Source of the DNA: Carnobacterium sp. CP1
GTDB taxonomy: Bacteria > Bacillota > Bacilli > Lactobacillales > Carnobacteriaceae
Assembly: GCF_001483965.1 (NCBI RefSeq)
Contig: NZ_CP010796.1
Span: 2,277,501-2,341,500 of the forward strand
Direction of reading: 5' to 3'
Length of the DNA stretch: 64,000 bases
Positions 1 through 64,000 of this stretch are shown here, piece by piece. A program made the translations under genes and the position numbers. Positions within the stretch are counted from its first letter, which is position 1, and each line of letters starts with the position of its first letter. The notes below the pieces were generated by a model, which did no database searches, had not been told where the DNA came from, and saw only the letters and a list, made by a program, of their open reading frames with translations.

Positions 1-1
1 A

Positions 2-340
2 GAAAAGTTATATGAAAAATACAAAGACCAAGGATTTGTTGTTCTAGGATTTCCCTCTAACCAGTTTATGAATCAAGAACCTTTGAATAATGAAGAAATT
101 GTCGAATTTTGCCAAGTGAATTACAATGTTTCGTTTCCGCTATATGAAAAAATATTGGTGAATGGAAAAGAGGCTGCTCCGCTTTATAACTATTTAACCG
201 AGCATACCGGCAACAAAAAGATCAAATGGAACTTCACAAAATTTCTAATTGGCAAAGACGGGGAGATTATTGAACGTTTTGGCCCAATGACTAAACCTGA
301 AGATATTGACTCGGCCATTGCTGAAGCGATTACTGCTTGA
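2..340 (+). CDS. Glutathione peroxidase, C-terminal part (cut by window start)
   Basis: The reading frame is open from base 2, so the gene starts outside the window; about 112 residues are visible. They show the GPx blocks GFPSNQF...QEP, EFCQVNYNVSFP and IKWNFTKFLI, which carry the Gln, Trp and Asn of the peroxidase catalytic tetrad. The catalytic Cys/Sec would lie upstream and cannot be seen. The position that is Cys in many relatives (FPCNQF) is Ser here, so this protein lacks that possible resolving cysteine. Proteins of this family reduce peroxides in the cytoplasm, usually with thioredoxin in bacteria (family knowledge). A hairpin terminator follows, so it ends its transcription unit. 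Confidence 0.9.
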   Translation, partial: EKLYEKYKDQGFVVLGFPSNQFMNQEPLNNEEIVEFCQVNYNVSFPLYEKILVNGKEAAPLYNYLTEHTGNKKIKWNFTKFLIGKDGEIIERFGPMTKPEDIDSAIAEAITA

Positions 341-395
341 TTATTATTCCCAATGGCTTAATCCATTCTGAATGAACTAAAAGAACCAAAGACAG

Positions 396-425
396 ACTGC
401 CGGTTTCTAGCGGCAGTTTTATTTT
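396..425 (+). terminator. Intrinsic terminator after glutathione peroxidase
   Basis: Stem ACTGCCG (396-402) pairs with CGGCAGT (411-417) around an 8-base loop and is followed by a T-rich tract. Confidence 0.8.
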
Positions 426-475
426 GCAAATGGAAAGAGAAACATTAAAAGAACATTAGATTGTTGCGGAAAGCA

Positions 476-484
476 TGGTATAAT
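476..484 (+). promoter_or_regulatory. Extended -10 promoter of fbp
   Basis: TGGTATAAT matches an extended -10 (TGn-TATAAT). It lies about 40 bases before the chosen TTG start of fbp, which argues against longer upstream starts in the same frame. No good -35 is visible. Confidence 0.55.
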
Positions 485-526
485 AAAATTGGTATACATA
501 AAAAAGATGGAACAGGAGGGCTTCTA

Positions 527-2500
527 TTGGATATAAACAAAAAATATTTAACATTATTGGCTAAAGAATACCCAACCATTGGAGAAACAACAACAGAAAT
601 CATAAACTTGGAAGCCATTATGAATTTGCCTAAAGGTACGGAACACTTTTTGAGTGATATTCATGGGGAGTACGATGCCTTTCAACACGTTTTGCGCAAT
701 GGGTCTGGCAACATCAAAGAAAAAATCAATGAAATATTTATTGACCGGTTAAGTCAAAAAGAGATGAAGATGTTAGCCACATTGATTTATTATCCTGAAG
801 AAAAAATCAGAAATATTTTGGAAGATTTTGATAATCAAACAGAAATTGATGAATGGTATCGTATTACACTGTCTCGTTTGATTGAATTATGTGTATTTGT
901 TGCATCGAAATACACCCGTTCAAAAGTTAGAAAAGCTTTACCAAATGAATTTGCTTATATTATTGAAGAGCTTTTGTCAAAAGACAATAGTTTTGCTAAT
1001 AAAGAAGATTATTACAGCAAAATCATTCAAAGCATTCTTTCATTAGATCGTGCTCCTGAATTTATTACGGCAATTTCTTATCTGATCCAACGTTTAGTTG
1101 TCGATCATCTGCATGTCGTTGGCGATATCTATGACCGTGGACCATATCCAGATAAAATTATGGATACATTGATCGATCACCATTCCGTTGATATACAGTG
1201 GGGCAATCACGATATTCTGTGGATGGGAGCAGCCAGCGGTTCTGCAGTTTGTATCGCTAATGTTTTACGGATCTCAGCACGTTACGATAATTTGGAAATC
1301 ATCGAAGACGCTTATGGAATTTCGTTGCGTCAATTGTTGACCTTTGCTGAGATGACCTATCCAGAAGATTATGCACATGGTTTTTATCCCAAAATAGATG
1401 CAGAAAGATCTGATTTCTATGAAGAAGAAATTAGACAAATTACTAAAATGCATCAAGCCATTGCCGTGATTCAATTTAAACTTGAAGGAGTGATCATTAA
1501 ACGGCAACCGGATTTTAAATTAGAACACAGAATGGTTCTAGATATGATCGATTATGAAAAAGGGACGATCACGATAAAAGGGAAAAGTTACCCGTTGACC
1601 AATACGTATTTCCCGACCATTGATCCAGCAGACCCTTATAAATTGAGCAAAGAAGAGGAATTTATTGTGGATAAACTGGTTTACGCTTTTAAACACAGTG
1701 AACGTCTGCAAAAACACATTTCTTATTTATACAACAAAGGACATATGTATTTGAAGTACAACGATAATTTATTGTTTCACGGCTGTGTTCCGTTGAACGA
1801 AGACGGAAGCTTTATGGAACTGCAAATTAGGGACAAGCAGTATAAAGGAAAAGCTTTGCTGGATAAGTTTGAAGAAATATTGCGCAAAGGGTACTTAACC
1901 AGAAACAAAGAAAATAAAGAAAAACACTTAGACTTGATTTGGTATCTTTGGACCGGTCCAGCTTCATCATTATTTGGAAAAGACCAAATGACAACTTTTG
2001 AGCGGTATTACATTGAAGATAAAGAAACCCATGTAGAAAAGAAAAACGCTTATTACAGTATGCGAAACGATGTCGCGACGTGCGAAAAAATCTTAGTCGA
2101 GTTCGGATTGGATCCTGCTAAGGGACATATTATTAATGGACATACACCGGTAAAAGAAAAACGGGGAGAAGACCCGATCAAAGCTGAAGGGCGCATGCTG
2201 GTTATTGACGGCGGATTTTCTAAAGCCTATCAAGACACCACTGGATTAGCTGGGTACACGCTGCTTTATAACTCATATGGAATGCAATTAGTATCGCACC
2301 AGCCCTTTACGTCGCTTAAAAATGCTGTTGAAAATGAATTTGATATCATGTCTACCCGCAGAGTCGTGGACCGTGAGCTAGACCGCAAAAAAGTGCGTGA
2401 AACCGATATTGGCAGACGCTTAACAAAACAAGTGACGGATTTAAAAGAATTATTAGAGGCTTATCAAAACGGGGAAATTCTTGAACAACCGAGAAAATGA
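527..2500 (+). CDS. fbp: Fructose-1,6-bisphosphatase, class III
   Basis: Converts fructose-1,6-bisphosphate to fructose-6-phosphate, the gluconeogenic counter-reaction to phosphofructokinase, in the cytoplasm. The 657-residue product has the metallophosphoesterase signature of the Firmicutes class III enzyme: [10 protein letters not shown] near residue 44, then GDIYDRGP and [10 protein letters not shown], and later NGHTPV. Length fits the family (about 640-670). The frame stays open upstream to a TTG at 461, but that would overlap the -10 box at 479-484; TTG 527 has an AGGAGG Shine-Dalgarno just upstream (514-519) and is preferred. It stands alone, with its own promoter and no clear terminator before the next promoter. 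Confidence 0.95.
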
Positions 2501-2564
2501 TCCTATTCATTAATACAAAAAGAAAGAGAAGTTGAGGTTTTTGTTTAATAACTGGGAAAATTTA

Positions 2565-2591
2565 TTGTCAGACCCTTATCTCTGGTACAAT
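2565..2591 (+). promoter_or_regulatory. Promoter of the histidine phosphatase / HAD unit
   Basis: TTGTCA (2565-2570), 15-bp spacer, TACAAT (2586-2591) preceded by an extended TGG. The short spacer is compensated by the extended -10. Confidence 0.5.
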
Positions 2592-2643
2592 AGAAAGTGA
2601 GCACGATTTACTAAGAAATGTTATTTTTACGGAGGAGATTTTT

Positions 2644-3327
2644 ATGAGTAAAGGTTGTACATTTTATTTTGTGAGACATGGTCAAACGTATTTTAATTTA
2701 TACAGAAGAATGCAAGGGTGGAGCGATACTCAGTTAACACCTGAAGGACGCGAAGATGTCCGCCGAAGCGGCAGAGGATTAGCAGATGTAAAATTTGATG
2801 CTGTATATACCAGTGATTTAAATCGTACCATTGAAACCGGCGGAATTATTTTAGAAGAAAACCATGCTGCCGAAAAATTACAAATGCAAGCTATGCCGGA
2901 ATTTAGAGAAGTCTTTTTTGGCTCTTATGAAGGTTTGGATATTGATGAAGTATGGGAAAGCATCAATGAAGTGATGGGATTTCCTACAGTAGCAGAATTA
3001 TGGGCTGGATCGAGTATCCCTGAGCAAATGGATGCAACGAAAAAAGCTGATCCTTACCATCACGCAGAAGATTTCTTGGAGTTTTGGTTACGCCTTGAAA
3101 AAGGACTCTTAAAATTAATCAAAACACATCGCGATACAGGAGATAACGTTTTAGTTGTAGCACATGGCAATACTATTCGTTATATGTTAAACGGCTTGAT
3201 TCCTGAGTTGGAAAATCCTCAACCGCTGTTAAATGCCAGCGTTTCAAAAGTAAGCTATTACGATGGCCGTTACCATTTGAAGAGCTACAATCAAATCGAA
3301 CACTTTAAAGATTTAGAAAAAGACTAA
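2644..3327 (+). CDS. Histidine phosphatase family protein (phosphoglycerate mutase-like)
   Basis: A 227-residue cytoplasmic protein with the phosphohistidine RHG motif at residues 11-13 (FVRHGQTYFN), the acidic block FREVFFGSYEG and the second catalytic histidine in VVAHGNTIRY. It therefore belongs to the histidine phosphatase / cofactor-dependent mutase superfamily. Lactobacillales proteins of this type are usually annotated as phosphoglycerate mutase family, but most are broad phosphatases; the substrate cannot be read from sequence. Strong Shine-Dalgarno GGAGGAG upstream of ATG. Only 25 bases separate it from the HAD phosphatase gene, so the two are probably co-transcribed. Confidence 0.88.
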   Translation: MSKGCTFYFVRHGQTYFNLYRRMQGWSDTQLTPEGREDVRRSGRGLADVKFDAVYTSDLNRTIETGGIILEENHAAEKLQMQAMPEFREVFFGSYEGLDIDEVWESINEVMGFPTVAELWAGSSIPEQMDATKKADPYHHAEDFLEFWLRLEKGLLKLIKTHRDTGDNVLVVAHGNTIRYMLNGLIPELENPQPLLNASVSKVSYYDGRYHLKSYNQIEHFKDLEKD

Positions 3328-3352
3328 AAACGATATAAAGGGGAACAACCGA

Positions 3353-4129
3353 TTGAATCCAAAAGCATTAGTATTTTTTGATTTAGATGGAACATTATTG
3401 AATAAAGAATCTAAAGTTGACACAGAAGTAGTCGAGGCCCTAGAACAAATGAAAAAGAACGGCAACATTCCTTTTATTGCAACTGGGCGAAGCCCGATTG
3501 AAATTCAGCATGTACTAAAAGAAACGCCAATCGATTCGTTTATTACGCTTAATGGGCAGTACATTGTATACGAAGGCAAAGAAGTTTATCGAAATCGAAT
3601 TCCTGAAAAAACGTTGGTCAATTTAAAACAGGCAACAGAAGAACGAAAATTTGCACTGTCTTTTTATACGCATGATAAAATCCGGGCAACGCGTGAGACA
3701 GAAGTATTAAAAGAAGCGTATCAATTTATTCATGCCGAAGTTCCTTCTATACACAGTACTTTGCATTTAGAAGAAGAAGTGTTGATGGCATTGGTATTGA
3801 ATACGGACAAAACACAAGACGCTTATTTTAAAAAGAATTTTCCAGAATTGTCTTTTTACCGGAATACCCCTTATAGTATGGATACTATTCCAAAAGGCAA
3901 TTCAAAAGCTACCGGTATTACAGAACTAGTTAAGACGTTGAAGTTTGAGTCTATACCGACTTTCGCTTTCGGCGATGGGTCCAATGATATTGAAATGGTC
4001 GAACACGTGGACTATGGAGTAGCAATGGGCAATGGACTAGCAACTTTAAAAGAAAAGGCAACATACATTACTGCCAGCCACGTTGATGGCGGAATCGTTG
4101 AAGGATTGAAGTATTACGATTTGATTTAA
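3353..4129 (+). CDS. Cof-type HAD-IIB phosphatase
   Basis: A 258-residue HAD-superfamily phosphatase of the Cof/YkrA type. Motif I is DLDGT with nucleophile Asp10 and Asp12, motif II lies in the FIATGRS block, and motif IV is GDGSNDIEM near residue 207. The cap domain lies between these (type IIB). Such enzymes dephosphorylate sugar phosphates, FMN-like or pyridoxal-phosphate-like substrates; the specific substrate is unknown. The start is TTG 3353 with AAGGGG nine bases upstream. It is the second gene of a two-gene unit with the histidine phosphatase and is followed by a terminator. Confidence 0.88.
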   Translation: MNPKALVFFDLDGTLLNKESKVDTEVVEALEQMKKNGNIPFIATGRSPIEIQHVLKETPIDSFITLNGQYIVYEGKEVYRNRIPEKTLVNLKQATEERKFALSFYTHDKIRATRETEVLKEAYQFIHAEVPSIHSTLHLEEEVLMALVLNTDKTQDAYFKKNFPELSFYRNTPYSMDTIPKGNSKATGITELVKTLKFESIPTFAFGDGSNDIEMVEHVDYGVAMGNGLATLKEKATYITASHVDGGIVEGLKYYDLI

Positions 4130-4130
4130 C

Positions 4131-4167
4131 AAAAAAGGAAAGGAGCCATTGCTTCTTTCCTTTTTTG
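4131..4167 (+). terminator. Terminator after HAD phosphatase
   Basis: Arms AAAAAAGGAAAG and CTTTCCTTTTTT around a 12-base loop; ends in a T tract. Confidence 0.75.
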
Positions 4168-4188
4168 TTTGGCCCAAGTGAAATTTAA

Positions 4189-4230
4189 AAAATCGCTGGT
4201 ACTAGGATACTATCTAGTGCCAGCGATTTT
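4189..4230 (-). terminator. Terminator of the sirtuin gene
   Basis: A 17-bp stem with one mismatch (AAAATCGCTGG.. / ..CCAGCGATTTT) and an 8-base loop, immediately downstream of the minus-strand sirtuin stop. The A and T runs on both sides could let it work in both directions. Confidence 0.75.
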
Positions 4231-4238
4231 GGTGATGG

Positions 4239-4982
4239 TTAAATTGATGAAGCAGACAATTGACTGAAAATCTCTCCAACTGCCCCTTCTATGGTCAGAT
4301 CTACTGTCAAATCAAGATCCAACGGTGTTTTATTGATTACTACTACATGATTTCCTTCAAAATAATGGATCAAGTTTTTCGAAGGATTGACTGTTAAAGA
4401 AGTACCCGCAATAATCAGCAAATCTGAACTAGCCATGATTTTTTTAGCTCGGTCTAACACTCCAGGTTTTAAATTCTCCCCAAATAAAATAACATCTGCA
4501 CGGATAATGCCGTTGTCAATTGGGCATCTGGGTATATTTTGTTCATCTCGCTGAATCTCGTTATACGGATATTCTCTGCCGCATTTCATACAATGGAAAT
4601 GGCGATTGTTGCCGTGTAATTCGATGACCAATTTGCTGCCAGCTACCTGATGCAAGCCGTCAACGTTTTGAGTAATGATTCGAACATCTTTTCCTTTTTT
4701 TTCCAGTTCAGCTAGATAAAGATGCGCAGCATTTGGTTTAGGCAAAAGAGGCGTTTTACGTGTATTGGGACGGTTAAAGAACTTTTCCGGGTGTTCCATT
4801 AAAAATCGTTTGCTCATCACTTTTTTAGGGTCTAACTGTTGCTGTTCTAATTCAGTATATGTGCCGGTGTTCGAACGATAATCGGGCAAGCCGCTTTCCG
4901 TTGAAACCCCAGCACCTCCAAAAAAGGCAATACTTTTTGCTTCGTTAATAAGTTTTTGTAACGTTTCTATTTGAGTCGTCAT
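4239..4982 (-). CDS. NAD-dependent protein deacylase, SIR2 family
   Basis: Removes acyl groups from lysines using NAD and releases nicotinamide (family knowledge). The 247-residue protein has the NAD motif GAGVSTESGLPDYR (about residues 23-36), TQNVDGLH with the conserved Asn/Asp, and the catalytic His in IELHGNN. The zinc module has CMKC followed by RCPID: the usual fourth zinc Cys is replaced, so the site reads C-x2-C...C-x2-D. Asp may serve as a ligand or the site may be weak. The catalytic His is present, which favours a deacylase over the ADP-ribosylating SirTM type, and no macrodomain partner lies nearby. Monocistronic, minus strand. Confidence 0.92.
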   Translation of the reverse strand: MTTQIETLQKLINEAKSIAFFGGAGVSTESGLPDYRSNTGTYTELEQQQLDPKKVMSKRFLMEHPEKFFNRPNTRKTPLLPKPNAAHLYLAELEKKGKDVRIITQNVDGLHQVAGSKLVIELHGNNRHFHCMKCGREYPYNEIQRDEQNIPRCPIDNGIIRADVILFGENLKPGVLDRAKKIMASSDLLIIAGTSLTVNPSKNLIHYFEGNHVVVINKTPLDLDLTVDLTIEGAVGEIFSQLSASSI

Positions 4983-5171
4983 TTATTCTATACTCCTTCA
5001 TAACATGTAATTGTTCCTACTCTATATAGTAGCAGATAATTGGGTCGTTCCGTACTAATCCGCTTGGAAAAAGGAAGAGAGTGAATGCGAAAAGGGATAA
5101 GCGAACGTATTTTCTTTTTTATAAAAATGTGTTATACTAGTAATAGAGAGTTCAATATAGGTAATGGGACT

Positions 5172-5201
5172 TTAACAGGAAACTTTACTATTCTGTATAC
5201 A
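5172..5201 (+). promoter_or_regulatory. Candidate promoter of ssrA
   Basis: TTAACA (5172-5177), 18-bp spacer, TATACA (5196-5201) would start RNA close to the mature tmRNA 5' end at 5212. A second TATACT at 5133-5138 is an alternative upstream start. Sequence match only. Confidence 0.4.
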
Positions 5202-5211
5202 CTACCCATTC

Positions 5212-5575
5212 GGGGGCGTTACGGATTCGACAGGTATAGGTCGAGCTTGGATTGCGTTTCGTAGGTTACGTCTACGTAAAAACGTTACAGTTAAAATAAC
5301 TGCTAAAAACAATAATAACTCTTACGCTTTAGCTGCGTAATAACAGCTTAGTGTAGATCCTCTCGGCATCGCCCATGTGCTCGAGCAAGGGTCCTATAAT
5401 TAGTGGGATACGCTAAACCTTTCCGTCTGCAAGGTTTAGAAGAGATTATCAGACTAGCGAAGCACGATGCCGGTTGTGTGGCTGGTGCCCAGCGAATCTT
5501 TAAATAGCATAACTATAAACGTAGATGTCTAGGTGCCGATATATTTGGACGCGGGTTCGACTCCCGCCGTCTCCA
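5212..5575 (+). ncRNA. ssrA: tmRNA (ribosome rescue RNA)
   Basis: Rescues stalled ribosomes by trans-translation together with SmpB. The 5' end GGGGGCG pairs with CGTCTCC (5568-5574) to form the tRNA-Ala-like acceptor stem; the 5' part continues GTTACGGATTCGACAGG and the 3' part holds the T-arm GGGTTCGACTCCC. The resume codon is GCT at 5302; the tag open frame runs 5302-5340 and reads AKNNNNSYALAA then TAA, so the full tag is Ala plus these twelve residues. CCA is not encoded: after discriminator A5575 the genome reads TGA. The tag is of the Lactobacillales type. No integrase or attachment-site duplication is seen at the 3' end. Confidence 0.97.
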
Positions 5576-5602
5576 TGAAAAAACTAGTTTGAAGAACTAA
5601 AT

Positions 5603-5650
5603 CAAAAGGCTTGTAAGTGTTGATAAATCAATGTTTATGAGCCTTTTTGT
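5603..5650 (+). terminator. Terminator of ssrA
   Basis: AAAAGGCT pairs with AGCCTTTT, with additional pairing inside, followed by T-rich sequence, shortly after the tmRNA 3' end. Confidence 0.65.
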
Positions 5651-5688
5651 TTTGAACGGAATTTGATTTAGCAGCTTTAGAAACAAGC

Positions 5689-5744
5689 AAAGAAAAACCC
5701 TTTTTCGTTAAAAAAATCAACGAGAAAGGGCTTTTTCTTTTTTG
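5689..5744 (-). terminator. Terminator overlapping the 3' end of the acyltransferase gene
   Basis: Arms AGAAAAACCCTTTTTCGTT and AACGAGAAAGGGCTTTTTCT form a long stem that includes the stop codon of the minus-strand acyltransferase gene. Both strands carry T-rich tails, so it may be bidirectional and also back up ssrA termination. Confidence 0.6.
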
Positions 5745-6700
5745 TGTTTTAAATAGGCGGCTTCTAAGTGATAATACCCAATACCGATGGTGATACACAC
5801 CAATAGGTCTAGCGGAAACAACCATTCGGTTTTGTTGATAAAAGAAGCGGACATCCAAAAATAGACCATTTGAACAATAAAGATATGATACGATTTTTTT
5901 CCTAATTGAGCTAATCCTTCGTAAACCCGATTCCATTTCAATTTTGGCAAATAAGTCAAACCTAAGTGAAATAAGTATAAAGGATAAAAGAATGTCAATG
6001 GATCTTGACCTTTCCAAGCAGTGCCAAATGAATATAAAGGAACTTCATAATTGAAGTAATGTACCAGAATAAGATATGGTATGCTCAACAAAGCGCCAAT
6101 TTTGATGAATTTTAAGCTTTTTTCGTCTTTTTGAACAAAGAAATACCAAATTCCTAATGAAATAGCAAAAAGGTAACGGAAGAAAAGCAATCTATAAAGG
6201 AATGGAGGTAAATTGAAGAAATCACTTGCTAATTCAAAAACCAAATTAAACGTAAAGCTTAGCACCAACATTAACTGGTGGTTTTTTTTTGCTAAGTAAA
6301 AAAGAAACGGCAAAAAGAAAACGATTTGAATCATGATAGAAACAAAATATCCTCCATATCCGCCGCGACCTGCTAAGTAAAAGAAAACATTTGCTTCTCT
6401 TCCAATAAAAGGAGCGATAATAAACTGAAAGATGTAAGCAACCACTGCGGGTAGCAATATGCGGCTTAACTTTTTCAAAAGCAAATTGGGCTGATAAAGT
6501 TCAGCTAACGTTTGTTGGCCATTACGTTCATAAGACATCGTATGGTTGTATCCGGTAATGATGAGAAAAAGTGGAACGGCTTGATGAATGTAAAAAGGTC
6601 CACCAATAGACAAAAGTGTTTGGTCAAAAAAACTGTGAATTAAAATCACAAAAAGGATAGCCAGTCCTTTGATAATATCAATGTTTCGGTTGTATCCCAA
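5717..6700 (-). CDS. Membrane acyltransferase family 3 protein (OafA-like)
   Basis: A 327-residue polytopic membrane protein. The N-terminus RNIDIIKGLAILFVILIHSF is the hallmark of acyltransferase family 3, with the conserved His in the first membrane helix, and about ten hydrophobic segments follow. Family members transfer acetyl or other acyl groups to extracytoplasmic sugars (cell-wall polymers, polysaccharides); the acceptor here is unknown. The start is TTG at 6700, with GGAGG eight bases upstream. It is convergent with ssrA and has its own terminator. The family usually has 330-400 residues, so this is a compact member. Confidence 0.85.
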   Translation of the reverse strand: MGYNRNIDIIKGLAILFVILIHSFFDQTLLSIGGPFYIHQAVPLFLIITGYNHTMSYERNGQQTLAELYQPNLLLKKLSRILLPAVVAYIFQFIIAPFIGREANVFFYLAGRGGYGGYFVSIMIQIVFFLPFLFYLAKKNHQLMLVLSFTFNLVFELASDFFNLPPFLYRLLFFRYLFAISLGIWYFFVQKDEKSLKFIKIGALLSIPYLILVHYFNYEVPLYSFGTAWKGQDPLTFFYPLYLFHLGLTYLPKLKWNRVYEGLAQLGKKSYHIFIVQMVYFWMSASFINKTEWLFPLDLLVCITIGIGYYHLEAAYLKHKKEKALSR

Positions 6701-6776
6701 ATTTAATCCTCCTGTTCTCTTTGTCTATTATGGGACATTTAAGCTCATTTGCAAAGCAATTTGCCACAGAGAGCAC

Positions 6777-6814
6777 AAAAAAACTCTTCCAAATAATGAA
6801 AGAAGAGTTTTTTT
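6777..6814 (-). terminator. Terminator of the AEC carrier gene
   Basis: AAAAAACTCTTC / GAAGAGTTTTTTT stem with a short AT-rich loop, just past the minus-strand AEC stop codon. Confidence 0.75.
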
Positions 6815-6825
6815 ATTCGTATGTA

Positions 6826-7737
6826 TTACAGCAGTAAGATTAAAATGCTGGTCATTAACAACAGTGAAATAAGGATGCTGGCAGAAGAAAGGAACCCGAC
6901 AAGTGAAGATTTGCTGCCGTAGATAATAGCGTTGATTGTTGAAAGACTGCCAAAAGGGGCAAAGGCTAATAGAACTAAAATGGTACGAACGATTTGAGGC
7001 AGCGGCAGTAAGAAATAAAAAGCAGCAGCTAAAATAGCACCAAAACCATAACGGATACCTAAAACCTTGGCTACAGTAGTTAAAGAAGAACGGTCGATTT
7101 GTAATTCTAAATACAGACCAATCATAAACATCGATAGAAAAGCATTCACATTTGAAAAAAGTTGAACAACACTCCTCACGGAAGCTGGCAAGATAAATCC
7201 TGAAAGAGCTAGTGCCAACATAATAAGATAAGTGGTAAATGGTGGAGAAGAAAGCAGTTTTTGCGCTGTTCGAACGATAGAGAAAGCTTCTTTGCTTTGT
7301 CCAGTCATTTTATCAACAGGTACAGCTGTTCCGCCAGACAGCATCAAAGAATTCCCCATATCAAAACTGCCTAAAAAAGGAACAGCAGTCGGAAAGAATC
7401 CTTGGACAAACGGCATGGTGAAATTTCCAATATTGTACCCTGAAATCCCAAACATCAGCATTGACTGATCAACAGCCGATTTGTTGCGCCACAAAAATTC
7501 GCCTAGAACAACTAACAGAATATTGCTGAACAATCCCAAGAAAATCATCAAGAAAAAAGTTTCGTTTACGGACGCACCATTAAATCCCATAATAATAGCT
7601 GCTGGTAAAGTGATACGGACAATGATTTTTGAAAGGACGTGCCCATCTTGTTCTTTTAAAATTCCTCCCTTATTGAATAAATAGGCTACAAGTATGACCA
7701 ATAAAAAACTAACGGCTTGAATTAAAATCGACCCCAT
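6826..7737 (-). CDS. AEC family transporter (auxin efflux carrier / malate permease type)
   Basis: A 303-residue membrane protein with about ten transmembrane segments, an N-terminal half with FNKGGILKEQDGHVLSKIIVRITLPA and a conserved Asn/Gly-rich second half (FGISGYNIGNFTMPFVQGFF). This matches the AEC (auxin efflux carrier) family, whose bacterial members export or import carboxylates such as malate or malonate. The substrate cannot be assigned; the neighbours give no pathway. Monocistronic with its own terminator. Confidence 0.85.
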   Translation of the reverse strand: MGSILIQAVSFLLVILVAYLFNKGGILKEQDGHVLSKIIVRITLPAAIIMGFNGASVNETFFLMIFLGLFSNILLVVLGEFLWRNKSAVDQSMLMFGISGYNIGNFTMPFVQGFFPTAVPFLGSFDMGNSLMLSGGTAVPVDKMTGQSKEAFSIVRTAQKLLSSPPFTTYLIMLALALSGFILPASVRSVVQLFSNVNAFLSMFMIGLYLELQIDRSSLTTVAKVLGIRYGFGAILAAAFYFLLPLPQIVRTILVLLAFAPFGSLSTINAIIYGSKSSLVGFLSSASILISLLLMTSILILLL

Positions 7738-7877
7738 CTGTCCAACTCCTTTAAGTGAGATACATTCTGATTTTTAAGCAATTAACATTTGAAAGTTAAC
7801 GTTATCATACCGTTGATTGGAAAGATTGGCTAGCTATTCTGGAAAATAAGATACAATGTTCTTCTATGAAAGAGATA

Positions 7878-7886
7878 TGGTACAAT
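7878..7886 (+). promoter_or_regulatory. Extended -10 promoter of ywbE
   Basis: TGGTACAAT (TGn plus TACAAT), 29 bases before the gene. The same AGAGATATGGTACAAT string recurs upstream of the deoR-type gene. Confidence 0.5.
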
Positions 7887-7914
7887 ACAAAGAAAGAAGC
7901 AGGAGGAATCAGTT

Positions 7915-8115
7915 ATGAATGGAAAGAAAAGAGCAGATATAAAAATTGGTGCATTGGTTGATATCGTATTGAAAAAAGACCAACGAACAGGCACATTGAC
8001 AAGAGGACATGTAAAACGCATTTTGACAAACAGTGCCCAGCATCCACATGGAATCAAAGTCATGTTGGAAGAAGAAAATCAAGTCGGCCGAGTACAAAAA
8101 ATCGTAACAGAATAA
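7915..8115 (+). CDS. YwbE family protein
   Basis: A 66-residue basic protein that matches the small YwbE family (DUF2196) of Firmicutes: RADIKIGALVDIVLKKDQRTG followed by LTRGHVKRILTNSAQHPHGIKV. Function is not established; the fold is predicted to be a small beta-barrel, and the short basic sequence with conserved Gly/His would suit RNA or nucleotide binding, but that is inference. Good Shine-Dalgarno (AGGAGGA) nine bases from ATG. Monocistronic between an extended -10 promoter and a terminator. Confidence 0.85.
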   Translation: MNGKKRADIKIGALVDIVLKKDQRTGTLTRGHVKRILTNSAQHPHGIKVMLEEENQVGRVQKIVTE

Positions 8116-8179
8116 ATTTCTGAAATGGTTTTTATCATTCGAATGTAATGGTTTTCAAATCACTTTTTAAAAATAAATT

Positions 8180-8224
8180 AAACTCTTTCTAATGCCATCA
8201 GGTTAGGCTTAAGAGAGTTTTTAT
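8180..8224 (+). terminator. Terminator after ywbE
   Basis: AAACTCT pairs with AGAGTTT with an inner CTAA/TTAG pairing, followed by T5. Confidence 0.6.
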
Positions 8225-8247
8225 GTTTTTTCCTCACAGCGTCTTAG

Positions 8248-8276
8248 TTCACATTTGAAGAACTACACGGTATAAT
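8248..8276 (+). promoter_or_regulatory. Sigma-A promoter of ald
   Basis: TTCACA (8248-8253), 17-bp spacer, TATAAT (8271-8276). Confidence 0.7.
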
Positions 8277-8333
8277 GTTCTTGTAAGCTGTTCGAATTGA
8301 GTACAGCGAAATTCCAATAGGAGGAAAATTATT

Positions 8334-9446
8334 ATGAAAATCGGTATACCTAAAGAAATCAAAAACAATGAAAATCGAGTGGCCATTTCACCGGCTGGTG
8401 TTTATAGTTTGGTAGAAGGCGGACATGAAGTTTTGATTGAAGAATCGGCAGGTAATACAGCAGGTTTTGCTGACGCTGAATATACAGAGTCTGGAGCAAA
8501 AATTATAAAGAATGCAGCGGATGTTTGGGCTGCAGATATGGTCATCAAAGTAAAAGAACCTTTACCTGAAGAATTCGCTTATTTCCGTGAGGGACTAATC
8601 CTATTCACTTACTTGCACTTAGCGGCTGCTAAAGAATTAACGGAAACGTTAATGGAAAAAGGAGTCATCGGAATTGGATACGAAACGATGGAAAAAGATG
8701 GCGCATTGCCGCTTCTAACGCCAATGAGTCAAGTTGCCGGTCGAATGGCCGTTCAAATCGGGGCACAATTTTTAGAAAATACGTATGGCGGAAAAGGAAT
8801 CTTACTCGGTGGAACACCTGGTGTTTCAACAGGTAATGTTGTGATTATTGGTGGCGGTGTTTCTGGAACACATGCAGCTAAAATGGCTGTTGGGCTTGGC
8901 GCCAATGTAACGATCTTAGATGTGAATCCAACGCGTTTAGCGCAATTGGGCAATATTTTTGGAAACTCTGTAACGACTTTAATGTCGAATGAATTCAACA
9001 TCCAAGAACAAGTCAAAACAGCAGATCTGGTTATCGGAGCGGTATTGATTCCAGGTTCTAAAGCTCCAACGCTGGTTACTGAAGCTATGGTTGAACAAAT
9101 GGAAGCCGGTTCAGTTATCGTTGACATCGCGGTCGACCAAGGCGGTATTGTAGAAACAGCTGATAAAGTAACCACTCATGATGCACCAGTTTACACACGT
9201 CATGGCGTGTTGCACTACGCTGTTGCTAACATGCCAGGAGCAGTTGCGAAAACTTCAACGATGGCCTTGACAAATGTGACCATTCCTTATGCATTGGAAA
9301 TCGCTAATAAAGGTGTTAATAAAGCAGCTGAAGAAAATCCAACAGTCTATGGCGGTATCAATGTCATGAACCATAAACTAACTAAAAAAGAAGTAGCACA
9401 ATCATTAGAAATGGATTATGTTGAAGCCAGCACTTTTTTCAAGTAA
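8334..9446 (+). CDS. ald: Alanine dehydrogenase
   Basis: Catalyses reversible NAD-dependent deamination of L-alanine to pyruvate and ammonia. The 370-residue protein is full length and shows the family start [17 protein letters not shown], the substrate-binding Lys in KVKEPLPEE (about residue 75) and the catalytic His in [10 protein letters not shown] (about 96). The Rossmann motif [18 protein letters not shown] precedes an Asp at the end of strand two (ILDVN), which fits NAD rather than NADP. Strong Shine-Dalgarno (AGGAGG) and its own promoter and terminator make it monocistronic. Confidence 0.96.
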
Positions 9447-9460
9447 TCTATCAAGTACAA

Positions 9461-9495
9461 AAGAGTTGATCCTTTTAAGGGTCAGCTCTTTTTTT
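9461..9495 (+). terminator. Terminator of ald
   Basis: AAGAGTTGATCC and GGGTCAGCTCTT form the stem, followed by T7. Confidence 0.85.
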
Positions 9496-9541
9496 GCATA
9501 TTAAAAGCACAATAACCAACAAAAGTGCTGCTCCTTGTTGA

Positions 9542-9570
9542 TTGTAAAACGCTTTAATGATTGTTAAGAT
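9542..9570 (+). promoter_or_regulatory. Candidate promoter of the SDR gene
   Basis: TTGTAA (9542-9547), 17-bp spacer, TAAGAT (9565-9570). A partial cre-like string (AAAACGCTTTA) lies in the spacer and matches the consensus too poorly to be called. Confidence 0.45.
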
Positions 9571-9608
9571 AGTCTTGTTTAAGTTAAATTACGAGAGGAA
9601 GTTTTAAG

Positions 9609-10367
9609 ATGGGACGTTTAGAAAACAAAGTAGCAATCATTACTGGGGCAGCTAATGGAATGGGAGCAGCTACAGCCAGCATGTTTGCCAAAGAAGGAGC
9701 AAAAGTCGTACTGACAGACCTTCAAGAAGAAAAGATGCAAGAGCTGGTTTCCGTTATCAAAGAAAAAGGCGGAGAAGCGATTGCGGTCAAACACAATGTT
9801 GCTTCTGGAGCAGATTGGGATCGTGTCAGAGATGAAACCCTGAAAGCTTTTGGAAAGATTGATGTTTTGATCAACAACGCTGGTATTACCGGAGACTATA
9901 CTAAGTCAGCTGAATTGACGGATGAAGAAGAATGGCAAAAAGTGATCGACATCAACTTGAAAAGCGTGTACTTAGGCGTTAATCGAGTGATTCCGATTAT
10001 GAAAGAAAACGGCGGCGGATCAATCGTAAATATTTCTTCGATTGCTGGACTAGTTGGTTCTGGCGGACCATTTTCTTATACAGCTTCAAAAGGCGGCGTT
10101 CGTTTGCTTACCAAAAATGTGGCATTCAATTATGGACCGGATCATATTCGCTGCAACTCGATTCACCCTGGAACCATTAAGACACCGATGTCTGCACCTT
10201 CCTTATCGATACCAGCTATTCTGGACAGAATGCTTCAAGGAATTCCGTTGAAGTATGTAGGCGAAGCTGATGACATCGCTTATGCGTGTGTGTATTTGGC
10301 TTCAGATGAATCCAATTATGTAACAGGTGCCGAGTTGGCAGTCGACGGCGGGTACAGCGCACAATAA
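9609..10367 (+). CDS. SDR family NAD(P)-dependent oxidoreductase
   Basis: A classical 252-residue short-chain dehydrogenase. It shows the cofactor motif TGAANGMG near the N-terminus, NNAG in the middle, the catalytic Ser in NISSIAG, and YTASK with catalytic Tyr and Lys. A Asp follows strand two (VLTDLQ), which points to NAD(H). The closest style is the glucose 1-dehydrogenase / 3-alpha(20-beta)-hydroxysteroid dehydrogenase group, whose names are poor guides to substrate. Monocistronic; the neighbours do not reveal the substrate. Confidence 0.88.
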   Translation: MGRLENKVAIITGAANGMGAATASMFAKEGAKVVLTDLQEEKMQELVSVIKEKGGEAIAVKHNVASGADWDRVRDETLKAFGKIDVLINNAGITGDYTKSAELTDEEEWQKVIDINLKSVYLGVNRVIPIMKENGGGSIVNISSIAGLVGSGGPFSYTASKGGVRLLTKNVAFNYGPDHIRCNSIHPGTIKTPMSAPSLSIPAILDRMLQGIPLKYVGEADDIAYACVYLASDESNYVTGAELAVDGGYSAQ

Positions 10368-10412
10368 AAGCAAGAACGGTACAAGCAACAGCAGATAGAT
10401 GGGTAAGAACTT

Positions 10413-10478
10413 AAAAAATAGAACTGACTTGCTGCATTAGCTGTTGAGCTGATTGCAAAAATTCAGGTCTATTTTTTT
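10413..10478 (+). terminator. Probable terminator of the SDR gene
   Basis: AAAAAATAGA pairs with TCTATTTTTT, extended by ACTGA/TCAGG, with a large loop containing further pairing; ends in T7. Confidence 0.5.
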
Positions 10479-10571
10479 ACATATAAAGGTTTAACTGATT
10501 TGTAGCTGAGCAAATCATAAAGGACATGTTTCAACCTTAGCTCTTGTCAGTTTATCCGTTTAGAAGAGATA

Positions 10572-10580
10572 TGGTACAAT
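10572..10580 (+). promoter_or_regulatory. Extended -10 promoter of the deoR-type gene
   Basis: TGGTACAAT; no convincing -35. It leaves a leader of about 130 bases before the regulator. Confidence 0.45.
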
Positions 10581-10718
10581 TGGTTTCCGGCACACTAGCA
10601 GAAAAGATTGTCTAGACAGGTGCTGGAAAGCTTAGTAAGATAAAGAGAATAAACAATGAATGGGATTATGACTAACAAATAGGGATAAGGTAAATAAAAA
10701 GGGGGTAGCAAATAAACG

Positions 10719-11666
10719 ATGGAAAATAAAGAAAAAGAGCAATTCAGTATCGAAGTAGCGAGACTGTATTACGAATCCGATTATAGCCAACAAGAAATTG
10801 CCAATAAATTAGGTATCTCTAGACCAACAGTTTCACGATTACTGAAAAGCGCCAAAGATAAAGGGTATGTTCAAATCAAAATAACGGATCCTTTTTCTGA
10901 TTTAGCCGGGTTGGGTACGGCACTGAGAAATAAATATGATCTATTAGAAGCTCATATTGTTTTTTCGCCAGAATCAGATTATCAAAGCATCACAGAATAT
11001 TTATCGCGCTTCGCAGCAGAATACCTAGAAGAAACCATACAGGATGGCACAACCATTGGGGTAAGCTGGGGAACAACGATGTATGAAATTGCTAGAAAAA
11101 TCGCACCTAAAAATGTGAATGGAATCGAAGTCGTTCAATTAAAAGGCGGTATCAGCCATTCCAAAGTGAATACATATGCCAATGAAACCATTTCTTTATT
11201 TGCTAAAGCTTTTCAAACAACACCAATCAACCTTCCTCTTCCAGTTATTTTTGATAATGTAGCAACTAAAGAGTTAGTCGAACAAGACCGTCATATTCAA
11301 CACATCATTGAAAAAGGCAGGCAAGCAACGGTAGCTGTATTTACAGTTGGAACAGTGCGAGAAAATGCGCTATTGTTTCGTCTAGGCTATTTTGATAAAA
11401 AAGAAATGAAGCAGTTGAAAGAAAATGCTGTTGGCGATATTTGTTCTCGTTTCTTTGATAAAACTGGAAAAATAAGCAATGATAAAATCAACAACCGAAC
11501 GATCGGCATTGATTTAGAAGAATTAAAGCACAAAGAAAAATCCATACTTGTCGCAGGAGGCCATCGTAAAATCCAAGCAATTGACGGGGCACTAAAAGGA
11601 AAGTATGCAAATGTTTTAATTACAGATCAATTTACAGCAAAAGAATTACTGGATAAAAAAGATTAA
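10719..11666 (+). CDS. deoR: SorC/DeoR-type sugar-binding transcriptional regulator of deoxyribose genes
   Basis: A 315-residue regulator: an N-terminal helix-turn-helix (YSQQEIANKLGISRPTVSRLLKSAKDKG is the recognition region, about residues 23-50) followed by a SorC-type effector domain (IGVSWGTTMYEIA, QLKGG, DNVATKE). This is the B. subtilis DeoR architecture, whose effector is deoxyribose-5-phosphate, rather than the E. coli DeoR family. The genes directly downstream encode deoxyribose uptake, phosphorylation and cleavage, and a palindromic operator sits at their promoter, so it very likely represses them. It has its own promoter and terminator. Confidence 0.88.
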   Translation: MENKEKEQFSIEVARLYYESDYSQQEIANKLGISRPTVSRLLKSAKDKGYVQIKITDPFSDLAGLGTALRNKYDLLEAHIVFSPESDYQSITEYLSRFAAEYLEETIQDGTTIGVSWGTTMYEIARKIAPKNVNGIEVVQLKGGISHSKVNTYANETISLFAKAFQTTPINLPLPVIFDNVATKELVEQDRHIQHIIEKGRQATVAVFTVGTVRENALLFRLGYFDKKEMKQLKENAVGDICSRFFDKTGKISNDKINNRTIGIDLEELKHKEKSILVAGGHRKIQAIDGALKGKYANVLITDQFTAKELLDKKD

Positions 11667-11680
11667 CATTTACGAATAGA

Positions 11681-11710
11681 AAACAGAGCCTACAGGAGCT
11701 CTGTTTTCTT
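11681..11710 (+). terminator. Terminator of the deoR-type gene
   Basis: AAACAGAGC / GCTCTGTTT stem with an 8-base loop and T-rich tail; it separates the regulator from the catabolic genes. Confidence 0.75.
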
Positions 11711-11714
11711 ATTT

Positions 11715-11738
11715 ACTGAAATTGAAATTAATTTCAGT
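11715..11738 (+). promoter_or_regulatory. Palindromic operator, probable DeoR-type binding site
   Basis: ACTGAAATT (11715-11723) and AATTTCAGT (11730-11738) flank a perfect 14-bp palindrome TGAAATTAATTTCA (11723-11736). It includes ATTGAA, the half-site known for B. subtilis DeoR, and lies directly upstream of the -35 box of the deoxyribose operon. Binding is inferred. Confidence 0.6.
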
Positions 11739-11749
11739 AAACGCTTTAC
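11736..11749 (+). promoter_or_regulatory. cre-like site (CcpA)
   Basis: AGTAAACGCTTTAC matches 11 of 14 positions of the consensus TGWAARCGYTWWCA, including the whole core. It overlaps the -35 box of the deoxyribose operon, a position where CcpA would repress. Confidence 0.4.
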
Positions 11750-11773
11750 AAATGATCAAAAATAAATTATACT
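11745..11773 (+). promoter_or_regulatory. Sigma-A promoter of the deoxyribose operon
   Basis: TTTACA (11745-11750), 17-bp spacer, TATACT (11768-11773), overlapping the cre-like site and abutting the palindrome. Confidence 0.75.
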
Positions 11774-11972
11774 AGCGCTAACAAATGAATGAACATAATT
11801 TCTTAATCGTTAATCATATGTTCATGCCGGAGGAAGGAGCTATAAGAATAAGAGAAAGAAATATTCAGATAATCTAAGCAAAATCATATGTAAGCGTATC
11901 AATCAAGACGAATAAGGTTTAATGCAAGAGAGTAAGGAAATTAAAAAAATTTACTATAAGGGGTTAACAAAA

Positions 11973-13307
11973 ATGGAAAAGACAGCTTTGATTCAACAAC
12001 CTGATGGTTATTTAAATAAAACACCTATTTTCCAATTTATCTTATTGTCATTACTTTTTTCTTTATGGGCTGTAGCAGCCAGTTTGAACGATATTTTAAT
12101 CACTCAATTCAAATACATATTTGACTTAAGTGATTTTGCAACCGCTTTTGTCCAAAGTGCATTTTATGGAGGATACTTTGTAGTCGCCATCCCGGCTTCA
12201 GTGGTCATAAAAAAACTGAATTATAAATTTGCTATTATTACAGGGTTGGTCTTTTATATCATTGGCTGTTCGTTGTTTTTCCCAGCTTCTCATATGGCAA
12301 CGTACTCAATGTTTCTGGTAGCTCTTTTTGCAGTAGCTATTGGACTTAGTTTTTTGGAAACCGCAGCGAATACTTACAGTTCTATGATTGGTCCAAAAGA
12401 ACAATCGACTTTGCGATTGAACATCAGTCAAACTTTTTACCCGGTTGGAGCTATTTCAGGTATTTTGCTAGGGAAATACCTAGTTTTTCAAGAAGGCGCG
12501 AGTCTTGAAAAACAGATGGCATTATTATCTCCCGCAGAAGCCCATGTCTTTGGATTAGAAATGCTTCAGCATACCTTGGAACCCTACAAATACATGATCA
12601 TGATTTTGATTGCGGTATTGATTTTGTTTGCCGTAACGAAGTTTCCGACATGTAAACCTGAGGTGGAAAAGGAAGATACAGCAGCAGAAAACCCTGGAAT
12701 TCTAGATACATTCCGTTATTTGCTTGGCAATAAACGGTTTAAAAAAGGAATCTTAGCTCAATTTTTATATATCGGAATGCAGACAGCCGTGTGGTCATTC
12801 ACGATCAGATTAGCGTTGCACCTTAACCCCGACTACAATGAGCGGACAGCTTCAAACTTTATGATATTTGGTTTTATCGCTTTCTTTATTGGGAAATTTA
12901 TTGCTAACTTCTTAATGGCTCGCTTTTCTTCTTCAAAAGTTGTTTTTGCCTATTCAGTTATTGGTTCGATTTTATTGACCTATGTAGCGCTCGTCCCAAA
13001 TATGTCTGCAGTATATGTGGCTGTGGTGGTCAGCTTACTGTTCGGTCCATGCTGGCCTACGATTTATGCTGAAACCCTGGAAGTGGTTGACAGCAAATAC
13101 AAAGAACTTGCCGGTGCCTTCCTAGTGATGTCAATTGTAGGTGGAGCAGTTGTACCTGCTGTCCAAGGATTGGTATCTGATTTTGTAGGCTCTATGCAAC
13201 TGGCTTTCCTCGTTTCAACGGCCTGTTTTGTATATGTGGGGGTTCATTTTTATGGAGAAATAAAAGTGAAACAAGCAGCAACAAAAGCTGAACCAATCGA
13301 AGCGTAA
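11973..13307 (+). CDS. deoP: MFS permease of the FucP type, probable deoxyribose transporter
   Basis: A 444-residue, 12-helix transporter of the fucose:proton symporter (FucP) branch of the major facilitator superfamily; helices 1-2 read FSLWAVAASLNDILITQFK and FVQSAFYGGYFVVAIPASVV, typical of that branch. Enterobacterial deoxyribose operons (deoQKPX) use a FucP-type permease DeoP, and the mutarotase, kinase and aldolase that follow fit import of 2-deoxy-D-ribose. The frame opens earlier (ATG 11922), but ATG 11973 has AAGGGG upstream and the longer start adds a charged tail absent from the family. First gene of the operon. Confidence 0.82.
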   Translation: MEKTALIQQPDGYLNKTPIFQFILLSLLFSLWAVAASLNDILITQFKYIFDLSDFATAFVQSAFYGGYFVVAIPASVVIKKLNYKFAIITGLVFYIIGCSLFFPASHMATYSMFLVALFAVAIGLSFLETAANTYSSMIGPKEQSTLRLNISQTFYPVGAISGILLGKYLVFQEGASLEKQMALLSPAEAHVFGLEMLQHTLEPYKYMIMILIAVLILFAVTKFPTCKPEVEKEDTAAENPGILDTFRYLLGNKRFKKGILAQFLYIGMQTAVWSFTIRLALHLNPDYNERTASNFMIFGFIAFFIGKFIANFLMARFSSSKVVFAYSVIGSILLTYVALVPNMSAVYVAVVVSLLFGPCWPTIYAETLEVVDSKYKELAGAFLVMSIVGGAVVPAVQGLVSDFVGSMQLAFLVSTACFVYVGVHFYGEIKVKQAATKAEPIEA

Positions 13308-13341
13308 GCAAAAAAGAACGAATGAGAAAGGAAGAGAAACG

Positions 13342-14355
13342 ATGATGGGAACAATTGAACTTCAACGAGATTTTTTTAAAGAAAACAGGAAAGTATTTTT
13401 TGAAAATAATGAATTTACGGTAACGTTGTTTCGCTACTCAACAAATGTAGAAGCTATTGAGGTAACAAATTCACGTGGTAAAATGGTTGTTCTTCCTTAT
13501 TTAGGACAAATCATCTGGGATTTGTCTTTTGATGAGATAGATTTGAAAATGAAAAACATGTTTTCGGAACCTAAGAACGTGACGGAAATCGTGGATACGT
13601 ATGGCTGTTTTTCCTTTCATTCCGGTTTGATTCGTAATGGCTGCCCAGGTCCAGAAGACGATCATACCTTACATGGCGAAATGCCTTGTGCCGATATGGA
13701 TAAAGCTTGGTTAGAAATTACAGGTGAGAGCATAAAAATTGGCGGTGCTAAAGAGTATACTAAAGGATTTGGCCACCATTATTTGGCAAAACCAAGTGTG
13801 ACGATGCAAGCAAAAACTACATTTATTGAAATCGGCATGGACGTCAAAAATTTGGCAGGAACTGAAATGCCGTTACAGTATATGTGCCATATGAATTATG
13901 CTTATTTAGAGGATGCGCTTATGCAGCAAAACATTCCTGACGAAGCTTTCAAATTAAGAGAATCCATTCCCGGACATGTCCATCCTACTAAAAAATGGTT
14001 GGAATATACGGAAGAATTAAAGAGTGGAGAACAACAGTTAAGCACGTTAACGAAGCCGGAAATGTATGATCCGGAAATTGTTTTCTTTGCAGACCAGTTG
14101 AGACAGTATCAAAAAGAAGCGGAATTTGAGATGCTGTCGCCAAATGGGGTAACTTTCTTCACAAAATTCTCTACTGAAGAATTCAATTACGCTACGCGCT
14201 GGTTGCTGTATAATGAAGATCAACAGGTAGGAGCTTTTGTGTTACCGGGCACTTGCCGTTCTGAAGGATTTTTAGCAGCTAAAGAGGCAGGCAGTTTGAT
14301 CATGCTGGCCGCTGGAGAAGAAAAATCGTTTAAAGTGATAACAGGTAAGAAATAG
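13342..14355 (+). CDS. deoX: DUF4432 / aldose 1-epimerase family protein (deoxyribose mutarotase candidate)
   Basis: A 337-residue galactose-mutarotase-fold protein of the DUF4432 type: KMVVLPYLGQIIWDLSF near residue 50, LHGEMPCADMDKAWLEI and a conserved HMNYAYLED. Mutarotases interconvert sugar anomers so that kinases see the right form. A gene of this type (deoX/deoM) accompanies deoK and deoP in other deoxyribose operons, which supports the role; the symbol is given by context. It lies 34 bases after the permease gene and 12 before the kinase gene. ATG 13342 and ATG 13345 are both possible; the Shine-Dalgarno GGAAGAG serves either. Confidence 0.75.
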   Translation: MMGTIELQRDFFKENRKVFFENNEFTVTLFRYSTNVEAIEVTNSRGKMVVLPYLGQIIWDLSFDEIDLKMKNMFSEPKNVTEIVDTYGCFSFHSGLIRNGCPGPEDDHTLHGEMPCADMDKAWLEITGESIKIGGAKEYTKGFGHHYLAKPSVTMQAKTTFIEIGMDVKNLAGTEMPLQYMCHMNYAYLEDALMQQNIPDEAFKLRESIPGHVHPTKKWLEYTEELKSGEQQLSTLTKPEMYDPEIVFFADQLRQYQKEAEFEMLSPNGVTFFTKFSTEEFNYATRWLLYNEDQQVGAFVLPGTCRSEGFLAAKEAGSLIMLAAGEEKSFKVITGKK

Positions 14356-14367
14356 GAGGAAGTAAAA

Positions 14368-15297
14368 ATGGATATAGCAGTTATCGGTTCGAATATGGTA
14401 GATCTTATTACTTATATTGATAGAATGCCGAATGAAGGCGAAACACTAGAAGCCCCTAGTTTTGAGATGGGCCATGGAGGAAAAGGAGCCAATCAAGCGG
14501 TGGCGGCAGCAAAATTAAAGTCAGACGTTATGATGGTGACAAAAGTCGGCGATGACCTTTTTGCGGATGATACGATAAAAAATTTAGCAGCTCATGGCAT
14601 CAATACTGACTTTACTCAAAAAGTAGCTGGAGTGCCTAGCGGTGTTGCGCCCATTTTTGTCGACACTGAATCAAATAACCGGATTTTGATTATAAAAGGA
14701 GCCAACCAATACCTTTCGCCAGAAGATGTGGATCAAGCGGCAGAACAATTAAAATCCGTTTCTTTAATTGTATTGCAGTTGGAAATCCCTTTGCCGACTG
14801 TTTATCGGGCGATAGAATTTGGTCAGCAGCACAATATACCCGTTATTCTTAATCCAGCTCCGGCTTCACATGAATTAGATTTCGATTATGTTTGTAAGTG
14901 TGATTTTTTCATACCAAACGGGCCCGAGTTAGAAATATTAACCGGAATGCCTGTGGAAACAGATGAAGAAGTTTACGAAGCAGCTTCAACGTTGATCGAG
15001 AAAGGCGTAAAAAATGTTATTGTGACTTTGGGAAGCAGAGGAATCATCTGGATGACTAAGGAACAAACTCACCGAGTAGAGTCTCACAAAGTAGCAGCCG
15101 TTGATACTTCAGGAGCGGGAGATGCGTTTATTGGGTGTTTCGCCCATTATTATGTGCAAACCGGAGATGTGCTTGAATCAATCAAAATGGCCAATGCTTT
15201 TGCGGCACTTAGTGTAACAAAAAGAGGAACACAAGCTTCTTATCCTGATATGGAGCAGTTAAGACAGTTTACCGAGTCGCGTAAAGTGACCCAGTAA
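14368..15297 (+). CDS. deoK: PfkB-family sugar kinase, probable deoxyribokinase
   Basis: Phosphorylates a pentose at O-5 with ATP. The 309-residue protein is a ribokinase-type PfkB enzyme: GHGGKGANQAVAAAKL near residue 35, TLGSRG, and the C-terminal DTSGAGDAFIGCF with the catalytic Asp. Ribokinase and deoxyribokinase are not separable by eye. Position between the deoxyribose permease/mutarotase and DeoC makes deoxyribokinase (2-deoxyribose to deoxyribose-5-phosphate) the best reading. Shine-Dalgarno AGGAGG; tight spacing to the preceding gene. Confidence 0.82.
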   Translation: MDIAVIGSNMVDLITYIDRMPNEGETLEAPSFEMGHGGKGANQAVAAAKLKSDVMMVTKVGDDLFADDTIKNLAAHGINTDFTQKVAGVPSGVAPIFVDTESNNRILIIKGANQYLSPEDVDQAAEQLKSVSLIVLQLEIPLPTVYRAIEFGQQHNIPVILNPAPASHELDFDYVCKCDFFIPNGPELEILTGMPVETDEEVYEAASTLIEKGVKNVIVTLGSRGIIWMTKEQTHRVESHKVAAVDTSGAGDAFIGCFAHYYVQTGDVLESIKMANAFAALSVTKRGTQASYPDMEQLRQFTESRKVTQ

Positions 15298-15377
15298 AAG
15301 TTTCAGATAAAAACAGTTAAAGCATCGCCTTTCTATAGGAAAGAGCCGTTAGATGCAATAAAAGATGGAGGAAAATA

Positions 15378-16025
15378 ATGACTACTATAGCGAACATGAT
15401 CGACCACACAGCCTTGAAACCAGGTGTAACAAAAGAGGATATTATTAAACTGACTACAGAAGCGAAAGAATACGGCTTCTATTCCGTTTGTGTCAACCCA
15501 ACATGGGTAGAACTTTCAGCGAAAGAATTAAAAGGTTCTCCTGTTGAAGTCTGTACCGTCATTGGTTTTCCGTTAGGTGCTAATACCACTGCTGTAAAAG
15601 TAGCTGAGACGAAAGATGCAATCGACAATGGCGCAACTGAAGTAGATATGGTGATCAATATTGGTGCATTGAAAGAAAAAGATAATGAAAAAGTATTATC
15701 CGATATCAGTCAAGTTGTTGCAGCAGCAAAAGGGAAAGCACTAGTGAAAGTTATTATTGAAGCTTGTTTACTAACAGAAGAAGAAAAAGTACGGGCTTGT
15801 GAATTGGCTGTCCAAGCGGGTACAGATTATGTGAAAACATCGACAGGTTTTTCAACTGGCGGAGCAACAAAAGAAGACATCGCTTTGATGAGAAAAACGG
15901 TCGGAACAGAAGTCGGAGTTAAAGCCTCTGGCGGCATCCATTCAAAAGCAGATGTAGAACAAATGATTAAAGCAGGTGCATCAAGAATTGGTGCAAGTGC
16001 CGGCGTGGCAATTGTTTCAGAATAA
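15378..16025 (+). CDS. deoC: Deoxyribose-phosphate aldolase
   Basis: Cleaves 2-deoxy-D-ribose-5-phosphate to glyceraldehyde-3-phosphate and acetaldehyde. The 215-residue class I aldolase shows the start [40 protein letters not shown] and the Schiff-base Lys in [14 protein letters not shown]; a second active-site Lys lies in [10 protein letters not shown]. Length and motifs are standard. It is the last gene of the deoxyribose operon, 80 bases after deoK, and also serves salvage of deoxynucleosides. Confidence 0.96.
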
Positions 16026-16043
16026 CTAAATGCAGAATAGTTG

Positions 16044-16080
16044 GGGCATTCTTTAGTTTTTACTAAAGGATGCTCTTATT
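16044..16080 (+). terminator. Terminator of the deoxyribose operon
   Basis: GGGCATTCTTTAG pairs with CTAAAGGATGCTC around a 6-base loop; followed by a short T-rich tract. Confidence 0.75.
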
Positions 16081-16191
16081 TGTTTGCTGTAGAATTGTTT
16101 TTGATTTAGCGTTCCTAATGGGTAAGAAGTGAAAAAAATGCAAGAATAGAGTATACTGAATTTGAGTAAAACAAATAAAAGGAGTTTAGCT

Positions 16192-16422
16192 ATGTCAAAA
16201 AACAGTAAGAAAATCCAAGTAGAAGTAAAGGAAACAGCAAAAAATAAAGACGGTTTTGTTGAATTAGAATTGTACGTCAATGAAGAAAAAATTGGAATGA
16301 TCCAACAAGAAACTGGAAGTCCAGTGACCGTCATTTCAAATTCAGGAACGGAATCAAAAGCTAGATCTGTAGATGAAGGCATCAACCAATTGATCATGGA
16401 TTATAATTTACACACTATTTAA
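16192..16422 (+). CDS. DUF2969 family protein
   Basis: A 76-residue protein of the Lactobacillales-restricted DUF2969 family: SKKIQVEVKE, FVELELYVNEEKIGMI and SNSGTESKARSVDEGINQLI. Function unknown. A start at 16162 is possible, but ATG 16192 has AAAGGAG upstream and gives the family N-terminus. A TATACT box lies at 16152-16157. It sits just ahead of the yihY/brkB-type and rodA-type genes, so a cell-envelope link is possible but only by neighbourhood. Confidence 0.8.
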   Translation: MSKNSKKIQVEVKETAKNKDGFVELELYVNEEKIGMIQQETGSPVTVISNSGTESKARSVDEGINQLIMDYNLHTI

Positions 16423-16475
16423 GATATAAAGTTGCGAAGAAATACGGTAATAAATAAATGAAGGATGTGATGAGG

Positions 16476-17462
16476 ATGCCAGCAACTGCAAAACAAGCTT
16501 CTTTTAAAGAAAAGGCAATGACGTGGTTAGATATTATCAAACCCAATTGGGAACGAGCCGAAGTATCTTCGAATGCAGCAGAACTTGCTTACTTTATTTT
16601 ACTTTCATTAGCCCCGGTTTTACTGGTTGCAGCTAATATTATCCCTTTCTTGCCCATCAGTGCAGAAGAAATTTTGCCTTATTTAAAGACAGCATTGCCA
16701 GGAGATATCTATAATGTTGTTCAACCGATGTTGATTGATTTTTTAAGCAACACAAATGGTGGTGTCATCTCTATTGGGTTGATCACGTCACTTTGGTCAG
16801 CCAGTAAAGCGTTTAATGCTGCTCAAGTCGTTTTGAATGACGTTTACGGTGTCGAGAAGAGAAAGAATTTCATTATTGTTCGAGTAGTCTCATTTCTAAT
16901 CAACTTAGCAATCGTGGCTGTTGTAGGGGTAATCATGTTTGCCTTCGTTTTTGGTGAACAAATTCTGCATTTTGTAGAAAGTTTGCTGCATGTCAAACTT
17001 ACTTTGATTGAAACGATCCTTAGTTTTCGATGGTTGGTTTTATTAGTCGTACTCATAGTCGTACTGACATTGATTTACTACTTGCTGCCGAACCATTCGT
17101 TATCGATCAAATACGCTATTCCAGGTGCAATTTTCGCTACAGCAGGCTGGTTGATCCTTTCTCAAGGGTTCTCATTATACGTGAAATACGCAGGGGGAGC
17201 TGCTACAGGCAGCGGGACATTTGGAGTATTTATTGTATTGATGTTGTGGCTTTATTTATCAGCGACGGTCTTATTGTTGGGAGCATTCATCAATACCATT
17301 TACTACCAGTACCGCAATGGAAAAACAGTCACACAAGCAAAACAAGAAAAAGAAGCAGCTGGAGCCGGCAAAACGGAAAAAGATTATTTGATGGATTCAG
17401 CAGAGAGACAACGAAAGAAACTGACAAAAGTAAAACCAGTGATCGAACAAGAAGAACGCTAA
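16476..17462 (+). CDS. YihY/BrkB family inner-membrane protein
   Basis: A polytopic membrane protein of about 328 residues with the family block AELAYFILLSLAPVLL, SLWSASKAFNAAQVVLNDVYGVEKR and LWLYLSATVLLLGAFIN; six hydrophobic helices and a charged Lys/Glu-rich tail. The family was once called ribonuclease BN by mistake; the actual function is not settled. Starts at 16458 and 16470 are in frame, but AAGGA at 16461-16465 lies ten bases from ATG 16476, which is preferred. It is 35-55 bases after the DUF2969 gene and ends in a terminator. Confidence 0.85.
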   Translation: MPATAKQASFKEKAMTWLDIIKPNWERAEVSSNAAELAYFILLSLAPVLLVAANIIPFLPISAEEILPYLKTALPGDIYNVVQPMLIDFLSNTNGGVISIGLITSLWSASKAFNAAQVVLNDVYGVEKRKNFIIVRVVSFLINLAIVAVVGVIMFAFVFGEQILHFVESLLHVKLTLIETILSFRWLVLLVVLIVVLTLIYYLLPNHSLSIKYAIPGAIFATAGWLILSQGFSLYVKYAGGAATGSGTFGVFIVLMLWLYLSATVLLLGAFINTIYYQYRNGKTVTQAKQEKEAAGAGKTEKDYLMDSAERQRKKLTKVKPVIEQEER

Positions 17463-17490
17463 GCTGTCTGCTTAGTTTTCTTTTTTTTCT
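17459..17490 (+). terminator. Terminator after yihY-type gene
   Basis: CTAAGC/GCTTAG stem with a 5-base loop, overlapping the stop codon, then a long T-rich tract. Confidence 0.75.
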
Positions 17491-17605
17491 TCAGTTTTAG
17501 TTAAGAATAACTAGAGCCTTTTTTTTGTGTACTATTTCTTATATAATGGATAAGATTCAAAGAATGTAATGATTGAATAGAAGAGACAAGGAGATTTTCA
17601 GAAAA

Positions 17606-18778
17606 ATGAATGAAAATAATGAATCAAAAATAGATTATGGTATTATTTTATCCGTATTGCTGTTGGCTTTAATGAGCATAGCAACGATTTTCTCTACTAC
17701 TTTTTTAATAGAAGGCAAAGGTATCCAAGCTACTGTGATGCAAGTTCTCTGGTACATAATCGGAACAGCATCCATCATTGTCATTATGCAATTTGATTCG
17801 GAACAGTTATGGAAGCTGGCTCCAATTGCTTACGGGGTCGGTTTGCTGCTTCTCGTTCTGGTTTTATTTTTCTATGACCGGCCGACTGAAGCTTTTACCG
17901 GTGCAAAAAGTTGGTTCAAATTCGGCCCGATAACGTTTCAGCCTTCCGAAATCATGAAAATTGCTTTTATTTTAATGCTTGCACGTGTCGTGACGCAACA
18001 CAATAGTGAATACGATCAGCATTTTGTGAGAGCTGACTTTGTGCTGTTGGGAAAAATCATTTTAACTTCTTTAGCTCCTTTGGTTTTGGTTATGTTGCAA
18101 AATGACTTGGGGACAACCTTGGTTTTCTTAGCGATTATCGGCGGTGTTGTTTTGATGTCGGGTGTGACGTGGAAAATTATCTTGCCGCTATTTTTGTCTT
18201 TTGCAGGTTTAGCCGGCGGAGTGCTGTTTATGGTAGTGTACAATCGAGATGTTTTGCTGAAATTTGGGTTCAAACCGTATCAATTTGCTCGTATCGATAC
18301 ATGGCTGGATCCCTATCATGATGCGGCCGATGCTGCTTATCAGTTGATTCAAAGTATGAAAGCAATTGGGTCGGGGAAAGTATTTGGGAAAGGCTTCGGT
18401 GTTTCCGAAGTGTATGTGCCGGTTCGAGAATCGGATATGATTTTTGCTACGATTGGTGAAAATTTCGGTTTTATTGGCAGTTGCGCACTGATTTTTGTTT
18501 ACTTCTTGTTGATTTATCAAATGATTCGTATTTGTTTTGATACAAAAAACGAGTTTTATACGTATATCTCTACAGGAGTGATCATGATGATTCTCTTCCA
18601 TGTGCTTGAAAACATCGGAATGGGAATTGGTCTGTTGCCGTTGACAGGTATTCCATTGCCTTTTATATCTCAAGGGGGAACAGCCTTGTTGGGAAATATG
18701 ATGGGAGTGGGACTGGTCATGTCGATGCGGTACCATTACCGCAGTTATATGTTTTCTGAGGAAAAAGAAGGTTTTTGA
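17606..18778 (+). CDS. rodA: FtsW/RodA/SpoVE family peptidoglycan polymerase (RodA-like)
   Basis: SEDS-family membrane glycosyltransferase that polymerises lipid II with a partner class B PBP, here most likely in side-wall growth. The 390-residue protein has ten transmembrane segments and the family signatures GAKSWFKFGPITFQPSEIMK, the conserved Asp in MLQNDLGTTLVF, and the C-terminal GIPLPFISQGGTALL. An in-frame TTG at 17573 exists, but ATG 17606 follows AAGGAG at 17588-17593 (12-base spacing) and gives the usual N-terminus. RodA versus FtsW is assigned by its position outside a division cluster and is moderately sure. Confidence 0.85.
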   Translation: MNENNESKIDYGIILSVLLLALMSIATIFSTTFLIEGKGIQATVMQVLWYIIGTASIIVIMQFDSEQLWKLAPIAYGVGLLLLVLVLFFYDRPTEAFTGAKSWFKFGPITFQPSEIMKIAFILMLARVVTQHNSEYDQHFVRADFVLLGKIILTSLAPLVLVMLQNDLGTTLVFLAIIGGVVLMSGVTWKIILPLFLSFAGLAGGVLFMVVYNRDVLLKFGFKPYQFARIDTWLDPYHDAADAAYQLIQSMKAIGSGKVFGKGFGVSEVYVPVRESDMIFATIGENFGFIGSCALIFVYFLLIYQMIRICFDTKNEFYTYISTGVIMMILFHVLENIGMGIGLLPLTGIPLPFISQGGTALLGNMMGVGLVMSMRYHYRSYMFSEEKEGF

Positions 18779-18837
18779 TCATCAGAAAACGAACGAGACA
18801 AATCAGCAAATCAAGTTGAAAAGGGGTCATCTAGCAC

Positions 18838-19194
18838 ATGCTTAACTATTATCAACATCCGACGTGCTCAACATGCCGCAAAGGCAGAAAGTGGCTGGAA
18901 CAGCATGATGTGGCTTATCAGGCTATCAATCTGATTGAAACTCCGCCATCTAAAGAACAGTTAGCAAAATGGATCAGGAAATCAGACTTGCCGATCCAAC
19001 GTTTCTTTAATTCCAGCGGTACGCGGTATCGTCAATTAGGTTTAAAAGAAGTCGTTCCTACATTGACTATCGAAGCAGCGGCAGAACTGCTTTCAACGGA
19101 CGGGATGCTGATCAAACGGCCGCTCGTCACAAATGGCAGCACAGTAACGCTGGGTTTTAACGAAGATGTATTTGAAAAAGTATGGCTTAACTAA
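18838..19194 (+). CDS. ArsC/Spx/MgsR family protein (YusI-like)
   Basis: A 118-residue thioredoxin-fold protein with CSTC near the N-terminus (HPTCSTCRKGRKWLEQ), the family Arg/Thr region and the TDGMLIKRPLV block typical of arsenate-reductase-like proteins. The CxxC is as in Spx and MgsR, but without arsenic genes nearby and with the same gcvH neighbour as B. subtilis yusI, a YusI-type protein is the best match. Biochemical role unknown. The next gene (GcvH-like) starts 17 bases after its stop, so the two are probably one unit. Confidence 0.82.
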   Translation: MLNYYQHPTCSTCRKGRKWLEQHDVAYQAINLIETPPSKEQLAKWIRKSDLPIQRFFNSSGTRYRQLGLKEVVPTLTIEAAAELLSTDGMLIKRPLVTNGSTVTLGFNEDVFEKVWLN

Positions 19195-19211
19195 AAAGGA
19201 GAAGAAATGAA

Positions 19212-19568
19212 ATGACAGCGAAGAATACAATGAAATATAGCGAAAATGGATTATGGATCTTGAAAGACGGCAGCAATTACCGCATCGGTTTATCAGAAAA
19301 AGGGCAAGACGATTTAGGAGAAGTAATGTTTGTTGAGGTACCTTCTGACTTGAATGAAGTAGCAACGGGCGATAACTTGATTGGAGTAGAAGGCGCAAAA
19401 GCTGTTACCGAATTAACAGCACCTTTTTCAGGAAAAGTCAGCCGCTTTAATGAAGCATTAGCAGATGATCCGGAAAAATTAAACAGTCCAGATCCGCAAG
19501 ACAACTGGATCCTTGATCTATCTGAAGTGGATGAAGCAGCCTTCAACGCTCTTTCAGATACGATTTAA
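19212..19568 (+). CDS. gcvH: GcvH-like lipoyl carrier protein
   Basis: A 118-residue glycine-cleavage H-type protein. The lipoyl lysine lies in EGAKAVTELTAPFSGKV (about residue 64) and the C-terminal NSPDPQDNWILDL matches the family. No glycine decarboxylase (gcvP or gcvT) is in the window. In Firmicutes GcvH also passes lipoyl groups to 2-oxoacid dehydrogenases through LipL-type transferases, so a lipoyl relay role is a reasonable inference. Co-directional with the YusI-like gene upstream; a new promoter and T-box start right after it. Confidence 0.85.
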   Translation: MTAKNTMKYSENGLWILKDGSNYRIGLSEKGQDDLGEVMFVEVPSDLNEVATGDNLIGVEGAKAVTELTAPFSGKVSRFNEALADDPEKLNSPDPQDNWILDLSEVDEAAFNALSDTI

Positions 19569-19577
19569 AAAATTCAG

Positions 19578-19606
19578 TTGACAGATAAAAAAGGCTCTGT
19601 TAGACT
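19578..19606 (+). promoter_or_regulatory. Sigma-A promoter of the metNIQ T-box transcript
   Basis: TTGACA (19578-19583), 17-bp spacer, TAGACT (19601-19606): a near-consensus promoter just before the T-box leader. Confidence 0.8.
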
Positions 19607-19612
19607 ATGAAC

Positions 19613-19921
19613 AATATCATATTCATAGCGTTGATAAGAAGAGTACGTTCGTTACAAGCATTTATAGAGAGCCTCGGTTGCTGAAAAGAGGTAATGGGAG
19701 TCGAACCGAAGATGGTCTTTGAGCAGAATAAGTGAATGCGAAAGCACAAGCTTTTTCCGGAAGCACCCGATAAAGTGCCGCAGTATAAGAGTTGCAATGA
19801 ACTCAGTACTGATTGAGGTTGGTTTAGCGATGAATCAACGAATTAAGGTGGTAACACGAAATGTCAAACTTTCGTCCTTATATTAAGTTAAGAACTTGGT
19901 ATAAGGGCGGAAGTTTTTTTG
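19613..19921 (+). promoter_or_regulatory. T-box leader, probably tRNA-Met responsive
   Basis: The leader has the T-box element AAGGTGGTAACACG (19844-19857 region) inside an antiterminator AAGG..CGAAA/TTTCG..CCTT, and the competing terminator ACTTTCGTCCTTATA / TATAAGGGCGGAAGT followed by T7 (ending near 19920). TGGT in the bulge would pair with a tRNA ending ACCA. Stem I shows the GATAAGAAGAGTA K-turn-like motif and a specifier candidate ATG at 19712-19714, seven bases before TTTGAG; another ATG at 19694 is possible. Uncharged tRNA-Met would switch on the methionine transporter genes downstream. Confidence 0.88.
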
Positions 19922-19965
19922 TTTAACAAGAAAAGTCAGAACAGCTTAAGAAAGGAATTAAGCAC

Positions 19966-21006
19966 ATGATTGAATTAGCAAATGTAAAAAAAGTGTTTCA
20001 AACGAAGCAAGGTAATTTGACAGCTGTGGAAGACGTCAATTTGACCATTAAAAATGGCGAAATCTATGGCATCGTTGGGTATTCCGGCGCTGGCAAAAGC
20101 ACGTTAGTCCGAATGTTTAATGGTCTTGAACAGCCAACAGCCGGGACCGTATCGATCGAAGGCAGTATTATTTCTCAGTTAAAAGGGAAAGGATTGAGAA
20201 AAGAACGTCAAAAAATCGGTATGATTTTCCAGCACTTCAATCTTTTATGGTCTCGGACAGTGTTAGAAAACGTGTTGTTTCCATTAGAGATTGCCAAGGT
20301 ACCTAAAGAACAACGCACTGAAAAAGCGAAAGAATTGATTCGTCTGGTTGGTCTTGAAGGCCGCGAACAAGCTTATCCGGCACAATTATCCGGAGGGCAA
20401 AAGCAGCGGGTCGGAATTGCGCGAGCTTTAGCTAACGAACCAACGTTACTGCTTTGTGATGAAGCCACCAGCGCATTGGATCCTCAAACGACAGATGAAG
20501 TATTGGATCTGCTATTGGATATCAATAAACGTTTGAATTTGACAATCGTCTTGATCACTCACGAAATGCACGTGGTTCGCAAGATTTGTCATAAAGTAGC
20601 GGTCATGGATGATGGCAAGGTAGTGGAGCAAGGAGATGTACTGGAAGTCTTTAAGAGACCGCAGCAAGACATCACCAAACGGTTTATCCGCCAAGACGCG
20701 AATCCGGATAGTGAAGAAACAGATCTAGTCGTCGAAGAAATGCTGGCTGAGTACCCAGAAGGAAAAATGATTCATTTGACCTTTCAAGGGGAACAAGCCA
20801 AAATGCCGATCATCTCAAGTATCGTGCATGACAATGATGTCGAATTAAACATCCTGCAAGGGAATATCCGACACACTCAAGAAGGTTCGATCGGTTCTTT
20901 GTATGTTCAATTGAGAGGCAATAGCCAAAATATAGATCAAGCGATCGAACACTTGCATCAAATGAAAGTTGAAGTAGAGGTGATTGAACATGTTAGCAAA
21001 TCTTAA
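19966..21006 (+). CDS. metN: Methionine ABC transporter ATP-binding protein
   Basis: ATPase of the MetNIQ methionine importer. The 346-residue protein has Walker A GYSGAGKST (about residues 38-46), Q-loop FQHFNLLWSRT, signature LSGGQKQRVGIARAL, Walker B LLLCDEATSALD and H-loop ITHEMHVV. The C-terminal NIL domain (about residues 265-340) binds methionine and allows transinhibition in MetN proteins. It is the first gene of the T-box-controlled operon and its 3' end overlaps metI. Confidence 0.94.
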   Translation: MIELANVKKVFQTKQGNLTAVEDVNLTIKNGEIYGIVGYSGAGKSTLVRMFNGLEQPTAGTVSIEGSIISQLKGKGLRKERQKIGMIFQHFNLLWSRTVLENVLFPLEIAKVPKEQRTEKAKELIRLVGLEGREQAYPAQLSGGQKQRVGIARALANEPTLLLCDEATSALDPQTTDEVLDLLLDINKRLNLTIVLITHEMHVVRKICHKVAVMDDGKVVEQGDVLEVFKRPQQDITKRFIRQDANPDSEETDLVVEEMLAEYPEGKMIHLTFQGEQAKMPIISSIVHDNDVELNILQGNIRHTQEGSIGSLYVQLRGNSQNIDQAIEHLHQMKVEVEVIEHVSKS

Positions 21007-21694
21007 CGTAGGGGCCGGTCTTTTCGCTCAATACTTTGATTTTTCAGAAGTCCACTGGGAGAGAATCCAGGAAGCCACGATGCAAACCATCGGCATGACC
21101 ATCGGTTCAGTCGTGATTGTTTTTTTCTTGGGGTTAGTTTTGGGATTATTGTTGTATGAGACAAATGGGAAAGATACCCCGTTCGCCAAACTATTGTACG
21201 GAATCGTAGCTGTTTTTGTTAATATTTTCCGGTCAGTGCCATTTATTATTTTAATTGTCCTTATGATTCCAGTTACAAAAAGTTTAGTTGGTTCCATGAT
21301 TGGACCGACAGCTGCATTGCCCGCTTTAATTATTTCATCGGCTCCATTTTATGGTCGTCTCGTTGAAATCGGGTTTCGTGAAATTGACAAAGGCGTCGTT
21401 GAAGCAGCTGAAGCAATGGGAGCCAGCAGATGGGAAATCATTTATAAAGTTCTTATCCCGGAAAGCTTACCAGCCATTGTTTCTGGAATCACGGTCACGA
21501 CGATTTCATTGGTGGGTTATACAGCAATGGCGGGTGTGATCGGTGCAGGAGGATTAGGAAACTTAGCGTATTTAGAAGGTTTCCAACGAAATCAACCAGC
21601 CGTTACATTAGTCGCAACGTTGATCATTTTAGTTATTGTGTTTGTCATTCAAGCGCTTGGCGATGTGTTGGTCAAGCGAATCGATAAACGGTAA
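20990..21694 (+). CDS. metI: Methionine ABC transporter permease
   Basis: The membrane subunit of MetNIQ, 234 residues, with five predicted transmembrane helices and the EAA loop EAAEAMGASRWEIIYKVLIPE that docks on MetN. ATG 20990 has GAGG ten bases upstream and overlaps the metN stop by 17 bases; a TTG six bases earlier is less well placed. The overlap points to translational coupling with metN. Confidence 0.93.
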   Translation: MLANLNVGAGLFAQYFDFSEVHWERIQEATMQTIGMTIGSVVIVFFLGLVLGLLLYETNGKDTPFAKLLYGIVAVFVNIFRSVPFIILIVLMIPVTKSLVGSMIGPTAALPALIISSAPFYGRLVEIGFREIDKGVVEAAEAMGASRWEIIYKVLIPESLPAIVSGITVTTISLVGYTAMAGVIGAGGLGNLAYLEGFQRNQPAVTLVATLIILVIVFVIQALGDVLVKRIDKR

Positions 21695-21756
21695 AAGCAA
21701 CACATAAACAAGTGGGGATAAAAAGCAATATAAAAAATTAGTAGGGGGATTTCATT

Positions 21757-22599
21757 ATGAAAAAAAGAACATGGTTAGGTGCAATAGTCACTCTTGGTTT
21801 ATCATTAACATTAGCAGCTTGCGGCAACAGTGATTCATCCTCTTCTTCTGAAACTTCAGAAAAAGACACAGTCATTAAGATTGGTGCAAGCAACGTCCCG
21901 CATGCTGAAATTCTGGAATTTGCAGAACCGCTACTTGAAAAAGAAGGCGTCAAGTTGGATATCACTACGTATAATGACTATGTCGTGCCGAATATCGCTT
22001 TGTCTGAAGGCGAAATTGATGCGAACTATTTCCAACACATTCCGTTTTTTGAAAGTGCAGTTGCTGAAAATGATTACGATTTTGTCAATGCAGGAGCTAT
22101 CCACATTGAACCTTTGGGTATTTATTCAAACAAATACACTAGCTTGGATGAAGTGGAAGAAGGCGCAACTGTTTTAGTCAGCAATAGCCAAGCCGACTGG
22201 GGCCGTGTAATCGGGATTTTACAAGATGCTGGTTTAGTCACATTAAAAGAAGGCGTTGAACTAACAACGGCAACATTTGATGATATTGATAAAAACCCTA
22301 AGAAACTGGTTTTCCAATATGAAAATGATCCAGCTTTGATGACGACACTTTACCAACAAGAGGAAGGCGATCTGGTTGCGATCAATTCCAACTTTGCGGT
22401 TGATCAAGGTATTAGCCCGCTAGATGATTCTATTGCGTTAGAAAGTACAAGTTCACCGTATGCAAATATTATTGCGATACGTTCTGAAGACGCTAAAGAC
22501 CCGGCTATTTTGAAGTTGATCGAAGTATTAAAATCAAAAGAAGTACAAGGTTTTATTCTTGAAAATTGGGATGGCGCTGTCGTTCCTGTAACTGAATAA
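21757..22599 (+). CDS. metQ: Methionine-binding lipoprotein
   Basis: Extracellular substrate-binding lipoprotein of MetNIQ, 280 residues. It has a lipoprotein signal (MKKRTWLGAIVTLGLSLTLAAC, lipobox LAAC with Cys22), a Ser-rich linker, then a NlpA/MetQ domain beginning KIGASNVPHAEIL and including NYFQHIPFFESA. Strong Shine-Dalgarno (AGGGGG). Last gene of the operon, with a terminator after it. Confidence 0.94.
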   Translation: MKKRTWLGAIVTLGLSLTLAACGNSDSSSSSETSEKDTVIKIGASNVPHAEILEFAEPLLEKEGVKLDITTYNDYVVPNIALSEGEIDANYFQHIPFFESAVAENDYDFVNAGAIHIEPLGIYSNKYTSLDEVEEGATVLVSNSQADWGRVIGILQDAGLVTLKEGVELTTATFDDIDKNPKKLVFQYENDPALMTTLYQQEEGDLVAINSNFAVDQGISPLDDSIALESTSSPYANIIAIRSEDAKDPAILKLIEVLKSKEVQGFILENWDGAVVPVTE

Positions 22600-22605
22600 T
22601 TTTGA

Positions 22606-22641
22606 AAAACTGTGTTCTCTCACCAGAGCACAGTTTTTTTG
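22606..22641 (+). terminator. Terminator of metNIQ
   Basis: AAAACTGTGTTCTCT pairs with AGAGCACAGTTTT around a 4-base loop, then T7. Confidence 0.88.
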
Positions 22642-22694
22642 TTCAATGGATATTTAACTTTTTAAGGCTTTTTGTCAAATCGTCTTAATGAATC

Positions 22695-22844
22695 TTAGGG
22701 GTAGAATTTCCTCTGGAATTTACGTGTTTGCTTGTAGAAAGCCATGGCACCTCCTAAAGCCTTTTCTCCAGGTTTTCAAGACTCTTCATGGCTACAAGCA
22801 GCCACTATTCCTCCAGAAATTTCAAAATTATGGAATACAATCAT
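22695..22844 (-). pseudogene. Interrupted 49-codon mini-ORF inside an imperfect inverted repeat
   Basis: On the minus strand a frame begins ATG 22844 (MIVFHNFEISGGIVAACSH), meets TGA at 22778-22776 after 22 codons, and continues in the same frame (KPGEKALGGAMAFYKQTRKF) to TAA at 22697-22695. The second half also has AGGAGG before an internal ATG. The DNA is an imperfect inverted repeat: TTGCTTGTAG..CCATGG near 22728-22747 faces CATGGCTACAAGCA at 22787-22800, with flanking GGAATTT/AAATTTC pairing. I do not recognise a function. It may be a decayed small gene, a small repeat element or a structured RNA; the coding reading is weak. Confidence 0.35.
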
Positions 22845-22964
22845 TTCACTTACCAACACCCAAAATGTTAGAACCATTTTTTTATGCGAGGATTGGATGG
22901 AGGAACGTTAGCAGAAATGGTAGAATGAACCTAAACGTTTTTACCTTATTGGAGGAAAGAAGAC

Positions 22965-23447
22965 ATGTACCGAACAGTGCCAAGTAAACAACTAGATGCG
23001 AAAGTCATTTCGTATGAACGAACGAAAGCCGTCATTGAAGGTGTGATTGAATTAAGTTTAGGAATAGCAGTCTCGATCGCTACAGTACAATTGGGATGGC
23101 CCAAGTTCTTATTGATTTTTTGGCTGGGGATCCCCATTATTGGGTACATTTTTAGCGGACTCATTCTGCCCACGCTTAAATTACGCTCCATTCGTTACGA
23201 ACTGCACCCATTAGTGTTAGAAATTATGACCGGTTTATTTTTTAAAAAACGCGAAGTGATCGCTGTGGAAAGAATCCAGCATGTCCTCGTTAAAGAAGGT
23301 CCATTGGCGCGCAAATTCGGCATTCAATCGGTCCACATCGATACAGCCGGAACGACACACGAAGTTCCTTTGTTGCTGAAAGCAGAAGGAGAACAGTTAA
23401 GGCAACAGCTCATGGTACAAATCAAGGCGGTGACGACTGATGTCTGA
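22965..23447 (+). CDS. Bacterial PH-domain membrane protein (YdbS-like)
   Basis: A 160-residue protein with two adjacent transmembrane helices (about residues 24-70) followed by a bacterial PH domain (bPH2) with the block RSIRYELHPLVLEIMTGLFFKKREVIAVERIQHV. This is the YdbS half of the YdbS-YdbT pair. In B. subtilis ydbST is a sigma-W operon linked to intrinsic resistance to antimicrobial compounds of related bacilli; the mechanism is unknown. GGAGG lies upstream of ATG, and the gene overlaps the next by 8 bases, indicating coupling. Confidence 0.85.
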   Translation: MYRTVPSKQLDAKVISYERTKAVIEGVIELSLGIAVSIATVQLGWPKFLLIFWLGIPIIGYIFSGLILPTLKLRSIRYELHPLVLEIMTGLFFKKREVIAVERIQHVLVKEGPLARKFGIQSVHIDTAGTTHEVPLLLKAEGEQLRQQLMVQIKAVTTDV

Positions 23448-24984
23448 GAAGAATAAATTGCACCCGCTGACACTAGTAACAGCTTTATTTAATCGGGCGA
23501 AAAGGTTGATCGTGCCAATCGTTTTCCTAGTTTTTCTTAATATAGGCGAAGAGTCAATGCCGATTTTTCTGATACTTCTATTCGTGGTCGTTTTCTTGGT
23601 CAGTTATAGTTTCGATGTGGTTCGGTATCTGCGCACGTCTTACTGGGTTGAAGGCAATCGTTTTGTATTGCAAACGGGTATTTTTATCCGCAACGAAAGA
23701 GATGTGCAGATCAGCCGCATTCAAAGCATTGATTACCAAGAAAGTATTGTGCACCGGGTTTTTCACTTAACAAAATTAGAGATTAAAACGCCTGGAAAAG
23801 GCATCAGTCTAGATGCACTTTCAAAAGCACAAGCTTTACAGTTAGCGGATTATCTTCATCATTTGAAAGATCGTTTAAAAAGCACTGTTGAAATCGAGGA
23901 AAACGAAGAAGAAGCGCCATCAGCTTCTATGGATCAACACAGCGGCTTTTCGTTGCAGCAAGCTAGCGTAACCAAAGAACTGTACGCGATGTCGCTAATC
24001 GATATTGTTAAAATGAATGCGATGGGAGACGTTATCCTAAAAGGCTTTTTAGTGGTTGTAGGAGGAATCAATATCTTTGCTGAATTGATTCCGGAAGCAT
24101 GGGTGGCACGCATCAGTGCATTAGCAACATCCGCAACTTGGACGATGCTAACGGTCTTAGTCATCGGTGTTTTTTTGATTGTTTATATCATTGGCACTCT
24201 TTTTTCTGTTATCCGAAATTTTGAATACAAAGTAGAATTAACCAAAGACTATATTACGATTGAAAAAGGGTTATTTGAAGTGAAAAGCCAGACGATCGCA
24301 TTGAAAAATGTCCAAAGTCTCAGAGAACAACGCAACTGGATCCAGCAATTGTTTGGTTATACCTCCTTTTATATCGGTATAACCAGTGATGAAAAAGAGA
24401 TCAATTCAGACGCATCAAAAGAAGTTCAAGAAAAAGGCCAGATTTTATTGCTGCCGTTGGTGAAGAAAAAAGAATTGGCAGCGATGATACAAGAAATACT
24501 GCCGGCGTATCGCTGTGATCCAGCACAAGCAGTTGTTCCGATCCGTTCATGGAGACGTTTTGTTCAATTTCCGTTATTATTTTTAGTCGTGGCGTCTATT
24601 GGCATCAGCTTATTTGTCTGGCAGCTGGCTTGGATAATTGGCGGTATTCTAGCGGTCTTTTATCTTTTCTATGGGTATCGGCGTTACCGTAAAACCGGTT
24701 ATGCACTGTCTCCAAATGAATTGACCTTAGAATTGCCAAAATGGTTTTCAACAGAAACGATTTACCTGCGCAAAGAGCGGATTTTACAAATGACCGTTAA
24801 ACAACAGTATTTTTTGAAGAGAAGCCAATTGGGCAAATTAGAAGTAGCAAGTGCTCTTGGAGACAGCGCTCAGGAAAAGCAGCTCTCTTTTATTGAAGAA
24901 AAAGATTGCCAACGACTATACGATTGGTTTGTTGAAGAAGGGGAGGCTGGCGAATATGGAACCGCAAAAGAAAATCAGTTCTAA
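23440..24984 (+). CDS. Large PH-domain membrane protein (YdbT-like)
   Basis: A 514-residue membrane protein with three bPH2-type modules, each containing the same motif style: YWVEGNRFVLQTGIFIRNERDVQISRIQSIDY (about residue 70), YKVELTKDYITIEKGLFEVKSQTIALKNVQSL (about 265) and YALSPNELTLELPKWFSTETIYLRKERILQM (about 425). Membrane-helix pairs precede each module. This is the standard YdbT layout. It overlaps the preceding small PH gene by 8 bases and the next one by 29, so the three genes form one coupled operon, probably encoding one membrane complex. Confidence 0.85.
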   Translation: MSEKNKLHPLTLVTALFNRAKRLIVPIVFLVFLNIGEESMPIFLILLFVVVFLVSYSFDVVRYLRTSYWVEGNRFVLQTGIFIRNERDVQISRIQSIDYQESIVHRVFHLTKLEIKTPGKGISLDALSKAQALQLADYLHHLKDRLKSTVEIEENEEEAPSASMDQHSGFSLQQASVTKELYAMSLIDIVKMNAMGDVILKGFLVVVGGINIFAELIPEAWVARISALATSATWTMLTVLVIGVFLIVYIIGTLFSVIRNFEYKVELTKDYITIEKGLFEVKSQTIALKNVQSLREQRNWIQQLFGYTSFYIGITSDEKEINSDASKEVQEKGQILLLPLVKKKELAAMIQEILPAYRCDPAQAVVPIRSWRRFVQFPLLFLVVASIGISLFVWQLAWIIGGILAVFYLFYGYRRYRKTGYALSPNELTLELPKWFSTETIYLRKERILQMTVKQQYFLKRSQLGKLEVASALGDSAQEKQLSFIEEKDCQRLYDWFVEEGEAGEYGTAKENQF

Positions 24985-25432
24985 AGTTGTTAAAGCTTGG
25001 CGCATTCGGGCGGCTCTGATGTGTTTGCCTATTGCAGCAGTCACCTGTGTTTATCTGATCATTGAATTTTTTGCAGCAGACCGTATTTTTCCAGCTTGGG
25101 TAAGCGGTATGGCTATCGGCCTAAGTGTAGTTTGTCTTCTTATTTTTGCGGGTTTAGTGCCTTGGTTGAAGCAGCGATTTTGGCGTTACGATTATAGTGA
25201 AGACGAAATTGATGTTATTTCAGGTATCTGGGTGAAAAAAAGACTGACGATACCGGTGATCCGCATTCAAAATATTGAAACCAGTGTTGGGCCTTTGACC
25301 AAAAGAATGGGGTTAATGTCTTTGACGATAACAACCGCTGCTAAAAGCCATCAGTTGCCGGAAATGGAAAAAGACGAAGCAGTCGAGTTTAAAAAACAAG
25401 TACAAGCTCTCATACAAGCTGCGATTCACTAA
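24956..25432 (+). CDS. Second small PH-domain membrane protein (YdbS-like)
   Basis: A 158-residue protein with two transmembrane helices (about residues 17-66) and one bPH2 domain (WRYDYSEDEIDVISGIWVKK, then IPVIRIQNIETSVGPLTKRMG). It has the same layout as the first gene of the operon. The frame is open from 24851, but ATG 24956 has GGGGAGG about nine bases upstream and starts right before the family N-terminus. It overlaps the YdbT-like gene by 29 bases. A small-large-small set instead of the usual pair is the notable point. Confidence 0.85.
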   Translation: MEPQKKISSKVVKAWRIRAALMCLPIAAVTCVYLIIEFFAADRIFPAWVSGMAIGLSVVCLLIFAGLVPWLKQRFWRYDYSEDEIDVISGIWVKKRLTIPVIRIQNIETSVGPLTKRMGLMSLTITTAAKSHQLPEMEKDEAVEFKKQVQALIQAAIH

Positions 25433-25442
25433 TTAAAACAGC

Positions 25443-25490
25443 AAAAAGGACTTGTTAAATGGTTTATGCCATTTAGCAAGTCCTTTTTTA
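25443..25490 (+). terminator. Terminator after PH-domain operon (bidirectional)
   Basis: Near-perfect 20-bp stem AAAAAGGACTTGTTAAATGG / CCATTTAGCAAGTCCTTTTT with a 6-base loop; it also lies at the end of the convergent minus-strand gene. Confidence 0.88.
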
Positions 25491-25495
25491 ATAGT

Positions 25496-26227
25496 TTATG
25501 CTTGTACTGCTTTGACACGACTAACAAATTCGTCAAACAGCTGCTGCATCTTGCGATCTTGTTTCATCATTAATTCTGGATGCCATTGAACCGCAACAAT
25601 ACTTTGTTTTGGATCAACCGCTTCAAATCCTTCAATCAGCTTGTCTTTGCTCCAAGCAACAGCTTTGAACGGTTTAGCTAATTTTTTGACAGCTTGGTGA
25701 TGGTACGTATTGACGATATACGTTTCGCCAAATATCTTGCCTAAAGAACTATCCGGATCGATCAGAATCGTATGGGCACCCGTTTCAAAATGAGTTTTTT
25801 GAATGTGCTGTACCGCTAATTCAGGGTAGTCTGAAAGATCTTGGTAAAGGGTGCCGCCGTAAGTGACGTTTAACAACTGCAATCCGCGGCAGACAGCCAA
25901 AATCGGTTTTTTTTGAGCGATAGCAGCTTCGATCAAAGCCATCTCAAAAGCATCACGAGCAGGATTAGTAGCTTCCAATTGCAAACTCGGTTCTTCATTG
26001 TATAACAGCGGAGAGACGTCTTGTCCACCGGCTAATAAAAGCCCATCAATTCGTGAAATATAATCGCTGGCATCTGCAGGAGAGCTGATTGGCAAGACTA
26101 CCGGCGTTCCTTCAGCACGGTCAATGCCGTCGACGAAGCCTTGCGGTGTATACGTAACTGGCAACCCGTTGGTTACCGCTAAATCACTTAACACATTCCC
26201 GGCTATTCCAATAAGTGGTTTCATCAT
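25496..26227 (-). CDS. Gamma-glutamyl-gamma-aminobutyrate hydrolase family protein (class I glutamine amidotransferase-like)
   Basis: A 243-residue peptidase C26 protein. The nucleophile elbow is PILAVCRGLQLLNV with catalytic Cys near residue 115, and the His-Glu pair is in VQWHPEL near the C-terminus. It begins KPLIGIAGN, and has LLLAGGQDVSPLLY. Relatives include PuuD, which hydrolyses gamma-glutamyl-GABA, but without polyamine genes nearby the substrate is uncertain. Start chosen at 26227 because AAGGA lies seven bases upstream; a longer version would include the Shine-Dalgarno. Minus strand, monocistronic. Confidence 0.88.
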   Translation of the reverse strand: MMKPLIGIAGNVLSDLAVTNGLPVTYTPQGFVDGIDRAEGTPVVLPISSPADASDYISRIDGLLLAGGQDVSPLLYNEEPSLQLEATNPARDAFEMALIEAAIAQKKPILAVCRGLQLLNVTYGGTLYQDLSDYPELAVQHIQKTHFETGAHTILIDPDSSLGKIFGETYIVNTYHHQAVKKLAKPFKAVAWSKDKLIEGFEAVDPKQSIVAVQWHPELMMKQDRKMQQLFDEFVSRVKAVQA

Positions 26228-26380
26228 TATCTTATCCTTCTTTCGCAAAAATCACTGTCTCATTCAATTGCAGCAGCTCCTAACTGAGTAGCTGCATGAA
26301 AAAGACTTTTGTCTAGTTTACCTTATTTTCAGCAGAAAAGTAAGTATCTCTCCTTATTGATTCAACTACAGCCGGTAGTG

Positions 26381-26402
26381 AAATTTTCGGTTCCGAAAAT
26401 TT
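26381..26402. repeat. 22-bp palindrome in the intergenic region before sufC
   Basis: AAATTTTCGG and CCGAAAATTT are perfect arms around TT. It lies in the 440-base gap between the divergent C26 peptidase gene and sufC, where no gene is visible. It has no T tract and could be an operator. The rest of the gap (26403-26669) shows no feature I can name. Confidence 0.5.
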
Positions 26403-26669
26403 TCTGATTAGTGCTAAAAAGGAGAGAGGTTGTCTCAAAAACAGGGAAACGTGATTTGACTGCTATTAAACCTCAAAAACATCTTGTCGGACTGTCTAGT
26501 TGAGAACAAGTAAAACCAGCTAAAAGCTTTTATTTGGAGGACATCTTTTATCCCACCCTTCATTGCGTAAAATAATCAATTGAGCTAAAATGAAAGCGAC
26601 AGAGAAAAGGTTTACTCGTTTTTGATATGAACTAAAAAATAAGAAAACAACTAAAGGAGTTTTTGGGTT

Positions 26670-27443
26670 ATGGCAGTCTTAGAAATCACTAATTTGCATG
26701 TTTCAATCGAAGAAAAAGAAATTTTAAAAGGTGTCAATATGACCATTAATACGGGCGAAATCCATGCAATCATGGGTCCGAATGGAACAGGCAAATCAAC
26801 GTTAGCAGCAGCCATCATGGGGCATCCCAGTTACGAAGTGACCGAAGGAACAATTTTTTTAGATGGGGCAAACATTTTAGACATGGCCGTCGATGAACGA
26901 GCTCGTGCCGGATTATTTTTAGGAGTCCAATACCCTAGTGAAATAGCGGGAATCACCAATGCTGAATTTATGCGGGCGGCTATCAACGCACGCAGGCCTG
27001 AAGAGGATAAAATTTCCGTGATGAATTTTATTCGGAAAATGGACGAGAAAATGGCTGTGCTGGATATGCCAGAAGAAATGGCTGAACGGTACTTAAACGA
27101 GGGGTTTTCTGGCGGAGAGAAAAAACGCAATGAAATCTTGCAATTGATGATGATTGAACCGACTTTTGCTATTTTAGACGAAATCGATTCTGGTTTAGAT
27201 ATTGATGCGTTAAAAGTTGTTTCTAAAGGCGTTAATGAAATGCGGGGGAAAGGCTTTGGAGCATTGATCATCACCCATTACCAACGCTTATTAAATTATG
27301 TCACACCGGATGTCGTACACGTGATGATGAATGGCGTAGTGGTTAAAACCGGCGGCGCAGAGTTGGCGAAACGATTAGAAGCAGAAGGCTATAAAGGCAT
27401 CCGCGATGAATTGGGCTTAGATGTTGAATTAGGTGACGAATAG
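26670..27443 (+). CDS. sufC: Fe-S cluster assembly ATPase SufC
   Basis: ABC-type ATPase of the SufBCD scaffold complex. The 257-residue protein has Walker A GPNGTGKST, signature FSGGEKKRNEILQ, Walker B FAILDEIDSGLDID and H-loop ITHYQR, all in the SufC style. It starts the sufCDSUB operon, the main Fe-S biogenesis system of Firmicutes. Shine-Dalgarno AAGGAG; 15 bases to sufD. Confidence 0.96.
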   Translation: MAVLEITNLHVSIEEKEILKGVNMTINTGEIHAIMGPNGTGKSTLAAAIMGHPSYEVTEGTIFLDGANILDMAVDERARAGLFLGVQYPSEIAGITNAEFMRAAINARRPEEDKISVMNFIRKMDEKMAVLDMPEEMAERYLNEGFSGGEKKRNEILQLMMIEPTFAILDEIDSGLDIDALKVVSKGVNEMRGKGFGALIITHYQRLLNYVTPDVVHVMMNGVVVKTGGAELAKRLEAEGYKGIRDELGLDVELGDE

Positions 27444-27458
27444 GAAGGGGGAATCAAG

Positions 27459-30416
<2,958 letters not shown>

Positions 30417-30442
30417 AAGAAGAGCGAAAGGAGTTCTTGAAC

Positions 30443-31837
30443 ATGAGCGAAGTACCAGAAACAGAAGAGTACCAATTTGGTTTCCATGACGATATCGAAT
30501 CGGTTTACACTACTGGAAAAGGGATTTCAGAAGACATTATTCGAGAAATATCTGGTCGTAAAGACGAACCGGAATGGATGCTGGATTTCCGATTGAAATC
30601 TTTCCGCCATTACGAGAGCCGGCCAATGCCGAAATGGGGTGCAGATTTATCGGAGATCGACTTTGATGAAATTACGTATTATAAAAAATCTAGCAACAAA
30701 CCGGAACGCAGCTGGGAAGATGTACCGGATAAAATCAAAGAAACCTTTGAACGCATCGGCATTCCTGAAGCAGAGCGCAAGTATTTGGCCGGTGCTGGCG
30801 CCCAATACGAATCAGAAGTCGTTTACCACAATATGAAAGAAGAATTCGAAAAAATGGGCATCGTCTTTTTAGATACGGACAGTGCCTTAAAAGAGTATCC
30901 TGAAATATTCAAAGAACATTTCGCGACTATTGTTCCCCCAACCGATAACAAATTAGCAGCTTTGAACTCGGCTGTTTGGTCAGGTGGGACGTTTATCTAT
31001 GTACCCAAAGGCGTGCGCTGTGAAGTGCCACTGCAAATGTATTTCCGCATCAATGACGAAGGTATGGGTCAATTTGAACGGACATTGATCGTAGTGGATG
31101 AAGGAGCCAGTGTCCATTATGTTGAAGGCTGTACGGCACCAACCTTTTCGTCTAGCAGTTTACATGCCGCGATCGTAGAAATCGTCGTCAAAAAAGACGC
31201 TTACTGCCGCTACACGACCATCCAAAACTGGTCTGACAATGTCTACAACCTAGTGACTAAAAGAGCCACAGTCGATGCAGGCGGTACGATGGAATGGATC
31301 GACGGCAACTTAGGCGCGAAAACCACCATGAAATACCCGAGCGTTTACTTAAACGGGAACGGAGCTCGCGGTACTATGCTGTCTATCGCGATGGCCGGTG
31401 CCGGACAAAACCAAGACACCGGAGCAAAAATGATTCACAATGCTCCCAACACATCCAGCTCAATTGTTTCCAAATCAATTGCTCATGACGGCGGAGAAGT
31501 CAACTACCGTGGACAAGTGACGTTCGGGAAAAACTCAGGCGGATCGATTTCACATATCGAATGCGACACGATCATTATGGATGATTTGTCTAAATCCGAT
31601 ACGATTCCTTTCAATGAAATCCATAACGGCAATGTGTCGCTGGAACACGAAGCTAAAGTATCCAAAATTTCCGAAGAACAACTGTACTACCTGATGAGCC
31701 GCGGTTTGACCGAAGAAGCAGCCACTGAAATGATCATCATGGGCTTCGTCGAACCCTTCTCCAAAGAACTGCCGATGGAATATGCGGTGGAATTGAATCG
31801 GTTGATTGCTTATGAGATGGAAGGGTCAGTGGGGTAA
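30443..31837 (+). CDS. sufB: Fe-S cluster assembly protein SufB
   Basis: A 464-residue SufB scaffold, the subunit on which the nascent cluster forms. It shows the N-terminal [31 protein letters not shown], the central [17 protein letters not shown] and the C-terminal [17 protein letters not shown] plus [16 protein letters not shown] 30443 has AAGGAG eight bases upstream; a TTG six bases earlier is unlikely. Last gene of the operon. Confidence 0.96.
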
Positions 31838-31848
31838 TAAACATAAAG

Positions 31849-31926
31849 AAACACTGTGTCAAATCAGTTTGATACAGTGTTTGTAGTAGACATCTAAGGC
31901 GGAATTTAGCTGCTGCTTTAGGTGTT
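31849..31926 (+). terminator. Two hairpins ending the suf operon
   Basis: AAACACTGTGTCAAA / TTTGATACAGTGTTT (31849-31882) has only a weak T tract; it is followed by CATCTAA / TTAGGTG (31891-31924) with T7. The second is the better terminator. The following 330 bases (31927-32212) hold only a poorly supported small frame. Confidence 0.6.
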
Positions 31927-32212
31927 TTTTTACTTTTTTTAAATTATTTGTTGCCTTTAAGCAAACAACGAGTGTATGTATTAAAAGGAAAAAGGTCTAT
32001 TATTTCTTGTTTTACTTCATCTGGAAATGATAAAGACATTCATAAAAATATTCATGTAGAACAAGAATATTTACCAATTAGTATCGTTCTCGTTGTAGGA
32101 GAAGTTATGTATGCTCACGTGATGATTCGGTTTCTTTAAAACAACCAATAGAAAGAGATGAAGGAGTGTTTATATAAGAGGAATTTTGCAGTTAAGAACG
32201 CAATTATTTACT

Positions 32213-32246
32213 TCAAAAACCCGTCAGAGATTTACTCTAACGGGTT
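32213..32246 (-). terminator. Terminator of the VOC gene
   Basis: AACCCGTCAGAG / CTCTAACGGGTT with a 5-base loop; the minus strand continues into a T run. Confidence 0.8.
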
Positions 32247-32259
32247 GAAAACTATATAT

Positions 32260-32658
32260 TTACATCGCCATCCAATTGGGTTCTAAAATGTTTCCGTCTG
32301 GATCTTCCACTTCAAGTCCGAACATTTGATCCTCGGGTATCCCCATATCTACTTTGTAAAAACCACCGCCATTGACTTTGGCTGTTTCCGCAAATTTTTT
32401 AACTGCATCAGCACTTTCCATACTGAATGCAATAAGAGAACTGCTGGTTGTTTGAGTATCTGCAATTGTTTTGTCTTTAATAAAACGGCTGTAAAATTCG
32501 TGGTTAAGCAGCATAATCCAAAAGTGATCATCCCAAACCATTGAGACAGCTTCGTCTGTTGAAAATTCTTTATTTTGAGTAAATCCTAATTTTTCATAAA
32601 ATGCAGTTGAACGTTTGAGATCAGAGACAGGAAAATTGACAAAAACCATGGTTGTCAT
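32260..32658 (-). CDS. VOC family protein (glyoxalase/bleomycin-resistance fold)
   Basis: A 132-residue protein with two beta-alpha-beta-beta-beta modules. The first runs MVFVNFPVSDLKRSTAFYEKLGF, and the second ends in FGLEVEDPDGNILEPNW, where the Glu and Asp resemble the metal-site motif. It looks like the short VOC proteins often labelled PhnB- or glyoxalase-like; enzyme activity is unknown. Minus strand, Shine-Dalgarno GGAGGA before ATG, with a terminator after it. Confidence 0.85.
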   Translation of the reverse strand: MTTMVFVNFPVSDLKRSTAFYEKLGFTQNKEFSTDEAVSMVWDDHFWIMLLNHEFYSRFIKDKTIADTQTTSSSLIAFSMESADAVKKFAETAKVNGGGFYKVDMGIPEDQMFGLEVEDPDGNILEPNWMAM

Positions 32659-32861
32659 AAAAATCCTCCGTTCTTTTCATTTTTTGGTTTTACTACGAAT
32701 ATAGCATCTCACGAGGGGATATTTTTGTCAAAAATAGTCGATTAAATTATGTTTATTATTATAAGGTTAAGCCAACTTTATGTGAGTAAGAAACGAACCC
32801 TTTTAATGGCAATAAAGCAGGTTATAGCAAAGAAAGAAAATGCGAGTTCTCTTTGAATTAT

Positions 32862-32906
32862 AAAAAGCATCCAAAGAAGTCAGTATGACTTATCTGGATG
32901 CTTTTT
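32862..32906 (-). terminator. Terminator of the ABC exporter pair
   Basis: AAAAAGCATCCA / TGGATGCTTTTT with inner AAGTCA/TGACTT pairing, downstream of the minus-strand exporter genes. Confidence 0.8.
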
Positions 32907-32938
32907 AGCTGAGTTTATCTCAGGCTCATTTTATACTA

Positions 32939-34759
32939 TTAAGCTGTTGGTGTTTGGAATTGGCTTTGATAAAGGTCAGCATAAAAGCCGTCTTGTTCTA
33001 ACAATTCGTTATGGCTGCCCGTTTCAATAATATTTCCTTTGTCCATGACTAAAATTAAATCTGCATTTTTAATAGTCGACAGACGATGAGCAATCACAAA
33101 GCTTGTTCTGTCCATCATCAAATGATCGATCGCTTGTTGAATTTTAATTTCTGTTTTAGTATCGATACTTGAAGTCGCTTCATCTAAAATCATTACTTTA
33201 GGGGCAGATAAAATGGTTCTAGCGATCGTTAACAATTGTTGTTGTCCTTGCGAGATCATATTATTTTCACTCGAAATAATGGTGTCATAACCTTCTGGCA
33301 ATGTTTTGATAAACGAATCACACTGGGCTTTTTTTGCGGCGTCTATAATTTCTTCTCTAGTTGCATCTTTCTTTCCGTAGCTGATATTTTCAGCAATGGT
33401 TCCTTCAAACAGCCAAGTATCTTGCAACACCATACCAAACTGTTTTCTTAGATCATGTCTTGTGAGTGTTTTAATATCAATCCCATCAAATAAAACAGCA
33501 CCACTATTAATTTCATAAAAACGCATCAGCAAATTTACGAGAGTTGTTTTTCCAGCACCTGTTGGACCGACGATAGCGATCGTCTTTTTGGGCTCTGCAA
33601 TAAAACTTACGTCTTTCATAATCAGCTGATTTTTATTGTAGCCAAAACTAACATGAGAAAATTCGATTTGACCAAGAGGATTATCAATCACATTAGCGTT
33701 TGCGATATCAGAAACTTCGTTTTCTTCATCTAAAACTTCATAAATACGTTCAATAGCTGCTAAACAACCTTGAAGCATATTTACGACATAAGAAGCTTCT
33801 GTAATCGGATCTGAGATTTGGTTGACGTATTGCAGAAAAGCTTGAAGCAGTCCTATCGTCATTGTTCCTTGGATCGCTAAAACAGCACCCAATAATGCAG
33901 TGCTAATATAAGCTAGTTGGGTAATGGTTCTCATGATAGGGTAGATCGCGAAATTAACAAATTGAGCCTTTTTATGAGCGGTATATTGTTCGTCAATTAA
34001 TTGATCTGCTTTTTGAATAACGTCTTCTTGCTTATTAAAAGCTTTGATAATGGTATTTCCAGAATAGTATTCTTCAGTAGCACCACTCAATTTCCCTAAG
34101 GTATACATATTGTCGCCAAATAAAGTTTGATTCTTTTTAGAAATGACTTTTGTGACAATAATGTTGATTAGAATCATGATAATAATGATCAAGGCTAATC
34201 GACCGCTAACATAAATCATTAGGCTTAACCCAACAATGACAATGATGATTGAACTAACAAATTGATTAAAACTCATGACAATAAAGGTTGATACTTTATC
34301 TGCATCTGCTGTCGTTCGACTCAACAAATCGCCCACTTGTGTTTGATCGTAAAAATTCAATGGCAGTTTATTCAGTTTATCGGTTATTTTCTTACGTAAG
34401 GTTAGACTGACCTCTTCACTGACAGAAGCTATTAAATATTCCTGAAAGTAATTGCAAATAAAAATGATACCAGAAAGCAACAGCAACAGTAGGAGAGGAC
34501 CAGTGATAGCCTCTCTAATGCTTTCCAACATTGAAGTGTCCGGCGTTTTGATAGCTTCGATTAGACCGTCAATAGCTCGGGCTGTAATTAAAGGAATCAT
34601 GACGTACGCTAATGTACCGATAACGTTCGAAATAACAGCAGGGATGGTTTTCTTTTTTTGGAGCATCAGCAGTTCGAAAAAATAACGAATCGATTTTTTT
34701 ATATCTTTTGGTTTTTCTGTGTCTACGTCTTCTAAAAGCACTTGTTCTTTTTTAGACAT
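32939..34759 (-). CDS. Heterodimeric ABC multidrug exporter subunit (LmrD-like)
   Basis: A 606-residue half-transporter: six transmembrane helices (about residues 25-330), then an ATPase domain with Walker A GPTGAGKTT, Walker B VMILDEATSSID with the catalytic Glu, and H-loop IAHRLSTI. The signature is degenerate, ISQGQQQ instead of LSGGQ. Together with the partner subunit this is the classic asymmetric pair seen in LmrCD, BmrCD and TM287/288, with one active and one weak ATP site. Exports drugs or lipophilic compounds in known cases; substrate here unknown. Start overlaps the partner stop by 8 bases. Confidence 0.9.
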   Translation of the reverse strand: MSKKEQVLLEDVDTEKPKDIKKSIRYFFELLMLQKKKTIPAVISNVIGTLAYVMIPLITARAIDGLIEAIKTPDTSMLESIREAITGPLLLLLLLSGIIFICNYFQEYLIASVSEEVSLTLRKKITDKLNKLPLNFYDQTQVGDLLSRTTADADKVSTFIVMSFNQFVSSIIIVIVGLSLMIYVSGRLALIIIIMILINIIVTKVISKKNQTLFGDNMYTLGKLSGATEEYYSGNTIIKAFNKQEDVIQKADQLIDEQYTAHKKAQFVNFAIYPIMRTITQLAYISTALLGAVLAIQGTMTIGLLQAFLQYVNQISDPITEASYVVNMLQGCLAAIERIYEVLDEENEVSDIANANVIDNPLGQIEFSHVSFGYNKNQLIMKDVSFIAEPKKTIAIVGPTGAGKTTLVNLLMRFYEINSGAVLFDGIDIKTLTRHDLRKQFGMVLQDTWLFEGTIAENISYGKKDATREEIIDAAKKAQCDSFIKTLPEGYDTIISSENNMISQGQQQLLTIARTILSAPKVMILDEATSSIDTKTEIKIQQAIDHLMMDRTSFVIAHRLSTIKNADLILVMDKGNIIETGSHNELLEQDGFYADLYQSQFQTPTA

Positions 34760-36509
34760 CTTTCTTTACCTCGCTTTCAGATAGCATATTTTGAGATCTA
34801 GCTAATTCTTGATACACAGGATTTTTTTCAATTAGTTCAGAATGGGTGCCTTTTCCAACGATTTTACCCTCATTTAATACGATGATTTTATCGGCATCAA
34901 TGATTGTACTGATTCTTTGGGCAATGATCAATGTTACAGCATCTTTTAGTTCGGGTTTTAAAGCAGCTCTAAGTTTCGCATCGGTTTTATAATCCAGTGC
35001 TGAAAAACTATCGTCAAATACATAGATGTGAGATTTCTTTATCAATGCACGAGCAATTGCCAGACGTTGCTTTTGTCCTCCTGAAAAATTTGTTCCTCCT
35101 TGAGAAACTGAAGCATTAAATTTCTTATCTTGTTCTTCTATAAAGGGTAAGGCTTGTGCAACTCGTGCAGCATGCCTTATTTCGTCAGGTGTTGCTGCTT
35201 TATTCCCATCTAAAATATTGTCCCGAATGGTTCCGCTAAATAGAAACGCTCTTTGTGGGACGTAGCTAATCAATGAACGAAGGTCTTTTTGCAAGATTTT
35301 GCTTATATCTGTACCGTGTATCAAGATACGTCCCGCTTGAATGTTATTGAAGCGCAATAGAATTTTAGCTATTGTACTTTTCCCGGAGCCTGTTCCACCA
35401 ACGATGGCTAATACTTCTCCAGTGTTAATCGAAAAATCTAAGTCTTCTAATACCGATTTGTCAGCACCTTGATAGTTAAATGTTACGTTTTCAAATGACA
35501 AGGCTGGCTGTACAGTAAAATCTACTTTTTCTACCAAATGATCCTCATCCTCAACTTCTGGTTGAAGGACCAGTACTTCCTGAAGTCTATTTAAGGAAGC
35601 TATTGCTCTTGGTATATTAAACATGATCAAAGCGGTCATGATAAATGAAGACATTGTGAGGACTGAGTATCCGATAACAGCAGTAATGGCCCCTACTTGG
35701 ATACTGTTTTCTGCAACTAAAGAACTGCCTACCCAAATAATCGGGATCATAGTCAATGAATTCAGGCTAAAGGCAACAGGTGTTAGAAAGGCAAAGTACT
35801 TATTGATTCTAATCATGTTATCAGCAAAATCATTAAAACTACCATCAACTTTATTTTTTTCAAAGTCAGCATTATCAAAGGCACGAATAATCTTTACGCC
35901 TTTAAAAAATTGTCTTACAAGCATGGTCATTTTATCCATCTTTTTCTGTATGTTATTGATAAGCCGTGTTGATTTAAACATGATCACAGTAATCACGCTT
36001 ATAAAAATAAGAATGGATACAAGAGGAATGACCGTCATAACAGGTGAAACCCGATAAGCGAGTAGTATAGAAATGATGGCCATAAATGGACTAGGCAAAA
36101 CCATTTGAAATAATGACAACGTCACTTCTTGAATATTAACAACATCACTAGACGTTCTTGTGACTAAAGAAGCCACTCCTATTTTGTTGGTATCATTTAA
36201 TGACAATTGTTGTATCTTTCTAAATAGTCTTTTACGTGTCTCTTTTCCAAAACGCGAAGCAATTTCAGATGCGTAATAACTTCCAAGTACCCCAACAACT
36301 GCTCCAACAAGGACAGTAAGCAACATTTTGATTCCAATAGAATAAACGACACTACTATTTTTTTCTAAAATTCCTTTATCAATAAGTTGAGCGATTAGAT
36401 AAGGAATAAGTAGAGTTGCTACTGATTGAAGTAAAATTAAGCTGCTTGTAACAAGGACAAGCAGTTTGTTTTTCTTTAGAAATGTAAAAAATAAACGCAT
36501 ATTGTTCAT
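34752..36509 (-). CDS. Heterodimeric ABC multidrug exporter subunit (LmrC-like)
   Basis: A 585-residue half-transporter with six N-terminal helices and an ATPase domain: Walker A GGTGSGKST, canonical signature FSGGQKQRLAIARAL, but Walker B reads YVFDDSFSALD, with Asp where the catalytic Glu should be. The switch is Gln (IAQRIST) in place of His. These substitutions mark the degenerate-site subunit of a heterodimeric exporter and pair well with the intact Walker B of the next subunit. First gene of the minus-strand unit, read from a MerR-type promoter at 36616-36646 and divergent from its regulator. Confidence 0.9.
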   Translation of the reverse strand: MNNMRLFFTFLKKNKLLVLVTSSLILLQSVATLLIPYLIAQLIDKGILEKNSSVVYSIGIKMLLTVLVGAVVGVLGSYYASEIASRFGKETRKRLFRKIQQLSLNDTNKIGVASLVTRTSSDVVNIQEVTLSLFQMVLPSPFMAIISILLAYRVSPVMTVIPLVSILIFISVITVIMFKSTRLINNIQKKMDKMTMLVRQFFKGVKIIRAFDNADFEKNKVDGSFNDFADNMIRINKYFAFLTPVAFSLNSLTMIPIIWVGSSLVAENSIQVGAITAVIGYSVLTMSSFIMTALIMFNIPRAIASLNRLQEVLVLQPEVEDEDHLVEKVDFTVQPALSFENVTFNYQGADKSVLEDLDFSINTGEVLAIVGGTGSGKSTIAKILLRFNNIQAGRILIHGTDISKILQKDLRSLISYVPQRAFLFSGTIRDNILDGNKAATPDEIRHAARVAQALPFIEEQDKKFNASVSQGGTNFSGGQKQRLAIARALIKKSHIYVFDDSFSALDYKTDAKLRAALKPELKDAVTLIIAQRISTIIDADKIIVLNEGKIVGKGTHSELIEKNPVYQELARSQNMLSESEVKKDV

Positions 36510-36594
36510 GTCTCCCTTTTAGTTATATGACTAAACTTAGCACCGAGTTTAGAATAAGATCGTTTCAATAAGGTATAGGATAGTTCTCTACACT

Positions 36595-36623
36595 TTGAAA
36601 TTAGCGAATAATAGCAGTATAAT
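36595..36623 (+). promoter_or_regulatory. Promoter of the MerR gene
   Basis: TTGAAA (36595-36600), 17-bp spacer, TATAAT (36618-36623). It overlaps the -10 box of the divergent exporter promoter, and its start point would lie inside the dyad, which suits autoregulation. Confidence 0.7.
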
Positions 36624-36646
36624 CTGTATAGCTACTATACAGTCAA
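36616..36646 (-). promoter_or_regulatory. MerR-type promoter and dyad of the ABC exporter
   Basis: On the minus strand TTGACT (36646-36641), a 19-bp spacer, then TATACT (36621-36616). The spacer holds the perfect dyad CTGTATAG-CTA-CTATACAG (36624-36642). Long 19-20 bp spacers with a dyad between -35 and -10 are the hallmark of promoters activated by MerR proteins, which twist the DNA to align the boxes. The MerR gene is the divergent neighbour. Confidence 0.85.
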
Positions 36647-36687
36647 GCTTTATTTTTATAAACGATGCACGAATAGAGAGGAACATT

Positions 36688-37500
36688 ATGAAAAAGGAAT
36701 ACTTAACCATTAGTCAGTTTTCAGCTTTATCCGGAATTAGTCGGAAAAATCTTATTTATTATGATAAAATCAATTTGTTTTCACCTAAAATGGTTTCAGA
36801 AAAAGGGTATAGACTGTATGAGGAAAATCAATTAGATACCATTAGTGTGATTTGGATTTTGAGAGAATTAGGAAAATCAATTAAAGAAATAAAAATTTAT
36901 TTACAAGAACGAACTCCAGAAAAAATGCTGTCACTGTTTCAAGAAGAACAAGAACAAATTGACAAAAAAATTAGAACATTAAAGCAATACAAAGACATGC
37001 TGAAAAAAAGAATAGAGTTAACAAAACAGGCGGATTTAATTACGATAGGAAAGATTACTTTTATTCAGCAAGAAAAAGAGTCCATACTAATTAGTGAAAA
37101 AATAAACCAAAATTACAATGAAGCCCTTGTTAATTTTTATTCGATTATTGAACAGCAAGATATTGTCCAAGGTTATCCAATAGGAGCTATTGTTGGGAAA
37201 AACGAATTGAGCGACGGGCAGTTTACAAATTTTAGTTACTTCTATATAAATAAATTTGCTGAAGATAAAAATCTTTTAAGCATTAAACCAGAAGGAACAT
37301 ATGCGGTTATGTATGACTACTGTGATTACAATAAAACGGAAAAACTGTATCGAAAAATGTTGGATGAACTAGCAAAGAATGGCTATGAAGTTGATGGGGA
37401 TGCCTATGAGGAATACATCATTGATGAAGTTGCAGAAAAAAACCCCGATCAGTATTTGGTTAAGGTAATGATTAAAGTAAAAAAAATGACAATCGGATAA
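36688..37500 (+). CDS. MerR family transcriptional regulator with effector-binding domain
   Basis: A 270-residue regulator. Residues about 4-72 form the MerR winged helix (YLTISQFSALSGISRKNLIYYDKINLF, then EKGYRLYEENQ and RELGKSIKEI), followed by a coiled dimer helix (about 80-120) and a C-terminal GyrI-like effector domain (about 125-270), as in BltR/BmrR-type drug sensors. The frame is open from 36595 but ATG 36688 has GAGAGG upstream and gives the family start. It very likely activates the divergent exporter genes through the 19-bp-spacer promoter between them; the inducer is unknown. Confidence 0.9.
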   Translation: MKKEYLTISQFSALSGISRKNLIYYDKINLFSPKMVSEKGYRLYEENQLDTISVIWILRELGKSIKEIKIYLQERTPEKMLSLFQEEQEQIDKKIRTLKQYKDMLKKRIELTKQADLITIGKITFIQQEKESILISEKINQNYNEALVNFYSIIEQQDIVQGYPIGAIVGKNELSDGQFTNFSYFYINKFAEDKNLLSIKPEGTYAVMYDYCDYNKTEKLYRKMLDELAKNGYEVDGDAYEEYIIDEVAEKNPDQYLVKVMIKVKKMTIG

Positions 37501-37550
37501 ATAATTTCAGCATCTATTGATTAGAAAGAAAAATCAGCAGAGCAAAATAA

Positions 37551-37595
37551 AAAAGCTAGAAACACAGACTAAAAGTGTTTTTAGCTTTCTTTTAT
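37551..37595. terminator. Bidirectional terminator between MerR and Asp-box genes
   Basis: AAAAGCTAGAAACAC / GTGTTTTTAGCTTTT stem; T-rich on both strands. Confidence 0.7.
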
Positions 37596-37597
37596 AT

Positions 37598-39046
37598 TTA
37601 TATAATCTCTTCTGCGTATTCCCATGTCGCACCATCATCGGTTGACCGATAAAGGACTTTACTGCCTCCGTTATGATCACCGTCTTCTCCTTGTCCGACT
37701 AGAAGGAAAAGATTTCCGTTTTCTTTAGAGGGCATTTCTGGAAAATCAAAAGGAGCGTATTTCTCAGTATCTGTTAAAGGAACTTCAATAGTTGGCAGTT
37801 CCACTTTTTCAAAAGTGCTGCCGCCGTCGGTTGTCCGATATAAATCTGCATAGGTAGAACCGCCGTGAGACAATCCAATAAATCCAAGTTTTTCATCAAT
37901 AAAGGTTATACCTGTTGAGGTACCTATTTCTCCTGAAAATGGGTTAGGATTGAATATTTCCCAAGTATTCCCGCCATCTAAGGTTTGGTTCAAGGTATAA
38001 AAACGAGAACCTGCAGCAGCATCGACTACACTTAATTGGTAGCCTAAATACTCATTTATAAAGTAAGTCTCCTCATCATTCTTATCCTGATTGGCTATGC
38101 TTACTTTATCCTGTAAAGAATCGGATATCGAGGAATAATCAACAAAACGGACGGGGGTGATTCCGCTGCTATTCGGCGCATAGACCGAAATAGTGTAACC
38201 TGTAATTTCATCCTTGGCTGTTTCTATTGGGAAGGTATCGCCTTCTTCGTCAAAATAAAGAATTCCTTCAGTATTGTACCCCCAACTGCGGTAACCGGCA
38301 TAATAAATGCCAAGTGTCTCTTCGTTCCAGTCATCAACAGTTTCTTTTATAGGAAGGTTCTTCACATTATTGATCAGTGGTCGGAGCTTCATAGTTTCAT
38401 CAAAAGGTGTATCCGTATAACCATTTAAGTACACAGTGATGTCATTGCTTTTCGAACGGTCATAATCAATCAAAAAACTCTTTATCTCACCATCGTCATT
38501 TAAGCCATATAAAAAGCTGTAGAGAGAAGTGATTTGACCGTCTTTAGTGAACGTTAAGTCGAAATGATTGCTGAGATACAATTCATTTGGCAAATCAATT
38601 TTAGTTTGAAGGTCTGCAAATAGTCCATCTAAGTCATCTTTGTATACATTATCATGAACAAATTCTACTTTACGCTTATTGAATAAGTCTTCAATGACAA
38701 ACGCTAATTTTCCTTGAAGATTTGTGCCGCTTTGGTAGATATTTATTCCAGTGGCAAATGTAATGACAACTAAAGAAATCGTGCTGACCATCACCCATAA
38801 CTTGCTGATCTTTTCTAAAGCAGAAGAAGTGCGCTTTTTAGTTGTGCTTCTCTTCCGTTTAGACCGATACAAGCACCAAGCAAACCAAATGAACAAACTA
38901 AGAAAAGCGATTAAGATAATCGGCGCTCTTAGTGCAACTCCACCATATTTAGCAAGCAGAGATAAGGAATAACAACCGATACCGTATACAACTACGATAA
39001 TGGGATTAAAAACAAGAGCTCTCCATTTGTAATCTTTTTTCTTCAA
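37598..39046 (-). CDS. Membrane protein with extracellular Asp-box (BNR/sialidase-like) repeats
   Basis: A 482-residue protein. Three hydrophobic helices lie at about residues 13-30, 38-58 and 83-103, with a Lys/Arg-rich loop between the second and third. The remainder looks extracytoplasmic. Its C-terminal part has repeated Asp-box motifs, LDGGNTWEIF, TTDGGSTFEKV and STDDGATWEYA, as found in sialidase, VPS10 and photosystem II assembly beta-propellers. With about three visible boxes it may be a partial or irregular propeller. No enzyme residues can be assigned; function unknown. Monocistronic, minus strand. Confidence 0.7.
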   Translation of the reverse strand: MKKKDYKWRALVFNPIIVVVYGIGCYSLSLLAKYGGVALRAPIILIAFLSLFIWFAWCLYRSKRKRSTTKKRTSSALEKISKLWVMVSTISLVVITFATGINIYQSGTNLQGKLAFVIEDLFNKRKVEFVHDNVYKDDLDGLFADLQTKIDLPNELYLSNHFDLTFTKDGQITSLYSFLYGLNDDGEIKSFLIDYDRSKSNDITVYLNGYTDTPFDETMKLRPLINNVKNLPIKETVDDWNEETLGIYYAGYRSWGYNTEGILYFDEEGDTFPIETAKDEITGYTISVYAPNSSGITPVRFVDYSSISDSLQDKVSIANQDKNDEETYFINEYLGYQLSVVDAAAGSRFYTLNQTLDGGNTWEIFNPNPFSGEIGTSTGITFIDEKLGFIGLSHGGSTYADLYRTTDGGSTFEKVELPTIEVPLTDTEKYAPFDFPEMPSKENGNLFLLVGQGEDGDHNGGSKVLYRSTDDGATWEYAEEII

Positions 39047-39166
39047 TTAGACATCTCCCTTATCAAGTGAACCATTTTCGACAATAGTCTATGACTTATT
39101 TTACCATTTGTAAAGCTTTTTTAGCTTTATCTATTTTGGAAAATATGTTTGAATGGAATAGATAAG

Positions 39167-39195
39167 TTGATACGAGAATTTATTTAAGTTACAAT
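39167..39195 (+). promoter_or_regulatory. Sigma-A promoter of the DsbA-family gene
   Basis: TTGATA (39167-39172), 17-bp spacer, TACAAT (39190-39195). Confidence 0.7.
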
Positions 39196-39260
39196 AAGTA
39201 AGTGAATATAAATACCTTAAACCGATAAAAATAAAAAAGTTAACGACTAGGAGTGTTGAA

Positions 39261-39968
39261 ATGCAAGTAGAATTTTTTCATGATGTGATTTGCAGTTTTT
39301 GTTTTCCCATGTCTTACCGTATGAGGAAAGTGGCTAAAAAGTACCCAAAACTAGAGATTATTCATCGTTCATTTGCTTTAGGATGGGAAAAAGAGCAATT
39401 CATTCAAATGTTTGGTTCTCATGAAGCGGTCAAACCTGAAGTGATTCACCATTGGGAACAGGCTAACCAAAACGATGACGAACATCGTTTCAATATTGAA
39501 GGAATGAAAGAGCAAGACTTCTTATTCCCAACATCTAAAAATGGATTAAAAGCCTCGAAAGCTGCTGGAATGATCGCTGACCAAGAAGCGTATTGGGCTG
39601 TTTTTGATGGTTTACAACAGGCTTTATTCGTAGAAAACAGAAATGTATCTGACTTGGCGGTTATTGAAAATGTGGTGAAGCAAACGGCTGTTGATTTTGA
39701 TGCTTGGAAAGCACAATTCGAGAGTCCGGAAACTGAACAAGCTGTTATGGAAGATTTGCAACGAGTAAAAGCTTATGGTATCCAAGGAGCTCCTGCAATA
39801 GTGGTAAATCAAAAATATTTGATCAGCGGGGCGCAGCCTCAAGAAGTGATCGAACAAACGATTGAAAAAATTGCTGAAGAAGAAGGGTTTCAATTAAAAG
39901 GATTAACCTTAATGGGGTCAGATGCTGCAACGTGCAACATGGTTGATGGCAAATGGATTTGTGACTAA
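39261..39968 (+). CDS. DsbA family oxidoreductase (FrnE-like)
   Basis: A 235-residue thioredoxin-fold protein with active-site CSFC at residues 11-14 (EFFHDVICSFCFP) and the cis-proline loop GAPAIVVNQKYLISGAQ. A helical insertion (about 60-150) separates the two fold halves, as in FrnE/2-hydroxychromene-isomerase-type DsbA proteins. No signal peptide, so it is cytoplasmic and likely acts in thiol redox or stress response rather than in secreted disulfide formation. The last residues hold one more Cys (ATCNMVDGKWICD gives a C-x8-C pair), also seen in FrnE relatives. Confidence 0.85.
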   Translation: MQVEFFHDVICSFCFPMSYRMRKVAKKYPKLEIIHRSFALGWEKEQFIQMFGSHEAVKPEVIHHWEQANQNDDEHRFNIEGMKEQDFLFPTSKNGLKASKAAGMIADQEAYWAVFDGLQQALFVENRNVSDLAVIENVVKQTAVDFDAWKAQFESPETEQAVMEDLQRVKAYGIQGAPAIVVNQKYLISGAQPQEVIEQTIEKIAEEEGFQLKGLTLMGSDAATCNMVDGKWICD

Positions 39969-40000
39969 CAACCCATTAAATTAATATACAAATATTTGAA

Positions 40001-40075
40001 AGAGAGCTTAATGTTATTCCTATGCATTAGTTATACGCTAATGACCAAGGAGATAACGATAAAGCTCTTTTTTTT
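40001..40075 (+). terminator. Terminator of the DsbA-family gene
   Basis: GAGAGCTTAATGTTAT pairs imperfectly with ATAACGATAAAGCTC, with inner TTAG/CTAA pairing, followed by T14. Confidence 0.7.
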
Positions 40076-40270
40076 TTTTGCATAATCAGAACAAATAAAA
40101 ACTCTCTATCAGCTTTTATTTAGGATAACGTTTCCTAGAGTGTATGAATATTGTGTATACTATACGTACATAGAAACTAATGGACATGAAACGGTTATCA
40201 GCACTAATTGAAAACAGTTATACAGTTAAAAGAAATGAATTTATAGACAAAAGAAAGAGGGGATATAGAG

Positions 40271-42049
40271 ATGAATAAAAGAGTAAGAAGGTTGTTGGGT
40301 ATTGGAGTTGCTTTTCTGTTTAGTATGACTTTTGGTGAAACGGTTTTTGCGGAAAATGAACTATCGGATATGACCATTGAAGTTGAGTTGCAAGAAGACG
40401 GATCTGGGATTGTCACAGAACATAGAAAAATGATTATGGACGATGGTACCGAATTGTATATTGTACTGGATGATCTGCAGGATTCTGCATTGCTTGATTT
40501 TTCAGTAGCTGGTTTTCAAGAGGTGAAAGATTGGGATGCAGATGCTTCATTAGAGGAAAAGACTGGTCACTATGGCACTGTAGAAACGGGTAGCGGATTA
40601 GAGCTTATCTGGGGTATTGGCGAATATGGAGAAAATGAATACGAAGTGTCTTATACCCTATCAAATTTAGTTCGTGAATTGGAAGATGGGCAGGCATTGC
40701 TATGGAATTTTGATACCTTTTCTGATATTCCAGCAGAAAATTTGACCGTTGAAATTACGGGGTTTGAACCCTTTACAGAAGAAAATGTCCGCTTTTGGGG
40801 ATTTGGTTTTGATGGGGGTCTCCAATTAGAAGGCGATACGGTCGTTTGGAGAGCAGAGGAAGAAGTAGACAGCAGTAAAGATGTAACGGCGCTGCTCCAA
40901 TTTCCCAAAGGATTATTTAATACACAAGCCAGTGTAGATATGACTTTGGAAGAACAGCGCGAAATGGCCATGGATGGCTCAGCTTATAATGACGAGGCTT
41001 CTTCTAATACGGTTCCGATAGTTATTATTTCTCTATTAGCGGTTGCTGGCGGAGGAAGTGTTGTTTTGGGAACCAAGTATTACAAGAACTTAAAAAAAGC
41101 GAAAGAAGAAGCTGGGCAAATGCGTTCAGGAGCACAGAGGATCAAAGAGAATAGTGAGGTGTTTTTAGAAGAAGTTCCGTATCATGGCGAAGATTTTGCA
41201 GGAATTGCCTATTTGCTGCAAGACATTCAAAAGGGGTATTTCGAAGATTACTTCTCAGCTTATGTGCTGAAATGGTTATCAGAAGAACGGATCCTTATCC
41301 ATACTACCGAAGATAAAACTTTGTTTGGGGATGATTTTGATACAGAAATAGAAATTATTCATTTTGAAGAAGAGCGTGCACGTTATCCTCAATCGTTTAC
41401 TGATTTTGTGGATAAAATAGAGACGAATCATAAAGGAAGTTATGAGACCGGATTGTGGCTCATGTTATTGGATGCTTCAAACAGTAGAGGTTTCATTGAA
41501 GATGATAAAATGAAGAAATGGGCAAAAAAACATGCCAAAGAAGTAGAAACCTTTGCAGATTATTTGATCGATTACTCAAAAGAGTATCTAGAAAAAGAAA
41601 ACCTCATTTCATTTAAAGAAATCGAAGTATGGGGGACGAAACATGAGGTGGCTATTGCTAGTCCTGAAGGCGACAAGTTGTTTGATCGTCTAGTTCAATT
41701 TGATAATTATTTAGAAGAAATCGAATTAGACGGTTTTGCTGACAACACCAATCCTTTCTCTTTTGAAGAATTTTTATTCTGGAATACTTTGTACTTTAAA
41801 AGTGAGGAAATAACAAAGGAATTCAAGGAAATGATCCCAAATCCGAATAATGTCTCTGGAGAGAATAACTTTATCTATTATTACTGGTATTGGAACGGTA
41901 TGACAGGATTCAGAAAAAATTGGTCCACTGGATTAGCTAGCGGTGGGTTCCATTCAAGTACTTCATCAGCAGTATCCGGAACAGGAGGCTCAACTTCATT
42001 TGGTGGAGGAGCAGGTGCCGGTGGTGGAGGCGGCGGAGGGGCTCGGTAA
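40271..42049 (+). CDS. DUF2207 domain-containing membrane protein
   Basis: A 592-residue protein: signal peptide (about residues 1-27, cleavage after VFA), an extracytoplasmic beta-rich domain (30-245) of the DUF2207 type, one transmembrane helix (about 247-266, IVIISLLAVAGGGSVVLG), a large cytoplasmic part with KEEAGQMRSGAQRIK, and a Gly-rich C-terminus (GGAGAGGGGGGGAR). The Gly-rich tail and layout are typical of DUF2207 proteins of Gram-positives, whose function is unknown. Usual second and third helices are weak here. AGAGGGG upstream of ATG serves as the Shine-Dalgarno. Confidence 0.8.
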   Translation: MNKRVRRLLGIGVAFLFSMTFGETVFAENELSDMTIEVELQEDGSGIVTEHRKMIMDDGTELYIVLDDLQDSALLDFSVAGFQEVKDWDADASLEEKTGHYGTVETGSGLELIWGIGEYGENEYEVSYTLSNLVRELEDGQALLWNFDTFSDIPAENLTVEITGFEPFTEENVRFWGFGFDGGLQLEGDTVVWRAEEEVDSSKDVTALLQFPKGLFNTQASVDMTLEEQREMAMDGSAYNDEASSNTVPIVIISLLAVAGGGSVVLGTKYYKNLKKAKEEAGQMRSGAQRIKENSEVFLEEVPYHGEDFAGIAYLLQDIQKGYFEDYFSAYVLKWLSEERILIHTTEDKTLFGDDFDTEIEIIHFEEERARYPQSFTDFVDKIETNHKGSYETGLWLMLLDASNSRGFIEDDKMKKWAKKHAKEVETFADYLIDYSKEYLEKENLISFKEIEVWGTKHEVAIASPEGDKLFDRLVQFDNYLEEIELDGFADNTNPFSFEEFLFWNTLYFKSEEITKEFKEMIPNPNNVSGENNFIYYYWYWNGMTGFRKNWSTGLASGGFHSSTSSAVSGTGGSTSFGGGAGAGGGGGGGAR

Positions 42050-42097
42050 GCGGAGAATCTCTTTATAGTTAGATGTATGTTAATTAGTTTTAAATAA

Positions 42098-42136
42098 AAA
42101 AAGACAAAATATCATATAAAGGTATTTTGTCTTTTT
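42098..42136. terminator. Bidirectional terminator between DUF2207 and GIY-YIG genes
   Basis: AAAAAGACAAAATA and TATTTTGTCTTTTT are perfect 14-bp arms with an 11-base loop. Confidence 0.85.
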
Positions 42137-42164
42137 GCTGTTATTAATTTAGTTTATTGCATTT

Positions 42165-43052
42165 CTAATCAAATCCTATATATACTCTTTCACTTTGAAT
42201 ATTACAAGGTACTCCATTGCTATCAACGTATTGATAGCCTGTCAGTTTGATATGATCGGGGGAAAGTTGAACCCCATCTATTTCTAGGACTGGTTCGGCA
42301 TACTGGTAAAAATCATATCTTATTTGCTTTCTTCCAGATGTAGTTTCTCCTTGGATTGCTTTGTATCTAGGGCTATCCTTAATGATTTTAAAAGCACTTA
42401 CGATCATGCCGCTTCCTGGGTAGACCCCTAGAATATATTCTATATTGCTTGCTTTATCTAAACTCATTACCCAATTACCTAAAGTTCTTTTTTTCAAGGC
42501 TTTGGATTCGGGATTATACATTTCTTCAGCTTTTAAATCTCGATTAGAATCAGATCTATCTTTTGTAGGATTGATTTTTACAAACATAATTTTATGATGA
42601 CTTAGTTGATTGATATCAACAGGTTTTGGACTAAGTGCATCTTGCAATAGCTCCACTCTTCCAAATGTTTGTAGTGCTTCCTTTTGACTATCAGAACGAT
42701 GTCCACTCATAATATTGGTCAGTTTTTTAACGTTAAGATTTTGATCATCAATTAGTTTACAAAAATTAATAACCGCATTTTCTACGTGGAAAGCTTCATC
42801 TTCACTTAATCCAAAAGTCAAAATATACTTCTCAACTTCCATACCAATTGAGTGAATATTCTTTATTTCATTTAATTTTTTATTTTCCACAAGGTCATTA
42901 GAGAAGTCAACTTTTAGATAATCTTGTTCATGAGCAAATACCCTGTTCCTAGTTCCTTTACCAATATAAAAAACTGTATGGTTAATAGGATTAACTAACA
43001 CATAAATATAATAACCCAGCTGAGTAATCACTTCTTCTGTAAAACGATTCAT
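42165..43052 (-). CDS. LEM-3-like GIY-YIG nuclease family protein
   Basis: A 295-residue protein. Residues about 12-110 form a GIY-YIG domain of the LEM-3 type: GYYIYVLVNPINHTVFYIGKG, then NRVFAHEQD, and Glu in the helix EDEAFHVENAVINFC. The core GIY..YIG here is YIY..YIG, as usual in this branch. The remaining 180 residues (KIMFVKINPT..., RTLGNWVMSLDKAS, YILGVYPGSGMIVSAFKI, GRKQIRYDFYQ) form a domain I cannot name. Nuclease activity is inferred. It heads a run of DNA-related genes on an accessory-looking stretch; Shine-Dalgarno GGAGG before ATG. Confidence 0.8.
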   Translation of the reverse strand: MNRFTEEVITQLGYYIYVLVNPINHTVFYIGKGTRNRVFAHEQDYLKVDFSNDLVENKKLNEIKNIHSIGMEVEKYILTFGLSEDEAFHVENAVINFCKLIDDQNLNVKKLTNIMSGHRSDSQKEALQTFGRVELLQDALSPKPVDINQLSHHKIMFVKINPTKDRSDSNRDLKAEEMYNPESKALKKRTLGNWVMSLDKASNIEYILGVYPGSGMIVSAFKIIKDSPRYKAIQGETTSGRKQIRYDFYQYAEPVLEIDGVQLSPDHIKLTGYQYVDSNGVPCNIQSERVYIGFD

Positions 43053-43162
43053 TCCATTCTTTCCTCCATATCGGCTATAAAATACATGTTAAAAGCTTTG
43101 AAAAATATCATTTTAGTGTGTAAAAAAACAGAAAACCTTTTTTGTTATCAACGAATCGTTCT

Positions 43163-43645
43163 CTAAGAAAGAAAAGTAGTTTGGAGAGTCTCTTTCCATT
43201 CTATTTTTCTTTCTTCTGCTTTACCGTTGTTTGCGCCACTAGTGGATAAACACTTTATAACAGTGTAGTGCTCAAAAATAGTTGACTTTACAACTTCTTG
43301 ATAAGCTTTGTTCCCATTTGCAATGACAAGTTTGATGGAAGCAGTTGAAAGTAATGTATCAAAGTCATTTAATTTCGTTTGTCTAAAGTTACTATCTAAA
43401 CTCCCCATTCTATCAAAATGACTATAAATATCCCATAAGCCGAGTTTATTTTATAACAGTAGTTCCAACCGTTTTTCATAGTCGATTGGATCAGTAGTGT
43501 TTAGGCACTCAGAAATAATTTTCCAAAATTGGTTACCTTTATTTGCATAGTATTGTTGCAATCCTAATGACTTCACACTTGGAGCGCTTCCAAGTATTAA
43601 GATTTTGGTACTTTCATCATAGATTGCATCTAAGCCATTCTTCAT
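43163..43645 (-). pseudogene. DNA-deoxyinosine glycosylase (uracil-DNA glycosylase superfamily), broken by a nonsense codon
   Basis: The minus strand encodes an N-terminal part from ATG 43645 (KILILGSAPSVKSLGLQQYY, then NQFWKIISECLN) that stops at TAA 43453-43451. The same frame continues without shift (NKLGLWDIYSHFDRMGSLDS, then LSTASIKLVIANGNKAYQE and CLSTSGANN) to a stop at 43163-43165. The family usually has a residue such as Glu at the stop position, so one GAA-to-TAA change explains it. The whole frame has 160 codons, close to the family length. The enzyme would excise deaminated bases. No downstream restart with a good Shine-Dalgarno is visible, so it is most likely inactive, or a sequencing error. 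Confidence 0.85.
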
Positions 43646-43904
43646 AATATTTTCTCCTTAATGTTAATTTATTTCTTATTAGAGATATTCTATTATATGT
43701 AAAAAATGAAACATTGTCTTTCAATTGTATAGCAAAAATTTGAAAATTCCTAGATTCGCTATCACTGTTGCAATAGCTTTTATTTATCCAGTATTGATTC
43801 TAAATTTTACTGAATGTATGCTTCAATCATACTTAAACCTGATGAGTAAAAATATATAGTATAATTGACAGATGTTTAAACTGAAGCTTGAAGGGGCGTA
43901 ATTA

Positions 43905-44423
43905 ATGAAAGAAAACAATCAGATACGAATGTACGTAAGAATCAAAGAACTAATGATTGATTATATTGTTATTTTACTCTATCTTATTCTCCTGCTCATC
44001 GCTAATTTGGCGTTTTATTTTCTTGTGTTAGGAGGAGTACCTGAATTCACAGTCTTTCAATCACAACTGATTGCAACGTTTGAATCAGTTCTTCCTATTG
44101 TGCTCATTTTCTCACTGCTCGATTACAAGAAGCCATATGGAACATATGGTAAGAGAAAAGCCAGATTGAAAGTGCAGTATAAAACACCTTCATTTTTTAG
44201 AAGCTTAGTTAGAAATGGGATTAAATTTTTGCCGTGGCAACTTGCTCACATCGGTATAATCGATGGTGTATACACTGAATTTACAACGTGGCCTTCGATT
44301 GTTTATACAAATGCTGGAACCCTGTTAGCTATGATTCTATTAGGTATGGGGCTTTTCAGAAAAGATAAACGCCATTTAGGAGATCTATTAGCAGGGACTC
44401 AAGTAGTTCCATTAAATGACTAA
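43905..44423 (+). CDS. RDD family membrane protein
   Basis: A 172-residue membrane protein with three to four hydrophobic segments. The N-terminus RIKELMIDYIVILLYLILLL holds the Arg-x-x-x-x-x-x-Asp core of the RDD family, and KRHLGDLLAGTQVV at the C-terminus has the conserved second Asp. Function unknown; some members are linked to ion transport. A TATAAT box at 43860-43865 lies 40 bases upstream. Stands alone between the broken glycosylase gene and the NUDIX gene. Confidence 0.75.
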   Translation: MKENNQIRMYVRIKELMIDYIVILLYLILLLIANLAFYFLVLGGVPEFTVFQSQLIATFESVLPIVLIFSLLDYKKPYGTYGKRKARLKVQYKTPSFFRSLVRNGIKFLPWQLAHIGIIDGVYTEFTTWPSIVYTNAGTLLAMILLGMGLFRKDKRHLGDLLAGTQVVPLND

Positions 44424-44442
44424 ATTAATAGGAGACACATAA

Positions 44443-44496
44443 GTGAAAAATATGAAGAGAAAGGCTCAAAACATGTCGTCTAAAAAGGAAAAATAA
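44443..44496 (+). CDS. Possible 17-residue basic peptide
   Basis: GTG 44443 has AGGAG eight bases upstream and opens a 17-codon frame rich in Lys (MKNMKRKAQNMSSKKEK). It follows the RDD gene by 20 bases. Support is only the ribosome site and composition; it may be chance. The rest of 44424-44642 shows no other feature. Confidence 0.25.
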   Translation: MKNMKRKAQNMSSKKEK

Positions 44497-44642
44497 AATT
44501 AAAAAATAGTTTGTTGTAGATTCCAGCATAGTAAGGATAAGAAAGACTGGTTTACTTATGTAAGCAGCTAACTATTTTATAACTTGATACCTAATAATAA
44601 GAGCTCTATGATAAAATGATATCATGAAATAAAAAGAAAGAA

Positions 44643-45053
44643 GTGAAACAGTTGAAGAAAATTAATGTTGTAGGCGCTGTTTTGGTAGAAAATGGTAAAA
44701 TTTTGTGTGCGCAACGAGGAGAAGGCAAGTCGCTAGCATATTTATGGGAATTTCCAGGAGGAAAAATTGAAGTTGGGGAGACACCACAAGAAGCATTGAT
44801 TCGTGAACTACAAGAAGAATTAATGATTGAAGTGGAAGTACAATCTGAAAAATTTGAAGAAACGAGTTACCAATATGATTTTGGTGTAGTGAATTTAACA
44901 ACCTTCATTTGTCTGCTAAAAAAAGGAACGCCGCAGTTAACGGAACACATTGCAGTACAATGGCTAAAACCAGCAGAATTAAATAAAGTACAGTGGGCAC
45001 CAGCAGATATACCAGCAGTTAAAAAGTTAATGGAAATGAACGCAATATTATGA
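44643..45053 (+). CDS. NUDIX hydrolase (MutT-like) coupled to the helicase gene
   Basis: A 136-residue NUDIX protein. The Nudix box is GGKIEVGETPQEALIREL..QEEL, with the REUxEE catalytic core intact and Met at the usual Gly of the G-U ending. The block VVGAVLVENGKILCAQRGEG is MutT-like, so a nucleotide such as 8-oxo-dGTP is a possible substrate. The start is GTG 44643, with a weak Shine-Dalgarno; a TTG nine bases downstream is possible. The stop overlaps the next ATG by four bases (ATGA), showing tight coupling to the PLD-helicase gene. Confidence 0.88.
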   Translation: MKQLKKINVVGAVLVENGKILCAQRGEGKSLAYLWEFPGGKIEVGETPQEALIRELQEELMIEVEVQSEKFEETSYQYDFGVVNLTTFICLLKKGTPQLTEHIAVQWLKPAELNKVQWAPADIPAVKKLMEMNAIL

Positions 45054-47923
45054 CAGATATTTTAGAGCGTTCTTTAAAAAAAGCTTTTATGGATCAAAAA
45101 ATTGAAGGTTCTTTATATGATCCTCAAGTTATTATCAATGATACGAAAACCAAGCAATACATGCTTAATGTGTTACAAAATGAATTGGACACATGTGAAG
45201 AATTCTTTTTTTCTGTGGCCTTCTTAACTCAAGCTGGTCTAGCAGCATTAAAAACACAATTAGCAGATTTACATATTCAAGGGATTAAAGGGAAAATTTT
45301 AACTTCTATTTATTTAGCTTTTAATCAGCCGGCTGTTTTTGAAGATTTATTGAAAATACCGAACATAGAAGTACGAATTTCGAAAAAAGAAGGGTTTCAT
45401 TCTAAAGGTTATCTATTTAAGCAAAAAGGGTATCGTTCTTTTATCATTGGAAGTTCCAATTTAACCATGAGCGCTTTAAAGATTAATTATGAATGGAATG
45501 TTCGTCTGACTTCTTATGAGCATGGGCAAATGTTTCAAGACCTTCAGCTGCACATGGAACAAGAGTGGCAAGAAGCTCAGTTGCTAACTCAGGAATGGAT
45601 TAGCAACTATCAAAAGACTTATCAACCAATGACTTATACTAAAAAAATAAAAAATATTCAAGAACAGTCATTGACTGATGAAGGAATACCCTACATTCTA
45701 CCGAATAAAATGCAGAAATCGGCATTAAATAACCTAAAAGAATTAAGAGAAACGGGTGCCGAAAAAGGATTAGTTATTTCTGCTACTGGGACAGGGAAAA
45801 CTTATTTATCGGCTTTTGATGTTTTACAAGCTCAACCAAAACGAGTTTTATTTGTAGTCCATCGAGAGCAAATATTAAATAAGGCAAAGAGTGATTATCA
45901 AAAAATTCTTGGTGGGAAGAATGAAGATTATGGTATTCTTTCAGGAACTAAAAAAGAAATACAGGCAAATTATCTTTTCGCAACAATCCAAACTATTTCA
46001 AAAGAACCTATCATGCAGCAGTTTGCTAAAGATCATTTTGATTATATCTTGATCGATGAAGTCCATAAAGCTGGAGCTCAATCTTATCATCGAATACTTG
46101 ACTATTTTCATCCGAAATTTTTATTAGGAATGACAGCAACTCCAGAACGAACAGATGGATTCAATATTTTTGAATTATTTGATTACAATATTGCCTATGA
46201 AATCCGTCTTCAAGAAGCACTAGAAGAAGAGATGCTCAGTCCATTTCATTATTTTGGTGTTACCGACTATGAAAAAAATGGAGAACTGATTTCTGAAGCC
46301 ACAGATTTAAAATACTTGGTTGAAGAAGAGCGGGTCACGTATTTGCTAGAAAAACTTGATTATTATGGTTGCTCTGGAAACATACCTAAAGGATTAGTTT
46401 TTTGTAGCCGCAAACAAGAAGCCGAAGCTTTATCTCTATTGTTCATCAAGAAAGGACATCCTAGTTCTTACTTGTCTGGGGATCATTCGCTTGAGGAACG
46501 AGAAAAACAAATTGAGCGGCTAGAAAAAGGCGAGATTGAATATATTTTTACGGTGGATATATTTAATGAAGGGATCGATATTCCAAAGATCAATCAAGTA
46601 GTGATGCTTCGAAATACAGAATCGAGTATCATTTTCATACAACAATTGGGACGTGGCTTAAGAAAAGACTCCTCAAAAGAATATGTTACAGTTATTGATT
46701 TTATTGGGAACTATAAAAATAATTATATGATTCCAATGGCTTTGTCTGGTGATACGTCTAGAGATAAAAATAATTTACGCAAAGATACGTTTGATACAAA
46801 CTTTATTTCAGGAGTTTCTTCTGTAAACTTTGAAAAAATAGCAAAACAACAAATTTTTTCATCGATCAATAGAGTAGCTATGGATAGCATGAGTGAACTG
46901 AAAAAATCTTTTGAGCTGCTTTCTAATCGTCTTGGACGAGTACCTTATCTCAAAGACTTTCAAGAACAACAAACATTGGAACCTGTTTTGATAGCCAATA
47001 AGAAAGCGAGTTATTATGACTTTTTAGTAAGCATAAAACAGAATGAAGGGGTCATCTCTGAAACAGAAAACCGCTTTTTAACGATTGCTTCACGAGAGCT
47101 TTTACCCGGAATGCGGAAACAAGAACTAATTTTATTGCAAAAAATGATGAGCGAGCCTAAAAAAAGCCTGTCATTGGAAGAAATTTTGCGACTATTTGAG
47201 CAGCAGACAATTCCAACAGATAATGAAACGCTAAACTCTGTTTTAAATACCTTGAATTTGACCTTTTATACGGGTGCTATAGCTTCCACCTATAAAGGAC
47301 AATCTTTTATTGAAAGAATAGGAAATCAAGTCAGTTTATCCCCATTATTTAAAGAAGCGCTAAACAATGACTATTTTATCAACTTAATGGAGGATATTCT
47401 CTTAACCGGACAATTGAAATCAGTCAATTATTCTTCTAAAGAACCATTGACACGTTATCAAAAATACAAAAGAAAAGACGTTTTACGTCTATTAAACTGG
47501 GACCAACAAATGGTAGATCAAAACGTTGGTGGATATACAGCGAGCAAAGGTGAGTTTGTTATTTTTGTAACGCTAAAAAAAGGTGATAATTTTTCTGGTG
47601 CGCAAATGGCTTACGAAGATGAATTACTAGATTATTCGACAATGAAGTGGTTCACAAAAGCTCCAAGAACGATGAAATCTCCTGAAGTGCAAAAATTAAT
47701 GCACCCTGAAGAATGGACTATACGAGTATTCGCTAAGAAATCAGATAATGAAGGAACAGAATTTTATTATCTAGGTGAAGTAATACCTGTAAAAGATTCT
47801 ATCATCGAGTTAGAAAAACCCATCCAAGATGGTGGGAAGAAAAAGGTAGTTGAAATGTTTTTGAAGTTTTTAACACCTATTGATGTGAGTCTATATCAGT
47901 ATTTAGAAGCTGGGCAAGAATAA
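45050..47923 (+). CDS. PLD-domain superfamily 2 helicase with DUF3427
   Basis: A 957-residue protein with three parts. Residues about 15-190 form a PLD-type nuclease domain (HSKGYLFKQKG..., IIGSSNLTMSALKINYEWN), an HxK-type motif. Residues about 215-560 form an SF2 helicase: motif I ATGTGKT, motif II DEVH, motif III GMTATPERTDG, and motif VI QQLGRGLRKD. The C-terminal region (about 640-957) matches DUF3427 in style (DVLRLLNWDQQMVDQNVGGY, KGEFVIFVTLKK). This architecture is widespread but poorly studied; repair or defence roles are plausible. The start overlaps the NUDIX stop by four bases. Confidence 0.88.
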   Translation: MTDILERSLKKAFMDQKIEGSLYDPQVIINDTKTKQYMLNVLQNELDTCEEFFFSVAFLTQAGLAALKTQLADLHIQGIKGKILTSIYLAFNQPAVFEDLLKIPNIEVRISKKEGFHSKGYLFKQKGYRSFIIGSSNLTMSALKINYEWNVRLTSYEHGQMFQDLQLHMEQEWQEAQLLTQEWISNYQKTYQPMTYTKKIKNIQEQSLTDEGIPYILPNKMQKSALNNLKELRETGAEKGLVISATGTGKTYLSAFDVLQAQPKRVLFVVHREQILNKAKSDYQKILGGKNEDYGILSGTKKEIQANYLFATIQTISKEPIMQQFAKDHFDYILIDEVHKAGAQSYHRILDYFHPKFLLGMTATPERTDGFNIFELFDYNIAYEIRLQEALEEEMLSPFHYFGVTDYEKNGELISEATDLKYLVEEERVTYLLEKLDYYGCSGNIPKGLVFCSRKQEAEALSLLFIKKGHPSSYLSGDHSLEEREKQIERLEKGEIEYIFTVDIFNEGIDIPKINQVVMLRNTESSIIFIQQLGRGLRKDSSKEYVTVIDFIGNYKNNYMIPMALSGDTSRDKNNLRKDTFDTNFISGVSSVNFEKIAKQQIFSSINRVAMDSMSELKKSFELLSNRLGRVPYLKDFQEQQTLEPVLIANKKASYYDFLVSIKQNEGVISETENRFLTIASRELLPGMRKQELILLQKMMSEPKKSLSLEEILRLFEQQTIPTDNETLNSVLNTLNLTFYTGAIASTYKGQSFIERIGNQVSLSPLFKEALNNDYFINLMEDILLTGQLKSVNYSSKEPLTRYQKYKRKDVLRLLNWDQQMVDQNVGGYTASKGEFVIFVTLKKGDNFSGAQMAYEDELLDYSTMKWFTKAPRTMKSPEVQKLMHPEEWTIRVFAKKSDNEGTEFYYLGEVIPVKDSIIELEKPIQDGGKKKVVEMFLKFLTPIDVSLYQYLEAGQE

Positions 47924-47971
47924 TATCTGGATTAATGAAGATAGAAATTAATCTCTCAAAATATACCTTTA

Positions 47972-48005
47972 AAAATACACTTCATTACGAAGTGTATTTT
48001 TTGTA
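47972..48005 (+). terminator. Terminator of the NUDIX-helicase unit
   Basis: AAAATACACTTC / GAAGTGTATTTT, 5-base loop, then T4. Confidence 0.85.
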
Positions 48006-48085
48006 TAATTTCTCCTGGGCAACGTTGATTAAATCATAGATAAGCAAATATAGGGTATCGGATATGAATTATGTTTTATGTAAAT

Positions 48086-48121
48086 CAAAAACAGCCCCAA
48101 TTATTAGCAGGAGCTGTTTTT
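48086..48121 (-). terminator. Terminator of the DUF2798 gene
   Basis: AAAAACAGCCCC pairs with GGAGCTGTTTTT; minus-strand T run follows. Confidence 0.65.
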
Positions 48122-48127
48122 AATCTA

Positions 48128-48643
48128 TTACTTTTCTTGAGGTTCTTCAGAAACAGATGAGTTATTAACATCCTTTTTTGTATGGAGCATAAACAAAACT
48201 TGTCTAGCTATAGGTTGTGCAATTAGAGCTTCTACTGCAAATGAAATGGCGAAGTTACGAGGCCACTTGTGGAAAAATAATTGAATGGGTTCTAACGAAA
48301 TATCACGTTGTCCTATCCATGATCCGATAACGGTCATAAAAATAGACATTAATAAGACGTTGCATAAGATGTTGATAGTGATTTGTGAGCGAAAGCTGTC
48401 GTTTTTATCTACGATGCTAGCTGACAACTTGTCTGCAGGTGCGTGCACCAACAAGACTAAAATAACCACCGCGATCCAAATAATGGGCAGTATCGCCAAT
48501 GTTTGTTTCCAAGTTTCCATAGTAAAGCCAATCTCAAAAGCCGTAATCAATGGTGCAATAATAGTGACTGAAAGAATGGAAACAATCCCCATAAATAGGG
48601 TGAATTCTTTCTTTGATCTAGGCAAACGTATAAAAAAGTCCAA
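48128..48643 (-). CDS. DUF2798 family membrane protein
   Basis: A 171-residue membrane protein with four hydrophobic helices, with LFMGIVSILSVTIIAPLI and NFAISFAVEALIAQPIARQVL repeating the DUF2798 pattern (a 70-residue, two-helix unit, here twice). Function unknown. TTG 48643 has GGAGG seven bases upstream and is preferred over in-frame codons further up that would lie in the hairpin leader. A T9-tailed hairpin sits just upstream in the leader, so expression may be attenuated. Minus strand, monocistronic. Confidence 0.8.
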   Translation of the reverse strand: MDFFIRLPRSKKEFTLFMGIVSILSVTIIAPLITAFEIGFTMETWKQTLAILPIIWIAVVILVLLVHAPADKLSASIVDKNDSFRSQITINILCNVLLMSIFMTVIGSWIGQRDISLEPIQLFFHKWPRNFAISFAVEALIAQPIARQVLFMLHTKKDVNNSSVSEEPQEK

Positions 48644-48665
48644 CTGAATTCCTCCATTTTTACGC

Positions 48666-48699
48666 AAAAAAAAACAGCAAACCCCAAGGAGGTTTGCTG
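48666..48699 (-). promoter_or_regulatory. Terminator-like hairpin in the leader of the DUF2798 gene
   Basis: CAGCAAACC (48675-48683) and GGTTTGCTG (48691-48699) form a perfect 9-bp stem; on the minus strand it is followed by T9 (48674-48666), only 22 bases before the start codon. A TATAAT box (minus, 48709-48704) would start the transcript right at the hairpin. This looks like an attenuator, not the end of another gene, as no minus-strand gene lies upstream. Confidence 0.55.
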
Positions 48700-48828
48700 A
48701 TCAATTATACGCAATTTATTTTTTTGTTTATTTGTAAGTTAATCCTGTCATAAAACAAAAAATATTTCTAAGTGTTTTTTAAAATTATTCTTAATACTAA
48801 ATAATACACTAAAAACAGAAGATGATTG

Positions 48829-48880
48829 AGAAAAGACAGTATCCGATACACTAATTAGTGTATCGGATACTGTCTTTTCT
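48829..48880. repeat. Perfect 52-bp palindrome upstream of the mannose PTS
   Basis: Each 26-base arm is exactly complementary with no loop (centre 48854/48855, TAATTA). It contains GATACACT and its complement. The octamer recurs at 48919-48926 and 49079-49086. The palindrome lies 50-100 bases upstream of the sigma-54 promoter, where an enhancer-binding regulator of the LevR/ManR type would act. It could also act as a bidirectional terminator, but it lacks a clear T tract beyond the arms. Confidence 0.9.
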
Positions 48881-48929
48881 ATTTGTTTTAAATCCCATTA
48901 ATACAAGACTCTTAAGCGATACACTATAG

Positions 48930-48948
48930 TTGGCACGAAAATTGCTTT
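48930..48948 (+). promoter_or_regulatory. Sigma-54 promoter of the mannose PTS operon
   Basis: TTGGCAC (48930-48936), five bases, TTGCT (48942-48946): a full match to the -24/-12 consensus TGGCAC-N5-TTGC. Mannose-class PTS operons of Lactobacillales and Listeria are RpoN-dependent with a LevR/ManR activator (established for relatives). Confidence 0.9.
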
Positions 48949-48993
48949 ATATTAGGTGACGGCAAATAATAGGCATTTGAGAAGGAAGGGATT

Positions 48994-49029
48994 GTGTGGG
49001 TATATCACTATCCGCTAAGTAAGAATTAA
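48994..49029 (+). CDS. Possible leader peptide in the PTS leader
   Basis: GTG 48994 with AAGGA seven bases upstream opens 11 codons (MWVYHYPLSKN). It lies within the roughly 185-base leader between the sigma-54 promoter and manX. Evidence is weak; it could be chance. A CAGTGT..ACACTG inverted repeat (49059-49087) also lies in this leader. Confidence 0.2.
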   Translation: MWVYHYPLSKN

Positions 49030-49139
49030 TAATTGGGTAATCGACAGACAAGAAATTACAGTGTGGATCAACCAATTAGATACACTGCGGATGACGGTTA
49101 AATGGAAAATTACAAATAAATTAATTAGGAGGTAGAAAT

Positions 49140-50135
49140 ATGGTAGGAATTATACTGGCAAGCCATGGCGAATTTGCTGAAGGTATCTTGCAATCCGGCG
49201 CAATGATTTTTGGAGAACAAGAAAACGTTAAAGCTATTACTTTAATGCCAAGCGAAGGCCCAGAAGATGTGAAAGCAAAAATGACAGATGCAATTTCTTC
49301 TTTTGATGATCAAGATGAAGTATTGTTCTTAGTAGATTTGTGGGGAGGTACTCCGTTCAATCAAGCGAACAGTTTGTATGAAGAACACAAAGACAAATGG
49401 GCGATCGTTGCTGGTTTGAATTTGCCAATGGTGATTGAAGCTTATGCATCACGTTTATCAATGGAATCAGCTCAAGAAATTGCTGCACATATCATAGATA
49501 CGGCAAAAGAAGGTATTCGAATCAAACCTGAAGAGTTAGAGCCTAAAGGACAAGCATCTGCGGCACTTTCTGAAGATGGACAACCTAAAAAACCGCTTGC
49601 TCCAAATACAGTAGTTGGGGATGGGCAAATCAAATTTGCTTTAGTACGTGTGGACTCTCGTTTACTGCATGGACAGGTAGCAACAGCATGGACGAAATCG
49701 ACACTGCCAAACCGCATTATCGTCGTTTCAGATGCAGTAGCTAAAGATGATCTTCGTAAGAGGTTGATCGAACAAGCGACACCACCTGGAGTTAAGGCGA
49801 ATGTTATTCCAGTCGATAAGATGATTGAAATTTCTAAGGATCCTCGCTTCGGCAATACGAAAGCGTTATTATTATTTGAAGGTCCAGAAGATGTCTTAAG
49901 AGCGATTGAAGGCGGCGTAGATATTAAAGAAGTTAACGTTGGTTCATTAGCCCATTCAGTCGGAAAAGTAGTGGTTAGCAATGTGCTTTCTATGGGACAA
50001 AATGATGTAGCAGCTTTTGAAAAAATGAAAGAAAAAGGCATCAAATTTGATGTACGTAAAGTACCAAATGATAATCGCGGCAATATGGATGATATCCTTA
50101 AAAAGGCAAAAACTGAATTAGCACGCGCAAAATGA
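49140..50135 (+). CDS. manX: PTS mannose/glucose transporter subunit IIAB
   Basis: Phosphotransfer subunit of a mannose-class PTS. Residues 1-135 form IIA with the phosphorylated His in IILASHGEFAEG (His9); residues about 165-325 form IIB with its His in RVDSRLLHGQVATAW. A Pro/Gly/Gln-rich linker joins them. The 331-residue layout is the ManX/MptA type that takes up glucose and mannose and signals carbon state. AGGAGG upstream of ATG. First gene of manXYZ-manO, behind the sigma-54 promoter. Confidence 0.95.
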   Translation: MVGIILASHGEFAEGILQSGAMIFGEQENVKAITLMPSEGPEDVKAKMTDAISSFDDQDEVLFLVDLWGGTPFNQANSLYEEHKDKWAIVAGLNLPMVIEAYASRLSMESAQEIAAHIIDTAKEGIRIKPEELEPKGQASAALSEDGQPKKPLAPNTVVGDGQIKFALVRVDSRLLHGQVATAWTKSTLPNRIIVVSDAVAKDDLRKRLIEQATPPGVKANVIPVDKMIEISKDPRFGNTKALLLFEGPEDVLRAIEGGVDIKEVNVGSLAHSVGKVVVSNVLSMGQNDVAAFEKMKEKGIKFDVRKVPNDNRGNMDDILKKAKTELARAK

Positions 50136-50163
50136 AAAAAATAAAGTAAATAGGAGGGCTATT

Positions 50164-50967
50164 ATGTCTGTTATATCAATTATTTTAGTAATACTTGTTG
50201 CTTTTCTAGCTGGGATGGAAGGAATCTTAGATGAATTTCAATTCCATCAACCATTAGTGGCATGTACATTAATCGGCTTAGTAACCGGTAATTTGACAGC
50301 AGGTATCGTTCTTGGCGGTACACTTCAAATGATCGCGCTTGGTTGGGCAAATATCGGAGCAGCGGTAGCGCCAGATGCTGCATTAGCATCAGTTGCATCA
50401 GCAATTATTTTAGTATTAGGTGGACAAGGTATTGCCGGTGTTCCATCAGCAATCGCAATTGCGGTTCCACTTGCAGTAGCAGGACTTTTCTTAACAATGG
50501 TTGTTCGTACACTTGCTGTACCTATCGTACACTTGATGGATAAAGCAGCTGAAGAAGGTAATTTTAGAAGAATCGAACTATTGCATCTATCTGCAGTAGC
50601 TATGCAAGGGGTTCGTATTGCAATTCCTGCAGGAGCACTTTTATTCATCCCGGCACAAACCGTTCAATCATTCTTAGAATCAATGCCAGCATGGTTAACA
50701 GATGGTATGGCTATTGGTGGCGGAATGGTCGTTGCGGTTGGTTATGCATTAGTTATCAACATGATGGCAACAAAAGAAGTATGGCCATTCTTCATTATTG
50801 GTTTCGTAGTAGCTGCAATTTCTCAATTGACCCTTATCGCTCTTGGAGCTTTGGGTGTAGCTTTAGCCCTTATTTACTTGAACCTTTCTAAAATGGGAGG
50901 CTCTTCTAATGGTGGCGGAGGAAGCAACTCTGGCGACCCGCTTGGCGATATCTTGAACGATTATTAA
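50164..50967 (+). CDS. manY: PTS mannose/glucose transporter subunit IIC
   Basis: A 267-residue membrane subunit with the sorbose/mannose IIC pattern (AFLAGMEGILDEFQFHQPLVACTLIGLVTGN, split at residues about 13-45) and a Gly/Ser-rich C-terminal tail. It forms the sugar channel with IID and, in this family, is the docking target of class IIa bacteriocins such as pediocin-like peptides made by many Carnobacterium. AGGAGG precedes ATG; 28 bases after manX. Confidence 0.95.
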   Translation: MSVISIILVILVAFLAGMEGILDEFQFHQPLVACTLIGLVTGNLTAGIVLGGTLQMIALGWANIGAAVAPDAALASVASAIILVLGGQGIAGVPSAIAIAVPLAVAGLFLTMVVRTLAVPIVHLMDKAAEEGNFRRIELLHLSAVAMQGVRIAIPAGALLFIPAQTVQSFLESMPAWLTDGMAIGGGMVVAVGYALVINMMATKEVWPFFIIGFVVAAISQLTLIALGALGVALALIYLNLSKMGGSSNGGGGSNSGDPLGDILNDY

Positions 50968-50988
50968 TCCTGAAGGAGGAGAAGAGAA

Positions 50989-51900
50989 ATGGCAGAAAAA
51001 ATTCAATTAACAAAAAAAGATCGCTTAGCCGTTGCATGGCGTTCTACGTTTATCCAAGGTTCTTGGAACTATGAACGGATGCAAAATGGTGGTTGGGCTT
51101 ACTCAATGATTCCAGCAATCAAAAAATTATACACATCAAAAGAAGATCGTGCAGCAGCATTAAAACGGCACTTGGAATTCTTTAATACTCACCCGTATAT
51201 TGCTTCCCCAATTTTAGGAGTTACTTTAGCACTTGAAGAAGAACGTGCAAATGGTTCTCCAGTTGATGATGTAGCGATTCAAGGGGTTAAAGTTGGGATG
51301 ATGGGTCCTTTAGCTGGTGTTGGTGACCCAGTCTTCTGGTTTACTGTACGTCCGATGTTAGGTGCTTTAGGAGCATCACTAGCAATGGGTGGAAATATCC
51401 TTGGACCAATTATTTTCTTCGTAGCTTGGAACTTGATTCGTTGGGGCTTTATGTGGTATACGCAAGAATTTGGTTATAAAGCCGGTTCTAAAATCACTGA
51501 TGACCTTTCAGGAGGCTTGTTGCAAGATATCACAAAAGGTGCCTCCATTCTGGGAATGTTCGTACTGGCCGCGCTGGTACAGCGATGGGTATCGATCAGT
51601 TTCCTACCCGTTGTCTCCAGAGTTCAGTTAGACGAAGGAGCCTATATTGAATGGGATAAACTTCCTAATGGTGGTGAAGGTATTCGTCAAGCCTTTGAAC
51701 AAGTAAACTCAGGATTGGCGCTTTCACCAACGAAAGTAACGACCTTACAAAATAACTTAGATGAATTAATTCCAGGTTTGGCTGCATTGCTTTTAACATT
51801 AGGGTGTATGTGGCTGCTTAAGAAAAATGTTAGCCCAATCGTTATTATCCTAGGCTTATTCGTAGTTGGAATAGGCGGACATGTAATCGGACTATTATAA
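50989..51900 (+). CDS. manZ: PTS mannose/glucose transporter subunit IID
   Basis: A 303-residue IID subunit: FIQGSWNYERMQNGGWAYSMIP at residue 20-40, GVKVGMMGPLAGVGDPVFWF in the middle, and C-terminal helices. The family loop around residue 215-245 (VQLDEGAYIEWDKLPNGGEG) is the insert typical of glucose-type ManZ proteins. It completes the membrane part with manY, 21 bases upstream. Confidence 0.95.
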   Translation: MAEKIQLTKKDRLAVAWRSTFIQGSWNYERMQNGGWAYSMIPAIKKLYTSKEDRAAALKRHLEFFNTHPYIASPILGVTLALEEERANGSPVDDVAIQGVKVGMMGPLAGVGDPVFWFTVRPMLGALGASLAMGGNILGPIIFFVAWNLIRWGFMWYTQEFGYKAGSKITDDLSGGLLQDITKGASILGMFVLAALVQRWVSISFLPVVSRVQLDEGAYIEWDKLPNGGEGIRQAFEQVNSGLALSPTKVTTLQNNLDELIPGLAALLLTLGCMWLLKKNVSPIVIILGLFVVGIGGHVIGLL

Positions 51901-51956
51901 TCAAAGGTGTAAAAAAATCCGTTTGAAATGTCTGAACCAATAATAGTTCACACAAT

Positions 51957-51996
51957 AAAAAGTGGCTGGGGTTTATCACCTCAGCCGCTTTTTGTA
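51957..51996 (+). terminator. Terminator between manZ and manO
   Basis: AAAAAGTGGCTGGGG / CCTCAGCCGCTTTTT, 7-base loop. Some readthrough to manO is likely, given their usual linkage. Confidence 0.8.
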
Positions 51997-52061
51997 TTGG
52001 CTTAATCGCTTCAAGCAACGTATAATGAATGAAACAAGTTAAATGAAATGGAGCGGATAGA

Positions 52062-52457
52062 ATGGTTGAATCAATTAATACAAAGGTAGATTTGGTAATA
52101 GATGCCACCGCTTTTACGGGACTAACGGATTATGGGAAAATCATGATCGGTGATAAAGGCTTTGAATTTTATCATTCTCGTGATAAACGTAAATTTATTC
52201 AAATTCCGTGGGAGGAAGTAGAACAAGTCATTGCCTCTGTAATGTTTAAGGGGAAATGGATTCCGCGTTATGCAATTGAAACGAAGAAGTCAGGAACGTT
52301 TACCTTTTCTTCTAAGAAGCCGAAGAAAGTTCTTCGAGCTATACGGGAATATGTAGAGCCTGACCATATGGTACAATCTCTAAGTTTCTTTGATGTCCTG
52401 AAACGTGCCTTTAAGTCGATAGGGAAAAAGAAACCAAAAACGAGTAAAAAGAAGTAA
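52062..52457 (+). CDS. manO: ManO (DUF956), regulator of mannose PTS
   Basis: A 131-residue DUF956 protein: KVDLVIDATAFTGLTDYGKI, EFYHSRDKRKFIQIPWEEVEQVIA and TFTFSSKKPKKVLRAIREY, ending in a Lys-rich tail. Genes of this family follow the mannose PTS in Lactobacillales; an effect on PTS expression or activity has been proposed, the mechanism is unclear. It has GGAGCGG near ATG and lies after a terminator, so it can be expressed separately. Confidence 0.88.
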   Translation: MVESINTKVDLVIDATAFTGLTDYGKIMIGDKGFEFYHSRDKRKFIQIPWEEVEQVIASVMFKGKWIPRYAIETKKSGTFTFSSKKPKKVLRAIREYVEPDHMVQSLSFFDVLKRAFKSIGKKKPKTSKKK

Positions 52458-52495
52458 GGGAGTACTAGTTTAACTATTGCTTCTTGAGTGATACA

Positions 52496-52535
52496 AAAAA
52501 GCCTAGAACTATTGAGTTCTAAGCTTTTTTGTATC
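52496..52535 (+). terminator. Terminator after manO
   Basis: AAAAAAGCCTAGAACT / AGTTCTAAGCTTTTTT with a 4-base loop. Confidence 0.8.
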
Positions 52536-52633
52536 AAAATAATTGTAGATTTAAGTGTGCATATCGTCTCCTAAAGTTAGTGTTTATCCAAGTTAGAAAA
52601 TTCCCCAGGTTCTTCTTATCAATTAGGGGAGCT

Positions 52634-53821
52634 TTATTCAGCTTTGACTTCAAAGGTTTCTGTGTAGCCATCTTCATCTCGAATAGTAAAATAGAGGGTA
52701 TCATCTTTTTCAGGAAACGGATCATAAAGAGATAATGTGAATTCACCAGTGTCATTTGATCCAGTCGAAGCCAGTCCGCTTTGATTTTTTCCGCCAATAG
52801 CAATGTGAGCATTAGGCACGGTTTTTCCATAAAAGTCTGTTGAGTCACCATTTCCTCCAGGCTCGCCTTTGTCTTTACCGATTGCAGGAAATTCTGTTTG
52901 GTCATGCATACGATCAATCGCTTTTTGAGCTTCTTCGGAGATTTCTTGTACTTGTTTTTCTACAGTGACAATGAACCCATTCATAGGAATAAAGAACGTA
53001 ATGTGCTGACCAGCCTCAGGATATTCTTCAAATTGTGTTTGAAAATAAGTAGAATTGCTGCCGCTGCCTTTTGGTGTGGATAACGTATAGAATCTATCAT
53101 TCATCTGGTATGCAAGACCTCTTGCATATCCACCAAAGGGGCTATTGTAAATAAGTGTGGTTGGATAAATAACATTTAATTCTAAAGATTCAGAAAGGTC
53201 ACTTTTTACGCTTTTTGGTGCATTATGAGCTTCAATCACTTCCATGCCATTTTCAGCAGCGTGAATAGGCAAATGAAAAACATCTTCTCGATGAGTTCCT
53301 GGAACAGCTATCGTTAAAAGAATTTCATCATGTGATTCGAGATCCCACTCATCAAAGACAACTGTAAAATAGCCTTCTTCATTCACTTCTAAATCTATTC
53401 TATCGTCGGAATACCCTTCATCTCCCTCAAATTGCATGAAAGCATTATTGTCTGGGTGGATTCGGCCGTTATAGATAAAGGTGTTTTGGTGAATGCCTCT
53501 CAATTCAATATTTTCTAAAGCGCGTTTTTCAACAAGTTCAGGATTTTCAGCTAATGAACGCACGTATTCATGCATTTCTTTTTCATCAAGTTCATTTTCT
53601 GTTTGTGAATCACTCTCACTCATACCATTTGCAGCTTCATCATTGTTTTTTTCGTGTTCTGTCGTATCTTCATTTTGTAGGCTTTGGTTAGGCTGACTAG
53701 ATTGTGTCGAGTCTTCTATTACTTCTTTTTCACTATTATTATCTTCATTGTTTCCACAGCCAAATAATAAAAGCGCAGATGTACTAAGAAACATTATTTT
53801 TGCTGTAAGGCTATTTTTCAT
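52634..53821 (-). CDS. Secreted lipoprotein with a C-terminal Ig-like domain
   Basis: A 395-residue lipoprotein: signal MKNSLTAKIMFLSTSALLLFGC with lipobox LFGC, then a 70-residue Asn/Glu/Ser-rich linker. The body has two beta-rich domains (about 110-200 and 205-300) and a C-terminal module (TVPNAHIAIGGKNQSG, DTGEFTLSLYDPF, DEDGYTETFEV) like bacterial Ig or Big_6 domains. No catalytic residues seen. Function unknown; surface adhesion or wall interaction is a guess. Minus strand, divergent from the next lipoprotein gene, with GGAAGGA upstream of ATG. Confidence 0.75.
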   Translation of the reverse strand: MKNSLTAKIMFLSTSALLLFGCGNNEDNNSEKEVIEDSTQSSQPNQSLQNEDTTEHEKNNDEAANGMSESDSQTENELDEKEMHEYVRSLAENPELVEKRALENIELRGIHQNTFIYNGRIHPDNNAFMQFEGDEGYSDDRIDLEVNEEGYFTVVFDEWDLESHDEILLTIAVPGTHREDVFHLPIHAAENGMEVIEAHNAPKSVKSDLSESLELNVIYPTTLIYNSPFGGYARGLAYQMNDRFYTLSTPKGSGSNSTYFQTQFEEYPEAGQHITFFIPMNGFIVTVEKQVQEISEEAQKAIDRMHDQTEFPAIGKDKGEPGGNGDSTDFYGKTVPNAHIAIGGKNQSGLASTGSNDTGEFTLSLYDPFPEKDDTLYFTIRDEDGYTETFEVKAE

Positions 53822-54085
53822 GAGGAATCCTTCCTTTCGAATAGGTGTAACTTAATCCTAACAAGAATAGTTCTGGGTATAAATTGAAAGGGCTTAGAAA
53901 AATACTTGTTCAGCAGTAAATTAATAGAGTAAGAGCTGTTCCGGAGATCAGCTGAAGCAGAAGTCCCTGTATAACAGCAAGCAAATTGTGATGAAGAAAC
54001 TAGTGGAAATGATAGAATTAAAGAATGAAGAGTAAGTTCTTAATTGGAGTTGAAATTGTTTCGTTTGAAGAATGGAGGAGGAAAG

Positions 54086-54907
54086 ATGAATTTCAATAGA
54101 ACTTTTGGAAAGAAAAAGAAAAGCTTGTTAGTAGGACTGGCTGTAGGGTTAAGCATAAGTTTAGTTGGTTGTTCAGGAGAGGATACCAATCTAAAAGAAA
54201 GCACTAATAGTTACGATTCAGAAGAACAAGTAACTACTTCCGAAAAAATAGAAGTAGCGGAAAGTGCCAATTCTATTGACGAAGAAACAAAAGTGAGTGA
54301 AAAAGAGGATAAAATTACTGAAAATGATCAGCCGATAGATGTAGTTAAAAAATATTCTTCTGAAGAGGCTAGTACAAAAACAGCAACTTTTTTAGAATGG
54401 ACTGCACCCAGAGCTGAGACAGGTAATATGGCCGTATCTGATTTCTTTTTTAACCATGGTGCCGCTGGCAAAGGCGATTGGTATGCGTTAACAGAAGATG
54501 GAGAAATTCAGGTCCAAGAAACAATTCCTGACGAAAATTTGCCAGGGTATGATGCTTTCGACATCCATGCTCTCGGAGGAGTAGTATTTTATACGTCACT
54601 GTCAGGTATCACAGGGTATGATGAAACCCCGGAAACACAGGCCACGGCAGTTGGGTTCCATGAAATCGCAGACCCTGATTTTTCTATGCACAAATATTTA
54701 TTAGGGGATAACGGGGTAGTGTATGAATTAATTGGAACAGTGGAAGAGATAGGGAGTTTTAGCGCGGGCTATGATGAATATGCTGATGATGGATTAACTA
54801 AGCCTGGGGCAGAAGCAGTTGAAAATTTTGTGTTTAAGGTCTCAGAAGATAAAGCGGCACAAGAAGAATGGGTGCGCATATTGACAGAACAGCAGCAAAT
54901 AAACTAA
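54086..54907 (+). CDS. Lipoprotein of unknown function
   Basis: A 273-residue lipoprotein: signal with KKKKSLLVGLAVGLSISLVGC (lipobox LVGC), a 75-residue Glu/Thr/Ser-rich linker, and a C-terminal domain of about 160 residues (MAVSDFFFNHGAAGKGDWYA, LGGVVFYTSLSGITG, FHEIADPDFSMHKYLLGDNG). I do not recognise the domain; it resembles small lipoproteins of Lactobacillales. ATG 54086 follows GGAGGAGG, so a frame extension upstream to 54044 is rejected. Divergent from the Ig-like lipoprotein gene, sharing a 264-base region. Confidence 0.7.
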   Translation: MNFNRTFGKKKKSLLVGLAVGLSISLVGCSGEDTNLKESTNSYDSEEQVTTSEKIEVAESANSIDEETKVSEKEDKITENDQPIDVVKKYSSEEASTKTATFLEWTAPRAETGNMAVSDFFFNHGAAGKGDWYALTEDGEIQVQETIPDENLPGYDAFDIHALGGVVFYTSLSGITGYDETPETQATAVGFHEIADPDFSMHKYLLGDNGVVYELIGTVEEIGSFSAGYDEYADDGLTKPGAEAVENFVFKVSEDKAAQEEWVRILTEQQQIN

Positions 54908-55493
54908 AATCGAAAAACCACTTAATAGTTCTGTATTTTCATCTGCTAATCAAGAGAATGCTGTTAGGAGAGAGAATCTGCTGGTTTATTTAAAGCAAAT
55001 GGATAAAATCAAACCTAAACTGATACTTGTTGGAGAAGCACCAGGGTATAGAGGTAGCCGACTTACCGGAGTTCCTTTTACCAGTGAACATTTGCTGATG
55101 AATAACGTGAAGGGGTTAGAACTATTTGGCAAGGAAAACGGTTATAAACTGCCTTCGGAAAAAGACAAGCTGTTAAAAGAAGCAACGGCTACCATTATAT
55201 GGAATACACTTTTAGAACAGGATATTGTCTCATTAGGATGGAATGCTTTTCCTTTTCACCCTCATAAAAAAGACAACGGCAAAAGCAATCGGATGCCAAC
55301 AAAGAAAGAACTTTTGATGGGAGAAATGTTTCTTATTCAAATGATTGAAATGTTTCAGATTGAAAAGGTTGTTGCGGTAGGCAATAAAGCGGAAGAAAGC
55401 CTTCATCAGCTGGGAATAGAGTGTCTGAAAGTAAGACATCCTGCTCAAGGCGGAAAAAATGCATTTGTTCAAGGAATAAAGCGAATCAAATAA
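54903..55493 (+). pseudogene. Uracil-DNA glycosylase family gene without a normal start
   Basis: The frame from 54903 to 55493 encodes a uracil-DNA glycosylase-like core: LVGEAPGYRGSRLTGVPFTS (about residues 40-60), WNAFPFHPH and KVRHPAQGGKNAF. Conserved-looking residues extend upstream of the first ATG (54999): EKPLNSSVFSSA, then ENAVRRENLLVYLKQM, as in family N-termini. But no ATG, GTG or TTG lies there before the stop at 54900-54902; two CTG codons (54978, 54981) follow AGGAG at 54966. The gene thus appears to have lost its 5' end next to the lipoprotein stop. Starting at ATG 54999 gives a 164-residue core with no Shine-Dalgarno. Confidence 0.6.
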
Positions 55494-55639
55494 GAATGAA
55501 CTAACGAATACAACAGTTGAATAATCTTGAATAGGAAGAGTGTCTTCTATCGTGTTGTAGGAATAATTTAGTTGTTCTAGGAATCAGTATTTATAATCGA
55601 TATAATAAGAGCAACTATTTTTTTAGAGGAGTGATTTAT

Positions 55640-55921
55640 ATGACGAATGAACAAAAAGATAGACCGACAACGCAGTATCTTTTACCACATGGCTGGACAA
55701 TTAATTTGTCTGACAAAGCTGACTTGCTTCAAAATAACGATGGTAAAGTTGCAATCATTCTTAAGTCAAAAAACTTTGGAGATGTCTCGCCTGTTGTATT
55801 TGATGTATTGGAGAACAGTATTCATGTGCAGTCCTTGCCGCATTTCGCAGAACGAGTATCTTTCACATTAGATAAAGAAATTGAATTGGTGTTTAATTCT
55901 TTTGTTTACGAACAAGGATAA
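55640..55921 (+). CDS. Small protein of unknown function
   Basis: A 93-residue protein with a mixed beta-rich pattern (TTQYLLPHGWTINLSDKAD, KVAIILKSKNFGDVSPVVFDV, SIHVQSLPHFAERV). I do not recognise a family. AGAGGAG is nine bases before ATG, which favours ATG 55640 over GTG 55631. Good codon pattern and a following terminator support a real gene; no signal or membrane segments. Confidence 0.6.
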   Translation: MTNEQKDRPTTQYLLPHGWTINLSDKADLLQNNDGKVAIILKSKNFGDVSPVVFDVLENSIHVQSLPHFAERVSFTLDKEIELVFNSFVYEQG

Positions 55922-55972
55922 ATAAAGCTCACTGTTTATTTTTAAGAAGTTCAGTTTTAGAAAAGAAAAGTA

Positions 55973-56004
55973 ACAAAAAAGGCTCATTTGACGAGCTTTT
56001 TTGT
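55973..56004. terminator. Bidirectional terminator
   Basis: AAAAAAGGCTC and GAGCTTTTTT form a stem with A and T runs on both sides, between two convergent genes. Confidence 0.75.
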
Positions 56005-56006
56005 TA

Positions 56007-56315
56007 CTACTCTTCTTTCTTGCTGTAAATTTCATAAGCAAAATATCCGCCTAATAAGCCGATTCCAGCTCCTAAACTAAGTGTAGATAATAAAGAAATG
56101 GGAAAAAATGAGCTTGAAATCATACCAATAATACAACCAAGAAGCATGCCTAGTGGTATCAAACTATTTAGTAAATCTTGAGCGCCTTTGGTTTTTTTCT
56201 TACCCAAGGTACCATGATCGTGCTTTTGTTTAAGTTTTGTAACTACAAATATCCCGATTACCCCTACTATTATCATAGGGAGTAAAATAAGTGCAATTTC
56301 TATTACTGAGCTCAT
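56007..56315 (-). CDS. Small membrane protein of unknown function
   Basis: A 102-residue protein with three hydrophobic helices (about residues 6-25, 52-72, 76-95) separated by a Lys-rich loop (TKLKQKHDHGTLGKKKTK) and a Glu-rich tail. Not recognised. ATG 56315 has AAGGAG eight bases upstream. Minus strand, convergent with the small protein gene, and upstream of the FMN riboswitch region on the other strand. Confidence 0.65.
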   Translation of the reverse strand: MSSVIEIALILLPMIIVGVIGIFVVTKLKQKHDHGTLGKKKTKGAQDLLNSLIPLGMLLGCIIGMISSSFFPISLLSTLSLGAGIGLLGGYFAYEIYSKKEE

Positions 56316-56405
56316 ACTCAAATCTCCTTCATTTTTTAATCTGAATTGATTCTACCATACTTAATTAATACAGCTAACCAACTGCTTCAAAAAATTAAAT
56401 CACTA

Positions 56406-56432
56406 TTGACATTAGTTTTGTTTCACTATACT
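56406..56432 (+). promoter_or_regulatory. Promoter of the riboflavin operon
   Basis: TTGACA (56406-56411), 15-bp spacer, TATACT (56427-56432). Both boxes are near consensus; the spacer is short. It precedes the first FMN riboswitch. Confidence 0.6.
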
Positions 56433-56454
56433 CTTACAGTACAAAAGTAAATAA

Positions 56455-56561
56455 GTCTTCAGGGCAGGGTGCAAGTCCCTACCGGTGGTAAAGCCCACGA
56501 GCCGCAAGGCAGATTCGGTTAGATTCCGAAGCCGACAGTATAGTCTGGATAAAGCGAAGAC
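56455..56561 (+). promoter_or_regulatory. FMN riboswitch (RFN element), first copy
   Basis: P1 is GTCTTC (56455-56460) with GAAGAC (56556-56561). Inside are the RFN blocks AGGGCAGGG, AGTCCCTACCGGTGGTAAAG, CCCACGAGCCGC, GATTCGGTTAGATTCCGAAGC and CCGACAGTATAGTCTGGAT. It binds FMN and, by establishing a terminator, lowers riboflavin gene expression. It controls the hairpin at 56666-56696. Confidence 0.96.
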
Positions 56562-56665
56562 AAACTAATTGCTGAACAATGAAGATGATTGAAGTCTTAT
56601 TTGAGATGGATGGAAATCGTGAGTTTATGATGCAGCTATTAAACCGTCTTATTTAACGATAAGCC

Positions 56666-56696
56666 AAGCCCTGGATGTAAATCTTGGGCTTTTTTG
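56666..56696 (+). terminator. Terminator of the first FMN riboswitch
   Basis: AAGCCC / GGGCTT stem with a 14-base loop, then T5. It lies before the second riboswitch. Confidence 0.75.
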
Positions 56697-56719
56697 TATA
56701 GTGTTTGAAAAATTAAATA

Positions 56720-56826
56720 GTCTTCAGGGCAGGGCGAAAGTCCCTACCGGTGGTAAAGCCCACGAGCCGCGAGGCAGATTCGGTTAGATTCCGAAGCCGA
56801 CAGTTATAGTCTGGATAAAAGAAGAC
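56720..56826 (+). promoter_or_regulatory. FMN riboswitch (RFN element), second copy
   Basis: The same element repeated, P1 GTCTTC (56720-56725) with GAAGAC (56821-56826). It differs from the first copy at a handful of positions, all in loops or non-core stretches (for example GGGTGCAAG against GGGCGAAAG, GCCGCAAGG against GCCGCGAGG). All core blocks are intact, so it should bind FMN. It is 265 bases after the first copy start. Confidence 0.96.
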
Positions 56827-56904
56827 ATCAGTTTTAAAGAACAAAAGCAACCGTGTACATAGTATGCGGATTTATTTGTGGTGTCTTTATAAACAAAAAT
56901 GACG

Positions 56905-56938
56905 AAAGCCCTGAGAAGAAATTCTTAGGGCTTTTTAT
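56905..56938 (+). terminator. Terminator of the second FMN riboswitch
   Basis: AAAGCCCTGAGAA / TTCTTAGGGCTTT stem with a 4-base loop, followed by a T tract, 20 bases before the ribD start. Confidence 0.85.
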
Positions 56939-56957
56939 TTGGGAAGGGGTGAGAGGA

Positions 56958-58046
56958 TTGGATGAAGAATATATGCAGCTTGCATTGAATTTAGCCAAGA
57001 AAGGCAAAGGATGGACGTCGCCGAATCCTTTAGTGGGTGCTGTGGTTGTTAAAGATGGAAGAGTGATTGGTCAGGGATATCATGAAACATACGGGCAGCC
57101 TCATGCGGAAGTAAATGCGGTTGCATCAGCAAAAGAAGATGTGGCAGGAGCAACGTTGTATGTCACGCTAGAGCCTTGTTCGCATTTGGGAAGAACGCCT
57201 CCTTGCTCAGACTTGTTGATAGAGAAAAAGATTCAACGAGTCGTGGTTGGGACGTTCGATCCGAATCCATTAGTGGCTGGAAAAGGGATTGAAAGGATTC
57301 GTAATGCTGGAGTTGAAGTGGACGTAGGTGTCTTGGAAAAAGAATGCCAACTATTGAATGAAGTGTTTATGAAATACATTATCACTAAAGAACCTTTTGT
57401 TGTGATGAAAACGGCGATGTCACTAGACGGAAAAATAGCGACAGTGACGGGTGAATCTCAATGGATCTCTGGAGAAGCTTCCAGGCAGCAGGTACATAAT
57501 TTGCGTCATGAATTGTCTGGGATCATGGTCGGGGTCGAAACGGTTATCAGAGACGATCCGAAGCTAACTGCCAGAGGGCCAAATAGCAAAAATCCCATTA
57601 GAATTGTGGTGGATAGTCAGCTCAGAATTCCGCTGGCGTCAACGGTATTGACTCAGCAGGATACAGCTAAAACAATCGTAGCGGCTACTGAAAGAGCCGA
57701 TAGCGAAAGAGTAAAAACGTTAAAGCAAATGGGCGTTGAAGTCATTGTGACTAAAGAGAAGTCTGGGAGAGTTGATTTGCGGGAATTAATGAAAACACTA
57801 GGTGCCATGGGAATCGACAGTGTTTTGCTGGAAGGCGGTGCGGCATTGAATTTTTCAGCCTTGGAAGAAGGCATTGTGGATAAAATGCAGGTTTATATTG
57901 CGCCAAAAATCATCGGAGGAAAGCATGCTAAAACAGCTGTTGAAGGGGCAGGCGTTGCAGATTTGAAAGAGGCTTTTCAACTGAATCGGATGACAGCTGG
58001 GATGGTTGGAGAGGATCTAGTTGTAGAAGGCTATCTGGATAAATAA
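56958..58046 (+). CDS. ribD: Bifunctional pyrimidine deaminase/reductase RibD
   Basis: Second and third steps of riboflavin synthesis: deamination of the pyrimidine and reduction of the ribosyl side chain. 362 residues. Deaminase zinc site: HAEVNAV and PCSHLGRTPPC (residues about 50-85). Reductase domain from about 145 (KTAMSLDGKIAT, GVETVIRDDPKLTAR, LEGGAALNFS). TTG 56958 has AAGGGG eight bases upstream and gives the family N-terminus LDEEYMQLALNLAKKG; a longer frame would run into the terminator. First gene of the operon. Confidence 0.94.
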   Translation: MDEEYMQLALNLAKKGKGWTSPNPLVGAVVVKDGRVIGQGYHETYGQPHAEVNAVASAKEDVAGATLYVTLEPCSHLGRTPPCSDLLIEKKIQRVVVGTFDPNPLVAGKGIERIRNAGVEVDVGVLEKECQLLNEVFMKYIITKEPFVVMKTAMSLDGKIATVTGESQWISGEASRQQVHNLRHELSGIMVGVETVIRDDPKLTARGPNSKNPIRIVVDSQLRIPLASTVLTQQDTAKTIVAATERADSERVKTLKQMGVEVIVTKEKSGRVDLRELMKTLGAMGIDSVLLEGGAALNFSALEEGIVDKMQVYIAPKIIGGKHAKTAVEGAGVADLKEAFQLNRMTAGMVGEDLVVEGYLDK

Positions 58047-58074
58047 AGAGAAGCAATCGATTGGAGGAAGTCTC

Positions 58075-58731
58075 ATGTTTACTGGAATTATTGAAGAAGT
58101 GGGAACCGTTAAGTCGATCCAAAGCGGAAAAAGTTCTTCAGTTCTCAGAATAAAAGGGCAAAAAGTAGTGCAAGGAACGCGTATTGGGGACAGTATCGCA
58201 ACAAACGGTATTTGTTTGACTGTGACGAAGATAGAAAACGATTCTTTTGAAGCAGATGTTATGTCTGAATCATTAAAAAGGACGAATATCGGAACATTGA
58301 TTCCCGGAAGTTTCGTCAATCTAGAACGGGCACTGAGTTTGGAAACTCGGCTTGGCGGACATATCGTTAGCGGCCACATCGATGGAACTGGACAGATCAG
58401 CGAATTTAAACGCGACGATAATGCTGTTTGGCTCACAATTGAAACTGATCCTGGGATATTACGGTACATTATTGAAAAAGGCTCCATTGCTATTGATGGT
58501 GTAAGTTTGACTGTCGCGGCGGTGGATGATCAATCTTTTCAAGTTTCTATTATCCCACATACAGGAGAGGAAACGGTGTTGCTGTGTAAGCAACCGGGGG
58601 ATACTGTAAACCTGGAATGCGACATGATTGGAAAGTATGTCGAGAAATTATTAGGACTGAATTCGAAAAAACAACCTCAAGAGAGCAGTCGAATAACGCA
58701 AGATTATTTGCAGGAAAACGGGTTCTTTTAG
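58075..58731 (+). CDS. ribE: Riboflavin synthase alpha subunit
   Basis: Dismutates two lumazines to riboflavin. 218 residues with two lumazine-binding repeats: MFTGIIEEVGTV at the start, GDSIATNGICLTV and GSIAIDGVSLTV in the two barrels, HIVSGHIDGTG in the middle. Starts 28 bases after ribD. Confidence 0.95.
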   Translation: MFTGIIEEVGTVKSIQSGKSSSVLRIKGQKVVQGTRIGDSIATNGICLTVTKIENDSFEADVMSESLKRTNIGTLIPGSFVNLERALSLETRLGGHIVSGHIDGTGQISEFKRDDNAVWLTIETDPGILRYIIEKGSIAIDGVSLTVAAVDDQSFQVSIIPHTGEETVLLCKQPGDTVNLECDMIGKYVEKLLGLNSKKQPQESSRITQDYLQENGFF

Positions 58732-58749
58732 AACAGATAGGAGCAAACC

Positions 58750-59943
58750 ATGTTTAATACAATTGAAGAATTATTGGCTGATTTAAAGGCTGGAAAAAAT
58801 ATCTTATTGGTGGATGATGAAGATCGAGAAAATGAAGGGGATGTTATCTGCGCTGCTGAATTTGCGACGGCAGAAAATGTGAATTTTATGGCTGCCTATG
58901 CTAAAGGCTTGATTTGTATGCCAATGACTAAAACATATACGAAGAAGTTAGCCTTGCCGCAAATGAGTTTGGACAATACAGACAATCACGAAACAGCGTT
59001 TACCGTTTCAGTGGACCACGTAGCGACTACAACGGGGATTTCAGCGGGAGAACGGTCATTGACAGCTATGCAATTAGTTTCGGATGATGCGAAACCGGAA
59101 GATTTTAGAAGACCAGGGCATATGTTCCCGTTAGAAGCGGTGGAAGGAGGCGTGTTAACTCGAAATGGACATACTGAAGCTACGGTTGACTTGATGCGAT
59201 TGGCAGGCTTGCAGCCAGTGGGATTGTGCTGTGAAATCATGAAAGAAGACGGAACGATGGCAAGAAGAGATGATTTGCTATCGTTGGCCAAAGAGCATGG
59301 ATTGAAGATCGGGACAATTGCAGATTTGATTGACTACCGGAAAGCCAAAGAAGCGGTTATTTTTCGCCAATCCAAAGCGCAATTGCCTACCAAATATGGA
59401 GAGTTCGACATTTACGCATATGAACACGCTATTACCGGGGAACATCATGTGGCTTTGGTTATGGGAGAGGTCAGTGACGGAGAACCAGTATTGTGCCGGA
59501 TTCATTCAGAATGCTTGACCGGGGATGTATTCGGTTCTAAAAAATGCGATTGCGGTCAGCAGTTGGACGCGGCAATGAAACATATTGCAAACGAAGGTCG
59601 TGGTGTTTTGGTGTATATGCGGCAAGAAGGGCGCGGGATCGGCTTGGTCAATAAAATAAGAGCTTATGCATTGCAAGATCAAGGACACGATACGATTGAA
59701 GCCAATTTGATGCTGGGATTCCCAATAGATTTGCGAGAGTATTATGAGTGCAAACAAATTTTTGATGATTTAGGCATCTATCAACTACGTTTGATGACCA
59801 ATAATCCGCTGAAAGTTGAAAGCATGGAGAAATACGGTTTGGACATCGTAGAAAGAATTTCACTTCAAATGGATGCTTATGCAGAGGATGAAGCTTATTT
59901 AAAGATCAAACAAGAAAAAATGAAGCACTTTTTGAACTATTAA
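58750..59943 (+). CDS. ribBA: Bifunctional RibBA (DHBP synthase / GTP cyclohydrolase II)
   Basis: Makes both lumazine precursors. 397 residues: N-terminal DHBP synthase (VDDEDRENEGDVICAAEFAT, GHMFPLEAVEGGVLTRNGHTEA split), C-terminal GTP cyclohydrolase II with zinc Cys in SECLTGDVFGSKKCDCGQQ and the RQEGRGIGL loop. Both domains appear intact. 18 bases after ribE. Confidence 0.95.
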   Translation: MFNTIEELLADLKAGKNILLVDDEDRENEGDVICAAEFATAENVNFMAAYAKGLICMPMTKTYTKKLALPQMSLDNTDNHETAFTVSVDHVATTTGISAGERSLTAMQLVSDDAKPEDFRRPGHMFPLEAVEGGVLTRNGHTEATVDLMRLAGLQPVGLCCEIMKEDGTMARRDDLLSLAKEHGLKIGTIADLIDYRKAKEAVIFRQSKAQLPTKYGEFDIYAYEHAITGEHHVALVMGEVSDGEPVLCRIHSECLTGDVFGSKKCDCGQQLDAAMKHIANEGRGVLVYMRQEGRGIGLVNKIRAYALQDQGHDTIEANLMLGFPIDLREYYECKQIFDDLGIYQLRLMTNNPLKVESMEKYGLDIVERISLQMDAYAEDEAYLKIKQEKMKHFLNY

Positions 59944-59991
59944 GAAAAGGCATCAAGAGCTGCTAAAAATAACTTAAATGGAGGAATTCAA

Positions 59992-60453
59992 ATGAACGTA
60001 TTCGAAGGAAACTTAATTGCAAAAGGTTTAAAAGTAGGGATCGTGGTTGCACGGTTTAATGAATTTATCGGGTCAAAATTATTGAGCGGTGCAGTGGACG
60101 GGTTGAGCAGACATGGTATGTCAGAGGAAGAAATCACTGTTGCGTGGGTACCGGGAGCTTATGAAATCCCGTTAGTAGCCCAAAAAATGGCAGCATCAGG
60201 AGATTACGATGCTGTTATCACGTTAGGTGCAGTCATAAAGGGTTCTACCTCACATTATGATTATGTATGTGCAGAAGTTTCGAAAGGAGTAGCTGCAGCT
60301 GCAATGAATACAGGAGTACCTGTTATTTTTGGTGTTTTGACGACTGACAATATCGAACAAGCTATTGAACGTGCCGGTACTAAAGCTGGAAATAAAGGGT
60401 ATGACTCAGCCGTTTCTGCAATTGAAATGGCTAATCTGTTGAAAGGTATGTAA
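59992..60453 (+). CDS. ribH: 6,7-dimethyl-8-ribityllumazine synthase
   Basis: Forms lumazine from the RibBA and RibD products. 153 residues: [34 protein letters not shown] and [14 protein letters not shown], with the active-site His in SHYDYV. 48 bases after ribBA, with GGAGG upstream. Last gene of the ribDEBAH operon. Confidence 0.95.
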
Positions 60454-60529
60454 AGACTGAGAAGTGAACAGTCAAAATCGCCCCCTTACTTGAAGAAAAT
60501 AGTTATTCTAATGTGCTAAAAAATTAAGT

Positions 60530-60574
60530 CGCTCATCTAAAAGTTTGCTGCTGCAGCAAAATCTTAGATGAGCG
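60530..60574 (+). terminator. Hairpin after ribH, possible terminator
   Basis: CGCTCATCTAA / TTAGATGAGCG stem with an inner GCTGCTGCAGC segment. The T tract is weak, so termination is uncertain. The remaining gap (60575-60890) shows no gene. Confidence 0.45.
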
Positions 60575-60758
60575 TTTAGTGTTATGGGATTTATTGTGTA
60601 ACGGGCAAACAATCGGCTCATCTTTGATTTAGAAACTAAATGCCGTTACAGAACCGTTTAAAAAACTGATTTTGATTAGAAGACCATTTGATTTTCTATG
60701 GTAGTAAATAAGTAATTTTAAAAAAAGTAAACATCACTATAAAAAGTTTCTCGTTTTC

Positions 60759-60767
60759 TGTTAGAAT
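60759..60767 (+). promoter_or_regulatory. Extended -10 candidate for the ECF operon
   Basis: TGTTAGAAT (TGn plus TAGAAT) with no clear -35, about 140 bases before the ECF S-component gene. The gap between them has no recognisable riboswitch core. Confidence 0.4.
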
Positions 60768-60907
60768 AGATAGGTTGAAATGTATCTGTGATTCATTTAA
60801 CAAAATTGATCTATTAATTAAAATAAAAACGTCTAGTTGAAGAATTTGTCTGTTTTTATGAAAGCAAGACAGTTTGGAGAAATGCGTTTTAAGAAGGAGA
60901 AAAGAAG

Positions 60908-61498
60908 ATGGAAAAACTAAAAGTAGGAGATTTAATTAATATCGGCGTTTTTAGTGCGCTGTATTTTGTTTGTCTATCGGTTGGAACGTTGCTAGGAGTA
61001 GTATTGATTCCAGGAGGAACGCATATTTTCGCGCCTTCATTTGCAGCTCTTCTTTCCGGAGTTGTTTACATGTTTTTAGTGACTAAAGTGAAAAAGTTTG
61101 GTGCGATTTCAATCGTAGGAATCTTATTGGCACTGTTTTACTTTAGTTCTGGTCATTTCGGACCAACTTTTTTAGCGAGTTTAATCTTTGGCTTTTTAGC
61201 AGATTTTGTTGCTAAAAAAGGACATTATGTAAGCGACAAATGGAATTTAGCGAGTTATTTTGTCTTTTCATTAGGCAATTTGGGACCGGTTTTGCCAATG
61301 TGGTTTATGAAAGAAGCTTATATTCAGAGTTTGGTTGAAAGAGGAAAAGATAATAGTTATATCACAAAGGTACTAGCTAGTTTCGAATGGCCCGTTATTG
61401 CGACTGTTTTAGTATCACTGGTTCTCTTTTCTATTATTGGCGGGGTATTTGGTCAAAAAATGGTGAAAAAACATTTTAGCAAAGCTGGTCTAGTGTAA
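60908..61498 (+). CDS. ECF transporter S component, Trep_Strep family
   Basis: A 196-residue membrane protein with six helices and a Lys-rich start, LKVGDLINIGVFSALYFV, matching the Trep_Strep family of ECF substrate-capture proteins. The substrate of this family is not known. It is followed by its own T component and a fused ATPase, with a one-base overlap to the T gene, so it is a complete dedicated ECF transporter, separate from the shared housekeeping module. Confidence 0.82.
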   Translation: MEKLKVGDLINIGVFSALYFVCLSVGTLLGVVLIPGGTHIFAPSFAALLSGVVYMFLVTKVKKFGAISIVGILLALFYFSSGHFGPTFLASLIFGFLADFVAKKGHYVSDKWNLASYFVFSLGNLGPVLPMWFMKEAYIQSLVERGKDNSYITKVLASFEWPVIATVLVSLVLFSIIGGVFGQKMVKKHFSKAGLV

Positions 61499-62178
61499 TG
61501 CAACTTGATCCAAGGACTAAAATGGTCATTTTGCTTTGGTGCAACTACATTTTGCTGAGCCAGGTCCAAGGTATGTTAGAAGTAATAACGGTATTCCTTT
61601 TAGCACTGTTGTTTATTCTAGCGGATAAAGGAAAAACCGGGGTAACGTATTTGCTGATTTTTTTAGGGATGATTTTGGTAGATAAATATGTCATTGACCA
61701 AGTTTCCGATGGAGTCTCAATGGTCCTTATTTTCTTTGCGGTAAGTTTGCGATTGATGCTGCCGTGCATTATGGCTGGAACGTATTTGATGCAAACTACC
61801 ACTGTGGGAGAATTAACTCTGGGATTGCGAAAATTACGGACACCAGAAAGTATTCTTATTCCAGTCATTGTGATGGTCCGTTTTTTACCAGCAATCAAGC
61901 AAGATTATCAGCATATTCGGGATGCCATGAAGTTTCGCGGCATCTTTCTTTCAAAAGGGGACATGGTTAAGCAGCCGGTCCGCTTTTTTGAATACATCAT
62001 TATTCCCATGATGATGTCTGCTGGAAATACGGCACAAGATTTAACGATTGCTTCATTGGCGAAGGGAATCAGTCGTAAGAATAAACACACAAGTATCGAA
62101 CGGATAGGTTTTAACATTCAAGATATATTCTGTCTAACGTTGATCATCGGGTTTGTGTATTTACACCAAGTACTGTAG
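61498..62178 (+). CDS. ECF transporter T component
   Basis: A 226-residue EcfT/CbiQ-type membrane protein that couples the S component to the ATPases. It begins LDPRTKMVILLWCNYILL, has five hydrophobic helices and shows ARxF-type coupling residues in RDAMKFRGIFL and later AQDLTIASLAKGIS. It overlaps the S gene by one base. The ATG lies in TAATG, giving tight coupling. Confidence 0.85.
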   Translation: MQLDPRTKMVILLWCNYILLSQVQGMLEVITVFLLALLFILADKGKTGVTYLLIFLGMILVDKYVIDQVSDGVSMVLIFFAVSLRLMLPCIMAGTYLMQTTTVGELTLGLRKLRTPESILIPVIVMVRFLPAIKQDYQHIRDAMKFRGIFLSKGDMVKQPVRFFEYIIIPMMMSAGNTAQDLTIASLAKGISRKNKHTSIERIGFNIQDIFCLTLIIGFVYLHQVL

Positions 62179-62191
62179 AAAGGGGATTGCT

Positions 62192-63583
62192 GTGATCAAT
62201 TTAACGAACTTTGTTTTTCATTATCCTTTTTCCGACGAAAAGGCTGTTGCTGCCTCAGCATTAAACATAACAGCAGGCGAGTGTATCGTTCTTTGCGGGA
62301 AAAGCGGCAGTGGTAAGACAACATTTACGCGATTAATCAATGGCTTGATACCAGAAGTGTATGAAGGCGAATGGAGCGGCAGCTTTCGAACAGATACACT
62401 GGAGTTGGGGAAATCTCAGATTGAAGACTATGCGAGTATCGTCGGTTCTGTTTTCCAAAACCCAAACACGCAATTTTTCCATATCAATAGCACGAAAGAA
62501 ATTGCTTTTCCTTGTGAAAATGCTGGAATAGAACCAGCTGAGATTTTAAAAAAAATAGATATCGTCAGTACAAATTTAGAGTTGCAGAATTTGTTGGATC
62601 GCAATCTGTTTGAATTGTCAGGGGGAGAGCGGCAAAAAGTTGCACTTGGCGCTGCTGCTATCCACGAACCAAAGATTGTTGTTCTAGACGAACCAACCGG
62701 CAACTTAGATGCAGACGCAATCGCGATGGTCGCCTATACGATCCGTCAGTTAAAAGCTAAAGGAATCACCGTTGTTGTTGCTGAACATCGGTTAGAATAC
62801 TTGAATGGGATTGCCGATCGTTACTGTTACTTTGAAGAGGGAGAATTAAGAACCATTTATAATCAAGAAGATTTTTTAGCGTTAAGCAATGAACAACTGC
62901 ATCAAAAAGGCCTGCGTTCTACTGATTTAGAACCCTACAAAAAAGCAGTGCAAGAGTTGATCGGTTCATTCGACTTTACAACAGAAAGTCTGTTGGCCGG
63001 AGAAGAGTTAGCGATAGGGTATAAAAAGCAAGAAGTACTAAAAGAAATCCCATCTTTTTCAATCGATGAACCGATGATTATTGGCATTATGGGCGCCAAT
63101 GGGGTTGGGAAAACAACATTCATCAAAGCTCTATCCGGCTTGCTGAAATTCAAGCATGGACAAGTGTATTGGAAAGGCAAGCCACAAACGGCAAAACAAA
63201 TGCTGAAACGCTGCTTCTTAGTGATGCAAGATGTTCATTACCAGTTGTTTTCTGAAAGCGTGAAAAATGAAATTTTATTAGGTGCTCAAAATCCTGAACG
63301 GTATGATGAGGTAATCGACTTGTTGGACTTGCGGAAGTTAGAATACCGGCACCCGGTTTCGTTATCGAGCGGTCAACAACAACGGGTAATGATTGCTGCC
63401 GCCATTTGTTCTGGAAAAGATATTTTGATTTTTGATGAACCAACCAGTGGTCTTGACTACACCAACATGGAAAACGTGACGAAACTCATGAAGCAGTTAA
63501 AAGCGATGGGGAAAATCATTTTTGTGATTACTCATGATCAGGAATTGGCTGCCAAGAGTTGTGACAAGATTATGCATTTTTAG
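62192..63583 (+). CDS. ECF transporter fused double ATPase
   Basis: A 463-residue protein with two ATPase domains in one chain, in place of separate EcfA1 and EcfA2. Domain 1 has Walker A GKSGSGKTT, signature LSGGERQKVAL and Walker B IVVLDEPTGNLDAD; domain 2 has Walker A GANGVGKTT, signature LSSGQQQRVMI and Walker B ILIFDEPTSGLDY. GTG 62192 has AAGGGG six bases upstream; an upstream frame extension overlaps the T gene and is not needed. Last gene of the operon. Confidence 0.88.
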   Translation: MINLTNFVFHYPFSDEKAVAASALNITAGECIVLCGKSGSGKTTFTRLINGLIPEVYEGEWSGSFRTDTLELGKSQIEDYASIVGSVFQNPNTQFFHINSTKEIAFPCENAGIEPAEILKKIDIVSTNLELQNLLDRNLFELSGGERQKVALGAAAIHEPKIVVLDEPTGNLDADAIAMVAYTIRQLKAKGITVVVAEHRLEYLNGIADRYCYFEEGELRTIYNQEDFLALSNEQLHQKGLRSTDLEPYKKAVQELIGSFDFTTESLLAGEELAIGYKKQEVLKEIPSFSIDEPMIIGIMGANGVGKTTFIKALSGLLKFKHGQVYWKGKPQTAKQMLKRCFLVMQDVHYQLFSESVKNEILLGAQNPERYDEVIDLLDLRKLEYRHPVSLSSGQQQRVMIAAAICSGKDILIFDEPTSGLDYTNMENVTKLMKQLKAMGKIIFVITHDQELAAKSCDKIMHF

Positions 63584-63659
63584 AAAAAAAGGTCTTATAA
63601 TAGAAACTCCTCTGCTAATTGTCTATACTATGCTTATAAAAGAAGCGGGAGGGGTTTGC

Positions 63660-64000
63660 ATGTGCGGTCGGTATCGATTTTCACCTAACGAGAATGATGA
63701 GATCAAGCGGATCTATGATTTGGCAAGCAAGAGTTCGAGTGAAATTAAAACAGGGGAAGTATTCCCATCTGATACAACGGCCCTTATTTTGGCAGACGAA
63801 GAAAAGAATATCCAGGTAACAGGAATGCAATGGGGTTTTCCTGGGTTTAAACCAAGTCAATTGATCATCAATGCGCGCAGCGAGACTGTTAAAGAGAAAA
63901 AGATGTTCTCAAAAGCCTTTCAGACCACTCGATGTGTATTTCCGACGACTGGATTCTTTGAATGGAATAAAGAAAAGTCAAAATATCTTTTTACGTTATC
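63660..64000 (+). CDS. SOS response-associated peptidase, YedK/HMCES type (cut by window end)
   Basis: The visible 113 residues begin MCGRYRFSPNE, with catalytic Cys2, and include NARSETV and GFFEWNKEKSK, which are the HMCES core. The family crosslinks to abasic sites in single-stranded DNA and protects them from error-prone processing. ATG 63660 follows a GGGAGGGG Shine-Dalgarno. No LexA box is visible upstream, and the gene continues beyond the window. Confidence 0.93.
   Translation, partial: MCGRYRFSPNENDEIKRIYDLASKSSSEIKTGEVFPSDTTALILADEEKNIQVTGMQWGFPGFKPSQLIINARSETVKEKKMFSKAFQTTRCVFPTTGFFEWNKEKSKYLFTL

Follow-up and report, generated by a model that had tools for sequence, protein, structure and literature searches.

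Background

The ribD leader of Bacillus subtilis carries a single FMN riboswitch. It controls ribD by transcription termination, according to the part of the source available (PMC11477304), and the leader described here is predicted to act in this way too, with two aptamers where that of B. subtilis has one. Leaders with several FMN sensors are already in print. In the accessible portions of two recent articles, 31 doublets and 4 triplets of FMN riboswitches are counted and termed pseudo-cooperative (Sherlock et al. 2022, PMC9481103), and contiguous FMN riboswitches are reported as enriched before ribE, ribB and ribH of Bacillota, 87% as doubles and 13% as triples (Morales and Merino 2025, PMC12452182). 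Tandem complete riboswitches, which an earlier interpretation of this locus from its letters (hereafter the sequence-only reading) had cited as known for other ligands, are thus described for FMN itself, and what the present locus adds is a conserved set of examples.

The locus shares with the tandem switches of Sherlock et al. the presence of two or three complete switches per leader, and with the arrays of Morales and Merino both the genes and the phylum. The accessible portion of the first article does not give the species of the FMN tandems, their origin or a comparison of their platforms; in the second, the string 'Carnobacter' is absent from the main text, and the available sections treat neither homogenised aptamers nor origin. 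A third relative is the c-di-GMP riboswitch Bc1, described in the excerpt at hand as one aptamer with a dual terminator (PMC11218506). There are two intrinsic terminators per leader in both cases, and Bc1 is a precedent for one aptamer serving two terminators; its ligand is another one, however, whereas in our locus each terminator has its own aptamer. Among the matches listed by our literature searches, we saw nothing on tandem FMN riboswitches of Carnobacterium, on gene conversion between tandem riboswitches or on Term-seq of such a ribD leader and, in the open-access literature, no FMN leader with one aptamer and two terminators. The interest of the locus lies in how tandem riboswitches arise and persist.

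Two FMN switches in the leader of a riboflavin operon

We scanned the whole window (the 64,000-nucleotide stretch of Carnobacterium sp. CP1 analysed here) with cmscan and obtained two full-model matches to the FMN family RF00050 in one leader, both above the gathering cut-off of 66.2 bits (Table 1). Their P1-to-P1 cores, at 56455-56561 and 56720-56826, are the two 107-base elements with few differences that the sequence-only reading had picked out. These cores are set apart by 158 nt, and realignment of the copies shows 4 substitutions and 2 one-base indels between them. Both stand in a leader of riboflavin genes, with ribD-ribE-ribBA-ribH downstream; the first three open reading frames we take to be ribD, ribE (riboflavin synthase alpha) and ribBA. 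Both aptamers are predicted from their sequence to bind FMN. With two complete aptamers of the same class in one leader, each followed by its own expression platform, the layout is that of a candidate tandem pseudo-cooperative switch.

The promoter had been placed at 56406-56432. Its -35 box, TTGACA, was correctly identified, but the -10 box conserved among related arrays is TACTCT, at a spacing of 17 nt and two bases downstream of the TATACT proposed before (56427-56432, 15 nt): TTGAC[AT]-N17-TANTCT occurs upstream of aptamer 1 in all 8 arrays of the family. A simple consensus scan of positions 56000-57100 listed no promoter. Consensus scores in the 8 arrays are 8-10 of 12 before aptamer 1 and 7-9 of 12 between the units, the ranges overlapping, and in one genome (G016) the between-unit site outscores that before aptamer 1. 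The sequence and place of the between-unit sites vary from genome to genome, and a conserved second promoter between the units was rejected for this reason.

Table 1. Features of the tandem FMN leader and of the operon behind it (positions in the window)
Feature	Position	Strand	Basis or property
Promoter: -35 TTGACA (56406-56411), 17-nt spacer, -10 TACTCT (56429-56434)	56406..56434	+	Conserved in 8/8 arrays
FMN aptamer 1	56451..56565	+	RF00050, 104.6 bits, E 3e-23, model 1-138 (cmscan)
Antiterminator strand, aptamer 1 (UUCAGGGC)	56458..56465	+	Partner 56668-56675 (GCCCUGGA), predicted by folding
Platform 1 spacer (type 1)	56562..56665	+	Type 1 conserved, 9 units of 8 genomes
Terminator T1 with U tract (six T)	56666..56696	+	-12.9 kcal/mol
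FMN aptamer 2	56716..56830	+	RF00050, 111.4 bits, E 4.3e-25, model 1-138 (cmscan)
Antiterminator strand, aptamer 2 (UUCAGGGC)	56723..56730	+	Partner 56908-56915 (GCCCUGAG), predicted by folding
Platform 2 spacer (type 2), with hairpin 56851-56869 inside	56827..56904	+	Type 2 conserved, 8 units of 8 genomes
Terminator T2 with U tract	56905..56938	+	-20.1 kcal/mol
Presumed ribD, 362 aa, TTG start	56958..58046	+	ORF; start inferred from ribosome-binding site
Presumed ribE, riboflavin synthase alpha	58075..58731	+	ORF; orthologue, same order, in 7 other arrays
Presumed ribBA	58750..59943	+	ORF; orthologue in same order in 7 other arrays
ribH, lumazine synthase	59992..60453	+	PF00885 match, E 4.6e-60

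Distribution of the array

Eight of the 18 genomes searched in the family have RibH, and the array is present in all 8, as a double in seven and as a triple in one (G006). By genus, RibH occurs in 4 of 5 genomes of the window's genus, in 4 of 6 of a second genus and in none of 7 from the other four genera; the remaining 10 of the 18 genomes have one FMN match, the RibH match being absent. The genomes with RibH have two or three FMN aptamers ahead of the operon, and an assembly artefact such as a collapsed repeat is unlikely, since the array is found again in 8 genomes.

At the level of the order, 390 of 395 genomes have an FMN match. Among 109 genomes sampled from the phylum, only the window's genome has two matches at most 600 bases apart (table read by eye). 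Outside the family there is at least one tandem FMN pair (G282, from another family; L108 1180-1702), located before a ribD-like gene, with an aptamer-complementary terminator (defined below) for each aptamer; by eye, its aptamers are nearly identical and its platforms unlike. For relatives of RibD, 37 loci were fetched and 28 scanned with Rfam (all but L098-L106). An FMN switch precedes ribD in 26 of these 28, the Rfam scan giving none before ribD in L096 and L097, and in none of the 26 is the switch before ribD a tandem. One locus (L072) has a further FMN switch about 3 kb upstream.

Terminators and antiterminators

Each element has its own terminator behind it, T1 and T2, with stems where the sequence-only reading had located them. 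The simple consensus scan of 56000-57100 listed neither; its one terminator-like site is the hairpin 56851-56869 in spacer 2, a yield at the shuffle rate (1 found, 0.7 expected). The positions of the two hairpins led us to reject two other classes for the leader: adjacent aptamers with a single platform, of the glycine type, because a terminator sits between the two aptamers, and a single aptamer with two terminators, because aptamer 2 sits between T1 and T2.

We derived alternative antiterminator structures for both units by folding, which takes no account of FMN, tertiary contacts or kinetics. When the 3' arm of T1 is not yet made, six core pairs of the unit 1 antiterminator have predicted probabilities of 0.99-1.00, and this fold beats a forced P1 by 5.9 kcal/mol. 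The corresponding figures for unit 2, with the 3' arm of T2 absent, are 0.93-0.99 and 7.0 kcal/mol, and here the spacer also captures the freed 3' strand of P1. For the full leader of unit 2, the predicted minimum combines P1 and the terminator. For that of unit 1, the same combination lies 1.0 kcal/mol above the minimum, the unconstrained minimum pairing otherwise than native P1.

An aptamer-complementary terminator was defined as a hairpin of <=-10 kcal/mol followed by a U tract, the 5' arm of which pairs with the aptamer 5' strand at <=-10. Exactly one such terminator was found in each of the 17 array units of the 8 genomes (17/17), and none in dinucleotide shuffles (0/510). Pairings between strand and arm of the same unit are also stabler than swapped ones, a result that none of 5000 permutations equalled across 24 units, which were hand-picked and partly selected by pairing, so that their choice favours pairing. 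A side observation, made by eye, concerns the type 1 spacer: in the window (56593-56656) it contains two AGUCUUAUUUGA-like motif copies with the potential to base-pair with the 3' strand of P1, and AGUCUGU stretches like this motif also occur in two single-aptamer leaders (L006 and L008).

Two probable gates in series

We consider it highly probable that the leader comprises two FMN-OFF transcription-attenuation riboswitches in series, and that this is an old, inherited layout of the family's rib operon. In the absence of FMN, the 5' strand of each aptamer (UUCAGGGC) would pair with the terminator 5' arm of the same unit, so that the polymerase could read through. In its presence, P1 would close on the UUCAGGGC strand, the terminator arm would be freed and the terminator would form. 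Only transcripts passing both gates would reach ribD. That both gates are active in the cell, that they are independent and that the arrangement is beneficial are predictions.

Since the leader contains two complete serial switches, each with its own terminator and antiterminator, full expression should require both to be free of FMN, a proposal of the sequence-only reading that these elements support by inference. That reading also expected a steeper shut-off and a lower leak. Because a transcript must clear both gates, the total leak would be the product of the two leaks. In a model of two equal, independent and non-cooperative gates, the effective Hill value rises from 1.00 to 1.19 without leak and is 1.13 with a leak of 10% at each gate; the floor is 1% in place of 10%, and the half-point moves from 1.00 to 0.41-0.47. 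The expectation of a lower leak thus holds in the model, where the floor is squared, but the gain in steepness is small (Hill 1.13-1.19). On this basis, a lower leak would be the main effect of two gates and steepness a small one.

Are the two gates equivalent? The platform types are conserved yet unlike each other, and in the window the hairpins have energies of -12.9 and -20.1 kcal/mol and the platforms lengths of 134 nt (unit 1) and 110 nt (unit 2). The units might therefore differ in sensitivity, through the length and stability of their platforms, and together broaden the response rather than sharpen it. The two hairpins do not always rank the same way in strength, however: T2 is the weaker one in four genomes (G001, G003, G004 and G016). 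We regard a widened response as unlikely, if worth keeping in mind.

It is improbable that a single unit regulates, the other being a relic or a fixed attenuator. Some precedent comes from the Bc1 leader, where, in the accessible part of the report, the terminator that dominates in vitro is not the one that dominates in vivo (PMC11218506). Here, though, both aptamers of the window score far above the cut-off, and aptamer, terminator and antiterminator are kept in both units of all 8 arrays.

The units could also interact. The sequence UUCAGGGC is common to both aptamers and GCCCUG to both arms, so that the strand of aptamer 1 might also pair with the arm of T2, and in single-aptamer relatives (see below) one strand seems to face two terminators. 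Gates coupled in this manner would not be independent. Each terminator nevertheless has its own, nearer aptamer available, and we give little credence to such coupling.

Age of the pair

A recent duplication of the whole switch followed by divergence of the two platforms, as the sequence-only reading had it, would fit the 91-99% identity of aptamers within a genome (in a first alignment, with a gap inside GAAGAC), yet is very improbable: both platform types appear, always in one order, in all 8 RibH genomes of two genera and are position-specific and conserved between these genera, spacers of type 1 resemble those of type 2 no more than shuffled sequences do (a score as high in 247 of 300 shuffles), the likeness of the copies tapers off about 11 nt ahead of P1 and 1-5 nt past it, and where a unit was evidently copied, in the triple, the platform was copied too. 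Two platform families can be recognised. Type 1 platforms measure 134-140 nt and are 62-96% alike (9 units, 8 genomes, two genera), type 2 platforms measure 107-113 nt and are 58-94% alike (8 units, 8 genomes, two genera), whereas likeness between the types is 29-39%. A split by position has 100% bootstrap support in the platform tree.

The aptamers behave differently. A split by position is rejected for them, with AU p-values of 1.6e-4 (HKY) and 1.5e-4 (JC) that are rough because the aptamers offer only about 25 variable columns; the first alignment, with its gap misplaced inside GAAGAC, gave 7.3e-6. A split by genus is not rejected, yet gains nothing over the free tree (p 0.46 and 0.52). Several lineage-specific changes are shared by the aptamers of one array: A at columns 57 and 91 in both copies of G001 and both of G004, G at column 103 in both copies of G003, and C at column 69 in both copies of G013 and of G016, the latter also found in unit 2 of G006. 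This partial sharing suggests that the aptamer pairs have been partly homogenised. Homogenisation is incomplete: no other of the 8 arrays has an aptamer pair as unlike as that of the window (6 differing columns), the window's aptamer 1 exactly matches aptamer 1 of a genome of the other genus (G017), and at column 88 the base still goes with position in the window and for most of the second genus (g3).

The likeness of aptamers within an array is thus probably maintained by recombination or selection and is not a sign of recent origin; parallel selection on the aptamers is possible. The triple of G006 shows the outcome of a later event. Its units 1 and 2 both have type 1 platforms, 96% alike, and the triple is a later copy of unit 1, platform included, as expected from unequal recombination. 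Since platforms are conserved by position across genera and unlike between types, the identity of the aptamers cannot date the duplication. Position is clearly recorded in the platforms but has been partly lost from the aptamers, which makes aptamer identity a poor clock.

One-aptamer leaders with two terminators and a possible origin

A plausible forerunner of the array is present in relatives, in the form of leaders where a single FMN aptamer is followed by two terminators. In two Trichococcus loci (L070 4673-4980, of Trichococcus palustris, and L071 4672-4980), both terminator arms are complementary to the same aptamer strand. The two-terminator, single-aptamer form before ribD is also found in 16 further loci among L072-L093, and in L004, L005, L006 and L008. 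In a first set of single-aptamer ribD leaders, which was drawn by likeness to the window's RibD and is not a random sample, 17 of 26 have two aptamer-complementary terminators, 4 have one and 5 none; not one of 780 shuffles of these leaders has even one such terminator. Under looser rules L071, L073 and L081 also have two.

A second, differently drawn set comprises 63 loci, 2 of them with no assigned gene and 6 unplaced (L122, L133-L137); a single switch cut by a contig end (L049) was left out. Two terminators were found in 4 of its 17 placed RibD leaders, all from one family of the order (f6), 9 others having one and 4 none. Among its RibU leaders, none of 38 has two aptamer-complementary terminators.

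The arms of these terminators show some regularity. All 8 arrays, and likewise the 4 f6 and the 2 Trichococcus leaders, combine CCCUGG in the first arm with CCCUGA in the second. The 17 leaders of the first set that have two terminators are less uniform: their first arm has GCUCUG in 15 cases and CCCUGG in 2, and their second arm has CCCUGA in 8. In the tandem pair of the other family (G282), the aptamer strand is UUCGGGGC and the arms are other than CCCUGG and CCCUGA. In the single-aptamer leaders, one sensor may drive two stop sites, the aptamer strand passing from the first arm to the second; should the predicted pairings of the forerunner hold, both stops would be governed by a single sensor.

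Since relatives have single-aptamer leaders with two successive complementary terminators, the array may stem from an aptamer inserted between terminators. We tentatively propose, as the simplest account though one somewhat less likely than not, that a single FMN aptamer was once followed by two terminators and that an aptamer-only copy, beginning some 11 nt ahead of P1 and ending just past it, was placed between these. The proposal takes the second aptamer to be a gain in the arrays rather than a loss in the relatives. Later recombination would then keep the aptamers similar and give rise to triples, as in G006.

Do the spacers retain a trace of such an origin? With nhmmer, the type 1 and type 2 spacers had no match better than E 0.27 in 31 leaders. 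In comparisons with the four f6 leaders, the T1-T2 piece of two of which (L006 and L008) still included the 3' arm of T1, the type 2 spacer shows a marginal likeness to the f6 spacer between T1 and T2 (8 of 300 shuffles as high) and less to that between aptamer and T1 (53/300); for the type 1 spacer, 160 of 300 shuffles score as high against the aptamer-T1 spacer and 45 of 300 against the T1-T2 spacer. Homology between the spacers of the arrays and those of the f6 leaders is at best weak or marginal by these scores. The two f6 spacers also resemble each other (2/300 shuffles as high), a likeness that the insertion account does not explain.

Other features of the window and its genome

A third FMN switch is located elsewhere in the genome, upstream of a gene that is presumably RibU-like. 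Past ribH (60908-63583), three open reading frames resemble, by eye, an ECF-type vitamin transporter, with a membrane component, an EcfT-like protein and a double ATPase. The window also holds a T-box leader on the + strand (19622-19882; RF00230, 109.1 bits) and a tmRNA (5212-5578; RF00023, 207.5 bits). The host has a second contig of 8.9 kb, about 2.1 kb of which (25%) is common to Enterococcus faecalis plasmids at 88% identity (L107 4628-7263); one matching plasmid record has annotations for a CadD family cadmium resistance transporter, for a recombinase and for an ArsR-type regulator.
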